This document shows, piece by piece, positions 1-64,000 of a DNA stretch of 64,000 nucleotides; the first letter of the stretch is position 1; every line of letters starts with the position of its first letter. Position numbers and translations under genes: made by a program. The notes below the pieces were generated by a model. The model saw only the letters and a list, made by a program, of their open reading frames with translations. It did no database searches and was not told the DNA's origin. The stretch is from Prevotella sp. (GTDB taxonomy: Bacteria > Bacteroidota > Bacteroidia > Bacteroidales > Bacteroidaceae), in assembly GCA_017449495.1 (NCBI GenBank), contig JAFTFO010000039.1:26344-90343 (forward strand). The letters run 5' to 3'.

Positions 1-131
1 GTATCAGCGGCAAGGTATGGCAGAAGCGCTGGAACTGCATCGGCCTGATCTACGTCAGCCTGCTGATGCTCGGCTTCACCGTAGTCGTTCTCGCATTTGC
101 TTTCGGATGCGCTCCTTCATTGTGTTGCTAA
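1..131 (+). CDS. frdC: Fumarate reductase/succinate dehydrogenase cytochrome b subunit, C-terminal fragment
   Basis: The open frame enters from the left edge (first full codon at base 3) and stops at 129-131. The visible 42 residues contain a hydrophobic helix (LIYVSLLMLGFTVVVLAFAF) and end in SLCC. Alone it is too short to classify, but it lies 37 bp upstream of frdA and frdB in the same orientation. That is the C-A-B order usual in Bacteroidetes, where the di-haem cytochrome b anchors the complex in the inner membrane and exchanges electrons with menaquinone. The identity is inferred mainly from this context and the transmembrane character. Confidence 0.75.
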   Translation, partial: ISGKVWQKRWNCIGLIYVSLLMLGFTVVVLAFAFGCAPSLCC

Positions 132-168
132 TTAATAAATTGTAAATCCGTCAATCGAAAATAAGATT

Positions 169-2148
169 ATGGCTAAGAAAATTGATTCAAAGATTCCCGC
201 AGGTCCAGTACCTGAGAAATGGAAGGAATATAAGGCTCATCAGCGACTTGTTAATCCGAAGAATAAGCTGAAGCTCGACGTCATTGTCGTGGGTACTGGT
301 CTGGCTGGTGCTTCTGCTGCCGCCAGTCTTGCAGAGATGGGCTTCAACGTGTATAATTTCTGCATCCAGGACTCTCCCCGCCGCGCTCACTCCATCGCTG
401 CCCAGGGTGGTATCAACGCTGCCAAGAACTATCAGAACGATGGTGACTCCGTCTATCGTCTGTTCTACGACACCGTGAAGGGTGGTGACTACCGTGCTCG
501 TGAGGCTAACGTCTATCGTCTGGCTGAGGTGTCGAACAATATCATCGACCAGTGCGTGGCTCAGGGCGTTCCCTTCGCTCGTGAGTATGGTGGCATGCTG
601 GCCAACCGTTCGTTCGGTGGTGCTCAGGTGTCTCGTACATTCTACGCTAAGGGTCAGACTGGTCAGCAGCTGTTGCTCGGCGCTTACTCTTCTCTGAGCT
701 GTCAGGTGAAGGCTGGTAAGGTGAAGCTCTACACTCGTTATGAGATGGAGGATGTGGTCATCGTCGATGGCCGTGCCCGTGGTATCATCGCCAAGAACCT
801 GACGACTGGTAAACTGGAGCGCTTCTCCGCTAACGCTGTGGTTATCGCTACTGGTGGATACGGAAATACTTACTTCCTCTCTACCAACGCTATGGGCTGC
901 AACTGCTCGGCTGCCGTTCAGTGCTACCGCAAGGGTGCTTACTTTGCTAACCCCTCTTACGTTCAGATTCACCCCACTTGTATTCCCGTTCATGGCGACA
1001 AGCAGTCGAAGCTGACACTGATGTCTGAGTCGCTGCGTAACGACGGTCGTATCTGGGTACCGAAGAAGATAGAGGATGCCAAGGCTCTTCAGGCTGGTAC
1101 CAAGCAGGGCTGGGAGATTCCCGAAGAGGATCGTGACTACTATCTGGAGCGCCGTTATCCGGCATTCGGTAACCTTGTTCCTCGTGACGTGGCCAGCCGT
1201 GCTGCCAAGGAGCGTTGCGACAAGGGATTCGGTGTGAACAATACTGGTCTGGCTGTGTTCCTCGACTTCTCGGAGTCTATCAACCGCCTCGGCCTCGATG
1301 TGATCATGCAGCGTTATGGTAACCTCTTCGAGATGTACGAGGAGATCACCGACGTATTCCCTGGCGATGTGGCCAATGAGATCAACGGCGTGAAGTACTA
1401 TAAGCCGATGATGATCTATCCCGCTATCCACTACACGATGGGTGGTATCTGGGTAGACTACGAGCTGCAGACCTCTATCCCCGGCCTGTTCGCAATCGGT
1501 GAGTGTAACTTCTCTGACCACGGTGCTAACCGTCTGGGTGCTTCGGCTCTGATGCAGGGTCTGGCCGATGGTTACTTCGTGCTGCCTTACACCATCCAGA
1601 ACTACCTCGCCGACCAGAGCATCTGGGGCAAGATCAGCACCGATCTGCCTGAGTTTGCCGAGGCTGAGAAGGCCGTCGATGCTGAGCAGGATCGTCTGCT
1701 GAACATCAAGGGTAAGCGTTCTGTCGACTCCATCCACAAGGAACTCGGCCACATCATGTGGGAGTATGTGGGTATGGGCCGTACCGCTGAGGGTCTGAAG
1801 ACCGGTCTTGAGAAGATGAAGAAGTTGCAAGAGGAGTTCGATACCGACCTGTTCGTTCCTGGAACGAAGGAAGGCCTGAACATCGAGCTCGACAAGGCTA
1901 TCCACCTGCGTGACTTCTTCACGATGGGTCAGCTCGTTGCTTTCGATGCTCTCTCTCGTAACGAGTCCTGTGGTGGTCACTTCCGCGAGGAGTACCAGAC
2001 AGAGGAAGGCGAGGCAAAGCGCGACGACGAGAACTACTTCTATGTAGGCTGCTGGGAGTACAAAGGCAAGGGCAACGAGCCCGAGCTCATCAAGGAGCCG
2101 CTGGAGTACGAGGCTATTAAGGTACAGACACGTAACTATAAGAATTAA
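169..2148 (+). CDS. frdA: Fumarate reductase/succinate dehydrogenase flavoprotein subunit
   Basis: This is the catalytic FAD subunit that interconverts fumarate and succinate at the inner face of the cytoplasmic membrane. The 659-residue protein has a dinucleotide-binding GTGLAG at residues 42-47 and the [15 protein letters not shown] motif, whose His74 is the expected covalent FAD site. It also has the substrate-region HPTCIP and the late [14 protein letters not shown] flavin-binding segment. Length and motifs fit the Bacteroidetes type (about 650 residues, longer than E. coli FrdA). It sits between the cytochrome b gene and frdB, forming one operon. In Bacteroidetes this complex normally runs as a fumarate reductase making succinate during anaerobic growth. 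Direction cannot be told from sequence, so sdhA is an equally valid name. Confidence 0.97.
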
Positions 2149-2230
2149 TATGCAAGCCGAACGCAATGCCAAGCTTGCTTGAGCATTGCTGAGGCGAAGC
2201 CATTTAATCATCGAAGATAATTAAATAATT

Positions 2231-2989
2231 ATGGCAAAGAATATTTCATTTACAATAAAGTTCTGGCGCCAGAACGGCCCCAAGGACCAAGGTCATTTCG
2301 ATACCCACGAGATGCACGACATCCCCGATGATACCTCATTCCTGGAGATGCTTGACATCCTGAACGAGGAACTCATCAACGAGGGCAAGGAGCCCTTCGT
2401 GTTCGACCACGACTGCCGCGAGGGTATCTGCGGTATGTGCTCACTCTACATCAACGGTACGCCTCACGGCAAGACAGAGCGTGGTGCTACCACCTGTCAG
2501 CTCTACATGCGCCGCTTCAACGATGGCGACGTCATCACCGTCGAGCCTTGGCGCTCTGCTGCCTTCCCTGTGATCAAGGACTGTATGGTAGACCGCAACG
2601 CCTTCGATAAGATCATCCAGGCTGGTGGCTACACCACCATCCGCACTGGTCAGGCTCAGGATGCCAACGCTATCCTGATTCCTAAGGAGGATGCCGACGA
2701 GGCTATGGACTGCGCATCTTGCATCGGCTGTGGCGCTTGCGTCGCTGCTTGTAAGAACGGCTCGGCTATGCTCTTCGTCAGCTCTAAGGTCAGCCAGCTG
2801 GCTCTGCTCCCCCAGGGCCGTGTAGAGGCTGCCAAGCGTGCCAAGGCTATGGTCATGGCTATGGAAGAGGCTGGCTTCGGCAACTGCACCAACACTCGTG
2901 CTTGCGAGGCCGTCTGTCCAAAGAACGAGACCATCGCCAACATCGCCCGCCTGAACCGCGAGTTCATCAAGGCCAAGTTGGCTGACTAA
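2231..2989 (+). CDS. frdB: Fumarate reductase/succinate dehydrogenase iron-sulfur subunit
   Basis: This subunit carries electrons between the flavoprotein and the membrane cytochrome. The 252-residue protein has the plant-type [2Fe-2S] cysteines C62, C67, C70 and C89. Next comes a dense cysteine stretch [18 protein letters not shown] (C161, C164, C167, C170, C174) and a late [12 protein letters not shown] segment (C219, C225, C229). Together these supply ligands for the [4Fe-4S] and [3Fe-4S] clusters. The start ATG is 82 bp after the frdA stop. The operon ends here: a strong hairpin with a T run follows directly after the stop codon. Confidence 0.97.
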
Positions 2990-2994
2990 TAAAA

Positions 2995-3053
2995 AGCCCC
3001 TCCCTTAGCTCCCCTCCCAACCAAAGGGAGGGGCTGTGGGTGGGGTCTTTTTT
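2995..3053 (+). terminator. Rho-independent terminator of the frdCAB operon
   Basis: A perfect 12-bp inverted repeat (AGCCCCTCCCTT at 2995-3006 pairing with 3024-3035) starts 5 nt after the frdB stop. A GTGGGTGGGG stretch and TCTTTTTT follow. The stem is strong, and the position and T run fit an intrinsic terminator. Confidence 0.85.
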
Positions 3054-3124
3054 CTCGTCTCCATCGTTCGACGATGGTAGGATACACATTATTTATATAT
3101 ATCATAGCATTTTTCATTTGTTTC

Positions 3125-3493
3125 ATGAAAAAACTTTCAGTCCTTTGTTCTGTATTGTTCTTGACTTTAGGTTTTCTCGCATGCTCCAGTGACGAAGACC
3201 AAACAAAGGTATATAACTATGATGAACTGCCTGCTTGGCTGGTGCCTCAAGCCCAAGAGATGACTGAGGAATTTAAGGGCATTGATATGGATCCATCATT
3301 ATTATTCGGCATCAGCCGTGCAACAGGAGTCCACGGAGAGACGGTATATCATATCTGGCGAGCCTATGATTCTTGTTGGATGTGCAATCTCTACGACGAG
3401 AAAGGAAACTCCATCGACTATGCCGATGCTTTCGGAGAAGATGTTGTGGCAGGCAACGAAGGCTGGGTCGTGATATTCCCCAAGACGAAATAA
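3125..3493 (+). CDS. Small secreted lipoprotein of unknown function
   Basis: The 122-residue product begins MKKLSVLCSVLFLTLGFLAC. It is a lipoprotein signal peptide with lipobox GFLAC and Cys20 as the expected lipidation site, followed by SSDEDQ. The frame is open upstream to 3074, but starting at 3125 places the signal peptide at the N-terminus and is preferred. The mature part is short, acidic and aromatic (YDELPAWLVPQAQEM, YHIWRAYDSCWMCNLYDE) and contains a CWMC pair. No family is recognised. It is probably an outer- or inner-membrane-anchored lipoprotein, as is common in Bacteroidales. It stands alone between two terminator-like hairpins. Confidence 0.75.
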   Translation: MKKLSVLCSVLFLTLGFLACSSDEDQTKVYNYDELPAWLVPQAQEMTEEFKGIDMDPSLLFGISRATGVHGETVYHIWRAYDSCWMCNLYDEKGNSIDYADAFGEDVVAGNEGWVVIFPKTK

Positions 3494-3522
3494 TTGACTT
3501 AAGAATCTCTATAAATACAGGG

Positions 3523-3550
3523 ACAGGCGGCTGGGTTTAATCGCCTGTTT
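3523..3550 (+). terminator. Possible terminator after the small lipoprotein gene
   Basis: A 7-bp inverted repeat (ACAGGCG at 3523-3529, CGCCTGT at 3542-3548) with a 12-nt loop is followed by TTT. It lies 30 nt after the stop codon. The stem is modest and the T run short. Confidence 0.4.
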
Positions 3551-3604
3551 CTGATGCAGAGGGGACAGGAACCTCTGGGTCTTAAGGCTGGAAACTATGT
3601 GTCC

Positions 3605-3683
3605 GACTAAAGTCAGACAGGTGGCTGACTTAAGTCGGAGAGTCGGCTGACTTAAGTCGGACAAGTGGCTGACTATAGTCAGC
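3605..3683. repeat. Cluster of four GACTnnAGTC palindromes
   Basis: Four short palindromic units stand in a row: GACTAAAGTC (3605-3614), GACTTAAGTC (3627-3636), GACTTAAGTC (3649-3658) and GCTGACTATAGTCAGC (3668-3683). Spacing is about 20-22 bp. The rest of the 3494-3867 gap holds only a hairpin and no coding sequence I can support. Confidence 0.85.
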
Positions 3684-3867
3684 GAGGTTGATTGCCGCCT
3701 GTAATGAGAGAGGGAGAGCCGAGCTAACAGGGACTCTTTTGTTAGGGGATGGGAATTGAACCTTCTTAGGTGTGTGAGGTAGGAGAGGTGGCTTATGACT
3801 TCCCCTTTTTGATGGGTCGATAATTAAATTAATTACAAAAAAGCTTGGTACTCTGTTTTTTTCTGCT

Positions 3868-3875
3868 TATCTTTG
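3868..3875 (+). promoter_or_regulatory. Bacteroidetes -7 promoter box TATCTTTG
   Basis: TATCTTTG matches TAnnTTTG, with TTG at 3845-3847 about 20 nt upstream as a partial -33 element. Transcription would start near 3882, so the EamA gene must start at 3900 or 3927 rather than at the upstream TTG inside this box. Confidence 0.75.
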
Positions 3876-3899
3876 CGCTCTAAACTAATAGCAGATATT

Positions 3900-4829
3900 A
3901 TGCCACTACACGTATCAGTACAAGATATGAAAAAGAAAAATGGTAGGATTCTATATCATATCGTGGCGTTCCTGGTGGTGGCCATCTGGGGCTCTACATT
4001 CGTGTATACCAAGTTGTTGCTGTTGGCTGGGTTTACACCTGCCCAGATATTCATATTGCGCTTCATCATCGCCTACGCTATGCTATTGGCGTTCTGCCTG
4101 TGGCGAGGCATCCGCTGGGTGGCTGACAGTTGGAAGGACGAGTTGCTGATGGCGGGTTTGGGTGTGTCTGGTGGCTCACTCTATTTCTTGGCGGAGAACG
4201 GATCAATGAACTATACCACCACAACCAACACCTCGCTGATCGTCTGTCTCTGTCCGCTGTTTGCCTCGGCCCTCATCAGCTTCTTCTATAAGTCGCAGCG
4301 GCTGAATCGTACGCAGACGATAGGTACGCTGATGGCGGCTGCTGGTGTGGTGGTCGTGGTGCTCAACGGCCATTTCGTGCTACATCTATCGCCCATTGGC
4401 GACACCCTCGCTTTCGTAGCCTGCCTCTGCTGGGCAGTATACAGCTTGCTGATGATTCCTGCCAATGCGAAGTATGATACGGTATTCATCACGCGAAAAG
4501 TGTTTTTCTATGGTCTGCTCTCGATGACACCTTATTTAATAATATATCCAGGGCTGAACGTGGGATTGCTATTTGAGCATTCGTCACTATTGTGGAACCT
4601 GCTGTTTCTAGGCTGTGTAGCCTCCACGCTGTGCTTCCTGGCCTGGAACTGGACGATGAAGAAGTTGGGAGCCGTCACGGTGACGAACTATGTCTATTTC
4701 AATCCTGTCACGACGATACTCTTCGCATGGCTGATCCTTTCTGAGCCCATTACTATCTATTTTCTCCTCGGCACAACACTCATACTTGGAGGAATGTACT
4801 TGAGCGACAAAAGGACCGTCAACGCTTAG
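3900..4829 (+). CDS. EamA/DMT-family transporter (RhaT-like)
   Basis: The 309-residue membrane protein is built of two EamA repeats of about five helices each. The first begins VAFLVVAIWGSTFVYTKLLL and continues NTSLIVCLCPLFASALISFF. The second includes FVACLCWAVYSLLMIP and NYVYFNPVTTILFAWLILSEP. The proline/glycine-rich helices and the WGSTF motif near the first helix are typical of drug/metabolite transporters. Substrate cannot be read from sequence; family members move amino acids, sugars or other metabolites across the inner membrane. The start is ATG 3900, because the promoter box rules out the more upstream TTG; ATG 3927 (MKKKNGR) is also possible. Cysteines are unusually frequent in helices 4 and 6. 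Confidence 0.85.
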   Translation: MPLHVSVQDMKKKNGRILYHIVAFLVVAIWGSTFVYTKLLLLAGFTPAQIFILRFIIAYAMLLAFCLWRGIRWVADSWKDELLMAGLGVSGGSLYFLAENGSMNYTTTTNTSLIVCLCPLFASALISFFYKSQRLNRTQTIGTLMAAAGVVVVVLNGHFVLHLSPIGDTLAFVACLCWAVYSLLMIPANAKYDTVFITRKVFFYGLLSMTPYLIIYPGLNVGLLFEHSSLLWNLLFLGCVASTLCFLAWNWTMKKLGAVTVTNYVYFNPVTTILFAWLILSEPITIYFLLGTTLILGGMYLSDKRTVNA

Positions 4830-4879
4830 ATAATCCATAGTATATTTGCAAAGTATTTACATTATTATAATAAGACACT

Positions 4880-5329
4880 ATGAACATTGGAGACAAGGCG
4901 CCCGAGATACTGGGCAAGGACGAACAGGGGCGGGAGATCCGTCTGAGTGACTATCGAGGCCGTAAACTGGTGCTCTACTTCTATCCGAAGGATAACACCA
5001 GCGGCTGTACGGCTGAGGCCTGTAGCCTGCGTGACAATTACGAGGCTTTGCAGACGGCAGGCTACGAGGTTGTGGGTGTGAGCAAGGATTCGGCTGCCTC
5101 TCACGTGAAGTTCAAGGAGAAGCACGAACTGCCTTTCCCGCTGATTGCCGATGTGAACCACGAACTGCTTGAGACGATGGGCGCCTGGGGTGAGAAGTCG
5201 ATGTACGGCAAGAAGACGATGGGCACCATCCGCACCACCTTCATCATCAACGAGGAAGGTATCATCGAGCAGATCTTTACAGGCAAGCAAATCAAGACAA
5301 AGGAACACGCCACGCAAATATTGAAGTGA
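4880..5329 (+). CDS. bcp: Thioredoxin-dependent peroxiredoxin, Bcp/PrxQ type
   Basis: This is a cytoplasmic thiol peroxidase that reduces hydrogen peroxide and organic hydroperoxides with thioredoxin. The 149-residue length is normal for the family. LYFYPKDNTSGCTAEACSLRD carries the peroxidatic Cys43 (the xxTxxC environment) and resolving Cys48 five residues later, the two-cysteine PrxQ arrangement. GTIRTTFIINEEGIIEQIF is the conserved C-terminal strand with the catalytic Arg. Its stop overlaps the possible GTG start of the DUF418 gene by 4 nt (GTGA), suggesting translational coupling. Confidence 0.95.
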   Translation: MNIGDKAPEILGKDEQGREIRLSDYRGRKLVLYFYPKDNTSGCTAEACSLRDNYEALQTAGYEVVGVSKDSAASHVKFKEKHELPFPLIADVNHELLETMGAWGEKSMYGKKTMGTIRTTFIINEEGIIEQIFTGKQIKTKEHATQILK

Positions 5330-6363
5330 TACCAGCGACAAACGGATGGTTTATCAGGAGACAACAGGACCCACGACAGAACGGCAGCGGCTTCTCGTTG
5401 ATATTGGCTCGTCATGGGCGCAGGCTTTTTGTCCGTAGAATGCTTATATTGGTTGGCATCGGCTTCCTGCATCTGATGTTCATCTGGAGTGGTGACATCT
5501 TGTTGCTGTATGCCATCGGCGGCTTGCTGCTGACGCTGTTTGTAGGACTGAAAGATAAGGCGTTGCTGGTGACTGCCCTCTTGCTGATTCTGATTCCCAT
5601 TGGTCTCGATGCACTGACGGAGTTCTGGGGTGTAGACTTTGCGGCCCCATTCTATCAGCAGTGGTGGAGGGTGGCAGAGGCGCAGGGTATCAATGAGGAC
5701 AATTTTGCCTCGTGGCTGCGCGATGCTGACAGTTACAATGAGATGTTTGCCTTCCTGCTTCAGGGAGCCTGTGAGCGAATGTGGGAGTTTGTGGAGGGTC
5801 ATCGGCTGCCGAAGGTGGTTGGGCTCTTTATTCTGGGCTATCTCATTGGCAAGCATCGTCTCTATGCCCGATTGCAGGAACTCCCCTTGAAGCGACTCTT
5901 CTGGCCAGTGCTTCTGTTTGCCCTGCCTCTCTCATTGCTCTACGCTTGGAGTGCCGTTGGTGGTCATCCTTGGGGCCGAACCGTCCACTCGCTGCTCTAT
6001 GCTGTGAGTGTCATTCCGATGGCTTCTATATATATAATAGGTATATGCCTCGTCTATCTGCGCCATCCCCATGCTGAGGCCTTCCGATGGTTGGCTGCCC
6101 CTGGACGTATGGCGCTCACCAACTATATCTCACAGTCGCTGATAGGCATCGTACTATTCTATGGCCTTGGCTTCGGCCTTGGCACCTCGTTCGGACTGAT
6201 TCATATCGAACTCACGGCACTTGCCGTCTTCCTTCTTCAGATACTGCTGAGCCGCCTGTGGCTTCGCTATTTCCGTTTCGGCCCGTTAGAGTGGCTTTGG
6301 CGCCTGCTTACCTATGGCCGTTATTTTCCGATTAGAAAGAATTGCATGACCTATTCAGCATGA
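5326..6363 (+). CDS. DUF418 family membrane protein, N-terminally short
   Basis: The 345-residue polytopic membrane protein matches the second half of the DUF418 family. RRMLILVGIGFLHLMFIWSGDILLLYAIGG corresponds to the conserved RRxxxLxxxGxxH...GDILxxYA block. The C-terminal AAPGRMALTNYISQSLIG and YFRFGPLEWLWR segments are the family hallmark. The usual N-terminal part (roughly the first 80-100 residues, with the LRGxAxxGI motif and the first two or three helices) is absent. The frame starts with GTG overlapping the bcp stop, followed by about 20 polar residues. Either a deletion joined bcp to the middle of this gene, or the product is a naturally short version. Function of DUF418 proteins is not established. 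The stop overlaps the next gene as ATGA. Confidence 0.75.
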   Translation: MIPATNGWFIRRQQDPRQNGSGFSLILARHGRRLFVRRMLILVGIGFLHLMFIWSGDILLLYAIGGLLLTLFVGLKDKALLVTALLLILIPIGLDALTEFWGVDFAAPFYQQWWRVAEAQGINEDNFASWLRDADSYNEMFAFLLQGACERMWEFVEGHRLPKVVGLFILGYLIGKHRLYARLQELPLKRLFWPVLLFALPLSLLYAWSAVGGHPWGRTVHSLLYAVSVIPMASIYIIGICLVYLRHPHAEAFRWLAAPGRMALTNYISQSLIGIVLFYGLGFGLGTSFGLIHIELTALAVFLLQILLSRLWLRYFRFGPLEWLWRLLTYGRYFPIRKNCMTYSA

Positions 6364-7289
6364 ACCAGAATATAATAGGCGAACTGATATCGATAGGCGT
6401 GGCCTTTTCGTGGACAGCGACAGCGTTGCTGAGCGAGTTTGGCAGCAAGCGTTTGGGCAATCTCACGCTGAATGTGTTGAGGATGGCCCTGGCTTTGTTG
6501 TTCTCGCTGGTGCTCTTTGGCTTCACCACAGGGAATCCCTTGCCGGCAGGTGCTTCGGCAGAGGCTGCTGGGTGGATGCTGCTGTCAGGACTGGTGGGCT
6601 ACGTGATAGGTGATTTCTGCCTCTTCCAGTGCTATATCATCATTGGTTCGCGCTATGGGCAACTCTTCATGACGCTGGCCCCTTTGGCTGCCGCCTTGAT
6701 GGCTTGGGTGACGCTTGGACAGCAGATGACCTCGATGAGTATCGTGGCGATGCTGGTGACGCTCTTTGGCATTGGCATCTCTGTGCTTGGACGGGGCGAG
6801 CATCATACGGTTTCGCTGAAATTGCCTCTCCGTGGTGTGCTTTATGCCATAGGAGCCGCAGTGTGTCAGGGAGTGGGGCTGGTGTTGAGCAAGATCGGTA
6901 TGGACCATTATGAGGCGATGGCTGATATGCCAGAGTGGCTGGTGCCCTTCAGCGCAAACTTCTATCGTTGCGTTGCAGGAATTATTGGTTTCACCTTATT
7001 ATTATATTATCGCGATGGAATGGCACCTTTACGTGAGGCCTTGCACGATAAAAAGGGACTTTCGGCAGCCACAGCAACCACCATTTTCGGCCCCTTCGTG
7101 GGGGTGGGCTTTTCGCTGATGGCTGTTCAGTATACGGCTGCTGGCATCGCCTCCACGCTGATGGCTATGACGCCCATTATTATTCTTCTGCCTTCTTATT
7201 GGTTTTTCCATGAGAGGATTACGTGGAAGGCTGTGCTGGGTGCCTTTATCTCCGTGATTGGTGTCAGTTTGTTTTTCCTTGATGTATGA
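6360..7289 (+). CDS. EamA/DMT-family transporter
   Basis: The 309-residue protein has ten predicted helices in two EamA repeats. The first repeat includes GELISIGVAFSWTATALLSEF and ends ALMAWVTLGQQM. The second includes GVLYAIGAAVCQGVGLVLSKIG and ends PSYWFFHERITWKAVLGAF. The start ATG 6360 overlaps the DUF418 stop (ATGA), so the two are probably translated together; an ATG 18 nt upstream (6342) is less likely. It is only weakly like the EamA protein at 3900, so it is a paralogue rather than a recent duplicate. Transported substrate is unknown. A composite hairpin lies right at its 3' end. Confidence 0.85.
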   Translation: MNQNIIGELISIGVAFSWTATALLSEFGSKRLGNLTLNVLRMALALLFSLVLFGFTTGNPLPAGASAEAAGWMLLSGLVGYVIGDFCLFQCYIIIGSRYGQLFMTLAPLAAALMAWVTLGQQMTSMSIVAMLVTLFGIGISVLGRGEHHTVSLKLPLRGVLYAIGAAVCQGVGLVLSKIGMDHYEAMADMPEWLVPFSANFYRCVAGIIGFTLLLYYRDGMAPLREALHDKKGLSAATATTIFGPFVGVGFSLMAVQYTAAGIASTLMAMTPIIILLPSYWFFHERITWKAVLGAFISVIGVSLFFLDV

Positions 7290-7331
7290 GTGGAGTGAGA
7301 CGAGGGCTTATTAAGAAAAGCCACGTCCACT
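7289..7331. terminator. Possible bidirectional hairpin between convergent genes
   Basis: AGTGGA (7289-7294) pairs with TCCACT (7326-7331), and inside it GGCTT (7305-7309) pairs with AAGCC (7318-7322). It fills the 40-bp gap between two convergent stop codons. There is no clear T run, so this is only a weak terminator call. Confidence 0.3.
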
Positions 7332-8118
7332 AAATGATGCCGAAGTGACGCAGGGCGTTGAGGATGCCATTGTCGTCGACAGAGGTGGTGACGTAATCGG
7401 CCTGTTGCTTCAACTCGTCGATGGCGTTGCCCATTGCGACGCCGATGCCTGCCTGAAGAATCATCGAGGTGTCGTTGCCGCCGTCGCCGAAGGCGATGGT
7501 CTGACTGGGATTGAAACCTTCGTGACGGGCGATGGCAAGGATGCCCTTGCCCTTGTCGGCCCCGTTGGCGGTGATGTCGGTGAACTCAGGGTGCCAGCGG
7601 CCAGAGATGCATTGGGGCAGACGGGCCATTAGTTCTGGCTCGTAGTCGGCAGGGAAGAAGGGTGTCAGTTGCAGGATGTCCTGCTCAAGCACCGTCTCCA
7701 ACGGCGAGGCTTTGTCGAGGTTCTTCACGGCAAGCATCTGGCGGAAGATACGATTTACATCGCCTGTAGGGTCGAGCACGGCCACGTCGCGCTGGCCTAC
7801 AATGATGACGCTGTAGCCCTTCTGCTTAGAATCCTCGACGCACGTCAGCACATCCTGCTTGGGAATCGGCTGGCGGCAGACCATCGTATCGCCCACGAAA
7901 CACAGCGCACCGTTGGTGGTGATATAGCCATCGATGAGATGTTCGATGGCGCCCAGATTTGTAATAATAATAGGTGGGCGGCCTGTGGCGATGTAAACAC
8001 GATGGCCGTTGGCCTTGGCCTGCGTCAGGGCGAGGATGGTGGAGGCAGGGATCTCATGGGTCTTGAAACTGACGAGCGTGCCGTCGATATCGAAGAATAA
8101 TGCGTATCTTTGGTTCAT
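7330..8118 (-). CDS. Cof-type HAD-IIB sugar-phosphatase-like hydrolase
   Basis: The 262-residue cytoplasmic HAD-superfamily phosphatase begins MNQRYALFFDIDGTLVSF. Its DxDGT motif puts the nucleophile Asp10 and acid/base Asp12 at the N-terminus. The C-terminal FGDGGNDTSMILQAGIGVAMGNA is the metal-binding GDxxND motif of Cof proteins. The middle residues form the C2 cap seen in YidA/Cof members, which hydrolyse sugar phosphates or flavin-related phosphates. The frame extends upstream to 8238, but the TAACTTTG promoter box at 8127-8134 lies only 8 nt before this ATG, so the longer start is excluded. The transcript should have a very short leader or none. Confidence 0.92.
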   Translation of the reverse strand: MNQRYALFFDIDGTLVSFKTHEIPASTILALTQAKANGHRVYIATGRPPIIITNLGAIEHLIDGYITTNGALCFVGDTMVCRQPIPKQDVLTCVEDSKQKGYSVIIVGQRDVAVLDPTGDVNRIFRQMLAVKNLDKASPLETVLEQDILQLTPFFPADYEPELMARLPQCISGRWHPEFTDITANGADKGKGILAIARHEGFNPSQTIAFGDGGNDTSMILQAGIGVAMGNAIDELKQQADYVTTSVDDNGILNALRHFGII

Positions 8119-8126
8119 ATTGCCTG

Positions 8127-8134
8127 CAAAGTTA
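8127..8134 (-). promoter_or_regulatory. -7 promoter box TAACTTTG for the HAD gene
   Basis: It reads TAACTTTGC on the minus strand, 8 nt from the start codon. Extended by one base at each end it is GTAACTTTGC, which also fits the GTAnnTTTGC core recognised by IntDOT-type integrases. The same bases may therefore form the left attachment site of the island. Confidence 0.7.
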
Positions 8135-8143
8135 CGAAATAAT
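8127..8143. repeat. Candidate left attachment repeat
   Basis: CAAAGTTACGAAATAAT is identical to 19996-20012. On the minus strand it contains GTAACTTTGC, fitting the GTAnnTTTGC core used by IntDOT-like enzymes. Confidence 0.4.
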
Positions 8144-8270
8144 GCTGAAATAGAAAAGCATTTTTGGATGATTAACGCAGTTTGCCCCATAAATAAAGGC
8201 ATTTGAGTGCAAAACGGGGAAAATTCGCAAAGTGGCAATAAGCAAATCGCGGCGAATTGCGGAACGAGTT

Positions 8271-8290
8271 AGGTTTCTTATTCGTAACCC
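8271..8290. repeat. Left copy of a 20-bp imperfect direct repeat
   Basis: AGGTTTCTTATTCGTAACCC matches AGGTCTCTTATCCGTAACCC at 19920-19939 in 18 of 20 positions. The surrounding 8220-8430 carries further short motifs in both orientations (CGCAATTCG, CGCGGC, TTGCG), as expected of integrase arm sites next to int. I see no gene in this roughly 300-bp gap. Confidence 0.5.
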
Positions 8291-8437
8291 AGACAGAGGC
8301 ATCTCCGGAAGTTAAACTTTCTTAACGACCTACGCAATTCGTGACATATCGCGGCAGTTCAAACCGCTTTAACACTTCCCGTTCCAACTTCCGAAATTTG
8401 ACGTGATTTGCGTAGCAATTTATTCCCAGAAAGGTAT

Positions 8438-8445
8438 TACTTTTG
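8438..8445 (+). promoter_or_regulatory. -7 promoter box TACTTTTG for the integrase
   Basis: It fits TAnnTTTG and lies 31 nt upstream of ATG 8477. It rules out the in-frame starts further upstream (from 8408). Confidence 0.6.
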
Positions 8446-8476
8446 CAGCCCGAATTTTAAAACTGAGTTAGAAAGA

Positions 8477-9706
8477 ATGAGAAGAGCAACGTTTTCTGTT
8501 TTGTTCTACGCGAACAAGAGTAAGGTAAAGGACGGCATTGTGCCAGTGATGGGCAGAATCACCATCAACGGAACACAGAGCCAGTTCAGTTGTAAGCGCA
8601 GCATCCCACTGTCATTATGGGATGCCAAGGGCAACTGCGCCAAAGGCAGGACGAGGGAGGCACTGGACTTGAACCGCGACCTTGACAACATAAAGGCACA
8701 GATTATCAAGCACTACCAGCACTTGTCAGACCGTGAGGCATTCGTCACGGCAGAGATGGTACGCAATTCCTATCAAGGCTTCGGCAGCGAGTACGAAACC
8801 CTGCTACGTGCCTTTGACAAGGATTGTGAGAGTCTGAAACGGCGTGTCGGCAAGGACAGGGCATTGGGAACATACAAACTGCAAGTGAGGTCAAGGAACT
8901 ATGTGGCCGACTTTCTGCAGATGTACTACAGACGGTCAGACATATCCATGCAGGAACTCACGCTCGACTTCATCAAGGAGTTTGCCGTGTACCTTGCCAA
9001 TGACCGCCATTTAGCCAAGTCCACCATCTGGTTGTCTTGCATGCACCTGAAAGGAGTTGTAGGCCGTGCCCATGACAACGGCAAGATACAGCGCAATGTG
9101 TTTGCGCAGTTCCATATCAGCCCCAAGTGCAAGGAGCGTACTTTCCTGACAGAAGAGGAACTGAAGAAAGTGATGGCACATGAGTTTGAAGATTCTAGCC
9201 TCGCATTCGTCCGTGACCTCTTCGTGTTCATGAACTTCACCGCCCTGTCGTTTGTGGACTTGAAGGAACTGACAACGGACAACATTGTAGAGGTCAACGG
9301 TGACAAGTGGATTGTTGGTAAACGTCATAAGACAGGTGTACCCTATCAGGTAAAACTGCTGGCTGTTCCCTTGCAGATTATCGAACGATACCGTGACTAT
9401 CCGAAGGAAAATCCCAAATCAGTATTTGGTGAGGTGAACTACTGGAGCGTATGTAAGAAACTGAAACCCGCGATGAAAGAGTGCGGCATTGACAAGCCGA
9501 TTTCCGCACACTGCGCAAGGCATGGATTTGCCACCATGTCTCTAACGAATGGCATGCCCATTGAGAGTGTGAGCCGAGTATTGGGGCACACCAACATCGT
9601 CACGACACAGATTTATGCCCGCATCACCACGCAGAAACTGGATAATGACCTAACCATGTTGGGTAACAAGTTAAACGCATCATTCAATAACATAAAAATA
9701 GTATAG
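8477..9706 (+). CDS. Tyrosine recombinase/integrase, IntDOT-like
   Basis: The 409-residue site-specific recombinase has an N-terminal arm-binding domain (about 1-110), a SAM-like core-binding domain (about 110-220) and a C-terminal catalytic domain. Catalytic residues visible are a lysine in GKRHKTG, His345 and Arg348 (HCAR), His371 (LGH) and Tyr380 (QIYARI). The position of the first catalytic arginine holds Ser258 (TALSFVDL). IntDOT of the Bacteroides conjugative transposon CTnDOT has the same Arg-to-Ser replacement with, as I recall, nearly identical spacing, so this is a family trait rather than damage. It would catalyse integration and excision of the surrounding island. The start was chosen after the promoter box. 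Confidence 0.93.
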   Translation: MRRATFSVLFYANKSKVKDGIVPVMGRITINGTQSQFSCKRSIPLSLWDAKGNCAKGRTREALDLNRDLDNIKAQIIKHYQHLSDREAFVTAEMVRNSYQGFGSEYETLLRAFDKDCESLKRRVGKDRALGTYKLQVRSRNYVADFLQMYYRRSDISMQELTLDFIKEFAVYLANDRHLAKSTIWLSCMHLKGVVGRAHDNGKIQRNVFAQFHISPKCKERTFLTEEELKKVMAHEFEDSSLAFVRDLFVFMNFTALSFVDLKELTTDNIVEVNGDKWIVGKRHKTGVPYQVKLLAVPLQIIERYRDYPKENPKSVFGEVNYWSVCKKLKPAMKECGIDKPISAHCARHGFATMSLTNGMPIESVSRVLGHTNIVTTQIYARITTQKLDNDLTMLGNKLNASFNNIKIV

Positions 9707-9708
9707 AC

Positions 9709-10074
9709 ATGGAAGAGAGAAACATCATCAAGTGGAGTGAGTATAGTGAGTACACTGAACTGGCTATACCGAGTGGGGAGATATGGATGAGCGAGTCCGA
9801 ACTGGTGGACTTGTTCGGAGTGTTCATCCCCAAGTTGAGAAATGCCATCAAAGCCCTCTACAAGGAGGAACTGATAAAGCCCTTTGAGGCAGAGCGGACA
9901 ATCAAGAAGAGAGACAATCTTTACCTTACCGTATATAATTTGGAGGTCGTTCTTCTGCTTGCCTTCCGCCTTAACACCTATCAGACAAGGGCATTCCGCA
10001 GAGAACTGATGGAGCGTATCGGGCGTAACCATAAGCCGTTTGAGGTCATTCTAACTTCAATCAATTGTATATGA
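9709..10074 (+). CDS. Small protein related to the N-terminal domain of RhuM
   Basis: The 121-residue product starts two nucleotides after the integrase stop and is surely co-transcribed with it. The pattern IWMSESELVDLFGVFIPKLRNAIKALYKEELI, then YLTVYNLEVVLLLAFRLNTYQTRAFRRELM, parallels the N-terminal half of the RhuM protein at 18766 (IWATQKAMATLFDVNVPAISKHLKNIFESGEL, then YSLDAIIAVGYRVNSVRATQFRQW). It lacks the C-terminal half of RhuM. A DNA-binding role, perhaps as integrase accessory or repressor, is inferred from the helix-turn-helix-like first segment. No function is established. Confidence 0.7.
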   Translation: MEERNIIKWSEYSEYTELAIPSGEIWMSESELVDLFGVFIPKLRNAIKALYKEELIKPFEAERTIKKRDNLYLTVYNLEVVLLLAFRLNTYQTRAFRRELMERIGRNHKPFEVILTSINCI

Positions 10075-10087
10075 AGTTTGTCGATTT

Positions 10088-10328
10088 ATTCATTAATGAA
10101 TCAATATATCAATAGATGGTACGATTGAACGATCTAACAATCCATCGTACCATCTATCGATTGTATGATAGACAAATCTACTGATTAACTGATTTGTTGA
10201 TTTATTGATTAGGCAATATCTACCTTACTACACGCATAACCAAGGGCATCTTTTCTCTATGGCAAACTTATGTTCAAATGAACATAGCAAGATGTCTTTT
10301 GAGTTACTCAAAACGATTCAAGTAACTC
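10088..10328. repeat. Palindrome-rich intergenic region upstream of the WYL regulator
   Basis: The 10075-10474 gap has no gene. It holds ATTCATTAATGAAT (10088-10101, perfect palindrome) and a 14-bp inverted repeat ATAGATGGTACGAT (10112-10125 with 10144-10157, 18-nt loop). It also holds TGTTCA-AA-TGAACA (10271-10284) and GAGTTACT/AGTAACTC (10301-10308 with 10321-10328). These could be operator sites for the following regulator. Confidence 0.75.
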
Positions 10329-10474
10329 AAAATGAATTGCCTCCGAAGTTGGCAAGTGGGATATTAAAGGGATAGAGAAACGAAAAGGTTACCCATCTTA
10401 CAAAGAAATCCAGTCCTATATTTAAAAGATGTGTAAAATTAAGGATGTATGAACAAACTTTCGCAGAAAAGTCG

Positions 10475-10482
10475 TACATTTG
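10475..10482 (+). promoter_or_regulatory. -7 promoter box TACATTTG for the WYL gene
   Basis: It fits TAnnTTTG and lies 23 nt before ATG 10506. It rules out the upstream in-frame ATG at 10449. Confidence 0.65.
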
Positions 10483-10505
10483 CACTGATTGAAGATACTC
10501 AAATC

Positions 10506-11411
10506 ATGACAACATATACAAAGTTCAAAGAATACATCTGGTTAGTGAATACCATTTATCATGCCAAGGCCATTACGCTGGCTGATATTAATAAACGCTG
10601 GCTTGAAACAGAAATGAGTGAGGGAATATCAATCTCACGCACGACATTCCATCGCCACAGAATCGCCATTGAAGAGATGTTTGGCCTGTATATTGAGTGT
10701 GACAAGAAGAATGGGAATCGGTATTATATAGGCAATGCACATGTCTTGAATGAAGACTCTATCCAGAACTGGATGCTGTCAACCCTTAGTGTTGGTAATC
10801 TTGTTGGCGAAAGTCAAAGCCTGAATCATCGTATTCTTCTGGAAAACGTGCCATCTGGAGGGGAGAATCTACAGATTGTTATAAAGGCAATGAAAGAAAA
10901 CAGGATGATTTCCTTAACTTATCGTCGCTATGGCTCAGATACTGAAGGCGAATATGAGTTGGCACCTTATTGCGTAAAACTGTTTCATCAACGATGGTAT
11001 CTTCTCGCAAGTTTTGAAAGTGGGCTTAGGAGTATCTATGCCTTTGATCGCATTGTAGATATAGAAATCCTTAATCAAAAATTCAAAGTGGACGATACTT
11101 TCGATGCGGCAGACTATTTCAGCGATAGTTATGGAATTGTGGTGGACGAGAGCGTTAAGCCAGAACGTATTGTACTTCGTGCTTATGGTTATGAACCACA
11201 TTACTTGCGGGACCTTCCCCTACATCATAGCCAGTGCGAAATCAATACTACAGAGGATTATTCTGACTTTGAATTCAGACTTCGCCCAACAGCAGAATTC
11301 AAAGCCCAGCTTATGTCTCGTGGTCAATGGATAGAGGTGCTGGTGCCAAAATCTCTGGCTGATGAAATCGTGAAATGGCACAAAAATGCCATCAATCGGT
11401 ACAAAAGGTGA
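10506..11411 (+). CDS. WYL-domain transcriptional regulator
   Basis: The 301-residue protein has an N-terminal helix-turn-helix-like region (LADINKRWLETEMSEGISISRTTFHRHRIAIEEMF), then a WYL domain at about residues 110-200. MISLTYRRYGSDTEGEYELAPYCVKLFHQRWYLLASFESGLRSIYAFDRI contains the RWYLLA form of the signature and the downstream arginines of the ligand pocket. A C-terminal WCX-like extension follows. WYL regulators are known controllers of phage-defence islands (BrxR, CapW and others), sensing nucleic acid or nucleotide signals and repressing defence genes. The position at the head of the island cargo, behind a palindrome-rich region, fits that role. The regulated genes are inferred. Confidence 0.9.
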   Translation: MTTYTKFKEYIWLVNTIYHAKAITLADINKRWLETEMSEGISISRTTFHRHRIAIEEMFGLYIECDKKNGNRYYIGNAHVLNEDSIQNWMLSTLSVGNLVGESQSLNHRILLENVPSGGENLQIVIKAMKENRMISLTYRRYGSDTEGEYELAPYCVKLFHQRWYLLASFESGLRSIYAFDRIVDIEILNQKFKVDDTFDAADYFSDSYGIVVDESVKPERIVLRAYGYEPHYLRDLPLHHSQCEINTTEDYSDFEFRLRPTAEFKAQLMSRGQWIEVLVPKSLADEIVKWHKNAINRYKR

Positions 11412-11453
11412 AAAAAGTCCGAGGTTGTTCCATGATTTGAAACAATCTACTCC

Positions 11454-11461
11454 TAACTTTG
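11454..11461 (+). promoter_or_regulatory. -7 promoter box TAACTTTG upstream of the 11565 gene
   Basis: It fits TAnnTTTG and lies 103 nt before the start codon, giving an unusually long leader for this window. A separate transcription unit therefore starts after the WYL gene. Confidence 0.55.
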
Positions 11462-11476
11462 TGGCGTATTCTTTGT

Positions 11477-11505
11477 GCCGGTCCACAGGAGCACCCCTGC
11501 CCGGC
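11477..11505 (+). promoter_or_regulatory. Leader hairpin before the 11565 gene
   Basis: GCCGG (11477-11481) pairs with CCGGC (11501-11505) and, inside it, CAGG (11486-11489) pairs with CCTG (11496-11499). It is the only GC-rich structure in an otherwise AT-rich leader. Role unknown. Confidence 0.35.
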
Positions 11506-11564
11506 AAGAAGGAAAGAATGTGTGGCAATACAGGTGCTTGAGTTGCCTTAAAAAAACTAGCAGA

Positions 11565-12467
11565 ATGGAGCATTGGATATTTAACAAAAAAGAGTTGCAT
11601 TTTATTGCAAATTTGCTGGTGGACAAACTTGATTCTCTACCTGATAACTCTGAATTGTCTGTTACAGATCTGTTCACTCAAACATTTCATTCTGCGTGGA
11701 TAAAAAGCAAAGATAATAAAGGCAACCATATCTCTGGCTATAAACTGTCAGACATAAAGATGAATGATGGCAGTTATTTACATAACCACATTAAATGGGA
11801 TTTTGATAATGCTCTTTGGTTACATGATATGAAGCAAAGTATCACTCTGTCCCAACTGTTTGCCACAAAAGTCCAAAGAAAAGGATTCATAGAAGATAGC
11901 GCGATTAGAGGTGGAAGAAGAATGGGATATCCATGTAATCTTCCCTCAATTTATAGAAAGAAGTCCAATCTTATATCCTCATTTGCAGGAATAAAGGAAA
12001 TGCTTATTGAAAAAGGTTACAATCAAAAGTATTACGTTCGGGAGATTATTGAGACAAAACACTATCATTCTGAAGACAGAAATGGAAAGGTGGTAATAAT
12101 CGATAGAGTGAAACCATTACAATTATGGCGAATTCCAAAAGGTTGCACGACAGGAAAACTTCTTGTCATAGATGATTATCTTCGTTTTACCGTTATAAGT
12201 GGAATGTGTAATATATCATCATCTTTATGGGAATACGTAAGATTGTATCCACAAAGGGAAGTCTCTTGGCATGAATTTAAAAAATCCGAGGACTTGAGAA
12301 TTAATCAATCTAGTGTTGCTAAAGCAAATAGGTATGAGAGAGACGTACCTGCTCCAGAAAAAGCCTGGTATCAAGTCATTAATCAAGGTAAATCTGATTT
12401 GTTTCTATATGTCGTGGACACATCAAGATTTAAAACGAATGAGTATGAAGAAAGAATTGAATTATGA
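11565..12467 (+). CDS. Unrecognised 300-residue island protein
   Basis: I do not recognise this family. The product is soluble, basic and rich in Lys, Ser, Trp and Tyr, with no signal peptide or membrane helix. Notable segments are KDNKGNHISGYKLSDIKMNDG, the basic stretch IRGGRRMGYPCNLPSIYRKKS and DRVKPLQLWRIPKGCTTGK; the basic parts could contact nucleic acid. The frame is open upstream to a GTG at 11475, but ATG 11565 lies beyond the leader hairpin and is preferred. The last 23 nt overlap the next gene in another frame, indicating tight coupling. Codon use is clearly more AT-rich than in the flanking chromosome. Confidence 0.7.
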   Translation: MEHWIFNKKELHFIANLLVDKLDSLPDNSELSVTDLFTQTFHSAWIKSKDNKGNHISGYKLSDIKMNDGSYLHNHIKWDFDNALWLHDMKQSITLSQLFATKVQRKGFIEDSAIRGGRRMGYPCNLPSIYRKKSNLISSFAGIKEMLIEKGYNQKYYVREIIETKHYHSEDRNGKVVIIDRVKPLQLWRIPKGCTTGKLLVIDDYLRFTVISGMCNISSSLWEYVRLYPQREVSWHEFKKSEDLRINQSSVAKANRYERDVPAPEKAWYQVINQGKSDLFLYVVDTSRFKTNEYEERIEL

Positions 12468-13293
12468 CAAACTTCGTTCGATGGTAGCTCGCTGCCAATG
12501 GACATTCGCGAAGACGATGCCATTTGCTCCTCATGAGTATATCGTGAGGGACAAGTGTCCATTGACGGACGAGGAGTTTGTGTATTTCGTGGAAATGCAG
12601 AGACAGCACGGAATAAAGGAGCGATGGGGGAAGTACAACAATCCCTATCTCTACATTGACGACTACAAGTATTGGACGATGGGGGCACCATTGGAGGAGA
12701 CGACTGTCATCAATCGCGCTAAAGCTTGCGTAGTCAATGAGGCACATGAGTTGTATGAAGGAATTGAAAATGTTAAAGCAGTGCATAATATGGAACAGCA
12801 TCAGTATATTGACGATTACGTCAGCAAACAATTGTGTTTAAAGGATGATGACAATGGTTACAACTTCAACCTGCTTAGTGGCAGACTTGAAGAGTTATCT
12901 GCCTGTATCAGCCATCTGGAGCGAATCAGACGTAACTATAGTCACGAGGTGATGAAGGGTTGGAGCGAACGGCTTTCAAAGGACTTTCCTGATGGCAGAA
13001 TCATAGAAGACCTTGGCCCTGCGAATATCGTCTATACAGGTATCACCATTCCGTATAAGGATATTCCTGACGCAATGACAGTTCGTATTGAGATTGCCTA
13101 CAAGAGTCTTTATTACGGCCTTACCTTTATGCCAGAATACGAAGCCTTGCGACAAGAAATGCAAGAAGCATTAAGCGATATCAATGCAAACAGCGATTTC
13201 ATCAAAGGCAAAGACTGGCTTTATTACAAATATGTGTCCTTTGAGGACGGATATGAGAGACTCAAAGAATTGATTGAAAGAATGACGAAATGA
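12445..13293 (+). CDS. Island protein with a conserved WTFAKTMPxxPHEY-type module
   Basis: The 282-residue protein falls into two parts. Residues about 1-95 (ARCQWTFAKTMPFAPHEYIV, then GKYNNPYLYIDDYKYWTMG and ETTVINRA) form a module I remember from many hypothetical proteins, standing alone or fused to other domains, without assigned function. Residues about 130-280 (long helix GRLEELSACISHLERIRRNYSHEVMKGWSERL, then PDAMTVRIEIAYKSLYYGLTF and DWLYYKYVSFEDGYERLKELI) resemble the C-terminal domain of Bacteroidetes PD-(D/E)XK-like nuclease family proteins. The nuclease core itself is not visible. ATG 12445 overlaps the preceding gene by 23 nt, so the two likely act together. Confidence 0.7.
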   Translation: MKKELNYDKLRSMVARCQWTFAKTMPFAPHEYIVRDKCPLTDEEFVYFVEMQRQHGIKERWGKYNNPYLYIDDYKYWTMGAPLEETTVINRAKACVVNEAHELYEGIENVKAVHNMEQHQYIDDYVSKQLCLKDDDNGYNFNLLSGRLEELSACISHLERIRRNYSHEVMKGWSERLSKDFPDGRIIEDLGPANIVYTGITIPYKDIPDAMTVRIEIAYKSLYYGLTFMPEYEALRQEMQEALSDINANSDFIKGKDWLYYKYVSFEDGYERLKELIERMTK

Positions 13294-13414
13294 CAAATCT
13301 TGCCATCTTGGTATAGGCTTAGAGAAGCGAATAGAAATATTCGTGGAGAGGCCGGGGGAGTCCCATGTGGATAGCGCGGCTGCCAGCCAAAATGGCTTTT
13401 AAAACTAAAAACCA

Positions 13415-13723
13415 ATGTCAAAGAAAAAGAAATTTAGAGACGTTGAGTCAATGACTGATGAAGAGTTTGAGGCATTGACTCGCGAAATAGCAGGAGAGCA
13501 AGTAAAGATTCCAGAAATTGCCTTTAATCCGCGCTTCACAGAAAGAAGCGACAACCCTACTCCAAGTGGTGGTGATTATTCCATTGCATACTATTATAAT
13601 GATGTCGGCCCATGTAAAAAAAGCAGGGCAAATAGAGTTAATATTGTAGAGTATAAAAAAGGTGGCATTAGGATTAATGAAACTTACGCTTTGTTGAATC
13701 TGGGTGGAATGTCGAAAGACTAA
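13415..13723 (+). CDS. Small island protein of unknown function (102 aa)
   Basis: It begins MSKKKKFRDVESMTDEEFEALTREIAGEQ, a lysine-rich start followed by an acidic helix. It continues with GGDYSIAYYYNDVGPCKKSRANRVNIVEYKKGG. No family is recognised. The gap before it (13294-13414) contains a small hairpin AGCCA-AAA-TGGCT followed by TTTT near 13390, so it may be partly insulated from the upstream genes. A fresh promoter box follows it at 13773, so it does not belong to the DUF262 unit. Confidence 0.6.
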   Translation: MSKKKKFRDVESMTDEEFEALTREIAGEQVKIPEIAFNPRFTERSDNPTPSGGDYSIAYYYNDVGPCKKSRANRVNIVEYKKGGIRINETYALLNLGGMSKD

Positions 13724-13772
13724 AAGATGTTATTACATAGGATGATAATGACGAGTTTTGGAAAACTTTCGC

Positions 13773-13780
13773 TATCTTTG
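13773..13780 (+). promoter_or_regulatory. -7 promoter box TATCTTTG of the DUF262 operon
   Basis: It matches TAnnTTTG and lies 38 nt upstream of ATG 13819. From here four to six genes follow with gaps of 3 to about 130 nt, so this box probably drives the whole unit. Confidence 0.7.
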
Positions 13781-13818
13781 TACGCGAAATGTAGGGCATA
13801 TACAAACAAATAAGGAAT

Positions 13819-15309
13819 ATGAGCAACATTACAAACCTAAAACTTGGCATAGCAAAAATAGGCGAATTGCTATTACATGGGGAGGTGTCAAGAGTTAATG
13901 ATGGAAATCCTCTCATTAATGTAAAGTTGGCGATACCCAATTACCAACGTCCCTACAAGTGGACAGCAAAGAATGCCATTCAACTACTTGATGACATCAT
14001 CGATGCGAGGAATAGCAACAAGGGGGTATATCGTGTGGGGACGCTTATTCTTCACCATGATAAGGATAATAGCGTTTACAACATTGTGGATGGTCAGCAA
14101 CGTGTCACCACCTTTGCACTTTTGTTGTTAGCTCTTCTGGAGACACGCCATATTGAATTCCTCGAGCAGCAGGTTACAGACAATCCCTATACCAGAGAGA
14201 ATGTGACCAATAACTACAGGGCTTTTGTGCGGAGAAGGGATGCTATGCTTAATGACAACATCAACGATGACCGCAACGTGAAAGACCTGCGAGAATTCAT
14301 TGAGAATCAATGCGAGTTCATTGTAGTAATAACAAGTGACATATCGGAAGCATTCCAGTTCTTCGACTCTCAGAATGCCCGTGGCAAGAAGCTCTATCCG
14401 CATGACCTTCTGAAGGCTTACCATCTGCGAGAAATGAGCGACATCAGTATTGAAGAGACTGAAAAGGTCGTAAAACGATGGGAAGATACAAAACAAAACG
14501 AGTTGGCAGACCTGTTTGGAGAATATCTCTTCCGTGTGAGGGAATGGCTACGCGGAAATTATGCCTGGGAACTGAATGAGCACAATATCGACAAGTTCAA
14601 AGGTATCAGCAAACGCGATAATTCACCATACGCTCAGTACTTCAAGGGTGCCTTTGCTTACGCTGATATGGTGAACAGGTCGGCAATGCCATTTGTCTCA
14701 GGGATGCACGATTTGAATCCGTTCCAATTAGATGCTCCCATAATAGCCGGAAAGCCTTTCTTTGACTACACCCATCGCTACTTTGAAATATTGAAGGACA
14801 TACAGAACAATGATAAGTATGTAGGATACTTTGTTAATGGTAACGAGATTGTGATGACATTGGAATTGCCCAAATACCGTAATGGAGTAGGCAATCGTAT
14901 TACTCGAAAGTTATTTGACTTGGCGGCTTTACTCTACGTAGACAGATTCTGCCCTGACAAGCCTACAAAGAATGACCTCGATCTCTTTGAACAATTTTTA
15001 GTATTAGACTTCATTTGGGCATATTCGCTGCGTGCACAATACTATAGTCTTGGATGGGCGTCTGCTCAGAAATACATTATGGGCAGCTCAAGTGTCATCA
15101 ATTCCTTCAATCTTTACAAATGCATTTCAGAAGCCCCAGCCCCCACTGCATTACTGAGCGAACTGGCTGACAGGATTAAACCTCTTCCAAGTGGAAGATT
15201 AGCCACAAATGCGCGAGTTGATAATATTGACGAAAAAGAGAAAGATGGTAGTGGTATCTATTCATACTATCTTCATTATTTCAACATACATAACTTTTAC
15301 ATCAGATAA
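13819..15309 (+). CDS. DUF262 (GmrS-like) protein
   Basis: The 496-residue protein carries an N-terminal DUF262 domain, the ParB/Srx-fold nucleotidase domain of GmrSD-type type IV restriction enzymes and related defence proteins. Motifs are IPNYQRPYKW (YQR at 42-44) and VDGQQRVTT (Asp91), then FFDSQNARGKKLYPHDLLKAYHL, the third conserved block. The remaining 270 residues are helical, and I see no DUF1524 HNH motif, unlike the downstream partner. In GmrSD the DUF262 part uses a nucleotide to drive cleavage of modified DNA by the DUF1524 part. This protein probably works with the next one, 3 nt downstream. Which modification or phage signal it senses cannot be told. Confidence 0.88.
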   Translation: MSNITNLKLGIAKIGELLLHGEVSRVNDGNPLINVKLAIPNYQRPYKWTAKNAIQLLDDIIDARNSNKGVYRVGTLILHHDKDNSVYNIVDGQQRVTTFALLLLALLETRHIEFLEQQVTDNPYTRENVTNNYRAFVRRRDAMLNDNINDDRNVKDLREFIENQCEFIVVITSDISEAFQFFDSQNARGKKLYPHDLLKAYHLREMSDISIEETEKVVKRWEDTKQNELADLFGEYLFRVREWLRGNYAWELNEHNIDKFKGISKRDNSPYAQYFKGAFAYADMVNRSAMPFVSGMHDLNPFQLDAPIIAGKPFFDYTHRYFEILKDIQNNDKYVGYFVNGNEIVMTLELPKYRNGVGNRITRKLFDLAALLYVDRFCPDKPTKNDLDLFEQFLVLDFIWAYSLRAQYYSLGWASAQKYIMGSSSVINSFNLYKCISEAPAPTALLSELADRIKPLPSGRLATNARVDNIDEKEKDGSGIYSYYLHYFNIHNFYIR

Positions 15310-15312
15310 GAC

Positions 15313-17346
15313 ATGGATAAGAATTTGCCACTCAAAGAGTTATCGATAAACGACGTTTTCAATGGAAACGACAACGTCAAATTCGAAATCCCCATCTATC
15401 AGCGCAACTATGCCTGGGAAAAGGATGAGATAACAGCATTGGTACGTGATGTCTGGGATGCTTATGAAAAGGATAAGGATACATATTTCATCGGAACTCT
15501 GGTGACATATGACAAAGGCGATAACACGTTTGAGGTTATCGACGGACAACAACGCCTAACCACGCTCTTTCTTATACTGAAGGCGCTGAAGCAGGATGTA
15601 AGAAACAAACTAACTTATCGAGCTCGCAGACGTTCAAACGAAACGATAGAAAAGATTCCAATTTTCAAGCATGATAGTCGTGACAATGCTATCAGGAGCG
15701 GATATGAGAATGTGGTGCTGGCTATAGGTGAAATTGTAACTGAGGAAAAGATGCACCTGTTTACGAACTATCTTTTGAATAATGTCCATATCATTCATTA
15801 CGGAGTTCCAAAGGATGTTGACTTGAACCACTATTTCGAGGTGATGAACTCTCGTGGCGAGCAATTGGAGAAGCATGAGATTATCAAGGCTAAACTCATG
15901 GACAAACTTGATGACGAAAACGATAAGATTAAATTTGCTGCCATCTGGGAGGCATGTAGCGAGATGAATACCTACATTCAGTCGAAAGAAGGAATGAAAG
16001 ACTATTTTGAAGACAATATGAAAGCCTTCAAGTATTATGGGGATTCTTTTGATGACCTTCCAAATGCTGATAAATCTGAGTCAAGAACATCTACGCTAAA
16101 AGATCTGATTAATGCACCTGTTCCAACTGGCAAGGATTCTGATAATAATATTGACAGCAAAAACAGCAAGTTCCAGCCCATCATAGACTTCCCCAACTTT
16201 TTGCTTATTGTTCTCAAGATAACACGTATGGGAGATAGTGGTTTCATCCCCAATGACTTTATACTTGATGACAAAGAACTAATCAACGAGTTTGATAAAG
16301 CTATAGAGATTGAATCTGATTCTGCTTTTGCAAAACGTTTCTGTTTTAATCTTCTACTTGTCAGGTATCTGCTTGATAATTATGTAGTACACCATACGAA
16401 TGAGGAAGACGCGTATGATCATAATCCTTGGCAACTGCGATACTGGAACAAGGAAGAGAAAGCCAGAACCAAGAATCTTTCCAACGACCAAACCCAACAA
16501 GACAAGATGGTTCAGTTGCTTTCAATGTTTGAGGTGTCATTTACCGCCCGACAACGCAAGAACTATCTATTCTATGTTCTCTTCCATCTGTTTAGGAATC
16601 GGGATTTGGAAAGCTATTGCAATTTTTTGGAAGACTTGGCAAAGAAATATTTCTATGACATTTATATGGATTCTGAATATCTCAATGAAATTAACACACC
16701 TAAACCTGGAGCGTTTGACCTGACCATTATCAAAGAAGGATGTGTTGACTTGTATATTTCTAATCCAGATATCTCGTTAGACAAATTTAATAGGATTTAT
16801 GGTGATGGCAGCAAAAAGACAAAGGGAATACCCTTGTTCGTATTTAACTATATGGACTACTGCTTATGGTATAAATACGCAACAACCTTAGCAGGAGAAG
16901 AATTGAAAAAGGATGATAGCAAACGTAGAGCCTTCTTTGATGAATTAGGATGTTCAGACTTTGGGCTGGATGTATTCAAACAATTCTATTTCTCTCGAAC
17001 ACGTCGTTCATTGGAACATTACTACCCACAGGCTTTGGTCAAAAAGTATCTTGATGCCATAAATGAAGACCAAATCAACTGTTTTGGCAATTTCGCAATG
17101 ATAGGCAGCGATGCCAACAGTTCAGGTTCAGACTGGACTCCTAAGGCTAAGCTCGATCATTACCTCGATCCTTCGATGAAGATTAGACGGGTGGGTGTAG
17201 CTTCTCTGAAATTCAGAGTTATGATGCAAATATGTCAAGACAACTACGAATATAAGATACGTCAAGTCGGTTTGGAATGGATGTTTAACGACATTAAAAA
17301 ACACCAAGAGTTGATGCTGAAAATATTGATTGATCAATTGGTATAA
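15313..17346 (+). CDS. DUF262-DUF1524 protein (GmrSD-like nuclease)
   Basis: The 677-residue protein has an N-terminal DUF262 domain with IPIYQRNYAW (YQR at 29-31), VIDGQQRLTT (Asp77) and YFEVMNSRGEQLEKHEIIKAKL. The central region is long and helical. The C-terminal part matches DUF1524, a His-Me finger (HNH) nuclease: SLEHYYPQ with His569, then NCFGNFAMIGSDANSSGSDW and a following PKAK lysine. This is the full architecture of GmrSD-type restriction enzymes, which cut phage DNA carrying modified bases. It begins 3 nt after the first DUF262 gene, so both are made together. Having two DUF262 proteins in series, only one with a nuclease end, is the notable point. Confidence 0.9.
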   Translation: MDKNLPLKELSINDVFNGNDNVKFEIPIYQRNYAWEKDEITALVRDVWDAYEKDKDTYFIGTLVTYDKGDNTFEVIDGQQRLTTLFLILKALKQDVRNKLTYRARRRSNETIEKIPIFKHDSRDNAIRSGYENVVLAIGEIVTEEKMHLFTNYLLNNVHIIHYGVPKDVDLNHYFEVMNSRGEQLEKHEIIKAKLMDKLDDENDKIKFAAIWEACSEMNTYIQSKEGMKDYFEDNMKAFKYYGDSFDDLPNADKSESRTSTLKDLINAPVPTGKDSDNNIDSKNSKFQPIIDFPNFLLIVLKITRMGDSGFIPNDFILDDKELINEFDKAIEIESDSAFAKRFCFNLLLVRYLLDNYVVHHTNEEDAYDHNPWQLRYWNKEEKARTKNLSNDQTQQDKMVQLLSMFEVSFTARQRKNYLFYVLFHLFRNRDLESYCNFLEDLAKKYFYDIYMDSEYLNEINTPKPGAFDLTIIKEGCVDLYISNPDISLDKFNRIYGDGSKKTKGIPLFVFNYMDYCLWYKYATTLAGEELKKDDSKRRAFFDELGCSDFGLDVFKQFYFSRTRRSLEHYYPQALVKKYLDAINEDQINCFGNFAMIGSDANSSGSDWTPKAKLDHYLDPSMKIRRVGVASLKFRVMMQICQDNYEYKIRQVGLEWMFNDIKKHQELMLKILIDQLV

Positions 17347-17355
17347 TCGATTAAC

Positions 17356-17958
17356 ATGGATGAACAAGTAAGACAAAGAAAACTACGGCAATTACTCCGT
17401 CTAACTCTCCCTGATGGGAAAGTGCTGTGCTATAAGAGTGCAACAATGACGTTTGTGGAGGCTCTGCGATTGATTGGTACAGACAGGCTGCAAGAAGTTA
17501 AATTGGAGAACTGCCATCTGCCACTCATTTCCCAAGAGGTATATCCACGATATAAAGAATGGATGAAGTCTATAGGTGAAGGATGGTATGTAAACACGCA
17601 AAGTGACAGCAACCAGAAGTATATGCAATTGGTTTCCATTAAACAGCAATTGGGCTTAGATTGGAAGGTTGAGGTAGGTGCAGACTTTACGCCAAGCGAT
17701 GACAAAGTTCCACAGCGAAAAAAGCGTGAAGCACAGCGTTTGATGGTGAAGTTTCCTGATGGAACCTGTATTTGTGAAGCAAACCCCGTAGACACATTCG
17801 TTCACACAATAAAAAAAGTAGGTGTTGAATTGTTGATGAGAAAGGAAACGCAGTATAGCGGGAAACCACTTATAACATCTACCAAGCAGTATAATGGTCA
17901 GATTGAAATTGGAGAAAAGCAATGGCTGATGATTCCCCCCAAACTAAGGACAAGCTAA
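17356..17958 (+). CDS. Two-repeat accessory protein of the DUF262 operon, possibly frameshifted
   Basis: The 200-residue protein contains two diverged copies of one module. LRLTLPDGKVLCYKSATMTFVEALRLIG lies near residue 15 and RLMVKFPDGTCICEANPVDTFVHTIKKVG near residue 128, each followed by a region ending in W-x-(V/M) (GEGWYV, EKQWLM). I recall similar two-repeat proteins in Bacteroidetes defence contexts but know no function. It starts 9 nt after the DUF1524-containing gene. The frame ends shortly after a run of six C (17935-17940). In the -1 frame the reading continues another 36 codons to 18050 with protein-like composition, so the last part may have been lost to a one-base slip. Confidence 0.75.
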   Translation: MDEQVRQRKLRQLLRLTLPDGKVLCYKSATMTFVEALRLIGTDRLQEVKLENCHLPLISQEVYPRYKEWMKSIGEGWYVNTQSDSNQKYMQLVSIKQQLGLDWKVEVGADFTPSDDKVPQRKKREAQRLMVKFPDGTCICEANPVDTFVHTIKKVGVELLMRKETQYSGKPLITSTKQYNGQIEIGEKQWLMIPPKLRTS

Positions 17959-18050
17959 AGACTCTGAAGATTATCAGTGCAACAATGCGTCTCAACTTGG
18001 AGGTGATTCAACGAGTAAATCAAAGCCAAGAAGGTGAATTGGTATTTTGA
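17922..18050 (+). CDS. Small out-of-frame ORF, possible displaced C-terminus of the 17356 gene
   Basis: ATG 17922 opens a 42-codon frame reading MADDSPQTKDKLKTLKIISA and then TMRLNLEVIQRVNQSQEGEL. It overlaps the 3' end of the 17356 gene in the -1 frame. Adding one C to the C6 run at 17935-17940 would fuse it to that gene. It may be the lost C-terminal tail, or a short independent gene. Confidence 0.35.
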   Translation: MADDSPQTKDKLKTLKIISATMRLNLEVIQRVNQSQEGELVF

Positions 18051-18091
18051 TAATGATTTTTCATATAATGGATGGGCAAAGAATCGGGAAT

Positions 18092-18703
18092 ATGGCAGAA
18101 AGAAAACTGAATGGTATTTGGAATGCGGAGAGGCTCTTGCAGAATCTTCTGCGTTTTGCGGATGACTGCGGGAATATCAGAAGTCAAAATCTGTCTGATA
18201 ATTCCCCATACGGCATCAAGATGCGCAGATTTGCTGCAGTGATGAAAGCATACGGGAAAGAAGATTGCTTGTATCATGGAATTGGGTATGTTATTAGCAA
18301 AACCTGTTCTGGAGATAAGATAAACGAATTGTGCCAGTTGCTGAGTCAGAATCTTCGCGACAAATATTCCACAGCCTTCGTTAAACCAGAGGATTTCAAA
18401 GGCGTACAAGAAAGAAAGGATTTGTTTGAAGCATTGTTCCGTTACAGGAAAAGTCTGTATAGAGTGGAAAACATCTGGTCGGGCATGATGGAATGTACTC
18501 AAACCGTTGCTCTTGCCTATATGGTGACAACGAATCTGAATCAAACGCAATTAAAGGCCATTAGCGATATTATCGACAGGATGTTGGTGCTTCTCATAGG
18601 TGATGATTACGACAGGTCTTTTTCGGAAGAAAAACTTCTACCATTAGGTTATCCGGATGTGACAGACGAAGAGCTGGAGGATATGATTCTTGATAATTGG
18701 TGA
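18092..18703 (+). CDS. Unrecognised 203-residue helical island protein
   Basis: The product starting MAERKLNGIWNAERLLQNLL is predicted to be almost wholly helical: LLRFADDCGNIRS, then DKINELCQLLSQNLRDKY and DLFEALFRYRKSLYRVENIW, with the acidic tail DVTDEELEDMILDNW. There is no signal peptide or obvious motif. Alternative starts exist at 18053 and 18068; none has a clear ribosome-binding site. It lies between the DUF262 accessory gene and rhuM in the same orientation, and 62 nt separate it from rhuM. No function is proposed. Confidence 0.6.
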   Translation: MAERKLNGIWNAERLLQNLLRFADDCGNIRSQNLSDNSPYGIKMRRFAAVMKAYGKEDCLYHGIGYVISKTCSGDKINELCQLLSQNLRDKYSTAFVKPEDFKGVQERKDLFEALFRYRKSLYRVENIWSGMMECTQTVALAYMVTTNLNQTQLKAISDIIDRMLVLLIGDDYDRSFSEEKLLPLGYPDVTDEELEDMILDNW

Positions 18704-18765
18704 TGGAATAGGGAACTTCTATTATAATCAGGCAATAGAATTAGCAACAAAAACGTTATATAGGT

Positions 18766-19785
18766 ATGGTAAAGCGTAAAGAAATAAGAAATAGTACGGC
18801 TGAGTTCCTGATTTTTCAGGCTGAAGCAAAAGAACAAGGTGTCGAGGTGTACTACAAGGACGAAAACATCTGGGCTACGCAGAAGGCGATGGCCACATTG
18901 TTTGATGTTAATGTTCCTGCAATCAGCAAGCATCTGAAGAATATCTTTGAATCAGGAGAGTTGAATATAGATTCAGTTGTTTCCAAAATGGAAATAACTG
19001 CCTCTGATAGTAAACATTATCAGGCGCAGTTCTATTCTCTTGATGCCATCATTGCCGTTGGTTATCGTGTGAACAGCGTCCGTGCCACGCAATTTAGGCA
19101 ATGGGCTACAAGCATTCTGAAAGTATATGCAATCCGCGGCTATGTTCTCGACAGGAAACGTATGGAGAACGGGACTTTCCTGAGTGAAGATTATTTTGAG
19201 CATCTGCTGGCCGAGATACGAGAGATACGTCTTTCGGAAAGGCGATTCTATCAGAAACTGACAGACATCTATGCAACCAGTATGGACTACAACAAGGATG
19301 CGCCCACGACCCGTCTGTTCTTCAAACGAATCCAGAACAAGATGCATTATGCTGTTCATGGGCGTACGGCAGCAGAATTAATCGTTGAACGAGCTGATGC
19401 AGAAAAGGAGCACATGGGGCTGACCACCTGGGAGAATGCTCCTGACGGGAAGATTGTAAAAACCGATGTCTCTATAGCTAAGAACTATCTAAAGCAAATG
19501 GAACTTGAGGATATGGGGCGCATCGTGACGGCAATTTTAGAGTTTGCAGAGAGCCGGGCCAAACGACATATCCCTATGACGATGGAGGACTGGGCTAAGC
19601 GAATTGATGCCTATCTGAGTAGCGACGAGCGGCCTCTTCTTGACAATGCAGGTAGTGTGAGCCACGAAGAGGCAGTGCTCCACGCAGAAACTGAATATGA
19701 GAAATACCGTATCGTACAAGACCGTCTTTTCCAAAGTGACTTCGATCGCTATCTTGGAAAACTGCCTTTTGATGATGAACAATAA
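18766..19785 (+). CDS. rhuM: Virulence RhuM family protein
   Basis: The 339-residue protein matches the RhuM family throughout. VYYKDENIWATQKAMATLFDVNVPAISKHLKNIFESGEL is a helix-turn-helix-like N-terminal part. FYSLDAIIAVGYRVNSVRATQFRQWATSILKVYAIRGYVLD is the family's most conserved block. The C-terminal half includes YATSMDYNKDAPTTRLFFKRIQNKMHYAVHGRTAAELI. RhuM was named from a Salmonella pathogenicity island, but homologues sit widely in restriction-modification and defence loci of gut bacteria, and their biochemical role is unclear. A DNA-binding or toxin-like role is only inferred. It is the last gene of the island. Confidence 0.9.
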   Translation: MVKRKEIRNSTAEFLIFQAEAKEQGVEVYYKDENIWATQKAMATLFDVNVPAISKHLKNIFESGELNIDSVVSKMEITASDSKHYQAQFYSLDAIIAVGYRVNSVRATQFRQWATSILKVYAIRGYVLDRKRMENGTFLSEDYFEHLLAEIREIRLSERRFYQKLTDIYATSMDYNKDAPTTRLFFKRIQNKMHYAVHGRTAAELIVERADAEKEHMGLTTWENAPDGKIVKTDVSIAKNYLKQMELEDMGRIVTAILEFAESRAKRHIPMTMEDWAKRIDAYLSSDERPLLDNAGSVSHEEAVLHAETEYEKYRIVQDRLFQSDFDRYLGKLPFDDEQ

Positions 19786-19822
19786 AAATGGCAATACATT
19801 TGGATTTCTCCAAATAATTGTG

Positions 19823-19830
19823 TACCTTTG
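19823..19830 (+). promoter_or_regulatory. Strong -33/-7 promoter at the island's right edge
   Basis: TACCTTTG is preceded by TTTG at 19799-19802 with a 20-nt spacer, the full Bacteroidetes consensus layout. The next gene on this strand starts only at 20153, so the transcript would begin near 19837 with over 300 nt before any gene, or be a small RNA. Confidence 0.65.
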
Positions 19831-19832
19831 TC

Positions 19833-19876
19833 CCCGACAACGAGCCATTGAAACAGGCTGGTGGCTCAGCGTCGGG
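19833..19876 (+). ncRNA. Candidate structured RNA or terminator hairpin after rhuM
   Basis: An imperfect 14-bp stem (CCCGACAACGAGCC at 19833-19846 with GGCTCAGCGTCGGG at 19863-19876, 16-nt loop) starts directly at the expected start of transcription of the 19823 promoter. It lacks an immediate T run. It could be the 5' end of a small RNA or the rhuM terminator. The rest of the 19786-20152 gap holds the repeats listed separately and no gene I can support. Confidence 0.3.
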
Positions 19877-19919
19877 AGTTCTTTGATACGCAAATCATAG
19901 CAGAATGAGGAAATTAGGA

Positions 19920-19939
19920 AGGTCTCTTATCCGTAACCC
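19920..19939. repeat. Right copy of the 20-bp imperfect direct repeat
   Basis: AGGTCTCTTATCCGTAACCC is the partner of 8271-8290 (18 of 20 identical, same orientation), 11.6 kb apart. Confidence 0.5.
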
Positions 19940-19995
19940 CGATTTTTCCCAATCCTCGGAACTGCCTTTATATAAAGAAAGATTGCTTTTTCTTC

Positions 19996-20012
19996 CAAAG
20001 TTACGAAATAAT
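19996..20012. repeat. Candidate right attachment repeat
   Basis: CAAAGTTACGAAATAAT is identical to 8127-8143. It contains GTAACTTTG on the minus strand, but no minus-strand gene follows it, which would fit a displaced half of the HAD promoter region. Confidence 0.4.
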
Positions 20013-20152
20013 TCTGTATTATCTTGATGGATTCGGAAATTTTTCTCATTTTTGTCTCATCTGAGAGAGATACGATATAATCTGTCCGCATGCTTGTCTT
20101 GGTGAGGCAATAAAACGCCTTCGATTGCGTTATTAAGGAAAAACAGTTTGTT

Positions 20153-20788
20153 ATGACACGCATTACACTACTTTTTGCCTTTCTGGTTACCGTCCTCGGT
20201 GCCAAGGCACAACAAGAAATAGGTACGTGGAGCGTCACTCCTCGTATAGGTATCAACTCGTCAGTTCTCACGATGGACGATGTACAATATATGTCTGCTG
20301 ACGGGAATGTGGAAAAAATAAAGGCGAAACACAAGCTGGGTCTGACGGCTGGTGTGGAGACGCAATACCAGGTATGGCCGCATATCGGCCTCTCTGGAGG
20401 GCTGATGTATTCCAATGAGGGCTTTCAGTTCGACGAGATGGGCGATGTGGACGAGTGGAAAGCCTCGCTACACTTCCTGAATGTTCCCCTGTTGGTGAAC
20501 TATTACATTGAGCCAAACGTGCTGCCGGGCCTGTCGCTCAAGACGGGTGTGCAACTGGGCTATCTGTTGCAGAGTAAGGAGAAGTTGGCGGGACAGACCG
20601 CAACCAATACCGACGCCTACCATCGTGTGGGCATCTCCATACCAGCCGGTGTCTCTTACGAGTATCACAATGTGGTGGTCGACTTGCGATACAACATCGG
20701 ATTGTCAAATCTCTGCGACCGTGTGCTCGACGAAACTTGGCGAAGCAACTCCCTGTGGCTCACTCTCGGCTATCAGTTTGGGAAGTAA
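20153..20788 (+). CDS. Outer-membrane beta-barrel protein (PorT/OmpW-like porin family)
   Basis: The 211-residue protein has an N-terminal signal peptide (MTRITLLFAFLVTVLGAKAQ). The rest is alternating amphipathic strands: SVTPRIGINSSVLTM, then HIGLSGGLMYSNEGFQF, FLNVPLLVNYYIE and LSLKTGVQLGYLLQ. It ends WLTLGYQFGK, with the aromatic near-terminal pattern of outer-membrane barrels. This is the small outer-membrane beta-barrel domain frequent in Bacteroidetes. Cargo or partner unknown. It ends 14 nt before murQ, so the two share an mRNA. The promoter may be the one at 19823 or an unrecognised one closer in. Confidence 0.8.
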   Translation: MTRITLLFAFLVTVLGAKAQQEIGTWSVTPRIGINSSVLTMDDVQYMSADGNVEKIKAKHKLGLTAGVETQYQVWPHIGLSGGLMYSNEGFQFDEMGDVDEWKASLHFLNVPLLVNYYIEPNVLPGLSLKTGVQLGYLLQSKEKLAGQTATNTDAYHRVGISIPAGVSYEYHNVVVDLRYNIGLSNLCDRVLDETWRSNSLWLTLGYQFGK

Positions 20789-20802
20789 TATTAGGCAGAC
20801 TC

Positions 20803-21603
20803 ATGGATATCAAGGATAAGATCACAGAGCAACCTTCGCACTACGACCATCTGGAACAGATGTCGGTAGCCGAACTGCTGCAGCACATCAACGACGAGGA
20901 TCTGCGGGTGGCTGAGGCCGTCCAAAGGGCCATCCCTCAGATAAAGGCGCTGGTGGAGGCCATCGAGCCGAGGATGAAGCGCGGCGGGCGACTGTTCTAT
21001 GTCGGCGCAGGCACCAGCGGACGGCTCGGTGTGCTCGACGCCAGCGAACTGCCGCCAACCTTTGGCGTGCCCGACAACTGGGTGATAGGCGTCATTGCCG
21101 GAGGCGACAAGGCATTGCGCCATGCGGTGGAGAAGGCCGAGGACATTGCTGAAGAGGGATGGAAAGACCTGTTGGCCTATCAACCAACGACAGACGATAC
21201 TGTATTAGGTATTGCTGCTTCAGGGACAACCCCCTACGTAGTGGGAGCTGTCCGTCAGGCTCGGGAGAACGGCCTGTTGACTGGTTGCATCACCAGCAAC
21301 CCCCACACCCCCTTGGCTGAGGCTGCTGCCTATCCGATAGAGACGATCGTCGGCCCGGAGTTTGTGACGGGTTCCAGCCGCATGAAGAGCGGCACAGCCC
21401 AGAAGATGGTGCTCAATATGATCTCTACTTCACTCATGATCCGTTTGGGTCGTGTCGAGGGAAACCGCATGGTAAACATGCAGTTGACCAATGACAAGTT
21501 GATAGATCGTGGTACGCGGATGCTTCAGGAGTCGTTGGGGCTGGACTATGACGAAGCCCGCCAGCGTCTGTTGGAGGCAGGCAGCGTGAACGATTGTCTG
21601 TGA
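20803..21603 (+). CDS. murQ: N-acetylmuramic acid 6-phosphate etherase
   Basis: It cleaves the lactyl ether of MurNAc-6-phosphate to GlcNAc-6-phosphate and D-lactate in peptidoglycan recycling (cytoplasm). The 266-residue protein holds an SIS domain: RLFYVGAGTSGRLGVLDASELPPTFG is the family signature with the catalytic Glu, and VGPEFVTGSSRMKSGTAQKMVLNMIST is the second one. The C-terminus (YDEARQRLLEAGSVNDCL) is the small UBA-like helical end, slightly shorter than in E. coli. Start ATG 20803 gives the usual MDIKDKITEQPS N-terminus; the frame is open further upstream within the previous gene, but that extension is not conserved-looking. Confidence 0.95.
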   Translation: MDIKDKITEQPSHYDHLEQMSVAELLQHINDEDLRVAEAVQRAIPQIKALVEAIEPRMKRGGRLFYVGAGTSGRLGVLDASELPPTFGVPDNWVIGVIAGGDKALRHAVEKAEDIAEEGWKDLLAYQPTTDDTVLGIAASGTTPYVVGAVRQARENGLLTGCITSNPHTPLAEAAAYPIETIVGPEFVTGSSRMKSGTAQKMVLNMISTSLMIRLGRVEGNRMVNMQLTNDKLIDRGTRMLQESLGLDYDEARQRLLEAGSVNDCL

Positions 21604-22278
21604 TCAGATGATGGTGACACGCAGGATGCGGACATCTTTTGTCGGACGGTCGTTCTTGTCTGTAGCCATCTGTTGGATACGGTCTACTACGTCCAAGCCC
21701 TCTGTCACCTCGCCGAACACTGTGTATTGTCCGTCTAAGTGAGGCGTGCCGCCAACGGTCTTGTAGGTCTCCATCATTTCTGGTGTCAACTTCACCTGTC
21801 CGTTGGTAGCCGAATCTAAGCGAGCCTGCACCTGAGCCAGCCGTCTGTCATCATAGATCTTTCCCCAAACGATATAGAACTGGGCAGCGCCAGAGCGCCT
21901 CTCAGGATTCACCTTATCCGACTCACGGGCGGCAGCGACCATTCCCCTGCGATGGTAAATCTGAGGCAGTCTGAACTCGGACTCAATGGTGTAATCCAAT
22001 TCACCCGCTCCCAGCAGTTGTCCTGGCTGGGCGTTACGGCTGTTGAGATCGCCCATCTGAATCATGAAATCTTTAATGACGCGGTGTACTAACAACGAGT
22101 CGTAGAACTGCATCCGAACCAGTTTCAAAAAGTTGTCACGATGTTGTGGGGTCTCGTTGAAGAGGGCAATACGGATGTTCCCCTCAGTCGTTTCCAGCAC
22201 GACTTCTGTCCGCTCTTGTGCAGAGATGCTTGCACAGAAAAGCAGAAGCAGACTGATGATCATTTCTTTGGTATGCAT
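21604..22278 (-). CDS. Secreted cyclophilin-type peptidyl-prolyl isomerase
   Basis: The 224-residue protein has a signal peptide (MIISLLLLFCASISAQ, after five extra residues) and a cyclophilin domain. VVLETTEGNIRIALFNETPQHRDNF opens it, VHRVIKDFMIQMGDLNSR carries the catalytic Arg, and GAAQFYIVWG and DGQYTVFGEVTEGLDVVDRI follow. An insertion (DDRRLAQVQARLDSATNGQVKLTPEMMETYKTVGG) between the conserved blocks is typical of periplasmic Bacteroidetes cyclophilins. It would speed proline isomerisation in envelope proteins. The gene converges on murQ with no gap and lies 17 nt downstream of the BASS gene, probably in its transcript. Confidence 0.92.
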   Translation of the reverse strand: MHTKEMIISLLLLFCASISAQERTEVVLETTEGNIRIALFNETPQHRDNFLKLVRMQFYDSLLVHRVIKDFMIQMGDLNSRNAQPGQLLGAGELDYTIESEFRLPQIYHRRGMVAAARESDKVNPERRSGAAQFYIVWGKIYDDRRLAQVQARLDSATNGQVKLTPEMMETYKTVGGTPHLDGQYTVFGEVTEGLDVVDRIQQMATDKNDRPTKDVRILRVTII

Positions 22279-22295
22279 ATCTTCATGAATGATGT

Positions 22296-23270
22296 TTATG
22301 ATTCGGAGGTTGTGGTCTGGTCATGCCTCAGGAAGAGGCCGGCAAGGATGGTGCCGCTGATGCTGTGCCAGGCACAACTGATGGCACAGGGAAGGACGGC
22401 CAGTGGCTGGGCAGCGAAGAAGTTGCCAGCCAAAACGGTGGCCAGCCCCGCGTTCTGCATACCCACCTCGATAGAGATGGTGCGTTTCTTGGCCTTCGAG
22501 AAACCAGCCAGCCGACCAGCCATATAGCCGAGGATATAGCCTAAGGTGTTGTGACAGAACACAACGGCGAAGGTCCATAGGAAGAGCAACAGTCCACGGG
22601 CGACGAGATCGTCGTGGACCGTAGAGATGACACCTCCCACAATGCACGCCAGACAGGTCACACTCAGTCCTGGCATCAGACTCTGAATGGTTGGGAAATG
22701 CTCGTTCTTAGAATAGGTGTAATTCAGGAAACAGCCGATTCCTACGGGGATAATCGTCACGATCAGAATATTCAGGAACATGCCGATGGCATCGATCTCG
22801 ATGATCTCACCAGCCGTCAGTTCCATCAGCAGCGGCGTCATCACAGGGGCGAGTAGGGTAGAGGCACAGGTCATTCCCACGCTGAAAGCCACGTCGCCAT
22901 GACAGAGGTACGACATGATATTGCTCGATACGCCCCCAGGACAACATCCCACCAGCAGAATGCCCAGAGCCAGCGCAGGCTCCAGCCTGAACACATGCAC
23001 CAACAGATAAGCGACACAAGGCATGATGAAGAACTGGGCACATGCACCTATTAATATATCTAATGGTCTGCGGGCCAGGATCCTGAAATCATCAGTCGTC
23101 AGCGTCAGACCCATCGTCAGCATGATGATGCCGAGGATGACGGTCTGCGTCGTTCCGCGAACCCATCCGAAGAGGTCGGGTACAAAGAATGTCACTGCTG
23201 CAATGGCAATGATGAAGAGTGAGGCATTTGCTGCGAGCCAGCGGCTCAGGCGTATCATGTTTTGCATCAT
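22296..23270 (-). CDS. Bile acid:sodium symporter family (BASS) transporter
   Basis: The protein of about 324 residues has nine to ten helices. Conserved stretches are LGIIMLTMGLTLT, then ALGILLVGCCPGGVSSNIMSYLCHGDVAFSVGMT (the crossover motif with the two Na+ sites in the family) and SIEVGMQNAGLATVLA. Bacterial members import organic anions such as pantoate or 2-keto acids with sodium; the substrate here is unknown. Start 23270 or 23267 (MMQNMIRLSRWL) fits the TACCTTTG box at 23289-23296; the longer frame to 23291 would begin inside the promoter. Confidence 0.9.
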   Translation of the reverse strand: MMQNMIRLSRWLAANASLFIIAIAAVTFFVPDLFGWVRGTTQTVILGIIMLTMGLTLTTDDFRILARRPLDILIGACAQFFIMPCVAYLLVHVFRLEPALALGILLVGCCPGGVSSNIMSYLCHGDVAFSVGMTCASTLLAPVMTPLLMELTAGEIIEIDAIGMFLNILIVTIIPVGIGCFLNYTYSKNEHFPTIQSLMPGLSVTCLACIVGGVISTVHDDLVARGLLLFLWTFAVVFCHNTLGYILGYMAGRLAGFSKAKKRTISIEVGMQNAGLATVLAGNFFAAQPLAVLPCAISCAWHSISGTILAGLFLRHDQTTTSES

Positions 23271-23288
23271 AAATCCGTTTTTTGGTTG

Positions 23289-23296
23289 CAAAGGTA
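23289..23296 (-). promoter_or_regulatory. -7 promoter box TACCTTTG for the BASS-cyclophilin unit
   Basis: It reads TACCTTTGC on the minus strand, 18 nt before the start codon. It is divergent from the promoter at 23341. Confidence 0.7.
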
Positions 23297-23340
23297 GTGT
23301 TTTTCTTCGAAAACAACATGGTTTTCAATAAAAAAGACTA

Positions 23341-23348
23341 TCTTTGCA
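23341..23348 (+). promoter_or_regulatory. -7 promoter box TATCTTTG for the AGCS transporter
   Basis: TATCTTTGCA lies 21 nt before ATG 23370, with AGGAAGAG as a purine-rich ribosome-binding site in between. Confidence 0.75.
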
Positions 23349-23369
23349 CCATCATATAGATAGGAAGAG

Positions 23370-24797
23370 ATGGAACTGAACGAACTGATAACCTCTGTGA
23401 ACGATTGGTTGTGGAACTATGTGCTGATAGGGGTACTGATTGGTTGTGGACTGTGGTTCACGTGGCGGACCCGCTTTGTGCAGTTCCGTATGGTGGGTGA
23501 GATGCTACGGCTACTGACGGATTCTGCTGTGGATACTGTAAATGAACAGGTAAAAGAGCCTACGGTCAATAGAAAGCACATCTCCTCGTTTCAAGCCTTT
23601 GCCGTCTCTGTGGCGACCCGAGTGGGAACGGGTAATCTGGCAGGTGTGGCGTCGGCTATTGCCATTGGCGGTCCAGGGGCCGTGTTTTGGATGTGGGTGA
23701 TAGCACTTATGGGTTCTGCGACGGCTTTCGTGGAGTCGACTCTGGCGCAACTGTTCAAACAGAAGAGTAAAGACTCTTTCATTGGTGGTCCTGCCTATTA
23801 TATCCAGCGTGGTCTGCATCAGCGGTGGATGGCGGTCTTGTTTGCTATACTCATCACTTGTCAGTTCGGTCTGTCGAACAACTCCATTCAGGCGAACACC
23901 ATCTGTGGGGCCATGCAGGAGGCATTTGGCTTGTCGCCAGTATGGGTGGGTGCCGTTCTGGCCGCACTGGCATTGTTCATTGTCTTTGGTGGCATCCAAC
24001 GTATTGCCCATGTCAGTTCTGTCTTAGTTCCCGTGATGGCTATCGGCTATGTGATATTGGCTATTGTGGTGATAATAATGAACATTGAGCATATCCCGCA
24101 TGTGTTAAAGGTTATTGTACTCGACGCTTTTGGTATAGAACAGATAGCAGGTGGTGGCATTGGTGCAACGATGATGAACGGCATCAAGCGAGGGCTCTTC
24201 TCTAATGAGGCAGGTGAAGGAAGCGCACCCAACGTGGCAGCGACGGCAGCCGTGACGCATCCAGTGAAACAGGGACTTATTCAGGCACTCGGAGTTTTTA
24301 CTGATACATTGCTGGTCTGCTCCTGTACAGCCTTTATCATTCTCATCAGTGGTCTTTATAATGTGCCAGAACTCAACGGCATTGCCCTCACACAGTCTGC
24401 TCTTCAGTCGGAGGTGGGCTCAGTAGGACCGATATTTGTGGCAATTGCCATCTTCCTTTTCGCTTTTTCCAGCATCATTGGTAACTACTACTATGGTGAG
24501 GCCAACATTCGCTTCATTACGCCAAATACGACAGTGATGACTGTCTATCGCATCTTGTCGGCAGGTGTGATGGTGATCTTTGGTGCCTTGGCCAGTTTTC
24601 AACTCGTGTGGAATATTGTAGACTTCTTCATGGCCTTCCTGACGGCTTGTAACTTGACGGCTATCGTACTCTTGGGGCGCTATGCCTTCTATCTGCTCGA
24701 TGACTATCGTAACCAGAAGAGGAAAGGCATCAAGGAGCCAACGTTCCACCGCAGCCAATTGCCAGAACTGGAAGCAGAGCTTGATTGTTGGGAATAA
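23370..24797 (+). CDS. Sodium:alanine symporter family (AGCS) transporter
   Basis: The 475-residue inner-membrane transporter has about eleven helices. SFQAFAVSVATRVGTGNLAGVASAIAIGGPGAVFWMW is the AGCS signature. AFVESTLAQLFKQK, then GGPAYYIQRGL and IKRGLFSNEAGEGSAPNVAATAAV (the conserved SNEAGxGSAP block) follow, and later IIGNYYYGEANI. Such proteins take up alanine or glycine with sodium. The gene has its own promoter and a good ribosome-binding site and is monocistronic, because the next gene converges on it. Confidence 0.95.
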   Translation: MELNELITSVNDWLWNYVLIGVLIGCGLWFTWRTRFVQFRMVGEMLRLLTDSAVDTVNEQVKEPTVNRKHISSFQAFAVSVATRVGTGNLAGVASAIAIGGPGAVFWMWVIALMGSATAFVESTLAQLFKQKSKDSFIGGPAYYIQRGLHQRWMAVLFAILITCQFGLSNNSIQANTICGAMQEAFGLSPVWVGAVLAALALFIVFGGIQRIAHVSSVLVPVMAIGYVILAIVVIIMNIEHIPHVLKVIVLDAFGIEQIAGGGIGATMMNGIKRGLFSNEAGEGSAPNVAATAAVTHPVKQGLIQALGVFTDTLLVCSCTAFIILISGLYNVPELNGIALTQSALQSEVGSVGPIFVAIAIFLFAFSSIIGNYYYGEANIRFITPNTTVMTVYRILSAGVMVIFGALASFQLVWNIVDFFMAFLTACNLTAIVLLGRYAFYLLDDYRNQKRKGIKEPTFHRSQLPELEAELDCWE

Positions 24798-24805
24798 ACG
24801 AGAAC

Positions 24806-26983
24806 TTACTTGCCCATCGTCGACAGCACCAGATCGATTTCCTGGAAGGTTACTTCTGGCGGACAGAGGCTTTTGATGGCGGTCTTGCCCTCGTTGATAC
24901 CAATTGTATGGATGACTTTGTGGATAGCATCCTGATGCGCTGGGGGGACGAGTTCAGAGAGGGTCACCTCGCCTGTTGGGATGAATCGGGCCAGATGGTT
25001 GATAATGGTGCCGACGGTCAAGGCGCGTTCTTTGGCTATTTCATGGGGTTTCAAACCCTGTTTATACAGTTGATAGGTTACATTCCACGTTTTAGGTTTT
25101 GGCTCTTTCTTGGGCTTGGGTTCTTTCTTAGATTTCTTTTTCACTTGCCCCTCATCGATGGCGTCGAGCATGGAGTATTGTTTTTCTCTCAAGTAGGTCG
25201 TGATGGAAAAGCCTTCTTCGGCAATCCTGGCCAACAGATAGCGTCTCGATAGGACGGCTTGTCTCGTTTCTGTGAGTGAGTCAGTGAATCGTGACATGGC
25301 CTGTTTGTTGTTGCTTTTGATAGTGGCGGCCAGTTCCAGAGAGTTGCTGAAGGTCTTACGGATTGTTTCCTCAAAATAGGCAGCACTACGTTTCACGCGC
25401 TCTAAGAATGAAGTTTGATGCAACTGTTCCGTAGGCGTCTGCAGTATCTTTTGCAACCATTTGTCCGACACAGCCATCGCCTCTGCACTCAAATTTGCCA
25501 AGACACGCTTGTGCAGTTCGGTGATATCAGTATAACTATGGTAAAAGAACTCCGTCATCAGCCGCAGCAGATGCTCCTCTTTATAGAAGATGTCATGGAA
25601 GTCGAAGAGTTCGAGCAACTGTTGCCGATAGTATTCTTCCTTTAGTTGGGGCAACTGACAGATGCTCTTCTGTGCCTCTTCCTCCTGATGGCTTATATAG
25701 TTCTCTACTCTTTGGTCTGAGATGATGGCACGTAGTTCGATGGGTGTAGAGAGAACCATACCTTCTAAGGTTCTGCATCGGCTAAGGGCGACATAGACCT
25801 GTCCTGGGGCAAAAGAGAGGTTGGCGTCGATGATGGCGTGGTCGAAGGTGAGGCCTTGGCTCTTGTGGATGGTGATGGCCCAGGCCAGTCTCAGAGGCAG
25901 TTGGTGGAACTTGCCTTGGACTTTTGTCTCTATCTCGCGTGTCTCAGGGTTGAGTTGATATTGACTGTTTTCCCACGTCAGCGGCTCCACTTCTATTGCT
26001 TCGTGGTCACCAGGGCAGAGCACGAAGACGTGGTTGTTGCTGATTTCAACGATTTCGCCGATGCGGCCATTGAAGTAACGATGTTCCCCTGTAGGGTCAT
26101 TCTTCACAAACATCACCTGTGCCCCTTGTTTCAGCATCAGCAGGTCACTCGTCGGATAGGAGTATTCTGGGAAGTTTCCTTCGATCTTTGCCTGAAAGGT
26201 ATAACTGCTACCAGGCAACTTCAACAACTCACGGTCGTTATAGCTGTCTGCTAAGTGGTTGTGGGTTGTCAGACGGATGCATCCCTCGCCAGACTTGGGG
26301 ATGAAACCTGGCAGGCATCTCTTGTTTAACAGAGCGATATCATCAGCCGTTGGATGCGCCTCGCGGATATGGTTGAGTATGTGGATAAATGTGTCGTCCT
26401 CCTGTCGATAGACCTTTTCCAACTGTATCGTGACATATTCGATTTGTTGCAGGGCCTTTGAGCCGAAAAAGTAGGGAGTGTCGTAATAGGGCTTAAGCAG
26501 CACCTCGTCCTCTGCCGTCACCACAGGCGTTAGTTGTTGCAGATCACCAATCATCAGCAGTTGCACACCTCCAAATGGCTTATACCTGTCGCGATAGCGT
26601 CTCAACACAGAGTCGATGGCATCGAGCAGGTCGCTGCGCACCATAGAAATCTCGTCGATGATCAACAAGTCGAGCGAGGCGATGATGCGACGCTTCTCCT
26701 TTCCGAAGTCGAACTTGCTTTTGATATGAGCATTGGGCACGAAGGGTGAGAAGGGTAGTTGGAAGAAAGAGTGGATGGTCACACCACCAGCATTGATAGC
26801 AGCCACGCCTGTTGGCGCAACGACGATGGACCGTTTCTTGCTCTGTTCTACGACAGTCTTCAGGAACGTAGTCTTTCCCGTGCCAGCCTTCCCTGTGAGG
26901 AAGATGCTGCGTCCTGTGTGTTCTACAAAGTCCCAAGCGTCACATAGTGCCTGGTTTTCTTCTTTCATTTGAATTCTTTCCAT
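24806..26983 (-). CDS. Pif1/RecD-like superfamily 1 helicase with C-terminal helix-turn-helix
   Basis: The 725-residue protein has an N-terminal SF1B helicase core: Walker A LTGKAGTGKTTFLKT (31-38), APTGVAAINAGGVTIHSFF (motif Ia), LLIIDEISMVRSDLLD (Walker B), IGDLQQLTPV (motif III), VYRQEDDTF, and the late ITIHKSQGLTFDHAIID and YVALSRCRTLEGM (motifs V/VI) of Pif1 helicases. The Lys/Pro-rich linker KKKSKKEPKPKKEPKPK joins a C-terminal helix-turn-helix_40-like domain (YQLYKQGLKPHEIAKERALTVGTIINHLARFIPTGEV) shared with RecQ-type proteins. It likely unwinds DNA with 5'-3' polarity, perhaps at G-quadruplexes or stalled forks. The start of the ORF is ATG 26983; ATG 26968 (MKEENQAL) is an alternative. 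Confidence 0.93.
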   Translation of the reverse strand: MERIQMKEENQALCDAWDFVEHTGRSIFLTGKAGTGKTTFLKTVVEQSKKRSIVVAPTGVAAINAGGVTIHSFFQLPFSPFVPNAHIKSKFDFGKEKRRIIASLDLLIIDEISMVRSDLLDAIDSVLRRYRDRYKPFGGVQLLMIGDLQQLTPVVTAEDEVLLKPYYDTPYFFGSKALQQIEYVTIQLEKVYRQEDDTFIHILNHIREAHPTADDIALLNKRCLPGFIPKSGEGCIRLTTHNHLADSYNDRELLKLPGSSYTFQAKIEGNFPEYSYPTSDLLMLKQGAQVMFVKNDPTGEHRYFNGRIGEIVEISNNHVFVLCPGDHEAIEVEPLTWENSQYQLNPETREIETKVQGKFHQLPLRLAWAITIHKSQGLTFDHAIIDANLSFAPGQVYVALSRCRTLEGMVLSTPIELRAIISDQRVENYISHQEEEAQKSICQLPQLKEEYYRQQLLELFDFHDIFYKEEHLLRLMTEFFYHSYTDITELHKRVLANLSAEAMAVSDKWLQKILQTPTEQLHQTSFLERVKRSAAYFEETIRKTFSNSLELAATIKSNNKQAMSRFTDSLTETRQAVLSRRYLLARIAEEGFSITTYLREKQYSMLDAIDEGQVKKKSKKEPKPKKEPKPKTWNVTYQLYKQGLKPHEIAKERALTVGTIINHLARFIPTGEVTLSELVPPAHQDAIHKVIHTIGINEGKTAIKSLCPPEVTFQEIDLVLSTMGK

Positions 26984-27045
26984 TGCTCATTTGTTGAGGA
27001 ATGCTTTAATCCTTTGGGTAATTCTTCTATTTCGCCAATCTCTTG

Positions 27046-28128
27046 TTAGAACGATTGTATCGCCACAATGGTTTTAAATCCGCTCCAACCTGGCGTGGTT
27101 TTATAGGCATCTAAAGAAGTAGAAGGGACACAGAGGGTACCGTTTTCCTGTGTTTCCCTCTCGAAGGCAGGGCTGTATCCATCTTCATCGGCTTGAATAT
27201 ATGGCGGGTTTACGGCATAGCACGTCACATTCTTGAGCTGGTGGCTACCCCGAAATGCATCTGTGCCTATGGTCTGAACGCCCTCACCAAGAATGAGTTC
27301 CGTAAGGTTTGGGCCAAATTCCCCTAACACAAACCTACACGAAATGGCGACGGAGGTTAGGGCATCACAACCATTGAAAGGGGCCTCATAGATCATTATA
27401 TTCGCAGGAACAGAGATTGATGTCAGGCTCTTGCAATTGGCAAAGGACTCCAACCCAAGTTCCGTCACACCGTCAGGAATGACGATATCTGTTAATCCAC
27501 AACCCTTGAAAGCCTCTTGGCCAATGGTCTTCAGCGTGCTGGGCAGGGTAATAGTAGACAGATTCCGGCATGAACAAAAAGCAAAGTTCTCGATACTCGT
27601 CAGACTCTTTGGGAGTGTGATGGAAGTGAGCGACGTACATTCGTTAAAGGTATATATTTTAATAGATTCCAGACCTTCAGGTAAATTGATGGCAGCAAGC
27701 TTCTCACAGCAAGAAAAGGCATTTTTTCCAATATAATTGATGCTGCTGGGGAGTGTCACGGAAGTCAGTTGGTGTAAACCACTAAATGCATTGTCTCTTA
27801 TTTGTGTGACGGTATAAGTCTTTCCTTCTACCTCTATCTGCTGAGGAACAATGATAGTCGTGACGCTATCACCATTATGCGGAAAGTTGTAACAGGCTGT
27901 CCCAGTGTTAGGGTTGATAGTATATGACGCCCCGTCTACAGCGTAGCCCCAGAGAGCAATATATGTCCCATCAGGTACGCTATCAGGGTTCTTGGGGTTG
28001 TTCCTCGGCTGATTCTCGTTTTCGGGCTGATTCTCATTTCCTGTAGTAACACCCTCATCCTCGTTTCCACATGCCATCAGAAGAGGAAAACCAATCAATA
28101 TTAAAACCAACAAACAATTCTTTTTCAT
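27046..28128 (-). CDS. BspA-type leucine-rich repeat lipoprotein
   Basis: The 360-residue protein begins MKKNCLLVLILIGFPLLMACGN (lipobox LMAC, lipidated Cys20). A short low-complexity linker NENQPENENQPRNNPKNP comes next, then at least six LRR_5 (BspA/TpLRR) repeats such as AFSGLHQLTSVTLPSSINYIG, AFKGCGLTDIVIPDGVTELG and AFRGSHQLKNVTCYAVNPP. BspA-like repeats in Prevotella and related genera occur on surface proteins that bind host proteins or other bacteria. The lipid anchor suggests a surface-exposed or periplasmic outer-membrane lipoprotein. The gene is monocistronic with a TAGCTTTG box 46 nt upstream. Confidence 0.88.
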   Translation of the reverse strand: MKKNCLLVLILIGFPLLMACGNEDEGVTTGNENQPENENQPRNNPKNPDSVPDGTYIALWGYAVDGASYTINPNTGTACYNFPHNGDSVTTIIVPQQIEVEGKTYTVTQIRDNAFSGLHQLTSVTLPSSINYIGKNAFSCCEKLAAINLPEGLESIKIYTFNECTSLTSITLPKSLTSIENFAFCSCRNLSTITLPSTLKTIGQEAFKGCGLTDIVIPDGVTELGLESFANCKSLTSISVPANIMIYEAPFNGCDALTSVAISCRFVLGEFGPNLTELILGEGVQTIGTDAFRGSHQLKNVTCYAVNPPYIQADEDGYSPAFERETQENGTLCVPSTSLDAYKTTPGWSGFKTIVAIQSF

Positions 28129-28174
28129 ACTTACAAATTTTCACATCAAGGTCTGGAAAAGTGTTATTTTTCTG

Positions 28175-28182
28175 CAAAGCTA
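28175..28182 (-). promoter_or_regulatory. -7 promoter box TAGCTTTG for the LRR lipoprotein
   Basis: It reads TAGCTTTGC on the minus strand, 46 nt upstream of the start codon. Confidence 0.6.
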
Positions 28183-28309
28183 CGCCTTTTTTTCGTAACG
28201 TCCAAATTTTTGGGTAACTATTTTAGTCTTTCTGTGTGCAGGGTGGTATTCCTTTCCTCGAAATATGTTATAATGATTTTTTCTTGAGAAACATCATCAA
28301 AAATGGCTT

Positions 28310-28739
28310 AACTATTCACTTTTGATGATAAACATCTTATAGTCAGAATATTAAGGCGTGAATAGTTGTGTGTCAACTATTCACCAACTATTCACTAATT
28401 ACCTTGTAACCTTGAGTTAACTTGCTGCTGGCACTCATCTCTAACGGCAGTTCATCATAGTTCTCAAGCCAGAAACTGTGAGTTTCCTTTGAGGAAACTG
28501 GTAGTTTCCCCTTAGGAAACTCCGAGTTTCAAGTCGAGAAACTATCATTAAATAGCATCCTTTATGGCATTTAACAGCCTGTAATACAGATAAATATAGC
28601 ATGTTTAACTGGATTATTCACTATGTTATTCCCAAAATATAGATAATTAATGAGTGAATAGATGGTGAATAGTTGACACCTAACTATTCACTCAATAACT
28701 TTCTGAAAACCAGCGTATTAAATCGTTTAGTGAATAGTT
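28310..28739. repeat. Cluster of AACTATTCAC decamers in both orientations
   Basis: Forward copies AACTATTCAC lie at 28310, 28375, 28386 and 28682; reverse copies GTGAATAGTT lie at 28358, 28665 and 28730; partial copies lie near 28614 and 28654. Together with the GTTTC cluster they fill the 28183-28831 intergenic region between divergent genes. No gene is seen there. Confidence 0.85.
28472..28543. repeat. Cluster of alternating AGTTTC/GAAACT hairpins
   Basis: Successive small inverted repeats read GAAACT-gtg-AGTTTC, AGTTTCC-tttga-GGAAACT, AGTTTCC-cctta-GGAAACT and AGTTTC-aagtcga-GAAACT. The same arm is used each time with changing loops. It is nested within the AACTATTCAC cluster. Confidence 0.85.
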
Positions 28740-28831
28740 GAGCCATTTTTCTTCATTTTTTTCTACAGAAAATTTGCTATCACAGATTTTGGAAAATGCG
28801 GTAATAATTTGGAAAAGCCGCAGAAATAATG

Positions 28832-28839
28832 TATCTTTG
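28832..28839 (+). promoter_or_regulatory. -7 promoter box TATCTTTG for the methyltransferase
   Basis: TATCTTTGCA ends only 7 nt before ATG 28847. The mRNA start would fall at or next to the start codon. Confidence 0.7.
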
Positions 28840-28846
28840 CAGGCGA

Positions 28847-30049
28847 ATGATGAACGAGGCGACACGACTGTTTATCCGTCAGCATCTGCAGGATGATATC
28901 CGACAGCTGGCTCTTCGGGGGACAAAGGACCCTGAGGTGGACTTGGCGTTTGCCCTTCAGCAGATCGACGGCCATCGAAGGGCTCTGGAGAAACTGTCGA
29001 CGTGGGCGACCATAGAGGGAATCGTCTGGCCATCGCACTTGTCGATGGAACAATGTTCAAGTGAAAGGACGGCCCTTTATAAAGCAGGGGTGGCAGGATG
29101 TGGAGAGTCGTTTGTCGATCTGACGGCAGGCTTTGGCGTCGATGCGGCTTTTATTGCCCAGGGGTTCCAAAGGGCCGTTTGTGTGGAGGTACAACCAGAG
29201 TTATGCGCCATTTCATCGGCAAATTTCCAACTTCTGGGACTTCACCAGACAGAGGTGGTGAATGGTAATGGTGTGGACTATCTGCATGAGATGCCCCCAG
29301 CCGACTTGGTCTTTATCGACCCAGCCCGAAGGGATGAGCACGGGGGGCGCACTTACGGCATCGCAGACTGCACGCCGAATGTGCTTGAGATGATCGACGA
29401 GTTGCTGGCGAAAGCCCAGCGTGTGATGATTAAGCTCTCGCCGATGCTCGATTGGCGCAAGGCGGTTGCAGACTTGGGGGAGCAGAATGTTTCCGCTGTT
29501 CATATCGTGTCTGTGAATAATGAGTGCAAGGAGTTGCTCTTTGTCGTGGAGTGTGGAGCGTGGAGTGTGGAGGGAGATTACTCTGTGCATTGTGTCAACC
29601 TGTTGTCTGACGGTAGTGAGGAGCGCTTTGAGTTCGATGCTCAGGCACCATCACCGATTAAGATTCTTCACTCTCCACTCTTCACTTTTCACTTCTTATA
29701 CGAGCCCAATGCCTCCGTCATGAAAGCCGGTTGTTTCGACTTGTTAGCAGAACGCTTTGGGGTGATGCCACTCCATCGGAACAGTCATCTGTTTGTGTCA
29801 GATGCAGAGGTGGCTGATTTCCCTGGTCGTGGGTTTGTCATAGAAAGGACGACGTCGATGAACAAGCGTGAACTGAGAGACAGTCTTGCTGGAGTGACGC
29901 AGGCCAACATTGCCGTGAGGAACTTCCCGCTATCAACGGCAGATCTTCGCAAGCGACTCAAACTGTTGGACGGTGGAGACATCTATATCTTCGCCACAAC
30001 GGTAGCAAATCAGGGTCATAGGCTCTTCTTTTGCCGAAAAATCTCCTAA
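28847..30049 (+). CDS. Class I SAM-dependent methyltransferase with THUMP-like C-terminal domain
   Basis: The protein of about 400 residues has a Rossmann methyltransferase core. AGCGESFVDLTAGFGVDAAFIAQGF is motif I, CVEVQPELCAIS is the acidic motif II, NGNGVDYLHEMPPADLVFIDPARRDEHGGR is motif IV with DPAR, and RVMIKLSPMLDW follows. The C-terminal third (YEPNASVMKAGCFDLLAERFGV and LHRNSHLFVSD) is the THUMP_like domain, suggesting an RNA substrate, but none is established. Two stretches, near residues 234-244 and 273-283, are encoded by GTGGAG/CTCCAC-type repeats known from intergenic DNA and look like in-frame insertions. Starts 28847 and 28850 are adjacent ATGs. Confidence 0.88.
   Translation: MMNEATRLFIRQHLQDDIRQLALRGTKDPEVDLAFALQQIDGHRRALEKLSTWATIEGIVWPSHLSMEQCSSERTALYKAGVAGCGESFVDLTAGFGVDAAFIAQGFQRAVCVEVQPELCAISSANFQLLGLHQTEVVNGNGVDYLHEMPPADLVFIDPARRDEHGGRTYGIADCTPNVLEMIDELLAKAQRVMIKLSPMLDWRKAVADLGEQNVSAVHIVSVNNECKELLFVVECGAWSVEGDYSVHCVNLLSDGSEERFEFDAQAPSPIKILHSPLFTFHFLYEPNASVMKAGCFDLLAERFGVMPLHRNSHLFVSDAEVADFPGRGFVIERTTSMNKRELRDSLAGVTQANIAVRNFPLSTADLRKRLKLLDGGDIYIFATTVANQGHRLFFCRKIS
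29546..29697. repeat. Purine/pyrimidine repeat pair inside the methyltransferase gene
   Basis: At 29546-29574 the unit GTGGAGTGTGGAG occurs, is partly repeated and ends GGAGGG. At 29663-29697 a complementary-type run of CACTCTCCAC and TTCACTTTTCAC occurs. The two are imperfect inverted copies (about 16 of 20 positions in the best stretch). Confidence 0.5.
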
Positions 30050-30059
30050 CGATTAATAA

Positions 30060-30087
30060 TTTTCAATTATCAATTTTCAATTATCAA
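30060..30087. repeat. 14-bp tandem repeat TTTTCAATTATCAA x2
   Basis: Two exact copies (30060-30073, 30074-30087) sit in the AT-rich spacer directly upstream of the parE promoter box. Such repeats are common between genes in Bacteroidales. Confidence 0.7.
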
Positions 30088-30097
30088 TTATATTTTG

Positions 30098-30105
30098 TAC
30101 CTTTG
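30098..30105 (+). promoter_or_regulatory. -7 promoter box TACCTTTG for parE
   Basis: TACCTTTGCA lies 23 nt upstream of ATG 30129. Confidence 0.7.
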
Positions 30106-30128
30106 CAGCACAAAATATTTAGGGATTT

Positions 30129-32081
30129 ATGGAAACTGAAAACAATATCACGAATAATCAGCAGGATGGTCAGGTGCAGTATGACGACACCAATATTGTC
30201 ACCCTGACGGGTTTAGAGCATATCCGACTGCGCCCTGGCATGTATATTGGAAAGCTCGATGACGGCTCAAAGCCCGACGATGGTATATACGTGCTACTGA
30301 AGGAGGTGTTCGACAACTCGATCGACGAGTTCAAGATGAAGGCTGGTGACCGCATTGAGGTGACCATCGAGGATAACCTTCGGGTGACGGTGCGTGACTA
30401 CGGTCGAGGCATTCCGCAGGGAAAACTGATCGACTCGGTGAGTATCCTGAATACCAGCGGTAAGTTCGACTCGAAGGCTTTCAAGAAGTCCATCGGCCTG
30501 AACGGAGTGGGCGTGAAGGCTGTCAATGCCCTGAGCAGTCGTTTCGAGGTGCGCAGTTACCGTGACGGTAAGGTGCGCAAGGCCGTCTTTGAATGTGGCA
30601 AGTTGGTGAGTGATGTGACGGAGCCCTCGCAAGACGAGAACGGCACCTACGTCTTCTTCGAGCCGGACAATACGCTCTTCAAGAACTACAGCTACCACGA
30701 TGAGATTGTGGAGTACATGCTCCGTAACTATACCTACCTGAATACAGGTCTCACCATCATGTACAATGGTCGTCGTATCCTTTCACGTCACGGTCTGGAA
30801 GACCTGCTGAAGGATCGCATGACCAGTGACGCCCTCTATCCCATCATTCACTTGCAGGGCGAGGACATCGAGATTGCCTTCACCCATGCCAATCAGTATG
30901 GCGAGGAGTACTATTCGTTCGTCAACGGTCAGCATACCATTCAGGGTGGCACCCATCAGAGTGCCTTCAAGGAGCATATCGCCCGAACCATCAAGGAGTT
31001 CTATAATAAATATGAATATGGCGATATCCGTACGGGCATCGTGGCCGCCATCTCCATCAACGTCGAGGAACCGATCTTCGAGAGTCAGACTAAGATCAAG
31101 TTAGGCTCCACCACCATGTCGCCCGAAGGCGTCAGCATTAATAAATATGTTGGCGACTTCATCAAGCAGGGTGTAGACAACTATCTACATATCCACAGCG
31201 ATGTGGCCGAGGTGCTGGAGAACAAGATCAAGGAGAGTGAGCGCGACCGTAAGGCGATAGCCGGCGTGACGAAACTGGCTCGTGAACGCGCCAAGAAGGC
31301 TAACCTCCATAACCGTAAGCTTCGCGACTGCCGCATCCATTATAGCGACACGAAGAACGACCGTAAGGAGGAGTCGTGTATCTTCATCACCGAAGGAGAC
31401 TCTGCCAGTGGCAGCATCACGAAGAGCCGTGATGTCAATACGCAGGCTGTCTTCTCTTTGCGAGGCAAACCGCTCAACAGTTTTGGACTCACTAAGAAGG
31501 TGGTTTATGAGAATGAGGAGTTCAACCTTTTACAGGCGGCTCTCGATATTGAGGAAGGCCTGGACACCCTGCGTTATAATAAGGTCATTGTGGCTACCGA
31601 TGCAGATGTCGACGGTATGCATATCCGCTTGCTGATCATTACTTTCTTCTTGCAGTTCTTCCCAGAGCTTATAAAGAAGGGACACGTTTATGTGTTACAG
31701 ACACCACTCTTCAGAGTACGCAATCGCCGTACGAAGATTCGTAGCAAACAAGTCATTGCTGAGGCGGATGCCAAGTCGGACAAGAAGAATGACTTCATCA
31801 CTCGCTATTGTTATAGTGAGGAGGAGCGCCTAACAGCTATCAGCGAGTTGGGACCAGATCCAGAGATTACCCGATTTAAGGGACTTGGCGAAATCTCCCC
31901 AGATGAATTTGCTGGTTTTATCGGACCAGATATCCGATTGGAGCAAGTAACGCTTCATAAGAATGACCAAGTGCAGAAGCTTCTCGAATACTATATGGGT
32001 AAGAATACGATGGAGCGCCAGAACTTTATCATCGATAACCTTGTCATCGAGGAAGATAGACCGGAAGAAAGTTATGATTAG
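30129..32081 (+). CDS. parE: DNA topoisomerase IV subunit B
   Basis: This is the ATPase subunit of the type IIA topoisomerase that decatenates daughter chromosomes. The 650-residue protein has a GHKL ATPase domain ([13 protein letters not shown], then RDYGRGIP and [14 protein letters not shown]) and a transducer domain with [16 protein letters not shown]. The TOPRIM domain ([36 protein letters not shown]) comes last. The TOPRIM/C-terminal spacing lacks the insertion common in GyrB, which favours ParE, although Bacteroidetes gyrB-like paralogues are hard to separate by eye. The last 8 nt overlap the S41 protease gene (ATGATTAG). No parC lies in the window. Confidence 0.92.
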
Positions 32082-33639
32082 ATTACGGTTATTAGTTTAT
32101 GGTTTTCTCTTATTCTCTTTCTCGGTAAACGCTCAGAGAATAGGTGACCCGTTACACAAGTTGCAGTATGCTGCGGTAGTGATTAATAGTCTTTATGTAG
32201 ACAGTGTCGACGAAGGCAAGCTGGCCGAGGACGGCATTCGTGGCATGCTCAGCAAGCTGGATCCCCATTCGTCATACTCTACACCTAAAGAGGTTAAAGA
32301 GCTAAAGGAGCCTCTCGACGGAAACTTCGAGGGAATTGGCGTACAGTTTAATATGATGGAGGATACGCTTATTGTCATCCAACCTGTTACCAATGGCCCT
32401 TCTGAACGGGTAGGCATTATTGCAGGCGATCGTATCGTCTCTGTCAATGATACGGCCATTGCAGGCGTGAAGATGTCAAAGGAAGAGATCATGAAACGCC
32501 TTCGTGGTCCGAAGGGGACTAAGGTTGTGCTGGGAGTGGTGCGACAGGGCATCGGTGAGACACTCAAGTTCACGGTCCGCCGCGATAAGATTCCTGTCCA
32601 TTCCATCGATGCAACTTATATGATCCGTCCTGGTATCGGCTACATCCGCATCGGCAACTTCAGTGCGACGACCCATGAGGAATTCCTTGAAGGACTCCGT
32701 CTATTGAAGGGGCAAGGCATGCAGCATCTCGTCCTTGATTTGCAAGAAAACGGTGGAGGTTACCTGAAGGCAGCCGTCGACATCGCTGACGAGTTCCTGC
32801 AGCGTGGCGACTTGATCGTCTATACAGATGGTCGTAGAGCACCTCGTACAGACTATACCGCCAATGGCAATGGTGCCTTCATGGATGGTAAGGTGGTTGT
32901 CTTGGTCGATGGCTATACGGCCTCTGCCGCTGAGATTGTGACAGGAGCCATTCAGGATCAGGACCGTGGTGTTGTTGTCGGCCGTCGTACTTTTGGCAAG
33001 GGGCTGGTACAACGGCCTATCGACCTGCCTGACGGCTCGATGATCCGTCTCACCGTCGCTCATTACTATACTCCCTCTGGCCGTTGTATTCAGAAGCCAT
33101 ATAAGAAAGGCGAGGCCAAAGATTATGCGATGGATATGGTGAACCGTCTAAAGAGTGGTGAGTTGACCAACGCTGACAGCGTCCACTTCATCGACTCCTT
33201 GAAATATGAGACGCTGCGCGAGCATCGCATCGTCTATGGTGGCGGAGGCATCATGCCCGATTACTTCGTGCCTCTTGACACCACGCTTTATACCCGATTC
33301 CATCGGCAATTGGCAGCAAAAAGTATTATCATACAGCAGAACCTGCGCTATGTCGACAACAATCGTAAGGAGTTGAAAGCGCAATGGACGAACTTTGCTG
33401 ACTTCAAGCAGCGCTTTGAGGTGCCCCAGAGTCTCATAGATGCCGTTGTGGCAGAAGGGGAGAAGCAGAATGTCAAACCACAGGATGAGGCGGAACTTGA
33501 AAAGACACTTCCCTATCTCCGTTTGCAGATGAAAGCCCTGATAGCGCGTGACCTCTGGGATATGAGCGAATATTTCTCCATCTTCAACGAGAGCAGCGAG
33601 ATTGTCAAGAAGGCCCTCGAGGTGATTCAGTATTCATAG
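32074..33639 (+). CDS. S41-family C-terminal processing protease
   Basis: The 521-residue protein has a signal peptide ([20 protein letters not shown]) and the N-terminal helical segment with [17 protein letters not shown] domain follows ([40 protein letters not shown]), then the S41 catalytic domain. Ser284 in [16 protein letters not shown] and Lys309 in TFGKGLVQ form the Ser-Lys dyad with the usual 25-residue spacing. It would cleave misfolded or C-terminally tagged envelope proteins in the periplasm. The start overlaps the parE stop, so it is translationally coupled; the in-frame upstream extension lies wholly inside parE and is rejected. It converges with the GH35-like gene, overlapping by 13 nt. 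Confidence 0.93.
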
Positions 33640-35249
33640 AGTTTGATGTGGAGGATTTTCCATTCGCCACAGGAGATGCGGGCGTGACGCCCCTGATGGT
33701 CTTGATCACCATTTTCTCGACGGAGGTAAGTGAGTTTGCCATTAGGGGTGATACGTACCTCATCAACAGAGGCAATACCCTTTCGTTTTCCAGAAAAACG
33801 CTTTTGAAGCTTGGCGACAGATTTTTGATTTGTATCGTTTGTTTTCTGATCCTTTTCTCCCTCAATAACAAATCCATCCTCGCCTAGTGTTTTCTCATCC
33901 TCAAAGGCCTTCTCATATGTAGTGGCAAAACTAACGACGATGCCAGAGCCAGCTAGGAGATACTCGTTCGTATCAAGTTTGAGCAAAATCCCTCCCCCCT
34001 CAGGCCATTCTGAGCCATTAGTAGCACGTGGGTCCCAAGGAAGGGTGAAGAAGTGGCGACAAGTGAGGATAGTCTGATTATCATTGATGATACATTCCTT
34101 ATCCTGCTGATTGAACAAGAGCCCCCAAGACCTATGTGATGAGAGATAAAAAAGCTGGCGGATTAAATCGTAGGCTTTTGTTACCGATTCTGTTTCTGTT
34201 TCTGTGGCCTGATCGATTGCAAATGGAGAGAATCCAATAGCGTTGTGTTCGCCAAAAACATACATCGCTCTTACCCCACTATTAACACAACACCGACTCT
34301 CAGGAATAAATAACTGATTATTAGGAAGTGCATATCGCTCCACCCAACCCTGAAAGCCTGTGTCATAGATGTCTGGTGCCAACAGATCGATGCTCGGAGC
34401 TCCAGCATGCCAAAAGTCTATCAGATGTGCCAACGGCCCGGCTGAAGGATACTGTCCTGGTTGACGTCCACGACTGTTCATTGCAGCATTCACATAGAGA
34501 GGCATGTCATAGACGCTACGGGCAGTCTGAGCCAATTGTTCCACATATTTCGCATAGTGGTATGCCATAAATTTTTCCTCCCCGTAGATATCATCGCCAA
34601 AATACTCCAGCCATGTTCTTGGTTGTCGGATATCCAAAACCTTCCACAGTTTTTTAGGAATCTGTGAACGATAAGTTTTCTCGGCTAATGGTGAGTGATC
34701 ACGTGCATCCTCAAGCATTCCTATCTCATTCTCAATCTGTATCATGATGACGGTGCCTGTGCCCTTATCCTTGTTTGCCAGATGACGCATAAAAGTTCCA
34801 AAGGCCTTATTGTCTGCCTGCAATACATCCTCGGAGAAACAACAGGCTATTTCCATCGGCTTGCCCATCTTCGTCATAGCCCTTGGGAAGCGTTTCGTGT
34901 CTGTCTTGAACCAGAGTGGTGTATAACAACTCATAGAGTTCTTCCATGCTCCAAACCAAAGAAAGATTACCTTTAGGTCGTTCTCACGGGCCTTGTCTAT
35001 CACGCGGTCGGTGAGTGTGAAATCAAACTGTCCCTCTATGGGCTCAATAAACTCCCAATAGGCAGGTACGAGAACAGTGTTTAGTCCCAATAGCCGCATA
35101 CGAGGCATCACAGCATCTATGTCATCTACACATGTAGCGGCACTATTGCTGAGCTCTCCGCCAAGGATGGGGAAGGGGAACGTCACTTGTCCTGCAAACA
35201 GTGAATTGCCAAAGCAAAACATAATAAAAAGGAACACAATCTTTTTCAT
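33627..35249 (-). CDS. GH35-like beta-galactosidase with DUF5597 C-terminal domain
   Basis: The 540-residue secreted enzyme has signal peptide MKKIVFLFIMFCFGNSLFAG. The TIM-barrel N-terminal part includes RMRLLGLNTVLVPAYWEFIEPIEGQFDF, then KVIFLWFGAWKNS and IMIQIENEIGML, where the NE pair is the expected acid/base Glu. PESRCC near residue 325 probably carries the nucleophile. This layout matches Bacteroidetes proteins annotated as GH35/DUF5597, active on beta-galactosides of plant or host glycans. Substrate is not predictable. It sits 23 bp after wbqC, at the 3' end of the dapB-lepB-wbqC series. Confidence 0.85.
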   Translation of the reverse strand: MKKIVFLFIMFCFGNSLFAGQVTFPFPILGGELSNSAATCVDDIDAVMPRMRLLGLNTVLVPAYWEFIEPIEGQFDFTLTDRVIDKARENDLKVIFLWFGAWKNSMSCYTPLWFKTDTKRFPRAMTKMGKPMEIACCFSEDVLQADNKAFGTFMRHLANKDKGTGTVIMIQIENEIGMLEDARDHSPLAEKTYRSQIPKKLWKVLDIRQPRTWLEYFGDDIYGEEKFMAYHYAKYVEQLAQTARSVYDMPLYVNAAMNSRGRQPGQYPSAGPLAHLIDFWHAGAPSIDLLAPDIYDTGFQGWVERYALPNNQLFIPESRCCVNSGVRAMYVFGEHNAIGFSPFAIDQATETETESVTKAYDLIRQLFYLSSHRSWGLLFNQQDKECIINDNQTILTCRHFFTLPWDPRATNGSEWPEGGGILLKLDTNEYLLAGSGIVVSFATTYEKAFEDEKTLGEDGFVIEGEKDQKTNDTNQKSVAKLQKRFSGKRKGIASVDEVRITPNGKLTYLRRENGDQDHQGRHARISCGEWKILHIKLYEY

Positions 35250-35272
35250 ATCTCAAAAAGTTTTATTTAATG

Positions 35273-35878
35273 TCATAAATAGAAGATACTCTCAGGCCCC
35301 ATATTGAATAAAAGGTCGAGGATGGAGAGATTGGGCAGGAAGCCGTGTTTCTGCTGGTACACCTGATAATACGGCTTTGGCTCAAAGTCGGCATCCGCTT
35401 CTGGATTCTTAGGCCTAATCGCCATGCGATACGAAGGGGTGATGGGCTCGTGGACGTACTCCTCTGTAAAGTCTACCTGAGGATGTATATCGAGTAGTTC
35501 GCACATCTTAGCCATGATGGCCTCATTAAAGTCGAGTAGGTAATCCCAGCGCAGCTCGAAGAACGGACGGATGTCGTCCTGGTAATAATCAAAGAACGGA
35601 CTCTCACCGTAGGCACTCTGTAAGGCATTCCAATGCAGATGTCGCCAGTTGCCATGGTCGCTGATACGGATATCCTTGATGAGGGTGGAGCCTCCTCGCT
35701 CAGTAGGAACGGTGAGTGCCTGGATGCCCTGAGTGGTGGCGATGAGACAACGGTTCCGGTAGGTCTGCTTCTGAAAGTTCTCCCATCGCTCTATCCAGAC
35801 GTGTTCGGCCCGATGCAGTTTCTGATACCACTGCACCGGGCCGAAATAGGTTGTACTCAGCAGAACGTCTCTTTCCAC
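35273..35878 (-). CDS. WbqC-like family protein
   Basis: The 201-residue cytoplasmic protein matches the WbqC-like family. LLSTTYFGPVQWYQKLHRAEHVWIERWENFQKQTYRNRC contains the family's early Tyr-rich block, WNALQSAYGESPFFDYYQDDIRPFF the middle one, and PNLSILDLLFNMGPESIFYL the conserved C-terminal end. The founding member is linked to O-antigen loci, but the biochemical role is unresolved. The start is GTG 35878, directly after a TTTTTACC-type tandem repeat (purine-rich on the coding strand) that separates it from lepB by 35 nt. Grouping with lepB and dapB is frequent in Bacteroidales. Confidence 0.88.
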   Translation of the reverse strand: MERDVLLSTTYFGPVQWYQKLHRAEHVWIERWENFQKQTYRNRCLIATTQGIQALTVPTERGGSTLIKDIRISDHGNWRHLHWNALQSAYGESPFFDYYQDDIRPFFELRWDYLLDFNEAIMAKMCELLDIHPQVDFTEEYVHEPITPSYRMAIRPKNPEADADFEPKPYYQVYQQKHGFLPNLSILDLLFNMGPESIFYL

Positions 35879-35911
35879 CTTTTTACCTTTTTACTTTTTT
35901 ACCTTTTTACC
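35877..35911. repeat. Tandem TTTTTACC repeat between lepB and wbqC
   Basis: About four copies of TTTTTACC with small variation fill the whole spacer. On the coding strand it reads GGTAAAAA repeated and would act as the ribosome-binding region of wbqC; slippage could change the spacing. Confidence 0.75.
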
Positions 35912-35913
35912 TT

Positions 35914-37344
35914 TCACTTAATGTTATCTACGATTCTTCCCAATCGGCTCCATCTTACGCCACCGATGCCGCTATGGTCAGGATCGCTCGACCACCAGAT
36001 GAAGATGGGCTTACCCACGATATGATCCTCTGGCACGAAGCCCCAATAGCGGGAGTCGGCAGAGTTGTGACGGTTGTCACCCTGCATCCAGTAGTAGTCC
36101 ATCTTGAAGGTATATTCGCGAGCCTCTTGGCCGTTGATATATATCTTGCCGTCACGGATTTCAAGTTCATTGCCCTCATAGACTTTGATGGGACGTTCGT
36201 AAATGGCGATGTTGTCGAGCGTCAGACGAATCTTCTCTCCCTTTTTCGGAATCCATACGGGGCCGTAGTTATCGCGAGTCCAGTGCTTGTTGCCGTTCAG
36301 CGGATAGATTTCCAAATCGTTGGCGTCGGTGTTCAATGTGACGCTCTCCACGATGTCTTTTCTGCCTTGAAGTGAGGCGACGGCATGTTTCGTCAGGGGC
36401 ATATAGCCTAAGGTGTTCAGGCTCGTCAGGTCTTCCATCGAGATGCCCAGGTCGTCCATCACCTCCTCTGGGATGGACTGCTTCAGCTTCACACGGTAGG
36501 TGTACTGTACGTTATCTGGCTCCTTATTTGCCTTGCCGTCGAGATAGACGATGTGGTTACGGATCTCGAGGGTCTGTCCTGGCAGTCCCACGCAACGCTT
36601 CACGTAGTTCTCACGGCGGTCAGCAGGGCGGGTGATAATCTCGCCGTATTCTGCTTGGTTCTGGAGGATGGCGTTGCGTCCAGCCTCATAGATGATATCA
36701 AAGTATTTAAGGCGTTGCTCCGCTGAAAGGGAGTCGGGATTAGGACGGTTCGGATAGATCTGATAACCAATGCTGTAGCACATCTGATAATAGTCGTACG
36801 ACTGATACTGTGGGGCAGAGCAGAGCGTATCGCCAGCGGGGAAGTTGAACACGACGATATCGTTCAGCTGCACCTGGCCAAGGCCCTTCACCCGACGGTA
36901 GTCCCAATGGGGCCAGTCGAGATAACTCTTACACTCTACCACAGGCAATGTGTGCTGTGTCAGTGGCATCGTCAGCGGCGTCTGCGGGATGCGAGGACCA
37001 TACGACACCTTTGACACGAAGAGGTAGTCGCCTGTCAGCAGTGACTTCTCCAAAGAACTTGAAGGGATCACGTAGTTCTGGAAGAAGAACTGGTTGATGA
37101 AGTAGACGGCTACGAGAGCGAACACGAGGGCATCGACCCACGACATGACAAACTTCACGGGTCGCTCGGCCTCTTTCCACCACTGCCACTTGATCTTCTT
37201 GGTGATATAGACATCATAGATGAACGGCACAACCAGCAGCCCCCACCAAGACTTCACCCAATAGAGGAAAAGCAGATAGAGCGCCAGTACAACGATGAAT
37301 TTCGCCCACTGCTTTTTTGGATTAAAATCTTTCTTTTTCTCCAT
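35914..37344 (-). CDS. lepB: Signal peptidase I, large Bacteroidetes form
   Basis: This inner-membrane protease removes signal peptides from exported proteins. The 476-residue protein has two to three N-terminal helices, then VIPSSSLEKSLLTGDYLFVSKVSYG with catalytic Ser97. ENYVKRCVGLPGQTLEIRN follows with the general-base Lys, and the terminal box is MQGDNRHNSADSRYWGFVPEDHIVGKP. About 200 extra residues lie between the Lys box and the GDNRxNSxDSR box, as is usual in this phylum. Its start is 2 nt after the dapB stop, so the two are co-transcribed. Confidence 0.96.
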   Translation of the reverse strand: MEKKKDFNPKKQWAKFIVVLALYLLFLYWVKSWWGLLVVPFIYDVYITKKIKWQWWKEAERPVKFVMSWVDALVFALVAVYFINQFFFQNYVIPSSSLEKSLLTGDYLFVSKVSYGPRIPQTPLTMPLTQHTLPVVECKSYLDWPHWDYRRVKGLGQVQLNDIVVFNFPAGDTLCSAPQYQSYDYYQMCYSIGYQIYPNRPNPDSLSAEQRLKYFDIIYEAGRNAILQNQAEYGEIITRPADRRENYVKRCVGLPGQTLEIRNHIVYLDGKANKEPDNVQYTYRVKLKQSIPEEVMDDLGISMEDLTSLNTLGYMPLTKHAVASLQGRKDIVESVTLNTDANDLEIYPLNGNKHWTRDNYGPVWIPKKGEKIRLTLDNIAIYERPIKVYEGNELEIRDGKIYINGQEAREYTFKMDYYWMQGDNRHNSADSRYWGFVPEDHIVGKPIFIWWSSDPDHSGIGGVRWSRLGRIVDNIK

Positions 37345-37346
37345 AA

Positions 37347-38063
37347 CTAAAACTTAAACATATCACTGATAGTGAGCAACCCCTGATGCTCCTTTGTGTA
37401 CTCGGCAGCCAGTACGGCACCGAGGGCAAAGCCCTTACGGCTGTGGGCATCGTGGGTGATAGTGATCAAGTCGGCTTCCGAGTCGTAGCGGATGGTATGG
37501 ATACCGGGCACCTCACCGCGACGGATATTGTCTACACGCAACAGCTTCGGATCCGTGGTATCCTCTGCCCATGCCTCCTTGCGGTCGATGCGCTCCACAA
37601 TCTCCTCTGCCAGCGTGATAGCCGTACCAGAGGGGTGGTCGAGCTTATGCACATGATGTGTCTCTTCCATCTCTACGTCATACTGCGGGAACTGATTCAT
37701 GATCTTCGCTAAATAACGGTTGACGGCAGAGAAGATGGCTACGCCGATAGAAAAGTTCGAGGCCCAGAAAAGGGTCTTACCGTCCTCGCTGCATGCCTTG
37801 CGGACATCATCACCGTGATCCTTCAGCCAACCTGTGGAGCCGCTGACCACCTTTACGCCCTTTGCCCAGGCCTTCAGGTAGTTGCCGTATGCCACCTGGG
37901 GCGCCGTGAACTCGATGGCCACGTCGGCCGATGCGAACTCTGGACTGTCGAAGTCCTGTTGGTTGTCAATATCAATGATACTTACAATCTCATGACCACG
38001 GTCCAAGGCTATCTGTTCGATCATCTTGCCCATCTTGCCGTAGCCGATTAATGCTATTTTCAT
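37347..38063 (-). CDS. dapB: 4-hydroxy-tetrahydrodipicolinate reductase
   Basis: It performs the NAD(P)H-dependent step of the diaminopimelate/lysine pathway in the cytoplasm. The 238-residue protein starts MKIALIGYGKMGKMIEQIA (GxGxMG nucleotide-binding motif). EFTAPQVAYGNYLKAW and VSGSTGWLKD follow. EETHHVHKLDHPSGTAITLAEEI is the catalytic HHxxKxDxPSGTA signature. Short length and the substitution near the N-terminus fit the Bacteroidetes type. It is the first gene of the dapB-lepB-wbqC-GH35 series, with a TAACTTTG promoter box 23 nt upstream. Confidence 0.97.
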   Translation of the reverse strand: MKIALIGYGKMGKMIEQIALDRGHEIVSIIDIDNQQDFDSPEFASADVAIEFTAPQVAYGNYLKAWAKGVKVVSGSTGWLKDHGDDVRKACSEDGKTLFWASNFSIGVAIFSAVNRYLAKIMNQFPQYDVEMEETHHVHKLDHPSGTAITLAEEIVERIDRKEAWAEDTTDPKLLRVDNIRRGEVPGIHTIRYDSEADLITITHDAHSRKGFALGAVLAAEYTKEHQGLLTISDMFKF

Positions 38064-38086
38064 AATGCGTTCTAATTAAAACGCTG

Positions 38087-38094
38087 CAAAGTTA
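38087..38094 (-). promoter_or_regulatory. -7 promoter box TAACTTTG for the dapB operon
   Basis: It reads TAACTTTGCA on the minus strand, 23 nt before the start codon. Confidence 0.7.
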
Positions 38095-38168
38095 CGAATA
38101 ATTGCTGATATGACAAAACGATTACAAAACATTAACGTCATGCGGGCATCAGATCTTAAAACTTTTCG

Positions 38169-38176
38169 TACCTTTG
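38169..38176 (+). promoter_or_regulatory. -7 promoter box TACCTTTG before a short ORF
   Basis: TACCTTTGCA lies 20 nt before ATG 38197 and excludes the longer in-frame start at 38110. Confidence 0.5.
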
Positions 38177-38196
38177 CAGCGAAATTACGACACAAC

Positions 38197-38334
38197 ATGC
38201 ACGATGTATTGAAACTATATTTCGGACTTAGAGCAAAATGCCTATGGCGGATGATTAAGGAGCTGGGGATGCCCTGCCGTGTATGGAGGGTTAGCGGTGA
38301 GGAACTGTTTGGCTATTTTTTGCTATATTTCTGA
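38197..38334 (+). CDS. Short ORF, possible remnant of a membrane protein gene
   Basis: The 45-codon frame reads MHDVLKLYFGLRAKCLWRMI and then KELGMPCRVWRVSGEELFGYFLLYF. The start resembles N-termini of Bacteroidales membrane proteins (basic, amphipathic LKLYFxLR), but the frame ends before any real membrane domain. It has a proper promoter box. It may be a 5' remnant of a decayed gene or a genuine small protein. The rest of the gap to 38412 holds a GGGGAC-containing stretch near 38352 and nothing else recognisable. Confidence 0.35.
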   Translation: MHDVLKLYFGLRAKCLWRMIKELGMPCRVWRVSGEELFGYFLLYF

Positions 38335-38412
38335 TGGTTTCGCACTCACAGGGGACAGAGGCACGTTGTGAAAAAATAGCCTAATAAATTTTGCGGAAAT
38401 AGAAAAAAGCAT

Positions 38413-38420
38413 TATATTTG
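38413..38420 (+). promoter_or_regulatory. -7 promoter box TATATTTG for the AAA/DUF4143 gene
   Basis: TATATTTGCA lies 61 nt upstream of ATG 38482. Confidence 0.6.
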
Positions 38421-38481
38421 CACCCGAAAGTTAGGAAAATTGTAGAGAATATACACAAAACCGAACTTTCTGATGTAAATT

Positions 38482-39819
38482 ATGAGGATAGAAAGAGATA
38501 TTGTCAATCAGTTTAAAGCATGGAAAGAGGCTCCTGACAGAAAGCCTATACTGCTGAAAGGTGCCCGTCAGATAGGCAAGACGTGGGCGATGGAGACATT
38601 CGGCAAAGAGTGTTTCAAGTATTGTGTCAAGTTTGATTTCGACCGACATCCTGAATTGAAGTCGGTGTTTCAAGTATCCAAAGACCCTCAGCGACTTATC
38701 AAGGAACTGACGCTCTATTGTGATCAGCCGATAATAGCAGGCGAGACATTGATGATATTCGACGAGATACAAGAGTGTGAAGAAGCGCTGAATAGTCTGA
38801 AATATTTCTGCGAAGAAGCGCCTCAGTATCATATCGTTGCCGCAGGTTCGCTTTTGGGTGTGGCAGTTAAGAAACGCAAGATGACGGTGCCTGTAGGAAA
38901 AGTGAAGATCATCGATATGTTCCCCGTTACCTTCCGTGAATTCCTTCGTGCCAGCGATGTGCGTACATACGACTATATAGAATCCTTGGATGAAATCCGT
39001 CATTTGCCTGAAGTCATCATGAACAAGTTGCGCACTGAATACCGGCGCTATCAGGTGTCTGGCGGTATGCCAGAGGCCATAGTGGCACTGCTCGAAAATA
39101 AAGGTATCGGCGAGGTGGAGTCGGCACTTCAGGATATTCTTGACCTCTACGAACTTGATTTCGCCAAATACGCTGAGCCACGCGAGATTCCCCGCATTCA
39201 TGCCATCTGGCACTCACTCCCGGCACAGTTGTCGAAAGAGAACCGTAAATTTATCTATAAGGTCATTAAGACAGGCGCCCGTTCGAAAGACTATGAAGAT
39301 GCTTTGATGTGGTTGGAGGATGCGGGAATGATCTATCGCATCTTCAGTATAAGTAAGCCTGGCATGCCATTGTCTGCATACGAGGAGACGGAAGCCTTTA
39401 AGGTTTACGCCTGTGACTGTGGTCTGCTCCGCCGTCTGGCTCACTTGCCTGCAACCGTTGTTACAGACCCCATCGCCAACTATACGGAGTTCAAGGGTGC
39501 AATGGCCGAGAATGCCGTTCTTCAGTCCATCATGCCCTTCATGGATGACCAGAAGCCATATTATTGGACATCACCAGGAACAGCAGAAGTGGAGTTTGTC
39601 ATACAATGGGACGATGAGATCATCCCCGTGGAGGTCAAGGCCGAGGAGAATATCAGCGGCAACAGCCTCTCTGTCTATTTCAAGACATACAGTCCCCGCT
39701 ATCGCATGCGTTTTTCTATGTTGAATCTCCAATACAACAGTGGTCTGCTAAGCAGTCCTGCTCCATTGGCAGGCTGGCTCGATAAGTGGATGACGCTTAT
39801 TAAATCTCTGATCGCTTGA
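38482..39819 (+). CDS. AAA_14/DUF4143 ATP-binding protein
   Basis: The 445-residue protein has an N-terminal AAA_14 ATPase domain: Walker A LLKGARQIGKTWAM (27-34), Walker B TLMIFDEIQEC and the sensor-like IVAAGSLLGVAV. A C-terminal DUF4143 domain follows (about 205-410: DLYELDFAKYAEPREIPRIHAIWHSLP, then WLEDAGMIYRIF, EFKGAMAENAVLQ and PGTAEVEFVIQWDDEIIPVEVKAEEN). The end has the D/E-x-K arrangement of a PD-(D/E)XK-like fold. These ATPases are abundant and mobile in Bacteroidetes. Proposed roles range from nucleic-acid metabolism to toxin-antitoxin-like systems, but none is proven. It is monocistronic. Confidence 0.9.
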   Translation: MRIERDIVNQFKAWKEAPDRKPILLKGARQIGKTWAMETFGKECFKYCVKFDFDRHPELKSVFQVSKDPQRLIKELTLYCDQPIIAGETLMIFDEIQECEEALNSLKYFCEEAPQYHIVAAGSLLGVAVKKRKMTVPVGKVKIIDMFPVTFREFLRASDVRTYDYIESLDEIRHLPEVIMNKLRTEYRRYQVSGGMPEAIVALLENKGIGEVESALQDILDLYELDFAKYAEPREIPRIHAIWHSLPAQLSKENRKFIYKVIKTGARSKDYEDALMWLEDAGMIYRIFSISKPGMPLSAYEETEAFKVYACDCGLLRRLAHLPATVVTDPIANYTEFKGAMAENAVLQSIMPFMDDQKPYYWTSPGTAEVEFVIQWDDEIIPVEVKAEENISGNSLSVYFKTYSPRYRMRFSMLNLQYNSGLLSSPAPLAGWLDKWMTLIKSLIA

Positions 39820-39827
39820 AAACCGCT

Positions 39828-39873
39828 CATCCCTCCATTTTATTAGCAAGAATCCTTTGTATAAAGGGTTTCG
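39828..39873 (+). repeat. First copy of the CATCCCTC...CCTTTrTATAAAGG repeat
   Basis: It runs from CATCCCTCC through AGCAAGAATCCTTTGTATAA to GGGTTTCG. A near copy lies at 41823-41869. The two flank the TPR-HTH gene at its 3' and 5' sides in the same orientation. The core CCTTTrTATAAAGG is itself near-palindromic. Confidence 0.7.
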
Positions 39874-39914
39874 GTTGCTATTCACTGCCGACTATCAGCC
39901 TTTCAATGGCAACT

Positions 39915-40433
39915 TTACCTCTCCCGGCCTTTGAGCCTTGAGCGGAGGGTGCGAAGGGAGGCGGGTTTCACGGCAAGCATTTGGGCGATGGTGTCATCAT
40001 CGTAGTGCAGGTCATCCTGAAGAATGAGGAAGATGTATTGTGCTGGTGTGAGGGAGGAATAGGTACGCTCCCACTCCTGCCAGCGCTTGGGACGCAACTG
40101 GGCAAAGTAGTCGATTAAGCAATGGCGTTCCTCTGATTTCATGTCTGCTACCGACTCTTTTTGCTGAAGCTTCACAAAGGCCCGCGTGCCGATGAGCAGT
40201 TTGTTGGAGATGCGCCTTCGGCTGGTCTCTATCTGTCTGTTCAGTTCGGCAATGGTCTGTTCACTGGCCTCGCCGCTCTGTTGCAGCCGTTCTATCTCTG
40301 TCTGGTTCTCGGCGATTTGTCTGGCATGCTCGTCAAGTTGGAATCTTATGTTCCTTACCCTGCGACGGTGCCACCAAACGACTAATGCCAACATAACTGA
40401 GAAGACTAAAATTACCCCCCCCACATTTAACAT
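39915..40433 (-). CDS. C-terminal half of a TPR-HTH membrane sensor, out of frame with its N-terminal half
   Basis: The 172-codon frame begins in the G8 tract region and encodes a transmembrane helix (GGVILVFSVMLALVVWW). A coiled coil follows (FQLDEHARQIAENQTEIERLQQSGEASEQTIAELNRQIE). The C-terminal helix-turn-helix-like domain ends DDLHYDDDTIAQMLAVKPASLRTLRSRLKG, similar to sigma-70 region 4/LuxR-like domains in Bacteroidetes sensor proteins. Such proteins normally continue from a periplasmic TPR lipoprotein part. That part is the frame 40333-41481, which would join this one if the G8 tract had seven or ten G. Confidence 0.75.
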   Translation of the reverse strand: MLNVGGVILVFSVMLALVVWWHRRRVRNIRFQLDEHARQIAENQTEIERLQQSGEASEQTIAELNRQIETSRRRISNKLLIGTRAFVKLQQKESVADMKSEERHCLIDYFAQLRPKRWQEWERTYSSLTPAQYIFLILQDDLHYDDDTIAQMLAVKPASLRTLRSRLKGRER

Positions 40434-41481
40434 TTGTTGACATTATTGTAGCCCTCCAACGTTCCTCGTCATACTTCTGCTGCCAGTCGGCTATCTCTAT
40501 GCTGTGATTGGCCGTCATCACCGAGTCTCTGTAAGCATCCACCTGCTTCTTTGTCTCCAAAGCCTCGCTCTTGTCGCCAGCCAGTTCATAGAGTTCTGCC
40601 AACAGTTCCATAGAATTGATGCGTACCAAGGGATCTCCTTCAGGATTGCAAGCCTTTGCTTTCTCGATGGCTTCTTCATAGCGTCCCTGTGCTTTCAAGA
40701 GACGGGCCTCACTAATATACCCTTTCGTGCTACTGGCAGACCTATTCTGTTTCCAAATGTCGAGATACTTCTGGGCATTTTCATCATCCCCCTTTTCTTG
40801 ATACATTACCACCACATTGTGATAGATGTCTGAGCGCAAGATACTATCGCACAAGTCGATATAGTCCAAACTCTTGAGAATACAGGCATAAGCACTGTCT
40901 TTCAGATTCATTTGTGCATAAGATGCTGCGCACATCTGCAGACCCCTTAGTACCATAATGGTGTCGTTGAGTTTGACACTGCTCTCCAAGAACTTCTGCG
41001 AATATCTCATGCCGAGCGAATAGTTGATGCATCTGTAGTTTGCAAAGGCCAGATTCTCGTACACCATGTTCTTCAGCAGTTCGTCGTCAGCATCCTCGGC
41101 AATGGTCTCAGCCGTCTTGTAATCCTTGATAGCCTCATACGTCTCGCCCAGCAAATGCCTTCTGATACCAGCCCTGTAATAATAGGCACGGCCACGATGC
41201 CAAGCGTCGCCATGTTTGTCGTAGTAATCCACGCAGGTCGTAACGAGCGAATCGCCATCAGCCTGATGCAGCACGATATAGTCTGTCATCACCTTCAGCA
41301 GATGGTATTCCGTCCTATCCGCCTCTGAAAGCAAAGTCGTGTCCACCTTACTTATCAGCATGCGTGCAGAATCAGGATGCTGGTGTACGATGCCGGCTGC
41401 CTCCTTCAGCACAGGATGACGCGCCTCACCACAACCAACCATCAAGGTGACTACAACCAATATGCAGAGAATCTTCTTCAT
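40333..41481 (-). CDS. N-terminal half of a TPR-HTH membrane sensor, frameshifted at a G8 tract
   Basis: It begins MKKILCILVVVTLMVGCGEA (lipoprotein-type signal, lipobox MVGC). TPR-like repeats follow (DAWHRGRAYYYRAGIRRHLLGETYEAIKDYKTAETIAEDA, then KGYISEARLLKAQGRYEEAIEKAKA and RINSMELLAELYELAGDKSEALETKKQVDAY). The last 28 codons or so after KCGGG run through the frameshift and are out of frame with the natural continuation. With one G fewer, the reading passes from KCGG directly into VILVFSVMLALVV of the downstream frame, giving one protein of 521 residues (periplasmic TPR sensor, TM helix, coiled coil, cytoplasmic HTH). As read here the sensor is OFF. Confidence 0.8.
   Translation of the reverse strand: MKKILCILVVVTLMVGCGEARHPVLKEAAGIVHQHPDSARMLISKVDTTLLSEADRTEYHLLKVMTDYIVLHQADGDSLVTTCVDYYDKHGDAWHRGRAYYYRAGIRRHLLGETYEAIKDYKTAETIAEDADDELLKNMVYENLAFANYRCINYSLGMRYSQKFLESSVKLNDTIMVLRGLQMCAASYAQMNLKDSAYACILKSLDYIDLCDSILRSDIYHNVVVMYQEKGDDENAQKYLDIWKQNRSASSTKGYISEARLLKAQGRYEEAIEKAKACNPEGDPLVRINSMELLAELYELAGDKSEALETKKQVDAYRDSVMTANHSIEIADWQQKYDEERWRATIMSTNVKCGGGNFSLLSYVGISRLVAPSQGKEHKIPT
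40415..40422 (-). repeat. Homopolymer G8 tract (C8 on the + strand) in the TPR-HTH gene
   Basis: Eight C on the + strand lie precisely at the switch point between the two half-genes. The combined span 39915-41481 is 1567 nt, one more than a multiple of three. Confidence 0.9.
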
Positions 41482-41499
41482 GTTTCTTTGTTTGATTGG

Positions 41500-41507
41500 C
41501 AAAGTTA
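41500..41507 (-). promoter_or_regulatory. -7 promoter box TAACTTTG for the TPR-HTH gene
   Basis: It reads TAACTTTGCC on the minus strand, 18 nt before ATG 41481. Confidence 0.65.
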
Positions 41508-41822
41508 ATCATTATATTCGACTTGATATCGCCCGATTGATATTTTAAAGAATATTTCAAGGAATTTAAGAGTATCGCCCTTCGTCAGGTGTTACAATTC
41601 AGCACTTTTTCGTTTGTAACATTTAGACTACGCTGCTCATTATCAAAGTTTTAACTCCAAAAACGTTGTAACATGTCTTGCCTCATATTATCAGCATTTT
41701 TCTTGCAAAAACCAAATGGATAGAATAATTTTGCAGGCGATAGGAGTTTCATTAAACTCTGATTTTGATTCAACCTGCAGCATCCGTCGTGATGACGCAT
41801 GCTGCTTTTTCCTGAACTAGCC

Positions 41823-42094
41823 CATCCCTCACGTTTTTGAGCAAGAATCCTTTATATAAAGGGGTTTCGAGAGATTCATCCCTCACATCATCCCTCACAT
41901 GATCCTTCACTTACCCCTCACATTAACACTCATGTCAACCCTCCTGTCTGCCTGTCTTTCGTAAGCGTATCCGCTTCGGGCTGCATAAGCATGATGTGAG
42001 GGATGATGTGAGAGATATGTGAGGGATAAAAAACATCCCTCACATTCGTTTTCCCCTTTGTACAAAGGCTTTTCAGAAGATTATGTGAGGGATG
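41823..42094. repeat. Cluster of CATCCCTCAC decamers in both orientations
   Basis: Forward copies CATCCCTCAC lie at 41823, 41877, 41889 and 42034. Reverse copies GTGAGGGATG or GTGAGGGATA lie at 41996, 42019 and 42085. 41823-41869 also carries the second copy of the 39828 repeat, and CCCTTTGTACAAAGG follows near 42054. The gap 41508-42211 contains no gene I can support. Confidence 0.85.
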
Positions 42095-42211
42095 GGCCGA
42101 AAATCGTGAGAAGTCTTCAAAAAAATCAAGGCTTTTAGTGGCTGGGGGGATCCTGCCTGGTTTCTGTCGTTCCGATACCTTGCATGAGTGTAAGGGATGC
42201 TTAGTACGACA

Positions 42212-42253
42212 GTAAGGGATGCCTCCTATACCCCTATAGAAGGCATCCCTTAC
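42212..42253. terminator. Nested hairpin downstream of dprA
   Basis: GTAAGGGATGCC (42212-42223) pairs with GGCATCCCTTAC (42242-42253), and inside it CTATA-CCCC-TATAG pairs again. It lies about 60 nt past the dprA stop and could end its transcript, although there is no T run. A further GTAAGGGATGC copy precedes it near 42190. Confidence 0.45.
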
Positions 42254-42258
42254 TCCTT

Positions 42259-42316
42259 TGCAAGGCATCGATGACTGTCGTGCAAGGCATCGATGACTGT
42301 CGTGCAAAGCATCGAT
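42259..42316. repeat. 22-bp tandem repeat, 2.6 copies, next to the dprA stop
   Basis: TGCAAGGCATCGATGACTGTCG occurs at 42259-42280 and 42281-42302, with a third partial copy (TGCAAAGCATCGAT) at 42303-42316 reaching the dprA stop codon. Each unit contains the palindrome CATCGATG. Confidence 0.9.
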
Positions 42317-43440
42317 TACAACAACAGATGATACATTCCCCCTGCCAATGGCTTCACCACACCCTTCATCTCTAACTGGAAGAGCAGGGCCGTGAGACGG
42401 CCGATGGGGATGCCGGTCTTGACGGTGATGATGTTGAGTTGGAGGTCGTTGGTCTGTTGGAGCAGACTGACCACCTGCTGCTCCTCTGTCGTAAGGTCAG
42501 GAAAGAGATTTCGCTCGATTCCATCGGCAAAAGCCTGCTGCCGATGGGTCTCTTCCCACCACCCCATCGCCTTCACGAAGTCCTGGGCACTGGAGATGAG
42601 TCCTGCCCCGTTGTCGCGAATCAGATTGTTGCAACCCTCGGAATAGGGCTGTCCCACATTGCCTGGAAATGCAAAGACGCTACGGGCATAACTCTGGGCA
42701 ATCTCTGCGGTGATGAGGCCTCCACCCTTAGCCGCACTCTCCACGAGAATCACGGCATCCGCCATACCTGCCACGATACGGTTGCGGCGCACGAAGTTGG
42801 GTTTGTCGGCATTCGTCTGGCTCATGAACTCCGTCAGCAGTCCACCGTGGTTCAGCATCTGTGCCGCAGTGTCACGATGGCGATAGGGATAGATCTGATC
42901 CAGTCCGTGAGCCAAGACCCCCACCGTAGGATAGCCATTGGCCAGTGCCTCCCGATGGGCACAGATATCGACACCATAGGCCAGACCGCTGACAATCAGC
43001 ACTTGCGGACAAAGCCCTCGCAACTCACTCACAAAACGGTGTATGAGATCCTGACCGTATGGCGTAGCATGACGTGTTCCCACAATACTGACGATCTTTT
43101 CCTGATTCAGGTCAGCATTGCCAGTATAATATATAATAATAGGTGCATCAGGACACTCTGTGAGCCGCTGAGGATAGTCATCATCATTCAGCGTGAGGGC
43201 CCGGATACGGTGTTCCTCCATGAATTGGAGTTCTGCCTCCGCCCTTCTCATCGCCTCGTCCCAGTCCTTCAGCGCTTCCATCAGTCGCGGCGAGGCGTCC
43301 TTGATGATATCGCCTATCTCATTCCTGTGCTCATACAACATTTGCACACTCCCTACTGCCTTATACAGTTCCAGCGCCTGCTGGTAGTTGAAGTTCGTCA
43401 GGCGCGTCAGCGCCATCGCGTAGAATATTTCCTGGTCCAT
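42316..43440 (-). CDS. dprA: DNA-processing protein DprA
   Basis: It binds incoming single-stranded DNA and loads RecA during natural transformation. The 374-residue protein has an N-terminal SAM-like/HhH segment. The Rossmann DprA core includes KIVSIVGTRHATPYGQDLIHRF, then LIVSGLAYGVDICAHREALANGYPTVGVLAHGLD, MSQTNADKPNFVRRNRIVAGMADAVILVESAAKGG and YARSVFAFPGNVG. A C-terminal winged helix follows (LQLNIITVKTGIPIGRLTALLFQLEMKGVVKPLAGGMYHL). It lies 9 nt downstream of the inverted-repeat element that separates it from the DUF2851 gene, so it is probably read through that element. Confidence 0.96.
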   Translation of the reverse strand: MDQEIFYAMALTRLTNFNYQQALELYKAVGSVQMLYEHRNEIGDIIKDASPRLMEALKDWDEAMRRAEAELQFMEEHRIRALTLNDDDYPQRLTECPDAPIIIYYTGNADLNQEKIVSIVGTRHATPYGQDLIHRFVSELRGLCPQVLIVSGLAYGVDICAHREALANGYPTVGVLAHGLDQIYPYRHRDTAAQMLNHGGLLTEFMSQTNADKPNFVRRNRIVAGMADAVILVESAAKGGGLITAEIAQSYARSVFAFPGNVGQPYSEGCNNLIRDNGAGLISSAQDFVKAMGWWEETHRQQAFADGIERNLFPDLTTEEQQVVSLLQQTNDLQLNIITVKTGIPIGRLTALLFQLEMKGVVKPLAGGMYHLLL

Positions 43441-43449
43441 ACTTTTTTT

Positions 43450-43486
43450 GTTTACAGTTTACGGTTTACAGTTTACAGATGATTAC
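43450..43486. repeat. 37-bp terminal inverted repeat, dprA side
   Basis: The arm is built from GTTTACAG/GTTTACGG octamers ending in ATGATTAC. It is the exact reverse complement of 43915-43951. The last four codons and the stop codon of the four-helix-bundle gene lie inside it. Confidence 0.95.
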
Positions 43487-43859
43487 CTTGCATGCGGGAT
43501 TTTAGTGTCGATTGCATAGAAGACAACATCTTATATATCATCACGATTTCCTCTTCTGACTGACGAAGCTGGACTTGGTCGATATACCCTAAATCATAAG
43601 AGATTTCCAGTTGGCACATAATTTCCATCAATGAACCATAGGCAATTTCTAGAAAATGGAACTGTTCTTTCGGCGAGGCTTTGGCTGTGCCTTCTGCAAT
43701 ATTAGAGGGAATAGAGATCACGGCTCTGCGCAATTGGTCACCCAATGCATAGGTCTCCGTATTGGGAAAAGTCCCAATCAATTTATAGATATCAGTCACC
43801 AACTTCTTTGATAACTGATAAACATTCAATTTACGATATGAAAAATCAAACTCTATCAT
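43473..43859 (-). CDS. Four-helix bundle protein (23S rRNA IVS-type, TIGR02436-like)
   Basis: The 128-residue protein matches the bacterial intervening-sequence protein family. YRKLNVYQLSKKLVTDIYKLIGTFPNTETYALGDQLRRAVISIPSNIAEGTAK carries the highly conserved L-x-x-Q-x-R-R-A-x-x-S-I-x-x-N-I-A-E-G block. FLEIAYGSLMEIMCQLEISYDLGYI follows, with a helical C-terminus. The fold is a pentameric basic four-helix bundle, related to the Avd accessory protein of diversity-generating retroelements. Its function is unknown, but RNA or DNA binding is likely. It is bounded by perfect inverted repeats, and its stop codon is inside one arm. Confidence 0.93.
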   Translation of the reverse strand: MIEFDFSYRKLNVYQLSKKLVTDIYKLIGTFPNTETYALGDQLRRAVISIPSNIAEGTAKASPKEQFHFLEIAYGSLMEIMCQLEISYDLGYIDQVQLRQSEEEIVMIYKMLSSMQSTLKSRMQGNHL

Positions 43860-43914
43860 AACAACTATATCTTTACTTTCAATTTTTTTCTTCTACCATT
43901 TATCGGCCTCCAGT

Positions 43915-43951
43915 GTAATCATCTGTAAACTGTAAACCGTAAACTGTAAAC
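43915..43951. repeat. 37-bp terminal inverted repeat, DUF2851 side
   Basis: It is the exact reverse complement of 43450-43486 (37 of 37). Bases immediately outside and inside the arms do not pair, so the arms are sharply bounded. Confidence 0.95.
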
Positions 43952-43960
43952 TATAAAACC

Positions 43961-45256
43961 CTACTTCCTTTTAAGATACTCGTATCCGAAGCGGCAACGA
44001 AGACAGTCCTTCTTGTCGCAATATTCTTTCTTGAGTTGGATGAGGGCCTGTGAGTCGCCTGCCGTCTGAACAGGCAGACCCACTTGCTGCCACATGCGAA
44101 TGATATGGTTGTTCTCTGCCTTCAATTGCTCTAAGAAATCGAAGGCTTGGTCACAGAGCACCTCCTTCGAGCGATGACGTCCGTAGGCAAAAAGCATAGG
44201 GATGGCGGTATTGATCATCAACAGGTTCAGTGAGCCGTATGTCAAATGTTTTTCTGTCTTCGAACTGGTAGAGCCGAATGTGTAATGTGTCTCCCAATAG
44301 GGTGTGACGTGCGACGAGAAGAGGGTCTTCAACTGCTCGATGGTCTCACATTCCACCAGTCGGCTAAGTCCTGCCTTCTGCTGATAGTAGAGGTTCGCCA
44401 GTTGTGAGATACGGATATGAGGGAAGTTCTGTGGTCGCAGTCTGAGGAATCGCCAGAGATGGAAATCTATCGGTTTCATCGAGAACTTATGAGCTAAATA
44501 GAGGTACTCGTTGCGCAACTTGGCGAAATAACCTTCGTTGAGCGCTTCTTTCTGATAATACTCGGGTATGGCTTCCAGTTCCAGTAATCCTGCCTGCCCC
44601 AAGAAAATGGCCTCTATCTGAAAGAGATCATCACGGTGGTGACTGACAGCATCGAGTGGGATGCTCTGTGCCCACAGCTCGAACACGTCACCATTGATGC
44701 CGAAGCCGTAGTTACGGGCTAAAGTTACGAAATAGGCGCCTTCCCACGAACCGCCACACAACTCTGCCCGCCGCCGGATGGCCTCTGTCTTCTGTTCCAG
44801 GCGCTCTGTCTGGAGGGCTGCCATCCAAGCGTGTACCATCAGCCGTGTCAGGTCAGGGATCACCTTGTAACAAGGTGGATAACTGTCTGTCTTCAGCAAC
44901 TCTTCGTAATGGTGCTTGACGTTGTCGGGCACATCGAGTTGCATCTGCTTGATAAACTCACCGTTGGTATTCATCACTTCAGCATCGAGAATACCAGCCA
45001 CATGAAGGATCACATTGTCATAGTTCTTGTCCTTGTCATGACCATGAAGATACCAGTCAGACGACTTGTCGTGGATCTCTACGTTTCCCACCCACAGCGT
45101 ACGGCCGATTTTCACTTTTGCATTAAAGAAGTCGGGCCCTGCATTCCTGTTATGTAGTCCAGGGTCGATGACCTCGACAGATTGTCCATCACTTGTTTGT
45201 AGCTCCCTCAGAGGAAACAACTTGTGCTTCCACACATAGTGCAATAATTGTTCCAT
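43961..45256 (-). CDS. DUF2851 family protein
   Basis: The 431-residue cytoplasmic protein of a Bacteroidetes-specific family has an N-terminal part resembling a nuclease/hydrolase-like fold (VEVIDPGLHNRNAGPDFFNAKVKIGRTLWVGNVEIHDKSSDWYLHGHDKDKNYDNVILHV). That stretch carries conserved N-x-x-x-G-P-D-F and E-I-H motifs. The rest is helical, and the tail DKKDCLRCRFGYEYLKRK has a Cys pair (CLRC). Function unknown. It has its own TACCTTTG promoter box 39 nt upstream and is followed, across the inverted-repeat element, by dprA. Confidence 0.92.
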   Translation of the reverse strand: MEQLLHYVWKHKLFPLRELQTSDGQSVEVIDPGLHNRNAGPDFFNAKVKIGRTLWVGNVEIHDKSSDWYLHGHDKDKNYDNVILHVAGILDAEVMNTNGEFIKQMQLDVPDNVKHHYEELLKTDSYPPCYKVIPDLTRLMVHAWMAALQTERLEQKTEAIRRRAELCGGSWEGAYFVTLARNYGFGINGDVFELWAQSIPLDAVSHHRDDLFQIEAIFLGQAGLLELEAIPEYYQKEALNEGYFAKLRNEYLYLAHKFSMKPIDFHLWRFLRLRPQNFPHIRISQLANLYYQQKAGLSRLVECETIEQLKTLFSSHVTPYWETHYTFGSTSSKTEKHLTYGSLNLLMINTAIPMLFAYGRHRSKEVLCDQAFDFLEQLKAENNHIIRMWQQVGLPVQTAGDSQALIQLKKEYCDKKDCLRCRFGYEYLKRK

Positions 45257-45295
45257 AATTGTTCTTCATAAAAAGTTTTAAAGTCTAACTGGGTG

Positions 45296-45303
45296 CAAAG
45301 GTA
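45296..45303 (-). promoter_or_regulatory. -7 promoter box TACCTTTG for the DUF2851 unit
   Basis: It reads TACCTTTGCA on the minus strand, 39 nt from the start codon. Confidence 0.65.
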
Positions 45304-45367
45304 ATAAATATTCTGCAAATATCATTCATTGTCAGTCACTTTTTTTGCACGGAAAGAATATTTTTCG

Positions 45368-45375
45368 TACCTTTG
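45368..45375 (+). promoter_or_regulatory. -7 promoter box TACCTTTG for the 45400 gene
   Basis: TACCTTTGTG lies 24 nt upstream of ATG 45400, divergent to the DUF2851 promoter. Confidence 0.65.
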
Positions 45376-45399
45376 TGGCCGATAATTTAAAAAAAGAAG

Positions 45400-45777
45400 A
45401 TGATGAGAAAGTTTTTGTTTCTATTTCTGATGTTATGTTGCTCCTATGAGCTGCATGCTATTGAGTTGAGTGGTAAGTATCTGTCCCAGAGCGGGGAGTT
45501 GTTGTTCGTATTCAAGGGTGATAGCCTATATATTGACATCGCTCAAAGCCAGCGCAATATCTCTGCATTCAAGCTGGTCAAGAACAAGGAAACCAAGAAG
45601 TCAACTACCTTTAATGCATTTGAGAGTTATCTGGAAAACGGTCAGGTGACTTACAGAGAAGTGCTAATCCGGGTCACCAGACAGAAGAGCAAGAAGTACC
45701 TGCTTGAGTATTTCGGCAAGGATAAGGACCGAGACTACAATTCAAACGAAAGATATAATATCAGGCCGATTGATTGA
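45400..45777 (+). CDS. Small exported protein of unknown function
   Basis: The 125-residue product has a signal peptide (MMRKFLFLFLMLCCSYELHA). The short mature domain is likely beta-rich (IELSGKYLSQSGELLFVFKGDSLYIDIAQSQRNISAF, then YREVLIRVTRQKSKKYLLEYFGKD). Its stop lies 17 nt before the dusB start, so both genes share the promoter at 45368. No family recognised. Confidence 0.75.
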   Translation: MMRKFLFLFLMLCCSYELHAIELSGKYLSQSGELLFVFKGDSLYIDIAQSQRNISAFKLVKNKETKKSTTFNAFESYLENGQVTYREVLIRVTRQKSKKYLLEYFGKDKDRDYNSNERYNIRPID

Positions 45778-45794
45778 CGGGGCGTACAGCCGAC

Positions 45795-46802
45795 ATGAAT
45801 ATTGGAAACGTAGAATTTGGTGAGCGTCCCGTGTTCCTGGCTCCGATGGAGGACGTGACGGACATCGGGTTCCGAATGCTTTGCAAGCGGTTCGGGGCAG
45901 CGATGGTCTACACGGAGTTCGTGAGTGCTGAGGCTCTTATACGTGACGTGAAGTCGACCATCTCGAAACTCACCATCAGCGACGAGGAACGACCTGTGGG
46001 CATTCAAATCTATGGTCGCGACGTGGAGGCGATGGTGGAGGCTTCGAAGATTGTCGAACAGGCAGGGCCCGACCTCATCGACCTGAACTTCGGCTGTCCT
46101 GTGAAGAAGGTGGCTGGTAAAGGTGCTGGGGCAGGGATGCTACAGAACATCCCCAAGATGCTGGAGATTACGCAGAAGGTGGTGGATGCCGTTAGCCTAC
46201 CAGTGACGGTGAAGACCCGTTTGGGCTGGAACCATGAGCAGTTGATCATCACCTCGTTGGCTGAGCAGTTGCAAGACTGTGGTATTCAGGCGTTGACCAT
46301 TCATGGCCGGACCCGCAGCCAGATGTATACGGGCAATGCCGACTGGACACTCATCGGTGAAGTGAAGCGTAACCCTCGCATACATATTCCTATTATCGGC
46401 AATGGTGACATCCATTCACTCGACGAAGCCGACAAAGCTTTCGACACCTATGGTGTGGATGCCGTGATGATTGGGCGTGCTACCTTCGGCTGTCCTTGGC
46501 TCTTCAGTCGCAAGAACCTCGATTTCAACGAGAAACTTGACATCTTGGAAGAATTGCTGCGCATCAATGTGGAACGTATCGACGAGAAGCGAGGCATCCT
46601 CCACACCAGAAGACACCTCGCCGCCACACCCATCTTCAAAGGTATTCCTAACTTCCGTCAGACACGTATCGCCATGTTACGGGCAGAAACGATGCCTGAC
46701 CTTCTGGCGATCCTTGAAACTATCAGAAAGGAATTATTTTCGAAAATTTGTTGCACAGATACAATAAATTCATTATCTTTGCAGTCTGATAGTAATATAT
46801 AA
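45795..46802 (+). CDS. dusB: tRNA-dihydrouridine synthase B
   Basis: This FMN enzyme reduces uridine to dihydrouridine in the D-loop of tRNA. The 335-residue protein has the TIM barrel MNIGNVEFGERPVFLAPMEDVTDIGFRMLCKRFG. DLIDLNFGCPVKKVAGKGAGAGML carries the catalytic Cys, and VTVKTRLGW, ALTIHGRTRSQMYTG, IPIIGNGDIHSLDEA and AVMIGRATFGCPWLF follow. A C-terminal helical domain is last. ATG 45795 is the natural start; an upstream TTG in frame overlaps the previous gene and is rejected. The 3' end of the gene overlaps the promoter box of aroQ. Confidence 0.96.
   Translation: MNIGNVEFGERPVFLAPMEDVTDIGFRMLCKRFGAAMVYTEFVSAEALIRDVKSTISKLTISDEERPVGIQIYGRDVEAMVEASKIVEQAGPDLIDLNFGCPVKKVAGKGAGAGMLQNIPKMLEITQKVVDAVSLPVTVKTRLGWNHEQLIITSLAEQLQDCGIQALTIHGRTRSQMYTGNADWTLIGEVKRNPRIHIPIIGNGDIHSLDEADKAFDTYGVDAVMIGRATFGCPWLFSRKNLDFNEKLDILEELLRINVERIDEKRGILHTRRHLAATPIFKGIPNFRQTRIAMLRAETMPDLLAILETIRKELFSKICCTDTINSLSLQSDSNI
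46774..46781 (+). promoter_or_regulatory. -7 promoter box TATCTTTG for the aroQ operon, inside the dusB 3' end
   Basis: TATCTTTGCA lies 27 nt before ATG 46809, with TTTG upstream at 46747-46750. The promoter is embedded in the last codons of dusB. Confidence 0.65.
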
Positions 46803-46808
46803 AACAAT

Positions 46809-47234
46809 ATGAAGATACAGATTATCAACGGCCCGAACCTCAACCTATTGGGGCAACGTGAGCCGGGCATCTATGGTACAGAGTCGTTCGAGAACTATTT
46901 GCCAGAACTCAGAAAACAGTTCCCTGATGTGGAATTAGACTACTATCAAAGCAACATAGAAGGTGAACTGATTAACAAAATGCAGGAAGTGGGCTTCTTC
47001 GAAGGCTTTGATGGTATTGTGCTGAACGCAGGGGCTTACACCCACACTAGCGTGGCTCTGCACGACTGCATTCGGAGCCTGAAGTGTCCCGTGGTGGAGG
47101 TGCATATTTCAAATGTACACCAGCGGGAGACCTTCCGTCATCAGTCGATGATCTCTGCTGCATGTAAGGGAGTGATCTGTGGGTTCGGTCTCGACAGCTA
47201 TCGTTTGGCGATAGAGGCCTTGAAGAGATGTTAG
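46809..47234 (+). CDS. aroQ: Type II 3-dehydroquinate dehydratase
   Basis: It catalyses the third step of the shikimate pathway, 3-dehydroquinate to 3-dehydroshikimate. The 141-residue protein has IINGPNLNLLGQREPGIYG (catalytic Tyr region) and NIEGELINKMQE. LNAGAYTHTSVALHDCI, then PVVEVHISNVHQRETFRHQSMI (catalytic His) and CKGVICGFGLDSYRLAIEAL complete the family set. The length is normal for the dodecameric type II enzyme. It is followed after 28 nt by an O-methyltransferase gene. Confidence 0.97.
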   Translation: MKIQIINGPNLNLLGQREPGIYGTESFENYLPELRKQFPDVELDYYQSNIEGELINKMQEVGFFEGFDGIVLNAGAYTHTSVALHDCIRSLKCPVVEVHISNVHQRETFRHQSMISAACKGVICGFGLDSYRLAIEALKRC

Positions 47235-47262
47235 CAAGATACCAAGGGGACTCAAGAGACAC

Positions 47263-47895
47263 ATGTCCGACGAACTCGAAGACTATATCCTGAGCCATTC
47301 AGAGGCGGAGCCCGAGTACCTATACCGGTTATGGCGGGCAACGAACGTGTACACGATTCACGGACGAATGGCGAGTGGCCACCTCCAGGGTCGACTGCTG
47401 AAAATGTTGGTAGAGATGCTCCAACCACAAACAATCCTTGAGGTGGGAACGTTCAGTGGCTATAGTGCTATCTCGATGGCCGAGGGACTGTCCGAAGGTG
47501 GACGACTCTATACGTTCGAGATTAATGACGAGATGGAGGATTTCACACGTGGATGGATTGAAGGGTCAGACGTGGCGGACAAGGTTGAGTTTATCATCGG
47601 TGACGCACTGACGGAGGCACCAAAGTTAGGTATCACTTTCGACATGGCCTTCATCGATGGCGACAAAAGGACTTATCGTGAGTGCTATGAGATGGTGATG
47701 GAGATTCTGAGACCAGGCGGTTTTATTCTGGCGGACAACACTCTCTGGGATGGACATGTGGTGGATCACGCCTACGACAGCGACCATCAGACACAGGGTA
47801 TCGAGGCTTTCAATGACTACATCGCCCAAGATCCAAGGGTGGAAAAACTCATTCTTCCTCTCCGCGATGGCCTCACGCTCATCAGGAAAAAGTGA
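47263..47895 (+). CDS. O-methyltransferase, class I SAM-dependent (COMT-like)
   Basis: The 210-residue cytoplasmic enzyme has MASGHLQGRLLKMLVEMLQPQTILEVGTFSGYSAISMAEGL (motif I EVGTFSGYS). LYTFEINDEMEDFTRGWIEG and GDALTEAPKLGITFDMAFIDGDKRTYRECYEMV follow, and GGFILADNTLWDGHVVD has the metal-binding D-N of cation-dependent O-methyltransferases. Substrate unknown. It is located between aroQ and rbfA, probably in one transcript. Confidence 0.93.
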   Translation: MSDELEDYILSHSEAEPEYLYRLWRATNVYTIHGRMASGHLQGRLLKMLVEMLQPQTILEVGTFSGYSAISMAEGLSEGGRLYTFEINDEMEDFTRGWIEGSDVADKVEFIIGDALTEAPKLGITFDMAFIDGDKRTYRECYEMVMEILRPGGFILADNTLWDGHVVDHAYDSDHQTQGIEAFNDYIAQDPRVEKLILPLRDGLTLIRKK

Positions 47896-47923
47896 ATTCA
47901 AGTCAATATTTAATAAATTAGAA

Positions 47924-48259
47924 ATGCAAGAGACAAGACAAAACAAGATAGCAAGGCTTCTGCAAAAGGAGCTGTCGCTGATTTTCCAGCAGCAGACACG
48001 TGCCACTCACGGTACGATGGTTAGTGTGACACGGGCGAAAATCTCGCCAGACCTGAGCATCTGCACCGCCTACCTCAGTATATTCCCTTCCGAGAAAGGT
48101 GAGGAGATTCTGGCCAATATCAATGCCAGCGTGAAGGCTATCAGATACGAGCTGGGTACAAGGGTAAGGAACCAACTGCGCATTGTACCAGAACTGCGCT
48201 TCTTCATTGATGACTCGCTCGACTACATCGACCGCATTGACGAGTTGTTGAAAAAGTAA
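47924..48259 (+). CDS. rbfA: 30S ribosome-binding factor A
   Basis: This assembly factor matures the 16S rRNA 5' end region and the 30S subunit. The 111-residue product begins MQETRQNKIARLLQKELSLIFQQQ. Its single KH-like domain includes MVSVTRAKISPDLSICTAYLSIFPSEKGEEIL and RYELGTRVRNQLRIVPELRFFIDDSLDYIDRIDELL, the VPELxFxxDxSxxxxxxI signature. Start ATG 47924 was chosen because the longer frame runs back through the methyltransferase gene. It precedes the permease gene by 26 nt. Confidence 0.95.
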   Translation: MQETRQNKIARLLQKELSLIFQQQTRATHGTMVSVTRAKISPDLSICTAYLSIFPSEKGEEILANINASVKAIRYELGTRVRNQLRIVPELRFFIDDSLDYIDRIDELLKK

Positions 48260-48285
48260 AAAGATAAATAATAGATAATAATAAG

Positions 48286-49515
48286 GTGAACTTTCCGTTT
48301 TTCATCGCCAGGAGGTATCTTTTCTCGAGAAAGTCTACACACGCCATCAACGTAATCAGTGCCATCTCAGTAATAGGTGTAGCAGTAGCTACGATGGCAC
48401 TGGTTGTGACGCTCTCTGTGTTCAATGGCTTCCACGACCTCGTGGCCTCGTTCTTCACCTCGTTTGATCCACAGTTGAAGATTCAGCCTGTGGAGGGAAA
48501 GACCGTCGCTGCCGATGACCCTATCCTGACGGAGATTCGCCAACTGCCACAGGTAGAAGTGGCCACAGAGTGCGTAGAGGACCAGGCGATGGCTATCTAC
48601 CACGGGCGTCAGGCGATGGTGGTGGTGAAGGGTGTGGAGGACAACTTCTCCCAGCTCACTCATATTAACGAGATTTTAATCGGCGACGGAGAGTTCTGTC
48701 TGCACGCCGCAGATCTCGACTATGGCATTCTGGGCATACGACTGGCGGAACAGTTAGCTACGGGCTATACTTATCAGGAACCCATGAAGATTTATGCCCC
48801 ACGACGAGAAGGGCAGTTCGACATGACAGATCCAGAAAATGCCTTTGAGGAGGATGAGCTCTATTCGCCTGGTGTGCTTTTCAACGTGAAGCAGTCGAAA
48901 TATGATCAGAACTATATCCTCACGAATATTGGCTTTGCCCGTCGTATCTTCGACCAACAGGGTATGGTGTCATCCTTAGAGTTGCGTTTGAAGCCCGGCA
49001 GCAACTTCGATGCTGTAAAAAAGGAGATCAAACAGCTCTGCGGTACGAGGTTTGTAGTGAGGGATCGTTTCGAACAGCAGGACGACACCTTTAAAATCAT
49101 GAAGATCGAGAAGCTAATAGCCTATATCTTTCTCACTTTCATCCTCATGGTGGCCTGCTTTAACATTATTGGCTCACTCTCGATGCTCATCATCGACAAG
49201 AAAGACGACGTGGTGACGTTGCGCAACCTTGGTGCTTCGGATAAGCAGATTGTGCGCATCTTCCTTTTTGAGGGACGAATGATCTCCGCCATTGGTGCTA
49301 TTATCGGCATTGCTGTGGGACTGTTGCTCTGTTGGGCACAGCAACAGTTTGGCCTCGTAGCCCTCGGCTCCAGCAGCGGTTCGTTCATCATCAATGCCTA
49401 TCCTGTCAGCGTGCATCCAGAGGATATCATCCTTGTCTTCATCACCGTCCTGCTCGTGGGCTTCCTTTCCGTATGGTATCCTGTGAGATATTTCGCCAAA
49501 CGACTACTGGCATGA
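48286..49515 (+). CDS. FtsX-like permease, LolC/LolE (lipoprotein-releasing) type
   Basis: The 409-residue inner-membrane ABC permease has four helices. NFPFFIARRYLFSRKSTHAINVISAISVIGVAVATMALVVTLSVFNGFHD is the typical LolC/E start. A large periplasmic domain covers about 50-270, and the C-terminal FtsX domain holds three helices (AYIFLTFILMVACFNIIGSLSMLIIDKKDDVVTLRNLGASDKQIVRIFLFEG). It would detach outer-membrane lipoproteins together with a LolD-like ATPase, which is not in the window. The start codon is GTG 48286. Its stop overlaps an ATG (ATGA) just before the GH95 gene. Confidence 0.92.
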   Translation: MNFPFFIARRYLFSRKSTHAINVISAISVIGVAVATMALVVTLSVFNGFHDLVASFFTSFDPQLKIQPVEGKTVAADDPILTEIRQLPQVEVATECVEDQAMAIYHGRQAMVVVKGVEDNFSQLTHINEILIGDGEFCLHAADLDYGILGIRLAEQLATGYTYQEPMKIYAPRREGQFDMTDPENAFEEDELYSPGVLFNVKQSKYDQNYILTNIGFARRIFDQQGMVSSLELRLKPGSNFDAVKKEIKQLCGTRFVVRDRFEQQDDTFKIMKIEKLIAYIFLTFILMVACFNIIGSLSMLIIDKKDDVVTLRNLGASDKQIVRIFLFEGRMISAIGAIIGIAVGLLLCWAQQQFGLVALGSSSGSFIINAYPVSVHPEDIILVFITVLLVGFLSVWYPVRYFAKRLLA

Positions 49516-49544
49516 CACTCGAAACAACAAACTACAACCACGAT

Positions 49545-51935
49545 ATGAAAAAAAAGCTACTAACACTTCTAACCTTTATCTGCCAAATGGCAGCAGCTCA
49601 GCAGCAGGCACCAATGGTACTGAACTATGATAGTCCTGCTAACTATTTCGAAGAGTCACAGCCCATCGGCAACGGCAAGCTCGGTGCCCTGATCTATGGG
49701 GGGACGGATGACAACATCATCTATCTGAACGATATCACCCTATGGACGGGTAAGCCTGTGGACAGGAATCTGGATGCCGACGCCCATCAGTGGATACCAA
49801 AGATTAGAGAGGCATTGTTCAACGAAGATTACGCACTCGCCGACTCCCTGCAATTGCATGTACAAGGGCCGAACTCACAGTTCTACCAGCCTCTTGGTAC
49901 CCTGCATATCAAGGATCTCGGACTGGGAAACGTCAGCGACTACCACCGAAGCCTTAGTCTTGACAGCAGCATCGTGAAGGACAGCTATCTGCGAGATGGT
50001 AGGAAGATAGAGCGCGAGTACTTTGCCTCGAATCCCGACAAGCTTATTGCCATCCGCCTACGGGGCGATATCAACTGTAGGATTGCTCTCACGGCACAAG
50101 TGCCTCATCAGGTGAAAAGCACCCTTGGTCAACTCACAATGACAGGACATGCCACAGGAAATCCACAGGAGAGTATCCACTTCTGTACGATGATTAACGT
50201 GAAGACCGACGGAGAGACGACAGTCAGCGACTCCTCGCTGACGATTACCAACGCCCATGAGGCCATCCTCTACATCGTCAACGAGACCAGTTTCAACGGA
50301 TTCGACAAGCATCCTGTCATGGAAGGAGCACCTTATTTGGAGAATGTCGCCAATGATCTCTGGCATATACAGAACTATAGCTATGACGAGTTCTACTGCC
50401 GTCACCTCGCAGACTACAAAACCATCTACGATCGCGTGAAGATCCGCCTCGATTCCCCATCAAGTACACGGTCGTATTTCGACGGCAATACCAGCGACCT
50501 CCTCAAAGAATACACTAACAATGGTGGCCAAAGCCGCTATCTCGAAGAACTCTATTTCCAATTTGGACGATACCTGCTAATCTCCAGTTCTCGTACACCA
50601 GGTGTGCCAGCCAACCTACAAGGTCTCTGGACACCCCATCTCTGGTCGCCCTGGAGAGGCAACTATACGGTGAATATCAACCTCGAAGAAAACTACTGGC
50701 CTGCCTTTGTGACGAATATGGCGGAGATGGCACAGCCTCTCGACGACTTCGTCCAAGCCCTTGCTGCCAATGGCACGTTTACTGCGAAGAACTACTACGG
50801 CATTGATGAAGGTTGGTGCTCAAGCCATAACTCTGACATCTGGGCGATGACAAACCCTGTCGGTGAAAAAAAAGAGAGTCCAATGTGGGCGAACTGGAAT
50901 ATGGGCGGCGCGTGGCTTGTAAACACACTTTGGGAGCGCTATCAGTTCACGCAAGATCTGACCTATCTACGTTCCGTTGTCTATCCGCTAATGAAAGGGG
51001 CTGCACACTTCTGCCTTCGTTGGCTTATCGACAACCCCAAAGCGCATGGTGAATTGATTACCGCCCCAAGTACGTCGCCAGAGAATGAGTATATCACTGA
51101 CAAAGGTTATCACGGTGTCACCTGTTATGGCGGCACAGCCGACCTTGCCATCATCCGTGAACTTTTTGTTAACACACTTGCAGCAGGGAAGATTTTAGGG
51201 GAGAAGAAGATGATAAGTACCAGTCTTCATAAGGATATCGAAAAGGCTCTCGCCCGACTGCATCCTTATACGATAGGCCACATGGGTGATCTGAACGAAT
51301 GGTACTACGACTGGGACGACAAAGATTTCAAGCATCGTCACCAGAGTCATCTCATCGGCCTCTATCCAGGTCATCACCTCACAGATGCTGCCTTACAGAA
51401 AGCGGCTAAACGTACCTTGGAGATCAAAGGTGATGAGACGACAGGCTGGAGTACAGGCTGGCGCATCAATCTCTGGGCACGACTGAAAGACGGAGAGAAA
51501 GCCCATCAGATATACCGTAAACTGCTCACTGCTGTTGCCCCCGAGCACAGCAACTATCCCAACTATAGTTATGGAGGTGGCACCTATCCTAATCTCTTTG
51601 ATGCCCACCCGCCCTTCCAGATTGATGGGAACTTCGGAGGTACCGCTGGAGTCTGCGAGATGCTGATGCAAAGCCATCAGCAAACTGCCAATAGTAAACA
51701 GCCAGGCTCCGTCATTGAACTCCTCCCAGCCCTGCCAGAGGTTTGGAAAGATGGTGCTGTCAGCGGACTCTGTGCACGTGGTGGGTATGAGGTGTCGTTT
51801 GAATGGAAGGACGCTAAGGTCCGTACATGCAGCATTAAAGCCCGTAAGAACGGAACTGTTACCTTATTATATAATGGACAGCAGAAGACGTTTAAACTCA
51901 AGGCTGGCCAGACGATGCCAGTAAAAACTTGGTGA
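49545..51935 (+). CDS. GH95 family alpha-L-fucosidase/galactosidase
   Basis: The 796-residue secreted glycoside hydrolase begins MKKKLLTLLTFICQMAAAQQ (signal peptide). The N-terminal beta-sandwich carries FEESQPIGNGKLGALIYGG and IIYLNDITLWTGKP, typical of GH95. The (alpha/alpha)6 barrel has RTPGVPANLQGLWTPHLWSPWRGNYTVNINLEENYWPAF, then TAPSTSPENEY, HRHQSHLIGLYPGHH and LFDAHPPFQIDGNFGGTAGVCEML. GH95 enzymes act on 1,2-alpha-fucosyl or related galactosyl linkages of host and plant glycans. ATG 49545 is preferred because it places the signal peptide first; ATG 49512, overlapping the permease stop, would add 11 residues. It overlaps the 3' end of DUF3109 by 38 nt. Confidence 0.94.
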   Translation: MKKKLLTLLTFICQMAAAQQQAPMVLNYDSPANYFEESQPIGNGKLGALIYGGTDDNIIYLNDITLWTGKPVDRNLDADAHQWIPKIREALFNEDYALADSLQLHVQGPNSQFYQPLGTLHIKDLGLGNVSDYHRSLSLDSSIVKDSYLRDGRKIEREYFASNPDKLIAIRLRGDINCRIALTAQVPHQVKSTLGQLTMTGHATGNPQESIHFCTMINVKTDGETTVSDSSLTITNAHEAILYIVNETSFNGFDKHPVMEGAPYLENVANDLWHIQNYSYDEFYCRHLADYKTIYDRVKIRLDSPSSTRSYFDGNTSDLLKEYTNNGGQSRYLEELYFQFGRYLLISSSRTPGVPANLQGLWTPHLWSPWRGNYTVNINLEENYWPAFVTNMAEMAQPLDDFVQALAANGTFTAKNYYGIDEGWCSSHNSDIWAMTNPVGEKKESPMWANWNMGGAWLVNTLWERYQFTQDLTYLRSVVYPLMKGAAHFCLRWLIDNPKAHGELITAPSTSPENEYITDKGYHGVTCYGGTADLAIIRELFVNTLAAGKILGEKKMISTSLHKDIEKALARLHPYTIGHMGDLNEWYYDWDDKDFKHRHQSHLIGLYPGHHLTDAALQKAAKRTLEIKGDETTGWSTGWRINLWARLKDGEKAHQIYRKLLTAVAPEHSNYPNYSYGGGTYPNLFDAHPPFQIDGNFGGTAGVCEMLMQSHQQTANSKQPGSVIELLPALPEVWKDGAVSGLCARGGYEVSFEWKDAKVRTCSIKARKNGTVTLLYNGQQKTFKLKAGQTMPVKTW

Positions 51936-52533
51936 CATCCAGCAATTCCTGATACCAAGCATCACCAAAACGGCGGATCAGCGGCTCACGCAGGAACTGG
52001 TATAGCCGGATGTCTTTCTCAATACCCTTGGCCACAGCCATCTTACAAACCTCCCAACGGTTGTAGTTGAGTCCTATGAGACCATTGCCTAATCGTTTTT
52101 CACGGATAGGGTATAAGGCACAGCTGATAGGCTTACAGAACTGTGTCTTGCCTCTTCTATAAGCCTTCTCCAAGGCACAGAGGCAACAGTCTCGGACAGG
52201 CTGTTGTGTATAGAAATCCTCAATATCAGCGTAATAGGTGAACACACAATCCTTGCCTCGGACAATGCTCGTCACCAGGTCACCTTCCTTATCTGTATAC
52301 GCCACCCCCTGTTTGTCGATGACGGCTTGGGCAGATGCAGAGAGATCACCCCACACAGCATCCAAACAATCTTCAATCTCCGCGATTTCATCGAGTGTCA
52401 CAGGGGCTCCTGCGTCACCCTCGACGCAACACATTCCTTTGCAAACGCTGAGATCACAGCAGAACTTCTCTGTCAGGATATCCGACGAGAGCAGCACATC
52501 GCCTACTTGGATAATGGGAGGAAGGGAGGTCAC
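51898..52533 (-). CDS. DUF3109 family protein (cysteine-rich)
   Basis: The product of about 211 residues has ILTEKFCCDLSVCKGMCCVEGDAGAPVTLDEIAEIED, the family's conserved N-terminal Cys cluster. VRGKDCVFTYYADIEDFYTQQPVRDCCLCALEKAYRRGKTQFCKPISCALYPI holds a second set of cysteines. Together they likely bind a metal or Fe-S cluster. Function unknown. GTG 52533 is chosen as start because family members begin a few residues before the IIQVGDVLLS-type segment. The frame is open upstream into ung, but that part is only a shadow. It is the last gene of the gpmI-ndk-ung series. Confidence 0.88.
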   Translation of the reverse strand: MTSLPPIIQVGDVLLSSDILTEKFCCDLSVCKGMCCVEGDAGAPVTLDEIAEIEDCLDAVWGDLSASAQAVIDKQGVAYTDKEGDLVTSIVRGKDCVFTYYADIEDFYTQQPVRDCCLCALEKAYRRGKTQFCKPISCALYPIREKRLGNGLIGLNYNRWEVCKMAVAKGIEKDIRLYQFLREPLIRRFGDAWYQELLDVTKFLLASSGQP

Positions 52534-52555
52534 AATTAGTATTTTGAAAAGATGA

Positions 52556-53221
52556 CTACCATACAATAGGCGACAACCCATTTTGCTCCAAATAGGTGTT
52601 GCAGCGGGAGAACTGGTGCTGTCCAAACCAACCACCACGATTCGCACTAAGAGGTGAAGGGTGTACTGATTCGAGTACAAGGTTCTTTTGTCTGTCGATC
52701 ATATAGGCCTTACTACGGGCATAACCACCCCATAGCATATAGACAATATGTTCACGCTGTGTGGCTAATGATTGGATAGCGGCATCGGTAAACCTCTGCC
52801 ACCCTAAAGTAGAGTGGCTGTTAGCCTGATGCGCCCTGACTGTCAGCGAAGCATTGAGCAGCAGCACACCCTGTTCAGCCCAGCGCGTCAGATTGCCAGA
52901 GGTGGGGATAGGGGTGCCAAGATCTGCCTGAATCTCTTTGAAGATATTTTGCAAGGAAGGAGGAAACATCACCCCATCCTGTACGGAGAAGCTCAGCCCG
53001 TGGGCCTGTCCCGGCTCATGATAGGGATCTTGTCCGATAATCACCACCTTCACCTGATCAAAGGGACACAGGTTAAAGGCATTGAAAATCAATTTGCCAG
53101 GAGGATAGCAGATGGTCTGCATATACTCCTGGCGCACAGCCTCTGTCAGCTGTGTGAAATAAGGCTTCTCAAACTCCTGTCCAAGATGCACCTTCCATGA
53201 GGATTCTATCTGTACATTCAT
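52556..53221 (-). CDS. ung: Uracil-DNA glycosylase, family 1
   Basis: It removes uracil from DNA to start base-excision repair. The 221-residue protein has VVIIGQDPYHEPGQAHGLSFSV with catalytic Asp65. FPPSLQNIFKEIQADLG, VLLLNASLTVRAHQANSH and LESVHPSPLSANRGGWFG (the His-containing Leu-loop) complete all family motifs. Its start codon overlaps the ndk stop by one base, so it is translated with ndk. Confidence 0.97.
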   Translation of the reverse strand: MNVQIESSWKVHLGQEFEKPYFTQLTEAVRQEYMQTICYPPGKLIFNAFNLCPFDQVKVVIIGQDPYHEPGQAHGLSFSVQDGVMFPPSLQNIFKEIQADLGTPIPTSGNLTRWAEQGVLLLNASLTVRAHQANSHSTLGWQRFTDAAIQSLATQREHIVYMLWGGYARSKAYMIDRQKNLVLESVHPSPLSANRGGWFGQHQFSRCNTYLEQNGLSPIVW

Positions 53222-53685
53222 TATTTTGCTTCGCCGTCGCCGTAGATATAGCCGAAGGCGCCGCTGGTATAGTCGAAGATCTCTTCGTCGCGGAAGAAAC
53301 GCTTTAGCTCAATCTCTGCGTTCGACGTTGAGTCGCTGGCATGCACAATATTCTGCTGGTTGCTCATCGAGTAGTCACCACGGATAGTTCCCGGTGCTGC
53401 CTCACGTCCATTAGTGGAGCCAGTCATGGTACGCACCACCTGTACGGCATCCACACCCTCGAGGGCGAGTGCCACCACGGGCGAGGCCTGCATGGAGGCT
53501 GCCAGCGACGGGAAGAAGGGACGGTCTACGAGGTGGGCATAGTGCTCACGCAGGATCTCGTCGGAGAGCTGCATCATCTTCATGCCTGCCACGCGCAATC
53601 CACGACGCTCAAAACGGTTCACGATCTCACCAATCAGCTGTCGCTGTACGCAGCTGGGCTTCAGTAATACAAGGGTCTTTTCCAT
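53221..53685 (-). CDS. ndk: Nucleoside diphosphate kinase
   Basis: It transfers the gamma-phosphate from ATP to NDPs through a phosphohistidine. The 154-residue protein has KTLVLLKPSCVQRQLIGEIVNRFERRGLRVAGMKMM and TMTGSTNGREAAPGTIRGDYS. NIVHASDS contains the active His115. The typical C-terminal tail (FRDEEIFDYTS) follows. It lies 13 nt after gpmI and overlaps ung by one base. Confidence 0.97.
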   Translation of the reverse strand: MEKTLVLLKPSCVQRQLIGEIVNRFERRGLRVAGMKMMQLSDEILREHYAHLVDRPFFPSLAASMQASPVVALALEGVDAVQVVRTMTGSTNGREAAPGTIRGDYSMSNQQNIVHASDSTSNAEIELKRFFRDEEIFDYTSGAFGYIYGDGEAK

Positions 53686-53698
53686 ATTGGTAATGTTT

Positions 53699-55222
53699 TT
53701 AGTTGTCTGAGATGAGGCACTCGCCAGTCATATCGCTCGGCTGCTCCAGTCCCATGATGTGGAGGATAGAGGGAGCGACGTCGGCCAGACGACCGTCCTT
53801 CACCGTAGCCGAGTTGTTGTTCGTCACGTAGATGAACGGCACGGGGTTCAGCGAGTGAGCGGTGTTCGGCGTACCATCGGGGTTGATGGCGTTGTCGGCA
53901 TTACCGTGGTCGGCAATGATGATGGCCTCGTAATCGTTGGCCTTGGCAGCCTCGATGACCTCACGCACACAGTTGTCAACGGCCCAGACAGCCTTGGCGA
54001 TGGCATTGTAGACACCCGTATGACCCACCATATCACCATTGGCGAAGTTCACCACGATAAAGTCGTACTCCTGCGTGTTGATGGCACCCACCAGCTTGTC
54101 CTTCACCTCGTAGGCACTCATCTCGGGCTTCAAATCGTAAGTAGCCACCTTCGGCGAAGCCACGAGGATACGGTCCTCACCCTCATACGGTGCCTCGCGG
54201 CCACCGTTGAAGAAGAAGGTCACGTGAGCGTACTTCTCGGTCTCGGCCGTATGGAGCTGCTTCAGCCCCTTCTTGCTCAGGTATTCGCCAAGGGTATCCT
54301 CTACGTTCTCCTTCGGGAAGAGGATGTGAACACCTGTGAACTTGGCATCGTATGGGGTCATGCAGTAGTACTGCAGGCCGGGGATGGTCTTCATACCCTG
54401 CTCAGGCATATCCTCCTGCGTCAGGGCGATGGTCATCTCCTTGGCACGGTCGTTGCGGAAGTTGATGAAGATCACCACGTCGCCCTCCTCGATGCAGCCG
54501 TTGACGCTGGCATTGTGAATAGGCTTGATGAACTCATCCGTCACGCCGTCGTCGTAACTCTCCTGCATAGCCTGCACCATATCGACAGACTGCTTACCAG
54601 TACCTTTCACGATCAGGTCGTAGCCCTCCTTCACGCGCTCCCAGCGCTTGTCGCGGTCCATCGCATAGAAGCGACCCACGATCGAGGCGATGGCTGCGTC
54701 GTTCTTGTCGCAGACTGCCTGCACCTGCTCAATGAAGCCCTTACCAGAGTGAGGATCGGTATCACGGCCGTCCATATAGCAATGTACGAACACCTGGTTC
54801 TTCAGGCCGTAAGCCTTACCAATCTCGATGAGCTTGAAGAGGTGGTCGAGGCTTGAGTGCACACCACCATCGGAGGTCAGGCCCATCAGGTGGAGCTTCT
54901 TACCCTTCTCCTTGGCGTATGTATAGGCAGCCTTCACCTGCGGGTTCTCCATGATGGAGCCGTCCTTGCAGGCACGGTTGATCTTCACAAGGTCCTGATA
55001 CACGATGCGACCAGCACCGATATTGAGGTGACCCACCTCAGAGTTACCCATCTGTCCGTCGGGCAGACCCACGTCTTCACCTGAAGCTGCCAACTGAGAG
55101 TGGGCCGATGTAGCTGTTAACAAGTCGAGATACGGAGTCGGGGTGTTATAGATCACGTCACCCTTACCATGCTTACCGATTCCCCATCCGTCGAGAATCA
55201 TCAAAAGTGCTTTCTTTGCCAT
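53699..55222 (-). CDS. gpmI: 2,3-bisphosphoglycerate-independent phosphoglycerate mutase
   Basis: This Mn-dependent enzyme of glycolysis interconverts 3- and 2-phosphoglycerate. The 507-residue protein begins [22 protein letters not shown] (metal-binding Asp). [23 protein letters not shown] carries the phosphorylated Ser, and [14 protein letters not shown] and [30 protein letters not shown] (second metal site) follow. Start ATG 55222 follows a TACCTTTG box, so the in-frame upstream start near 55297 is excluded. It is the first gene of a compact gpmI-ndk-ung-DUF3109 operon. Confidence 0.97.
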
Positions 55223-55263
55223 AATCTTATTACTAATTAAACGTACGTTCTTAAAATCGCCTG

Positions 55264-55271
55264 CAAAGGTA
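55264..55271 (-). promoter_or_regulatory. -7 promoter box TACCTTTG for the gpmI operon
   Basis: It reads TACCTTTGCA on the minus strand, 41 nt before ATG 55222. Confidence 0.7.
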
Positions 55272-55286
55272 CAAATAATTTCGGAA

Positions 55287-55958
55287 TTATTCACCAAAAT
55301 CCAGACTTAATTGTCCGTCGCCCAGCAGATTGTAGCTCTTGCGGTGGTAGGGCGTGATGCCGAACTGCTTGATGGCCTCGCGGTGTTTCTTCGTGGGATA
55401 GCCCTTGTTCGAGAGCCAGTCATATTGCGGATACTCCTCTGCCAACTGGTTCATGTAGTCGTCACGATAGGTCTTGGCGAGGATGCTCGCAGCCGCTATC
55501 GACAGATATTTCCCGTCGCCCTTCACGATGGTGGTATAACAAGGGGACGGTTCTTTTGTTACATCGCCCGATGTAACAAAAGAACCGTCCCCTTGTTTGG
55601 TCTGTTTAGGGATCCAAGGCTTGAAGCGGTTACCATCCACGATGATGGCCTCTGGGCGCACCTTCAACTGGTCCAGCGCCCTATGCATGGCCAGTATCGA
55701 GGCGTTCAAGATATTGATTTTGTCGATTTCATCGGGCGTGACGATGCCCACAGCCCAAGCCACAGCATCGCGCTCGATGATCTCGCGAAGCTGATAACGC
55801 TTCTTCTCCGATAGTTGCTTCGAGTCGTTCAGCAGTTCGTTCTGGTAGCCCTCAGGCAGTATGACTGCCGCGGCATACACACTCCCAGCCAGACAGCCGC
55901 GCCCCGCCTCGTCGCAGCCGGCCTCTATCTTCCCTTCGTAATAATGACTTAGTAACAT
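55287..55958 (-). CDS. rnhB: Ribonuclease HII carrying an in-frame palindromic insertion
   Basis: It degrades the RNA strand of RNA-DNA hybrids and single ribonucleotides in DNA. The 223-residue protein has [23 protein letters not shown] (Asp16, Glu17) and [21 protein letters not shown] (Asp108) and [23 protein letters not shown] (last catalytic Asp) follow, with [23 protein letters not shown] near the C-terminus. Between GNRFKPW and YTTIVKGD, where the family has only a few residues, about 20-25 extra residues occur ([19 protein letters not shown]). They are encoded by a nearly perfect DNA palindrome. All catalytic residues are intact, so the enzyme is probably functional with an added surface loop. 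Confidence 0.95.
55538..55597. repeat. Palindrome with 29-bp arms inside rnhB
   Basis: The left arm 55538-55566 and right arm 55569-55597 are exact reverse complements around a 2-nt centre. The arm includes AAGGGGACGGTTCTTTTG. It encodes residues 121-141 of RNase HII without breaking the frame. Confidence 0.97.
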
Positions 55959-55978
55959 CCGTTTTCTCTTAAACGATG

Positions 55979-55986
55979 CAAAGATA
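55979..55986 (-). promoter_or_regulatory. -7 promoter box TATCTTTG for rnhB
   Basis: It reads TATCTTTGCA on the minus strand, 20 nt before ATG 55958. Confidence 0.7.
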
Positions 55987-56110
55987 CGTCATTTTTCGGA
56001 AAGTACCAAATGTTTTCCGGCTATTTCTATATCTCGATAACAGTACCGAGGGCAGCTTTCAGAGGTACTGTAGGCCGATGTCTTTATCCCTAAGGAGGCT
56101 ATTCTTGCTT

Positions 56111-56174
56111 GTTTGACCTCGGTCAAACAATCGTTTGACGGCCGTCAGTCAATCGTTTGACCTTGGTCAAACGA
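56111..56174. repeat. Cluster of TTTGACC/GGTCAAA palindromes
   Basis: GTTTGACC-tc-GGTCAAAC lies at 56111-56128, TTTGACGGCCGTCAGTCAA near 56134-56152 with GACGGCCGTC at its centre, and TCGTTTGACC-tt-GGTCAAACGA at 56153-56174. The remaining 55987-56259 gap shows a CTTAGGA/TCCTAAG-type fragment and no gene. Confidence 0.85.
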
Positions 56175-56259
56175 TCAAAAGGTGCCTTCTTAGGAAAAGA
56201 GTGCCCACCACAAAGGTGCCCTAACCCTCGTGTGGACACTTTCCTTTTATTGGGATAGA

Positions 56260-57150
56260 TTAACGTAATGTGAAGACAAACTCCATGTCAGTACCATCCA
56301 CATTGCCTTTGAGTATCAATTTACACCTCTCTGGGGCCTTCTCAAAGGATACCGAAGCGCTACCTGTGAACAGCGAAATGGCATGCGCTTTGTCGTTCCA
56401 GGTGTAAGTCAGGTTGCCTAAATCCATTTGTTGCCAGCGCCATACACCCACGTCGGCTTTGCGGTTCTGATAGTTGATTGCGAACAGCCCCTTGGAATCG
56501 AAGTAGATACCCAGAATGATGGTGTTAGCGTCAAACTGATCCTTCAGTGTTCCGAAGTTTTCTTCATACCACGCTTTGACGTCATACAGATTGACGGGCA
56601 CCTTGAACTCCTTGCCAAGTTTTGTGGTTCCGACAACGGCGGTGGCCATGACTTTCTCAATGGTCCACGGACGGCTGCACAAATTGTTGGTCTGTACGCC
56701 TGCGGTCACAGATGACCCGGGATCAATGGCGCCAGTAGTCTTGATGGTCGTTCCGTTCTTCCATGTGATGCTGACATCATAGTTCTTTCCAGATGGCTCG
56801 TACGAGATGGTCATACCGTTGTCAAACGTGAACTTGCCGCCGCTGTACGTGTATTTGCCGAACTCATAAGTGAGTTCATCATTGCCAGCTCGTGTTGATC
56901 TTGTCAGATTAGCACCTTCACGGGTAATCATATAGGCGCCACTCTCCATCATGCGAAGCTGCTTGATGCCTTCAGCGTTGTCCCCCGTGATATTCATGAT
57001 CGTTGCCTCATCCTTGTAGGTTGGGCTGCTGAGTTCCACGTTGGTGCCTTTGCCGCCATCAGGCAGATCGTCATTATCGTCGCCCCCGCAGGCCACAAAG
57101 GAGAGAAGGGCTGTGGCTGCAAGGGTCATCATCAAATAAATCTTCTTCAT
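56260..57150 (-). CDS. Lipoprotein of unknown function (296 aa)
   Basis: It begins MKKIYLMMTLAATALLSFVACGG (lipobox FVAC, Cys21), followed by a flexible GDDNDDLPDGGKG linker. The mature part is beta-rich (YEFGKYTYSGGKFTFDNGMTISYEP, then DANTIILGIYFDSKGLFAINYQN and ISLFTGSASVSFEKAPERCKLILKG). No family recognised; it resembles the varied surface lipoproteins of Prevotella. It is 12 nt downstream of the outer-membrane protein gene, third in an operon with the LRR protein. Confidence 0.8.
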   Translation of the reverse strand: MKKIYLMMTLAATALLSFVACGGDDNDDLPDGGKGTNVELSSPTYKDEATIMNITGDNAEGIKQLRMMESGAYMITREGANLTRSTRAGNDELTYEFGKYTYSGGKFTFDNGMTISYEPSGKNYDVSITWKNGTTIKTTGAIDPGSSVTAGVQTNNLCSRPWTIEKVMATAVVGTTKLGKEFKVPVNLYDVKAWYEENFGTLKDQFDANTIILGIYFDSKGLFAINYQNRKADVGVWRWQQMDLGNLTYTWNDKAHAISLFTGSASVSFEKAPERCKLILKGNVDGTDMEFVFTLR

Positions 57151-57162
57151 AACTGTCGTTGA

Positions 57163-57918
57163 TTAGAACAATCTGTAGGTGAAACGGATGGTCAGTACGG
57201 GCCATACGGGGAACTTGGAGATAACGTCGTAGTATTTGTTGCTCTCGCTGCCTAAGTCATCCTTCGTCACTTCCAGATCCATGCCTGTTTGCTTCTCATA
57301 CACTTTGGGCTTGCCCCAGAACTGCACACCAAGGTCGCCGCTGACACCGAAGCGCTTGCGGGGGACGGAACGCCCGAAGCCAATGCCGACGTATGGCCTG
57401 AACGAATTGACCTTGATAGCACCATGGGCGTAGCCGTTCTGGTCGAAGCCAACGATATAGTCGCCGATAACGATACCTTCACCAGGTTCGAAGTCCTTTA
57501 CGGGGATAAGGTTCTCGAGTGTGGCCACTTCATCGGTCCCAAAATAGAATCCAGCGGTAGCATGGAACGAGTATTCGGGGAAGGGGTAAACGTCTAATAG
57601 CAGATGGCCAGTGCTGAAATGACTCTTTCCTTCTGCCTCGGTCTTACCTCTTTCCTTTTTGCCCTTTGCCCTATAGTCCACATCCTCCTTGTATTTGAAG
57701 GTGGGGAAGAAGTTGTAGCCGGCACGCACCTGAAGATACTCGGTGATAGGGGCAGCCACGTCGATTCCGACACCAGTAGTACCCGCTGTGAGGCCTACCG
57801 ACAGGTGGTCGAAGATGCCAAACTCATCCACTTCGTCCTGTGCCTGTACAGGTTGTGGAAACAAGGTCATTGCCAAGGCGGTTATTGCCGCGAGGCAGAG
57901 CGCATTAGTTTTTTTCAT
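57163..57918 (-). CDS. Outer-membrane beta-barrel protein
   Basis: The 251-residue protein has signal peptide MKKTNALCLAAITALAMTLFPQPVQAQ. Barrel strands follow (LSVGLTAGTTGVGIDVAAPITEYLQVRAGYNFFPTF, HFSTGHLLLDVYPFPEYSFHATAGFYFG, RPYVGIGFGRSVP). It ends PVWPVLTIRFTYRLF, the alternating aromatic C-terminal strand of outer-membrane proteins. ATG 57918 is chosen; ATG 57924 adds two residues. Second gene of the LRR-barrel-lipoprotein operon. Role unknown. Confidence 0.85.
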   Translation of the reverse strand: MKKTNALCLAAITALAMTLFPQPVQAQDEVDEFGIFDHLSVGLTAGTTGVGIDVAAPITEYLQVRAGYNFFPTFKYKEDVDYRAKGKKERGKTEAEGKSHFSTGHLLLDVYPFPEYSFHATAGFYFGTDEVATLENLIPVKDFEPGEGIVIGDYIVGFDQNGYAHGAIKVNSFRPYVGIGFGRSVPRKRFGVSGDLGVQFWGKPKVYEKQTGMDLEVTKDDLGSESNKYYDVISKFPVWPVLTIRFTYRLF

Positions 57919-57975
57919 ACGCAAGAATGTTGATTAATGAATACTTTATCAATATTGGTTTGTGATTAATTATGA

Positions 57976-59418
57976 TTAGCGAATGACAACCTTTTGGACA
58001 CCATTATTGGTACGCTGGATGATCAGACCACGTTGTCCCTGTCTGGTGCGCTGACCATTGAGAGAATAACTATCTATAACAGTGGTCGCATTTGTCAGAA
58101 TGCCATTGATGCCTGTTTCTATGTTAAAGAACTCCTTCCATCCCTCTGCTGCCTTATAGGCATCTACGGTTCCATCAGGAACGGTGAGTTTACAGGCATT
58201 CTTGTCTATGTCGGCAAAAGTACTCGATTCACAAGTAGGGGGAATAACAGCCAGTGTGGTGATGCTTGCTATCTTGTCACAATAGGCAAATTCCCTTGTA
58301 TTCAGTGATTTTACGTTTGGCCCGACTGTTACTTTGTTAAGAGTTTCATTGCTGCGGAAGAGACCGTAGGCATCAGATACAATCGTTCTGCCGAGGTAAG
58401 CCTCTTCAAGTGGCTGCCGTTTGAACATGCCTTCGCCACCATACATCATACCATAGCCCATCTGCAAGTCACTGGTACCATCGGCAATGGTGACCTTCTT
58501 TAGGCCTTCCATATACAGGAAAGCCTCGTCTTCTATCATGGTCACGCTGGCAGGAATGGTCAGTTCGGAGATACTTTTGCAGTTCTCGAATGCTGCCCAG
58601 CCAATATACTCCAGCGTCTGCGGTAGCGAGAGCGTTGTGGCTGCCGAGCATTCATAGAAGGCCTCCTTCTCAATCCTTTTCACACCTTCGGCCAAATTGA
58701 TGGACGAAAGATTTTCACAGTGTTCGAAAGCACTTTCACCAATAGTCTCGATGCCCTTTCCGAACACAACAGTTTCAAGCTTATAGCATCTGATGAAATC
58801 GTCCGGATTGACGGCTTTGACGTAATCGCCGAAGGTCACCTTCTTGATGCTCTCACTCATCTTGAACAACGGAGCGTCCAGATGGCCCCTTTCACCCCAT
58901 GTCGTAGTGTATGTGCGGCCGATGTAGGCTTCCTCTAGAGACTCCTGATGTTTGAAACTGAACTGACCCTCACCACCGTATTGCTGACCACAAGCGAAGT
59001 GAAGCACCGACTCGCCATCCTCGAAAATAACCTTCTTCAAAGATGGCATTCCGAAGAACGCACCCTCTGAGATGCTGTCCACCGATGCGGGGATTGTCAA
59101 CTCAGTCAGACTACTGTTTCTGAAGGCATCGTAGTCGATGAACTTCATCGTCTTAGGTATCGTCACCGACGTCAGGTTAATGCATCCCTCAAACGTTTCA
59201 TGGTTAATCATAGTGACTGGATAACCCGAGATAGACTTCTCGGGTATGACAACATTACCCGAATAACTGTTTGAGATGCGATTCCCGTACTGATCGGTCT
59301 TGAATGTGACATAGGCCGTTTGCGTATCGGGGAACTCACCGACAATAATGTCATTGCCTTGTGCCTTAGCCATCAATGCTACCGACACGAATACGAATAA
59401 GAGTAGAGTTTTCTTCAT
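57976..59418 (-). CDS. BspA-type leucine-rich repeat protein with C-terminal sorting-like tail
   Basis: The 480-residue exported protein has signal peptide MKKTLLLFVFVSVALMAKAQ and many LRR_5/BspA repeats: FEGCINLTSVTIPKTMKFID, then AFRNSSLTELTIPASVDSISEGAF, AFEHCENLSSINLAEGVKRIEKEAF and AFENCKSISELTIPASVTMIEDEAF. An Ig-like-free tail ends SYSLNGQRTRQGQRGLIIQR...VVIR, the motif common at the C-terminus of Prevotella secreted proteins and reminiscent of type IX secretion sorting signals. It is probably surface-displayed and adhesive. First gene of a three-gene operon; the promoter at 59449 and candidate operator at 59477-59528 lie upstream. Confidence 0.9.
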   Translation of the reverse strand: MKKTLLLFVFVSVALMAKAQGNDIIVGEFPDTQTAYVTFKTDQYGNRISNSYSGNVVIPEKSISGYPVTMINHETFEGCINLTSVTIPKTMKFIDYDAFRNSSLTELTIPASVDSISEGAFFGMPSLKKVIFEDGESVLHFACGQQYGGEGQFSFKHQESLEEAYIGRTYTTTWGERGHLDAPLFKMSESIKKVTFGDYVKAVNPDDFIRCYKLETVVFGKGIETIGESAFEHCENLSSINLAEGVKRIEKEAFYECSAATTLSLPQTLEYIGWAAFENCKSISELTIPASVTMIEDEAFLYMEGLKKVTIADGTSDLQMGYGMMYGGEGMFKRQPLEEAYLGRTIVSDAYGLFRSNETLNKVTVGPNVKSLNTREFAYCDKIASITTLAVIPPTCESSTFADIDKNACKLTVPDGTVDAYKAAEGWKEFFNIETGINGILTNATTVIDSYSLNGQRTRQGQRGLIIQRTNNGVQKVVIR

Positions 59419-59448
59419 AACTGTTAAGTTTAGTGATCAATTATGGTG

Positions 59449-59456
59449 CAAAGATA
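59449..59456 (-). promoter_or_regulatory. -7 promoter box TATCTTTG for the LRR-barrel-lipoprotein operon
   Basis: It reads TATCTTTGCA on the minus strand, 30 nt before ATG 59418. Confidence 0.7.
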
Positions 59457-59476
59457 GGCATAATATCGGTTGATGG

Positions 59477-59528
59477 GACTAACAATAATCGAAAATCGAC
59501 TAACAATTTCCGAAATTGTTAGTCGATT
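59477..59528. promoter_or_regulatory. Candidate AraC-type operator with GACTAACAAT repeats
   Basis: GACTAACAAT occurs as a direct repeat at 59477-59486 and 59498-59507, exactly 21 bp (two helical turns) apart. An inverted copy ATTGTTAGTC lies at 59515-59524. The last two form a perfect 16-bp-arm hairpin (59494-59509 with 59513-59528, loop CCG). The sites lie about 35-85 bp upstream of the expected start of transcription from the 59449 promoter. The hairpin might instead serve as the regulator gene's terminator. Confidence 0.55.
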
Positions 59529-59554
59529 GTTGTTTCTGAGAGGGATATGGCTGG

Positions 59555-61243
59555 CTATCCTCTGTCCTTCCAGTCGCGTGGTGTCAGGCCCGTGTCCTGC
59601 TTAAAGGTGCGGTGGAATGACTGCTCGCTGGCGAAACCGGCCTCCGCCCAGATAGAGGAGAGTTTCATATCGGGACGCTCACGCAGCAGGCGCTTGGCAT
59701 GCTCCAAGCGGTATTTGTTGACAAACTGGCTGAACGTGCAGCCCTCGCTGGCCTTGATACAATCGGAGACATAACGGCTGTTGGTGCCTAACAAGACCGC
59801 AAAATCAGAGACCTTCAGATCGACGTTTGTGTAGAGCCGCTGCCCTTCCATCAAACCCTGAATGCGCTGCATCAGTTCGTTGTTGGGAGAATCCTGAGGC
59901 AAATCAGGGGTCTCAGGGGGACAGTCCCCATGTAATCCGCTACGCTGCTCACACGGGGGACAGTCCCCGTGAGTCCGGCGTCGCCTCAAGAGCAGGATGC
60001 CCAGCAACAAGCCGATGATAGCCACAGGCAGCAACACCCACAGCCAATAGTTCCGGCCCTGAGCTGAAGTGGCAAGGGGTATGCCAAGATGCAGTAGATA
60101 GACGGCCTGCGAGGGTGTGAAATTGCTTACTCCTGTCAGACCACCGGCTATCACAAGGTCGCCTTCATCGGTGACAACTGGCGGACAGTCAGGCACAGCG
60201 GGTAGCGGATCTGTATAGTAGAGCGTTAGCGGGGCGGGCTGACCAGAGACGGCCTTGGCAAAATCGATACAGAGGATATAGAGGGGGCTCTCCTTCTCAG
60301 GCATTGTCCTGATGTAATAAGCAGACCCCATCATATAGGCACGCCCAGTCTTGCGGTCGACGACGATATGTCCTGAATAAAATATATCGGTCCCCTGGCA
60401 CTGCATGGGCACAGGACCGTCGGTAGGCAGCAGCGAGAACATGCCGTTAGCCACCTTCGCAATGGCTACTTGTCCGCTTTTGTTCTGCACGGGCATCAGA
60501 TAGATGTATTCGTCCTTCGAAGCATCGCCGATGAAACTCTCCTCGTCGCGATGAGACTGAATAGACAGCGGAAGCCACGACTCCAAGAGAGGGATGTGGA
60601 TGGTGTCACCCCTGAGACGGTCGGCGACTGCACTGAAGAGGGTATCACCCCTTGCGTCAGTGAAGCCTACCATCAGCGCATCGTCCTTGCTGATACGGAA
60701 AATGTGAGGCGCACAACGCTGATCAGCCACATCTTTTATATAAGTAAAGCGCTTCTGGCCATCGAACACCTCGATGCCATCATCATGATACCAGTTGCCG
60801 CTGACAACCACCTGCCCGCTGTCCAATTCCAGCGCAGAAGCCAAGGTGCGCTTCCGCTCCATGATGCCGAAGCCGTCGAAGATGTGGGTCGTGGGGTCGT
60901 AGAGTTCGGCGAGGAAGGTCTGGCCGATGCCGATAGGCTGTTCGGTGCCGCCAAGAAACAGCACCTTTCCATTCTTCAGGATGACTGAGGCAGCGAAGTC
61001 GTGGTTGTACACCATCTGCATCACGTGCCACTCCCCGTCTTTCAGGTATTCGGCCGTCGGCGTGGGCACAAAGCCATTGGTGTGGCCGCCTGCCACAACC
61101 AGTTCACCATTGACGAAGAACAACTGATGACCCGCACGAGGAACATTCAGGTCAGGCAAACGCTCCACCTCAATCTTCTGCGACTGAAGGGGCAACAGCG
61201 TCAAACTGAAAAGGGCGGTCACGATAATGGATTTGGCCGTCAT
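59555..61243 (-). CDS. Membrane one-component regulator: Kelch-like periplasmic sensor, TM helix, AraC-type HTH
   Basis: The 562-residue protein has signal peptide MTAKSIIVTALFSLTLLPLQSQ. A Kelch/galactose-oxidase-like propeller covers about 25-390 (AGHQLFFVNGELVVAGGHTNGF, VILKNGKVLFLGGTEQP, SGQVVVSGNWYHDDGIEVFD, GDLVIAGGLTG). One TM helix follows (NYWLWVLLPVAIIGLLLGILLL), then an AraC/XylS DNA-binding domain (about 465-562: KVSDFAVLLGTNSRYVSDCIKASEGCTFSQFVNKYRLEHAKRLL and LSSIWAEAGFASEQSFHRTFKQDTGLTPRDWK). It resembles hybrid regulators of Bacteroidetes that sense a periplasmic ligand. The TM-HTH linker contains a duplicated HGDCPP motif encoded by two GGGGACAGTCCCC palindromes. The adjacent surface operon is the likely target. 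Confidence 0.9.
   Translation of the reverse strand: MTAKSIIVTALFSLTLLPLQSQKIEVERLPDLNVPRAGHQLFFVNGELVVAGGHTNGFVPTPTAEYLKDGEWHVMQMVYNHDFAASVILKNGKVLFLGGTEQPIGIGQTFLAELYDPTTHIFDGFGIMERKRTLASALELDSGQVVVSGNWYHDDGIEVFDGQKRFTYIKDVADQRCAPHIFRISKDDALMVGFTDARGDTLFSAVADRLRGDTIHIPLLESWLPLSIQSHRDEESFIGDASKDEYIYLMPVQNKSGQVAIAKVANGMFSLLPTDGPVPMQCQGTDIFYSGHIVVDRKTGRAYMMGSAYYIRTMPEKESPLYILCIDFAKAVSGQPAPLTLYYTDPLPAVPDCPPVVTDEGDLVIAGGLTGVSNFTPSQAVYLLHLGIPLATSAQGRNYWLWVLLPVAIIGLLLGILLLRRRRTHGDCPPCEQRSGLHGDCPPETPDLPQDSPNNELMQRIQGLMEGQRLYTNVDLKVSDFAVLLGTNSRYVSDCIKASEGCTFSQFVNKYRLEHAKRLLRERPDMKLSSIWAEAGFASEQSFHRTFKQDTGLTPRDWKDRG
59915..59971. repeat. Twin GGGGACAGTCCCC palindromes inside the Kelch-AraC gene
   Basis: AGGGGGACAGTCCCCA lies at 59915-59930 and CACGGGGGACAGTCCCCGTG at 59952-59971. 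They encode residues about 425-443 (HGDCPP twice) in the linker between membrane helix and DNA-binding domain, in frame. Confidence 0.95.
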
Positions 61244-61261
61244 AGGGGTATGGTTAGGTTA

Positions 61262-62503
61262 CTAAAACATTTGCGCCACGCGGCGGATGCCAGCCACGAG
61301 CATATCAATCTCTTCTTTGGTGTTGTAGAGGGCAAACGAGGCGCGGACGGTGCCAGAGATGCCCAGACGGTCCATCAGAGGCTGGGCACAATGGTGGCCT
61401 GTGCGCACGGCAATGCCAAGACGGTCGAGGAGCGTACCCATGTCGAGGTGGTGGATATCGCCGACGTTGAAGGAGACGACGGCGTCTCGCACACAGGGGA
61501 CTGTCCCCAGTGTGCTCTGAGGGCCGTAGATCTTCATGCCCTCAATGGTCTGCAGTTGTTCCATACAGTAACGGGTCAGCTCCTGTTCGTGCTGTTGGAT
61601 GGCTTCGAAGCCGATGGAATCGATATATTCGATGGCCTTGGCCAGTCCGTGGGTCGCCACATAGTCGGGTGTGCCTGCCTCGAACTTAAACGGCAGACGC
61701 TCGAAGGTAGTCTTTTCCCACGTCACCTTGTCGATCATCTCGCCACCGCCCTGATACGGGGGCAGTTTCTCCAACCACTCCTCCTTGCCATAGAGCACAC
61801 CGATGCCCGTAGGCCCGTACATCTTATGACCGCTGAAGGCGAAAAAGTCGCAGTCCATCGCCTGCACATCCACCTTGAAGTGGGGAGCACTTTGGGCACC
61901 GTCCACCAGCACGGGGATGCCATGCTCATGGGCCATTTTCACGATTTCATCGACAGGATTCACCGTGCCCAGCACATTGCTGACGTGGGCAATGCTGATA
62001 AGCTTAGTCTTCTCCGTCAAGTAAGTCGCGATATCTTCGCGACAAACAAGACGTCCGTCGTCGGTGATGGGCAGATGCTTGACAACAATCCCCCGTTTCA
62101 TCGCCTGCAGTTGCCACGGGACGATGTTCGAATGGTGCTCCATCTCCGTCACAAGTACCTCGTCGCCTGGCTGCATCTGACTCTCGCAGAACGATGATGC
62201 CACGAGGTTGATGGCCTCCGTGGTACCACGGGTAAAGACGATATCCTCGATTTTATCGGCATTGATGAACTGCCGCACCTTCTCTCGGGCAGCCTCGTGC
62301 AGGTCGGTGGCCTGCTGACTGAGATAGTGCACACCGCGATGCACGTTGGCATTCACATTCAGATATTCGTCACGCATGGCATCGAGCACGCACAGCGGCT
62401 TTTGCGTCGTTGCTGCATTGTCGAGATACACCAGCGGCTTGCCGTAGACTTCTCGAGACAGGATCGGGAAATCTTCCCGTATTTGACTGATATTGTACAT
62501 CAT
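61262..62503 (-). CDS. sufS: SufS-type cysteine desulfurase carrying a short palindromic insertion
   Basis: This PLP enzyme takes sulfur from cysteine for Fe-S cluster assembly (SUF system). The 413-residue protein has REVYGKPLVYLDNAATTQKP and TRGTTEAINLVASSF. EMEHHSNIVPWQ precedes DFFAFSGHKMYGPTGIGVLYG with the PLP-binding Lys227, and AVRTGHHCAQPLMDRLG carries the active Cys372. Residues 329-339 (QSTLGTVPCVR) are an extra segment before the conserved AVVSFNV block, encoded by an imperfect 27-bp palindrome. The other suf genes are not in the window. A TAATTTTG box lies 16 nt upstream of the start. Confidence 0.93.
   Translation of the reverse strand: MMYNISQIREDFPILSREVYGKPLVYLDNAATTQKPLCVLDAMRDEYLNVNANVHRGVHYLSQQATDLHEAAREKVRQFINADKIEDIVFTRGTTEAINLVASSFCESQMQPGDEVLVTEMEHHSNIVPWQLQAMKRGIVVKHLPITDDGRLVCREDIATYLTEKTKLISIAHVSNVLGTVNPVDEIVKMAHEHGIPVLVDGAQSAPHFKVDVQAMDCDFFAFSGHKMYGPTGIGVLYGKEEWLEKLPPYQGGGEMIDKVTWEKTTFERLPFKFEAGTPDYVATHGLAKAIEYIDSIGFEAIQQHEQELTRYCMEQLQTIEGMKIYGPQSTLGTVPCVRDAVVSFNVGDIHHLDMGTLLDRLGIAVRTGHHCAQPLMDRLGISGTVRASFALYNTKEEIDMLVAGIRRVAQMF
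61489..61515. repeat. GGGGACTGTCCCC palindrome inside sufS
   Basis: Arms GCACACAGGGGAC (61489-61501) and GTCCCCAGTGTGC (61503-61515) pair in 12 of 13 positions around one central base. It is in frame with sufS. The core is the same as in the Kelch-AraC gene. Confidence 0.92.
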
Positions 62504-62519
62504 TCCTATGAATTTGCTG

Positions 62520-62527
62520 CAAAATTA
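62520..62527 (-). promoter_or_regulatory. -7 promoter box TAATTTTG for sufS
   Basis: It reads TAATTTTGCA on the minus strand, 16 nt before ATG 62503. Confidence 0.55.
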
Positions 62528-62585
62528 GTCATTTTCTCCGAAATCAACAAAAGATAAGCCAGAAAAAGGAGAAATAGCAGAAAGA

Positions 62586-62622
62586 ATAATCCGCAAGGCT
62601 CTTTAAGGGCCTTGCGGATTAT
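62586..62622 (-). terminator. Hairpin terminator after the Ig-like-domain gene
   Basis: A perfect 14-bp stem (ATAATCCGCAAGGC at 62586-62599 with 62609-62622, 9-nt loop) starts 16 nt past the stop codon of the gene at 62639. On the minus strand it is followed by TCTTTCTGCTATTTC, a broken T-rich run. Confidence 0.7.
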
Positions 62623-62638
62623 CATTAGCTGAGACTTC

Positions 62639-64000
62639 TTACTTTACGATAAACTTCTTGCCATATCTGATATACACGCCCTTCGGTAGTCGCGTGGTGT
62701 CGACCTTACGGCCACGGAGATCGTAGGTGTATCCATTCTTATCGTCTGCTTTCAGACGGTTGATGGCTGTAGGTTCTTCTGACTCTGGGGCGATGATGGT
62801 AATCGACTTGATGAGCAGGGGCAGAGAACTCGAGTTCAGTAACAGATTTAGGCTACCGTCAGAAAGAGTCTTGTAGAATTCTTCAGACTCTAAGACGGCA
62901 CCACTAATGAGACCCAACATCTGAGGGTTGATGATACTGATCATACCTGTGAAGTCGATCTTAATCTGCCAGCCACTCTTCAGGTTTAGAAGAGCCATGA
63001 CCAGATTGTCTTCTCCCTGCTTCACTGATAGTTCGCCCTCCGGCGTGAACTTCGCTAGGATATTAGCTGTGAGCGACATCGCCATCTGCACGCCATTGGC
63101 GTTGTCGTTGGCATTGAGCAGGCTCGTATTGGTTTCATTCAATAGGAAGAGCATACCGTCTGTCGGAACGGGCTTCGACTCATCGACCGTGCCGTTGGTA
63201 CCCTTGAAGTTGTTTTGTATCTGAACCTTGTCACCCTTCATATAGAAGTAGTAGATCAAACCTTCCTTCGGATCGTCGAAGGTGAATGTCTGGAGTCTTT
63301 CACCGTTATTGGAAATTACAATCAGATCGTCGAGTTCGCAGTCCTCCTCAGGCTTTGCCTTCAGGTTCACCTGCTCACCCTCGTCAGCATGGAGTACATG
63401 TGAGATGACCTCGCCGTACTTGGCCTTGAAGATGAAGATGTTTTGGTCTGGCAAGTCAGCCTCAAAGATGGCGGTAACAATCACATCGGCGGCAGGCATC
63501 GTGAAGTAGTTGAGTGGGCCTTCGTTGGCATCAACGATGAAGCCTGTCGGGACAATGGTGCCAGTTGTCTTGTGGACCACATCCAGTCCTATCAGATGAT
63601 AGCCAGTGGCCGGGGTAATCTTCAGGTTCACCTGCTGACCTGCCTCAGCATCCAGATGGGTGGAAATGGCCGTTCCGCCAGTAGTAGGCGAGATAGTGAT
63701 ATGATATTCTACCACAGGTTCGGGCTCTGGCTCGGGTTTCGGTGTTGGTTCTGGAGTCACAGTTGTAACCTCAACAGAAAAAGAAGCGGTTTTCATGGCA
63801 TAGGCATAGTTCGTTCCGTCCACAACCGTAGCCGTGATTGTTGCCGTACCGTTGCCGACGACGGTCACCTGTCCCGTTGCTGCGTCCACCGTCACCACGG
63901 CCGTATTACTGGAGGCATAGGTCACCTCACCGTCGCCCGTCTTCGTCAACTCGTTCGTAAAGGCGGCATCGCCGAACGTCTTGCTGACACTCGCAGTGGC
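62639..64000 (-). CDS. Secreted protein with bacterial Ig-like (Big_2) domain, 5' part cut by the window
   Basis: The frame is open to the right edge; at least 453 residues are visible. It begins inside a Big_2-type domain (TKTGDGEVTYASSNTAVVTVDAATGQVTVVGNGTATITATVVDGTNY). A Pro/Glu-rich spacer follows (TPEPTPKPEPEPEPVVEY), then two related beta-rich modules (ISPTTGGTAISTHLDAEAGQQVNLKITPATGYH and FKAKYGEVISHVLHADEGEQVNLKAKPEEDCE). A final domain ends KNGYTYDLRGRKVDTTRLPKGVYIRYGKKFIVK, the C-terminal tail typical of Prevotella secreted proteins. It is likely a large surface protein whose N-terminus lies outside the window. The domain repeat is clear, the function is not. Confidence 0.85.
   Translation of the reverse strand, partial: ATASVSKTFGDAAFTNELTKTGDGEVTYASSNTAVVTVDAATGQVTVVGNGTATITATVVDGTNYAYAMKTASFSVEVTTVTPEPTPKPEPEPEPVVEYHITISPTTGGTAISTHLDAEAGQQVNLKITPATGYHLIGLDVVHKTTGTIVPTGFIVDANEGPLNYFTMPAADVIVTAIFEADLPDQNIFIFKAKYGEVISHVLHADEGEQVNLKAKPEEDCELDDLIVISNNGERLQTFTFDDPKEGLIYYFYMKGDKVQIQNNFKGTNGTVDESKPVPTDGMLFLLNETNTSLLNANDNANGVQMAMSLTANILAKFTPEGELSVKQGEDNLVMALLNLKSGWQIKIDFTGMISIINPQMLGLISGAVLESEEFYKTLSDGSLNLLLNSSSLPLLIKSITIIAPESEEPTAINRLKADDKNGYTYDLRGRKVDTTRLPKGVYIRYGKKFIVK

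Follow-up and report, generated by a model that had tools for sequence, protein, structure and literature searches.

Inverted short-unit arrays around a four-helix-bundle gene between DUF2851 and dprA point to a little-known class of elements living in operons

Results

A four-helix-bundle gene enclosed by inverted heptamer arrays

Between DUF2851 and dprA, the window (the whole stretch of Prevotella sp. DNA that was analysed, 64,000 nt in length) carries a small gene for a four-helix-bundle (4HB) protein of the S23/IVP family, and the three genes share one common direction (Table 1). The 4HB gene lies between two inverted arms that are exact reverse complements over 37/37 nt and that continue imperfectly to a total of 53 nt each. 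From arm to arm the element measures 502 nt, with margins of 9 nt to the DUF2851 stop codon, which begins at 43961, and of 9 nt to the dprA ATG, which ends at 43440. The first-pass annotation had described exact arms and 9-nt margins around a TIGR02436-type gene, with a stop codon inside one arm, and this description was borne out to the base, the TAA of the 4HB gene falling within the first unit of the downstream arm in transcript order. Its reading of the arm unit as the octamer GTTTAC(A/G)G did not hold, as the arms are tandem arrays of the heptamer GTTTAC(A/G), present in approximately four to five copies and degenerate at the inner end. No Rfam family matched at gathering score within 42000-45500, and no defence-system family was found for the element.

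Table 1. Features of the DUF2851-dprA locus (window coordinates).
Feature	Position	Strand	Evidence
DUF2851, upstream gene	43961..45256	-	PF11013 3.2e-155
Left arm with imperfect extension	43906..43958	.	89% complementary to 43443-43495
Left arm (5' in the transcript), array of GTTTACA-type heptamers plus GATGATTAC	43915..43951	-	exact 37-nt reverse complement; period 7, 5.0 copies at 43923-43957
Leader, left arm to 4HB start codon	43860..43914	-	sequence
4HB (S23/IVP) gene, 128 aa	43473..43859	-	PF05635 1.4e-34, TIGR02436 1.6e-34, 2gsc_A 1.1e-19
Right (3') arm in transcript order, contains 4HB stop codon	43450..43486	-	period 7, 4.1 copies at 43450-43478
Right arm with imperfect extension	43443..43495	.	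89% complementary to 43906-43958
dprA, downstream gene	42316..43440	-	TIGR00732 3e-63, above cut-off

The 4HB protein scores well above the family cut-offs (118.9 versus 33.8 bits for PF05635 and 118.4 versus 24 bits for TIGR02436), and 2gsc (XCC0516) is the only solved relative at E <= 0.01. Genes of this family are common: TIGR02436 matches were present in 175 of 200 same-genus genomes, with up to 15 per genome among the matches listed, and S23/IVP matches in 153 of 198 genomes across the phylum. The protein sequence is under purifying selection, as judged from a median dN/dS of 0.06 over the 13 usable of 30 same-genus 4HB pairs.

Inverted arms accompany 4HB genes in the genus and beyond

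The genus sample was drawn from the best-scoring matches listed, with weaker 4HB genes under-represented, and comprised 113 places (33 automatic loci, three of them in the window's own genome, and 80 regions). Removal of L003, a weak match, and of L146, the same place as L002, left 111 loci with 112 gene pieces, as L144 is broken in two. An inverted arm pair scoring above 23, the 99% shuffle quantile, encloses 105 of these 112 pieces among the matches listed; for pieces with full flanks, again among the matches listed, 101/107 score above 23 and 98/107 above 26. Displaced control segments, which were shifted by 800-1000 nt at long-flank loci alone and thus represent displaced sequence rather than small genes of other families, exceeded 23 in 6/166 cases and 26 in 0/166, and it is these controls that place the window arms beyond chance.

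The arms were characterized in 103 elements, not counting the seven pieces without arms, L144_1, and L120, which duplicates L119. A period of 7-10 nt fits best in 82 of the 103 left arms and one of 14 nt in nine, and both arms share the same period in 77 of the 84 elements in which both arrays were measurable. Left arrays have medians of 4.6 units and 38 nt (n=89) and right arrays of 4.5 units and 37 nt (n=92); array length does not correlate significantly with period, while unit number falls as period rises. Many arms in the genus set are imperfect. At L182, L197, L142 and L147 a short palindrome such as GCGAGTTTCACTCGC interrupts the arrays, perhaps as a nested second repeat family.

Arms were also found outside the genus. 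Among 30 4HB loci from other genera of the phylum, 18 score above 23 and 15 above 26, the latter being this sample's own 99% shuffle value. A wider sample took the best 80 named loci, ranked by how similar their proteins are to that of the window; 79 of them had enough flank, and 64 of the 79 have arms scoring above 26: 48/58 from Bacteroidota and 16/21 from other groups, one of the latter named just 'bacterium'. The armed loci outside Bacteroidota include Desulfosoma, Verrucomicrobia, Thiobacillus, Oryzomonas, Kiritimatiellaeota and Planctomycetota, and the five without arms include Nitrospirales, Clostridia and the cyanobacterium Gloeocapsopsis. With full flanks, 56/70 loci exceed 26 as against 7/442 displaced segments, and 63/70 exceed 23 as against 33/442. 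The first-pass annotation had proposed that the family spreads as a stem-flanked element in mRNAs, with arms expected around homologous genes elsewhere; those arms are present around most of the genes in both samples, and anatomy and distribution both lend good support to the occurrence of the family at many sites as such an element. We consider the element class and its anatomy to be firm, and that the class spreads to be likely.

The elements lie in sense orientation within operons

With neighbour directions called by an ORF-length rule, 93 of the 112 genus pieces have a sense neighbour on either side (87 of the 93 armed) and none is flanked by antisense neighbours on both, such that a 4HB gene with co-directional flanks is sense in 93/93 cases. 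The remaining pieces comprise nine with a sense neighbour and a converging gene, two with an antisense upstream gene (L119 and L120) and eight without one callable side. L119 and L120, which lie 18 kb from each other on a single contig of G117, appear to be duplicates of the same 4HB gene. The bias recurs in the wider sample, where co-directional flanks are sense at 60 loci (47 armed, 13 bare) versus antisense at two, with 10/80 too short to call.

Elements are closely fitted between their neighbours, the median gap being 3 nt from the upstream stop to the left arm (n=101 armed elements) and 10 nt from the right arm to the next start (n=88 armed elements), apart from a few large outliers that perhaps reflect miscalled neighbours. 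In 66 of the 103 elements no more than 30 nt separate the left arm from the 4HB start, which leaves scant room for a promoter. At the window locus, four sigma-70-like matches were found against 1.8 +/- 1.2 expected, a count that decides little given a consensus that is not that of Bacteroidota; one match lies on the strand of the 4HB gene, but it overlaps the start codon. Placement in sense just behind a co-directional stop would allow the host transcript to carry and express the element, and hairpins inserted near core genes (at dprA, at thyA-folA and, by eye, at frdA-frdB-like and etfA-like junctions) could alter operon expression.

Array units covary with the 4HB protein

The unit itself varies widely between elements, with GTTTACA, GGAGTTA, ATAGAAGGAG, GACAAGTT, TCGTTTAG and GGTTATAA among those observed. 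Arm similarity has a median of 0.69 within one element versus 0.17 between elements, and when all 103 right arms were ranked against a left arm, the element's own came first in 59 cases and among the top three in 88. Protein identity correlates with arm similarity at different sites (rho 0.43 over 4942 pairs, 0/200 permutations), the 103 elements representing 44 site clusters. Common descent of gene and arms alone could produce such covariation too. The pattern is most economically explained by a 4HB protein that reads the arrays, in which case protein and unit would change together because each protein would recognise its own array.

Concerted evolution of the two arms was considered and is not relied on. 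Across 32 independent same-site pairs, 72 arm columns were concerted versus 42 arm-specific; close pairs reverse this, those above approximately 0.8 protein identity differing by old arm-specific rather than concerted changes, and distant pairs may be separate insertions.

Sites are variably occupied and arrays are dispersed

DUF2851 was present in 103 of 120 genomes and, among the best 30 loci, dprA adjoins it in ten relatives as judged by eye. The site is empty in eight of these ten (L065-L070, L086 and L088, by eye), holds a lone tandem array in L071, and in L072 (G103, the same as L167) holds an element with related TTTATAG-type units and a 70% identical protein. The insert is not invariant at this locus, as the empty sites of L065-L070 show; invariance in all relatives was the outcome that the first-pass annotation had named as counting against its proposal, and neither this test nor that of arms around homologous genes refuted it.

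Gene-less copies are found in the window's own genome. Inspection by eye placed GTTTAC arrays at the AMP-ligase/ffh, thyA-folA, proC/regulator gene and proA/argF junctions, in each case as an inverted pair approximately 38-103 nt apart, with a single GTTTAC array at C35:17.3k and a further pair on C46. In relatives the thyA-folA site is empty in L256, L259 and L262, where the start overlaps the stop, and is filled by a lone array in each of L257, L258, L260 and L261, with a different unit in all four (all by eye). Inspection by eye revealed no target-site duplication at either DUF2851-dprA or thyA-folA, and no mobility enzyme was identified for the element.

Derivation of the gene-less pairs by internal deletion mostly fails as an explanation, since spacers matched the 4HB element in only four of the 14 scored (equalled in 0, 1, 4 and 12 of 200 shuffles for L046, L290, L050 and L268, respectively); the other ten gave 42 to 181 of 200, and L295 was left out.

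Dispersed arrays were found in other genomes too. Three-unit GGAGTTA arrays, with overlaps counted, gave 66 matches in G173, 42 in G089, 23 in G053, 17 in G004 and 14 in G008, with none in G000 and 0 for the reversed control. Across 40 hand-chosen genomes these arrays occur in 12/20 with a 4HB gene versus 3/20 without (one-sided p 0.004), the latter being G018, G042 and G112 with 4, 2 and 17 matches. G097 has 569 such matches, a large expansion. Arrays of the GTTTAC unit were found in 33 of 200 genomes, 32 of which have a 4HB match (32/175 versus 1/25, one-sided p 0.054, among the matches listed, from which five of the 25 4HB-less genomes were inferred to be such).

G018 is the genome nearest to that of the window by DUF2851 (94%), and no 4HB match was found in it (the genome is approximately 90% complete), though GTTTAC arrays are many. 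A query with the thyA-folA locus gave 57 BLAST matches there, two of them the thyA/folA flanks and the rest at 39 distinct places. Among 40 places taken (38 of these from G018, one from G119 and one from G031), ten have an inverted pair scoring at least 38 with a short loop, nine in G018 and one in G119, and outside these ten, single arrays are visible in some, for example in L277, L293, L294 and L296. Arrays can thus persist, and may spread, without the 4HB gene.

Discussion

An intercistronic element class

Taken together, we favour, with a probability of roughly 0.6, the reading that the window element is one copy of a widespread intercistronic class in which inverted short-unit arrays surround an S23/Avd-like 4HB gene. 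Members would consist of two inverted arrays of about five units each (mostly 7-10 nt) with one 4HB gene between them, the arrays pairing in RNA to form a single long stem (here of 37 bp) that holds the gene in its loop, much like an rRNA intervening sequence (IVS). In the predicted folds of 95 of 103 elements, half or more of the left arm is paired with the right arm. The 4HB protein would most likely recognise the array of its own element and might have a part in its movement, while gene-less pairs and single arrays would be dispersed forms built from the same kind of units. We found no description of 4HB genes bounded by inverted tandem arrays in the open-licence literature. As S23/IVP genes are common yet unexplained, the link to inverted arrays offers a direct lead to their function, namely array binding, and might bring rRNA intervening sequences and intergenic heptamer repeats into one framework.

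Relationship to rRNA intervening sequences

According to the accessible part of PMC4990558, 23S rRNA IVS encode S23p and are cut by RNase III. The window element resembles them in having the same protein family inside a long-stem loop, in sporadic presence and in size, the Coxiella IVS measuring 428 nt versus 502 nt here (PMC4990558, in part). It differs in location, lying between the protein genes DUF2851 and dprA rather than in rRNA, so that as regards IVS membership the complementary, stem-forming ends are found (in the predicted fold) and the rRNA location is not. The arms differ as well, being tandem arrays of short units that vary from one element to the next, and the Coxiella ORF is described in the same source as under reductive evolution, in contrast to the purifying selection on the genes analysed here.

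The alternative that fares best is a true mRNA IVS whose main role is RNA processing, with RNase III cutting the stem, freeing the 4HB piece and splitting the operon message, as in 23S rRNA, where excision by RNase III is not followed by ligation. Beyond the shared protein family and anatomy, predicted folding speaks for it: in the minimum-energy fold of the 523-nt transcript of the window element the arms form a single 37-bp stem (z = -6.9, with 0/100 shuffles equally stable), and in 85 of 103 elements at least 22 left-arm nucleotides, summed and not necessarily in one run, are paired with the right arm. Against this, many arms are imperfect, single arrays are unable to form a stem, and the 4HB stop lies within the right arm in 28/103 elements, where translation would open the stem. 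We regard RNA processing as the main role as tentative and on balance unlikely, although excision of the element RNA by RNase III may still occur within the intercistronic class that we favour.

A possible host repeat and other intergenic arrays

Somewhat less probable is the possibility that the arrays are a host-side repeat, such as minisatellites arising at gene boundaries through slippage or another factor, with the 4HB gene a captured or tolerated passenger that plays no part in how they spread. The single arrays of four different units in the thyA-folA gap of four relatives (by eye) and the many arrays of G018, in which no 4HB gene was detected, are consistent with this explanation, as are heptamer intergenic repeats described without a 4HB link. 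The latter, the TAACTGA repeats (MacGregor 2015, PMC4679880, seen in part), likewise form intergenic heptamer arrays, mostly near start codons, and are scattered across distant groups that include five Bacteroidetes; they differ in being direct repeats (with one inverted case) of a single fixed unit, whereas the unit here is GTTTACA/G, and 'S23' does not occur in the available text of that paper. What a host repeat would not readily account for is that the arms are inverted and unit-matched around the 4HB gene, that the unit covaries with protein sequence at different sites, that GGAGTTA arrays are commoner where a 4HB gene is present, and that the protein is under purifying selection.

The BrickBuilt MITE of Porphyromonas gingivalis (Klein 2015, PMC4596501, seen in part) offers a further comparison as an intergenic Bacteroidota element that contains a minisatellite and has inverted ends. 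It is distinguished by a single 23-nt direct array with short terminal repeats resembling those of the IS5 family, by the lack of an internal transposase remnant and by a distance of 49-591 nt from coding sequences. The available text of PMC4596501 and PMC4679880 contains no link of either repeat to a 4HB gene.

Possible recognition of the array by the 4HB protein

Within the favoured class, a bolder extension would have the 4HB protein form a homopentameric ring that reads the array with one unit per subunit, protein and array being a co-evolving selfish pair that spreads by way of operons across bacterial phyla with no conventional transposase and of which the rRNA IVS is a side branch. A TRAP-type ring provides the comparison for a ring reading a tandem array. 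For XCC0516, the solved relative, a homopentameric assembly of four-helix bundles has been described (Lin et al. 2006, cited by the accessible part of PMC4990558). The unit counts (4.6 and 4.5) do not decide the pentamer reading, and a length constraint fits at least as well; we consider this extension doubtful.

A relationship to Avd of diversity-generating retroelements is suggested by a match of NF033474 to the window 4HB protein at 2.9e-5, but at 24.3 bits this lies far under the 80-bit cut-off. PF05635 is described as resembling Avd in the accessible part of PMC10053308.

Transposase-driven movement and terminators as improbable alternatives

In REPIN/RAYT systems, the repeats that make up gene-less copies also flank a gene, which encodes a cognate Y1 transposase. 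Movement of the present elements in trans by such a Y1 (TnpA_REP) enzyme would fit the scattered short inverted elements that both have in common, and PF01797 is present in 111/200 same-genus genomes, the window's own included. We nevertheless consider it improbable. The gene within the element is a PF05635 four-helix bundle rather than a Y1 gene, the arms are tandem arrays, and PF01797 is unlinked to 4HB presence (100/175 versus 11/25, p 0.28), a result on which we rejected Y1 transposase as the mover; G008 has 11 4HB matches and arrays with no PF01797 match. Least probable of all is a chance placement of ordinary intrinsic terminators or attenuators, which would also be inverted repeats between genes, on either side of a small gene, as the arms are separated by more than 400 nt, consist of AT-rich tandem arrays between co-directional genes, and are accompanied by no terminator-like site at 43300-44100 (0 versus 0.5 expected, in a scan that sees loops of 3-8 nt alone).

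An identity switch at the outer edge of the element

RUG515 (L306) encodes a 4HB protein 100% identical to that of the window. In 100-nt blocks, with gapped ones excluded, identity reaches 99-100% across the 4HB gene and 93-100% across dprA, falls to 75-93% in and around DUF2851, and stands at 76-86% in the larger matches over the 12 kb beyond DUF2851. The switch from approximately 85% to 99% is sharp and coincides with the DUF2851 stop, where the left arm has its outer edge. This pattern looks like a recent interspecies transfer with one end at the element; a chimeric assembly could also produce it. The RUG515 leader carries a 37-nt tandem duplication.

Other repeats in the window

Downstream of dprA, 12-nt-unit arrays of TCATCCCTCACA and ATGATGTGAGGG at 41876-41923 and 41991-42028 appear inverted by eye, and this pair is perhaps a gene-less relative with another unit. 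Heptamer arrays of GTGGAGT and TCTTCAC (29546-29572 and 29665-29693) are loosely inverted by eye, and an AATTATC array lies at 30058-30091. Tandem repeats of 22 nt occur at 56111-56176, 42259-42316 and 3605-3682; the unit of the first is itself palindromic (GTTTGACCTCGGTCAAAC), and the second abuts the end of dprA.
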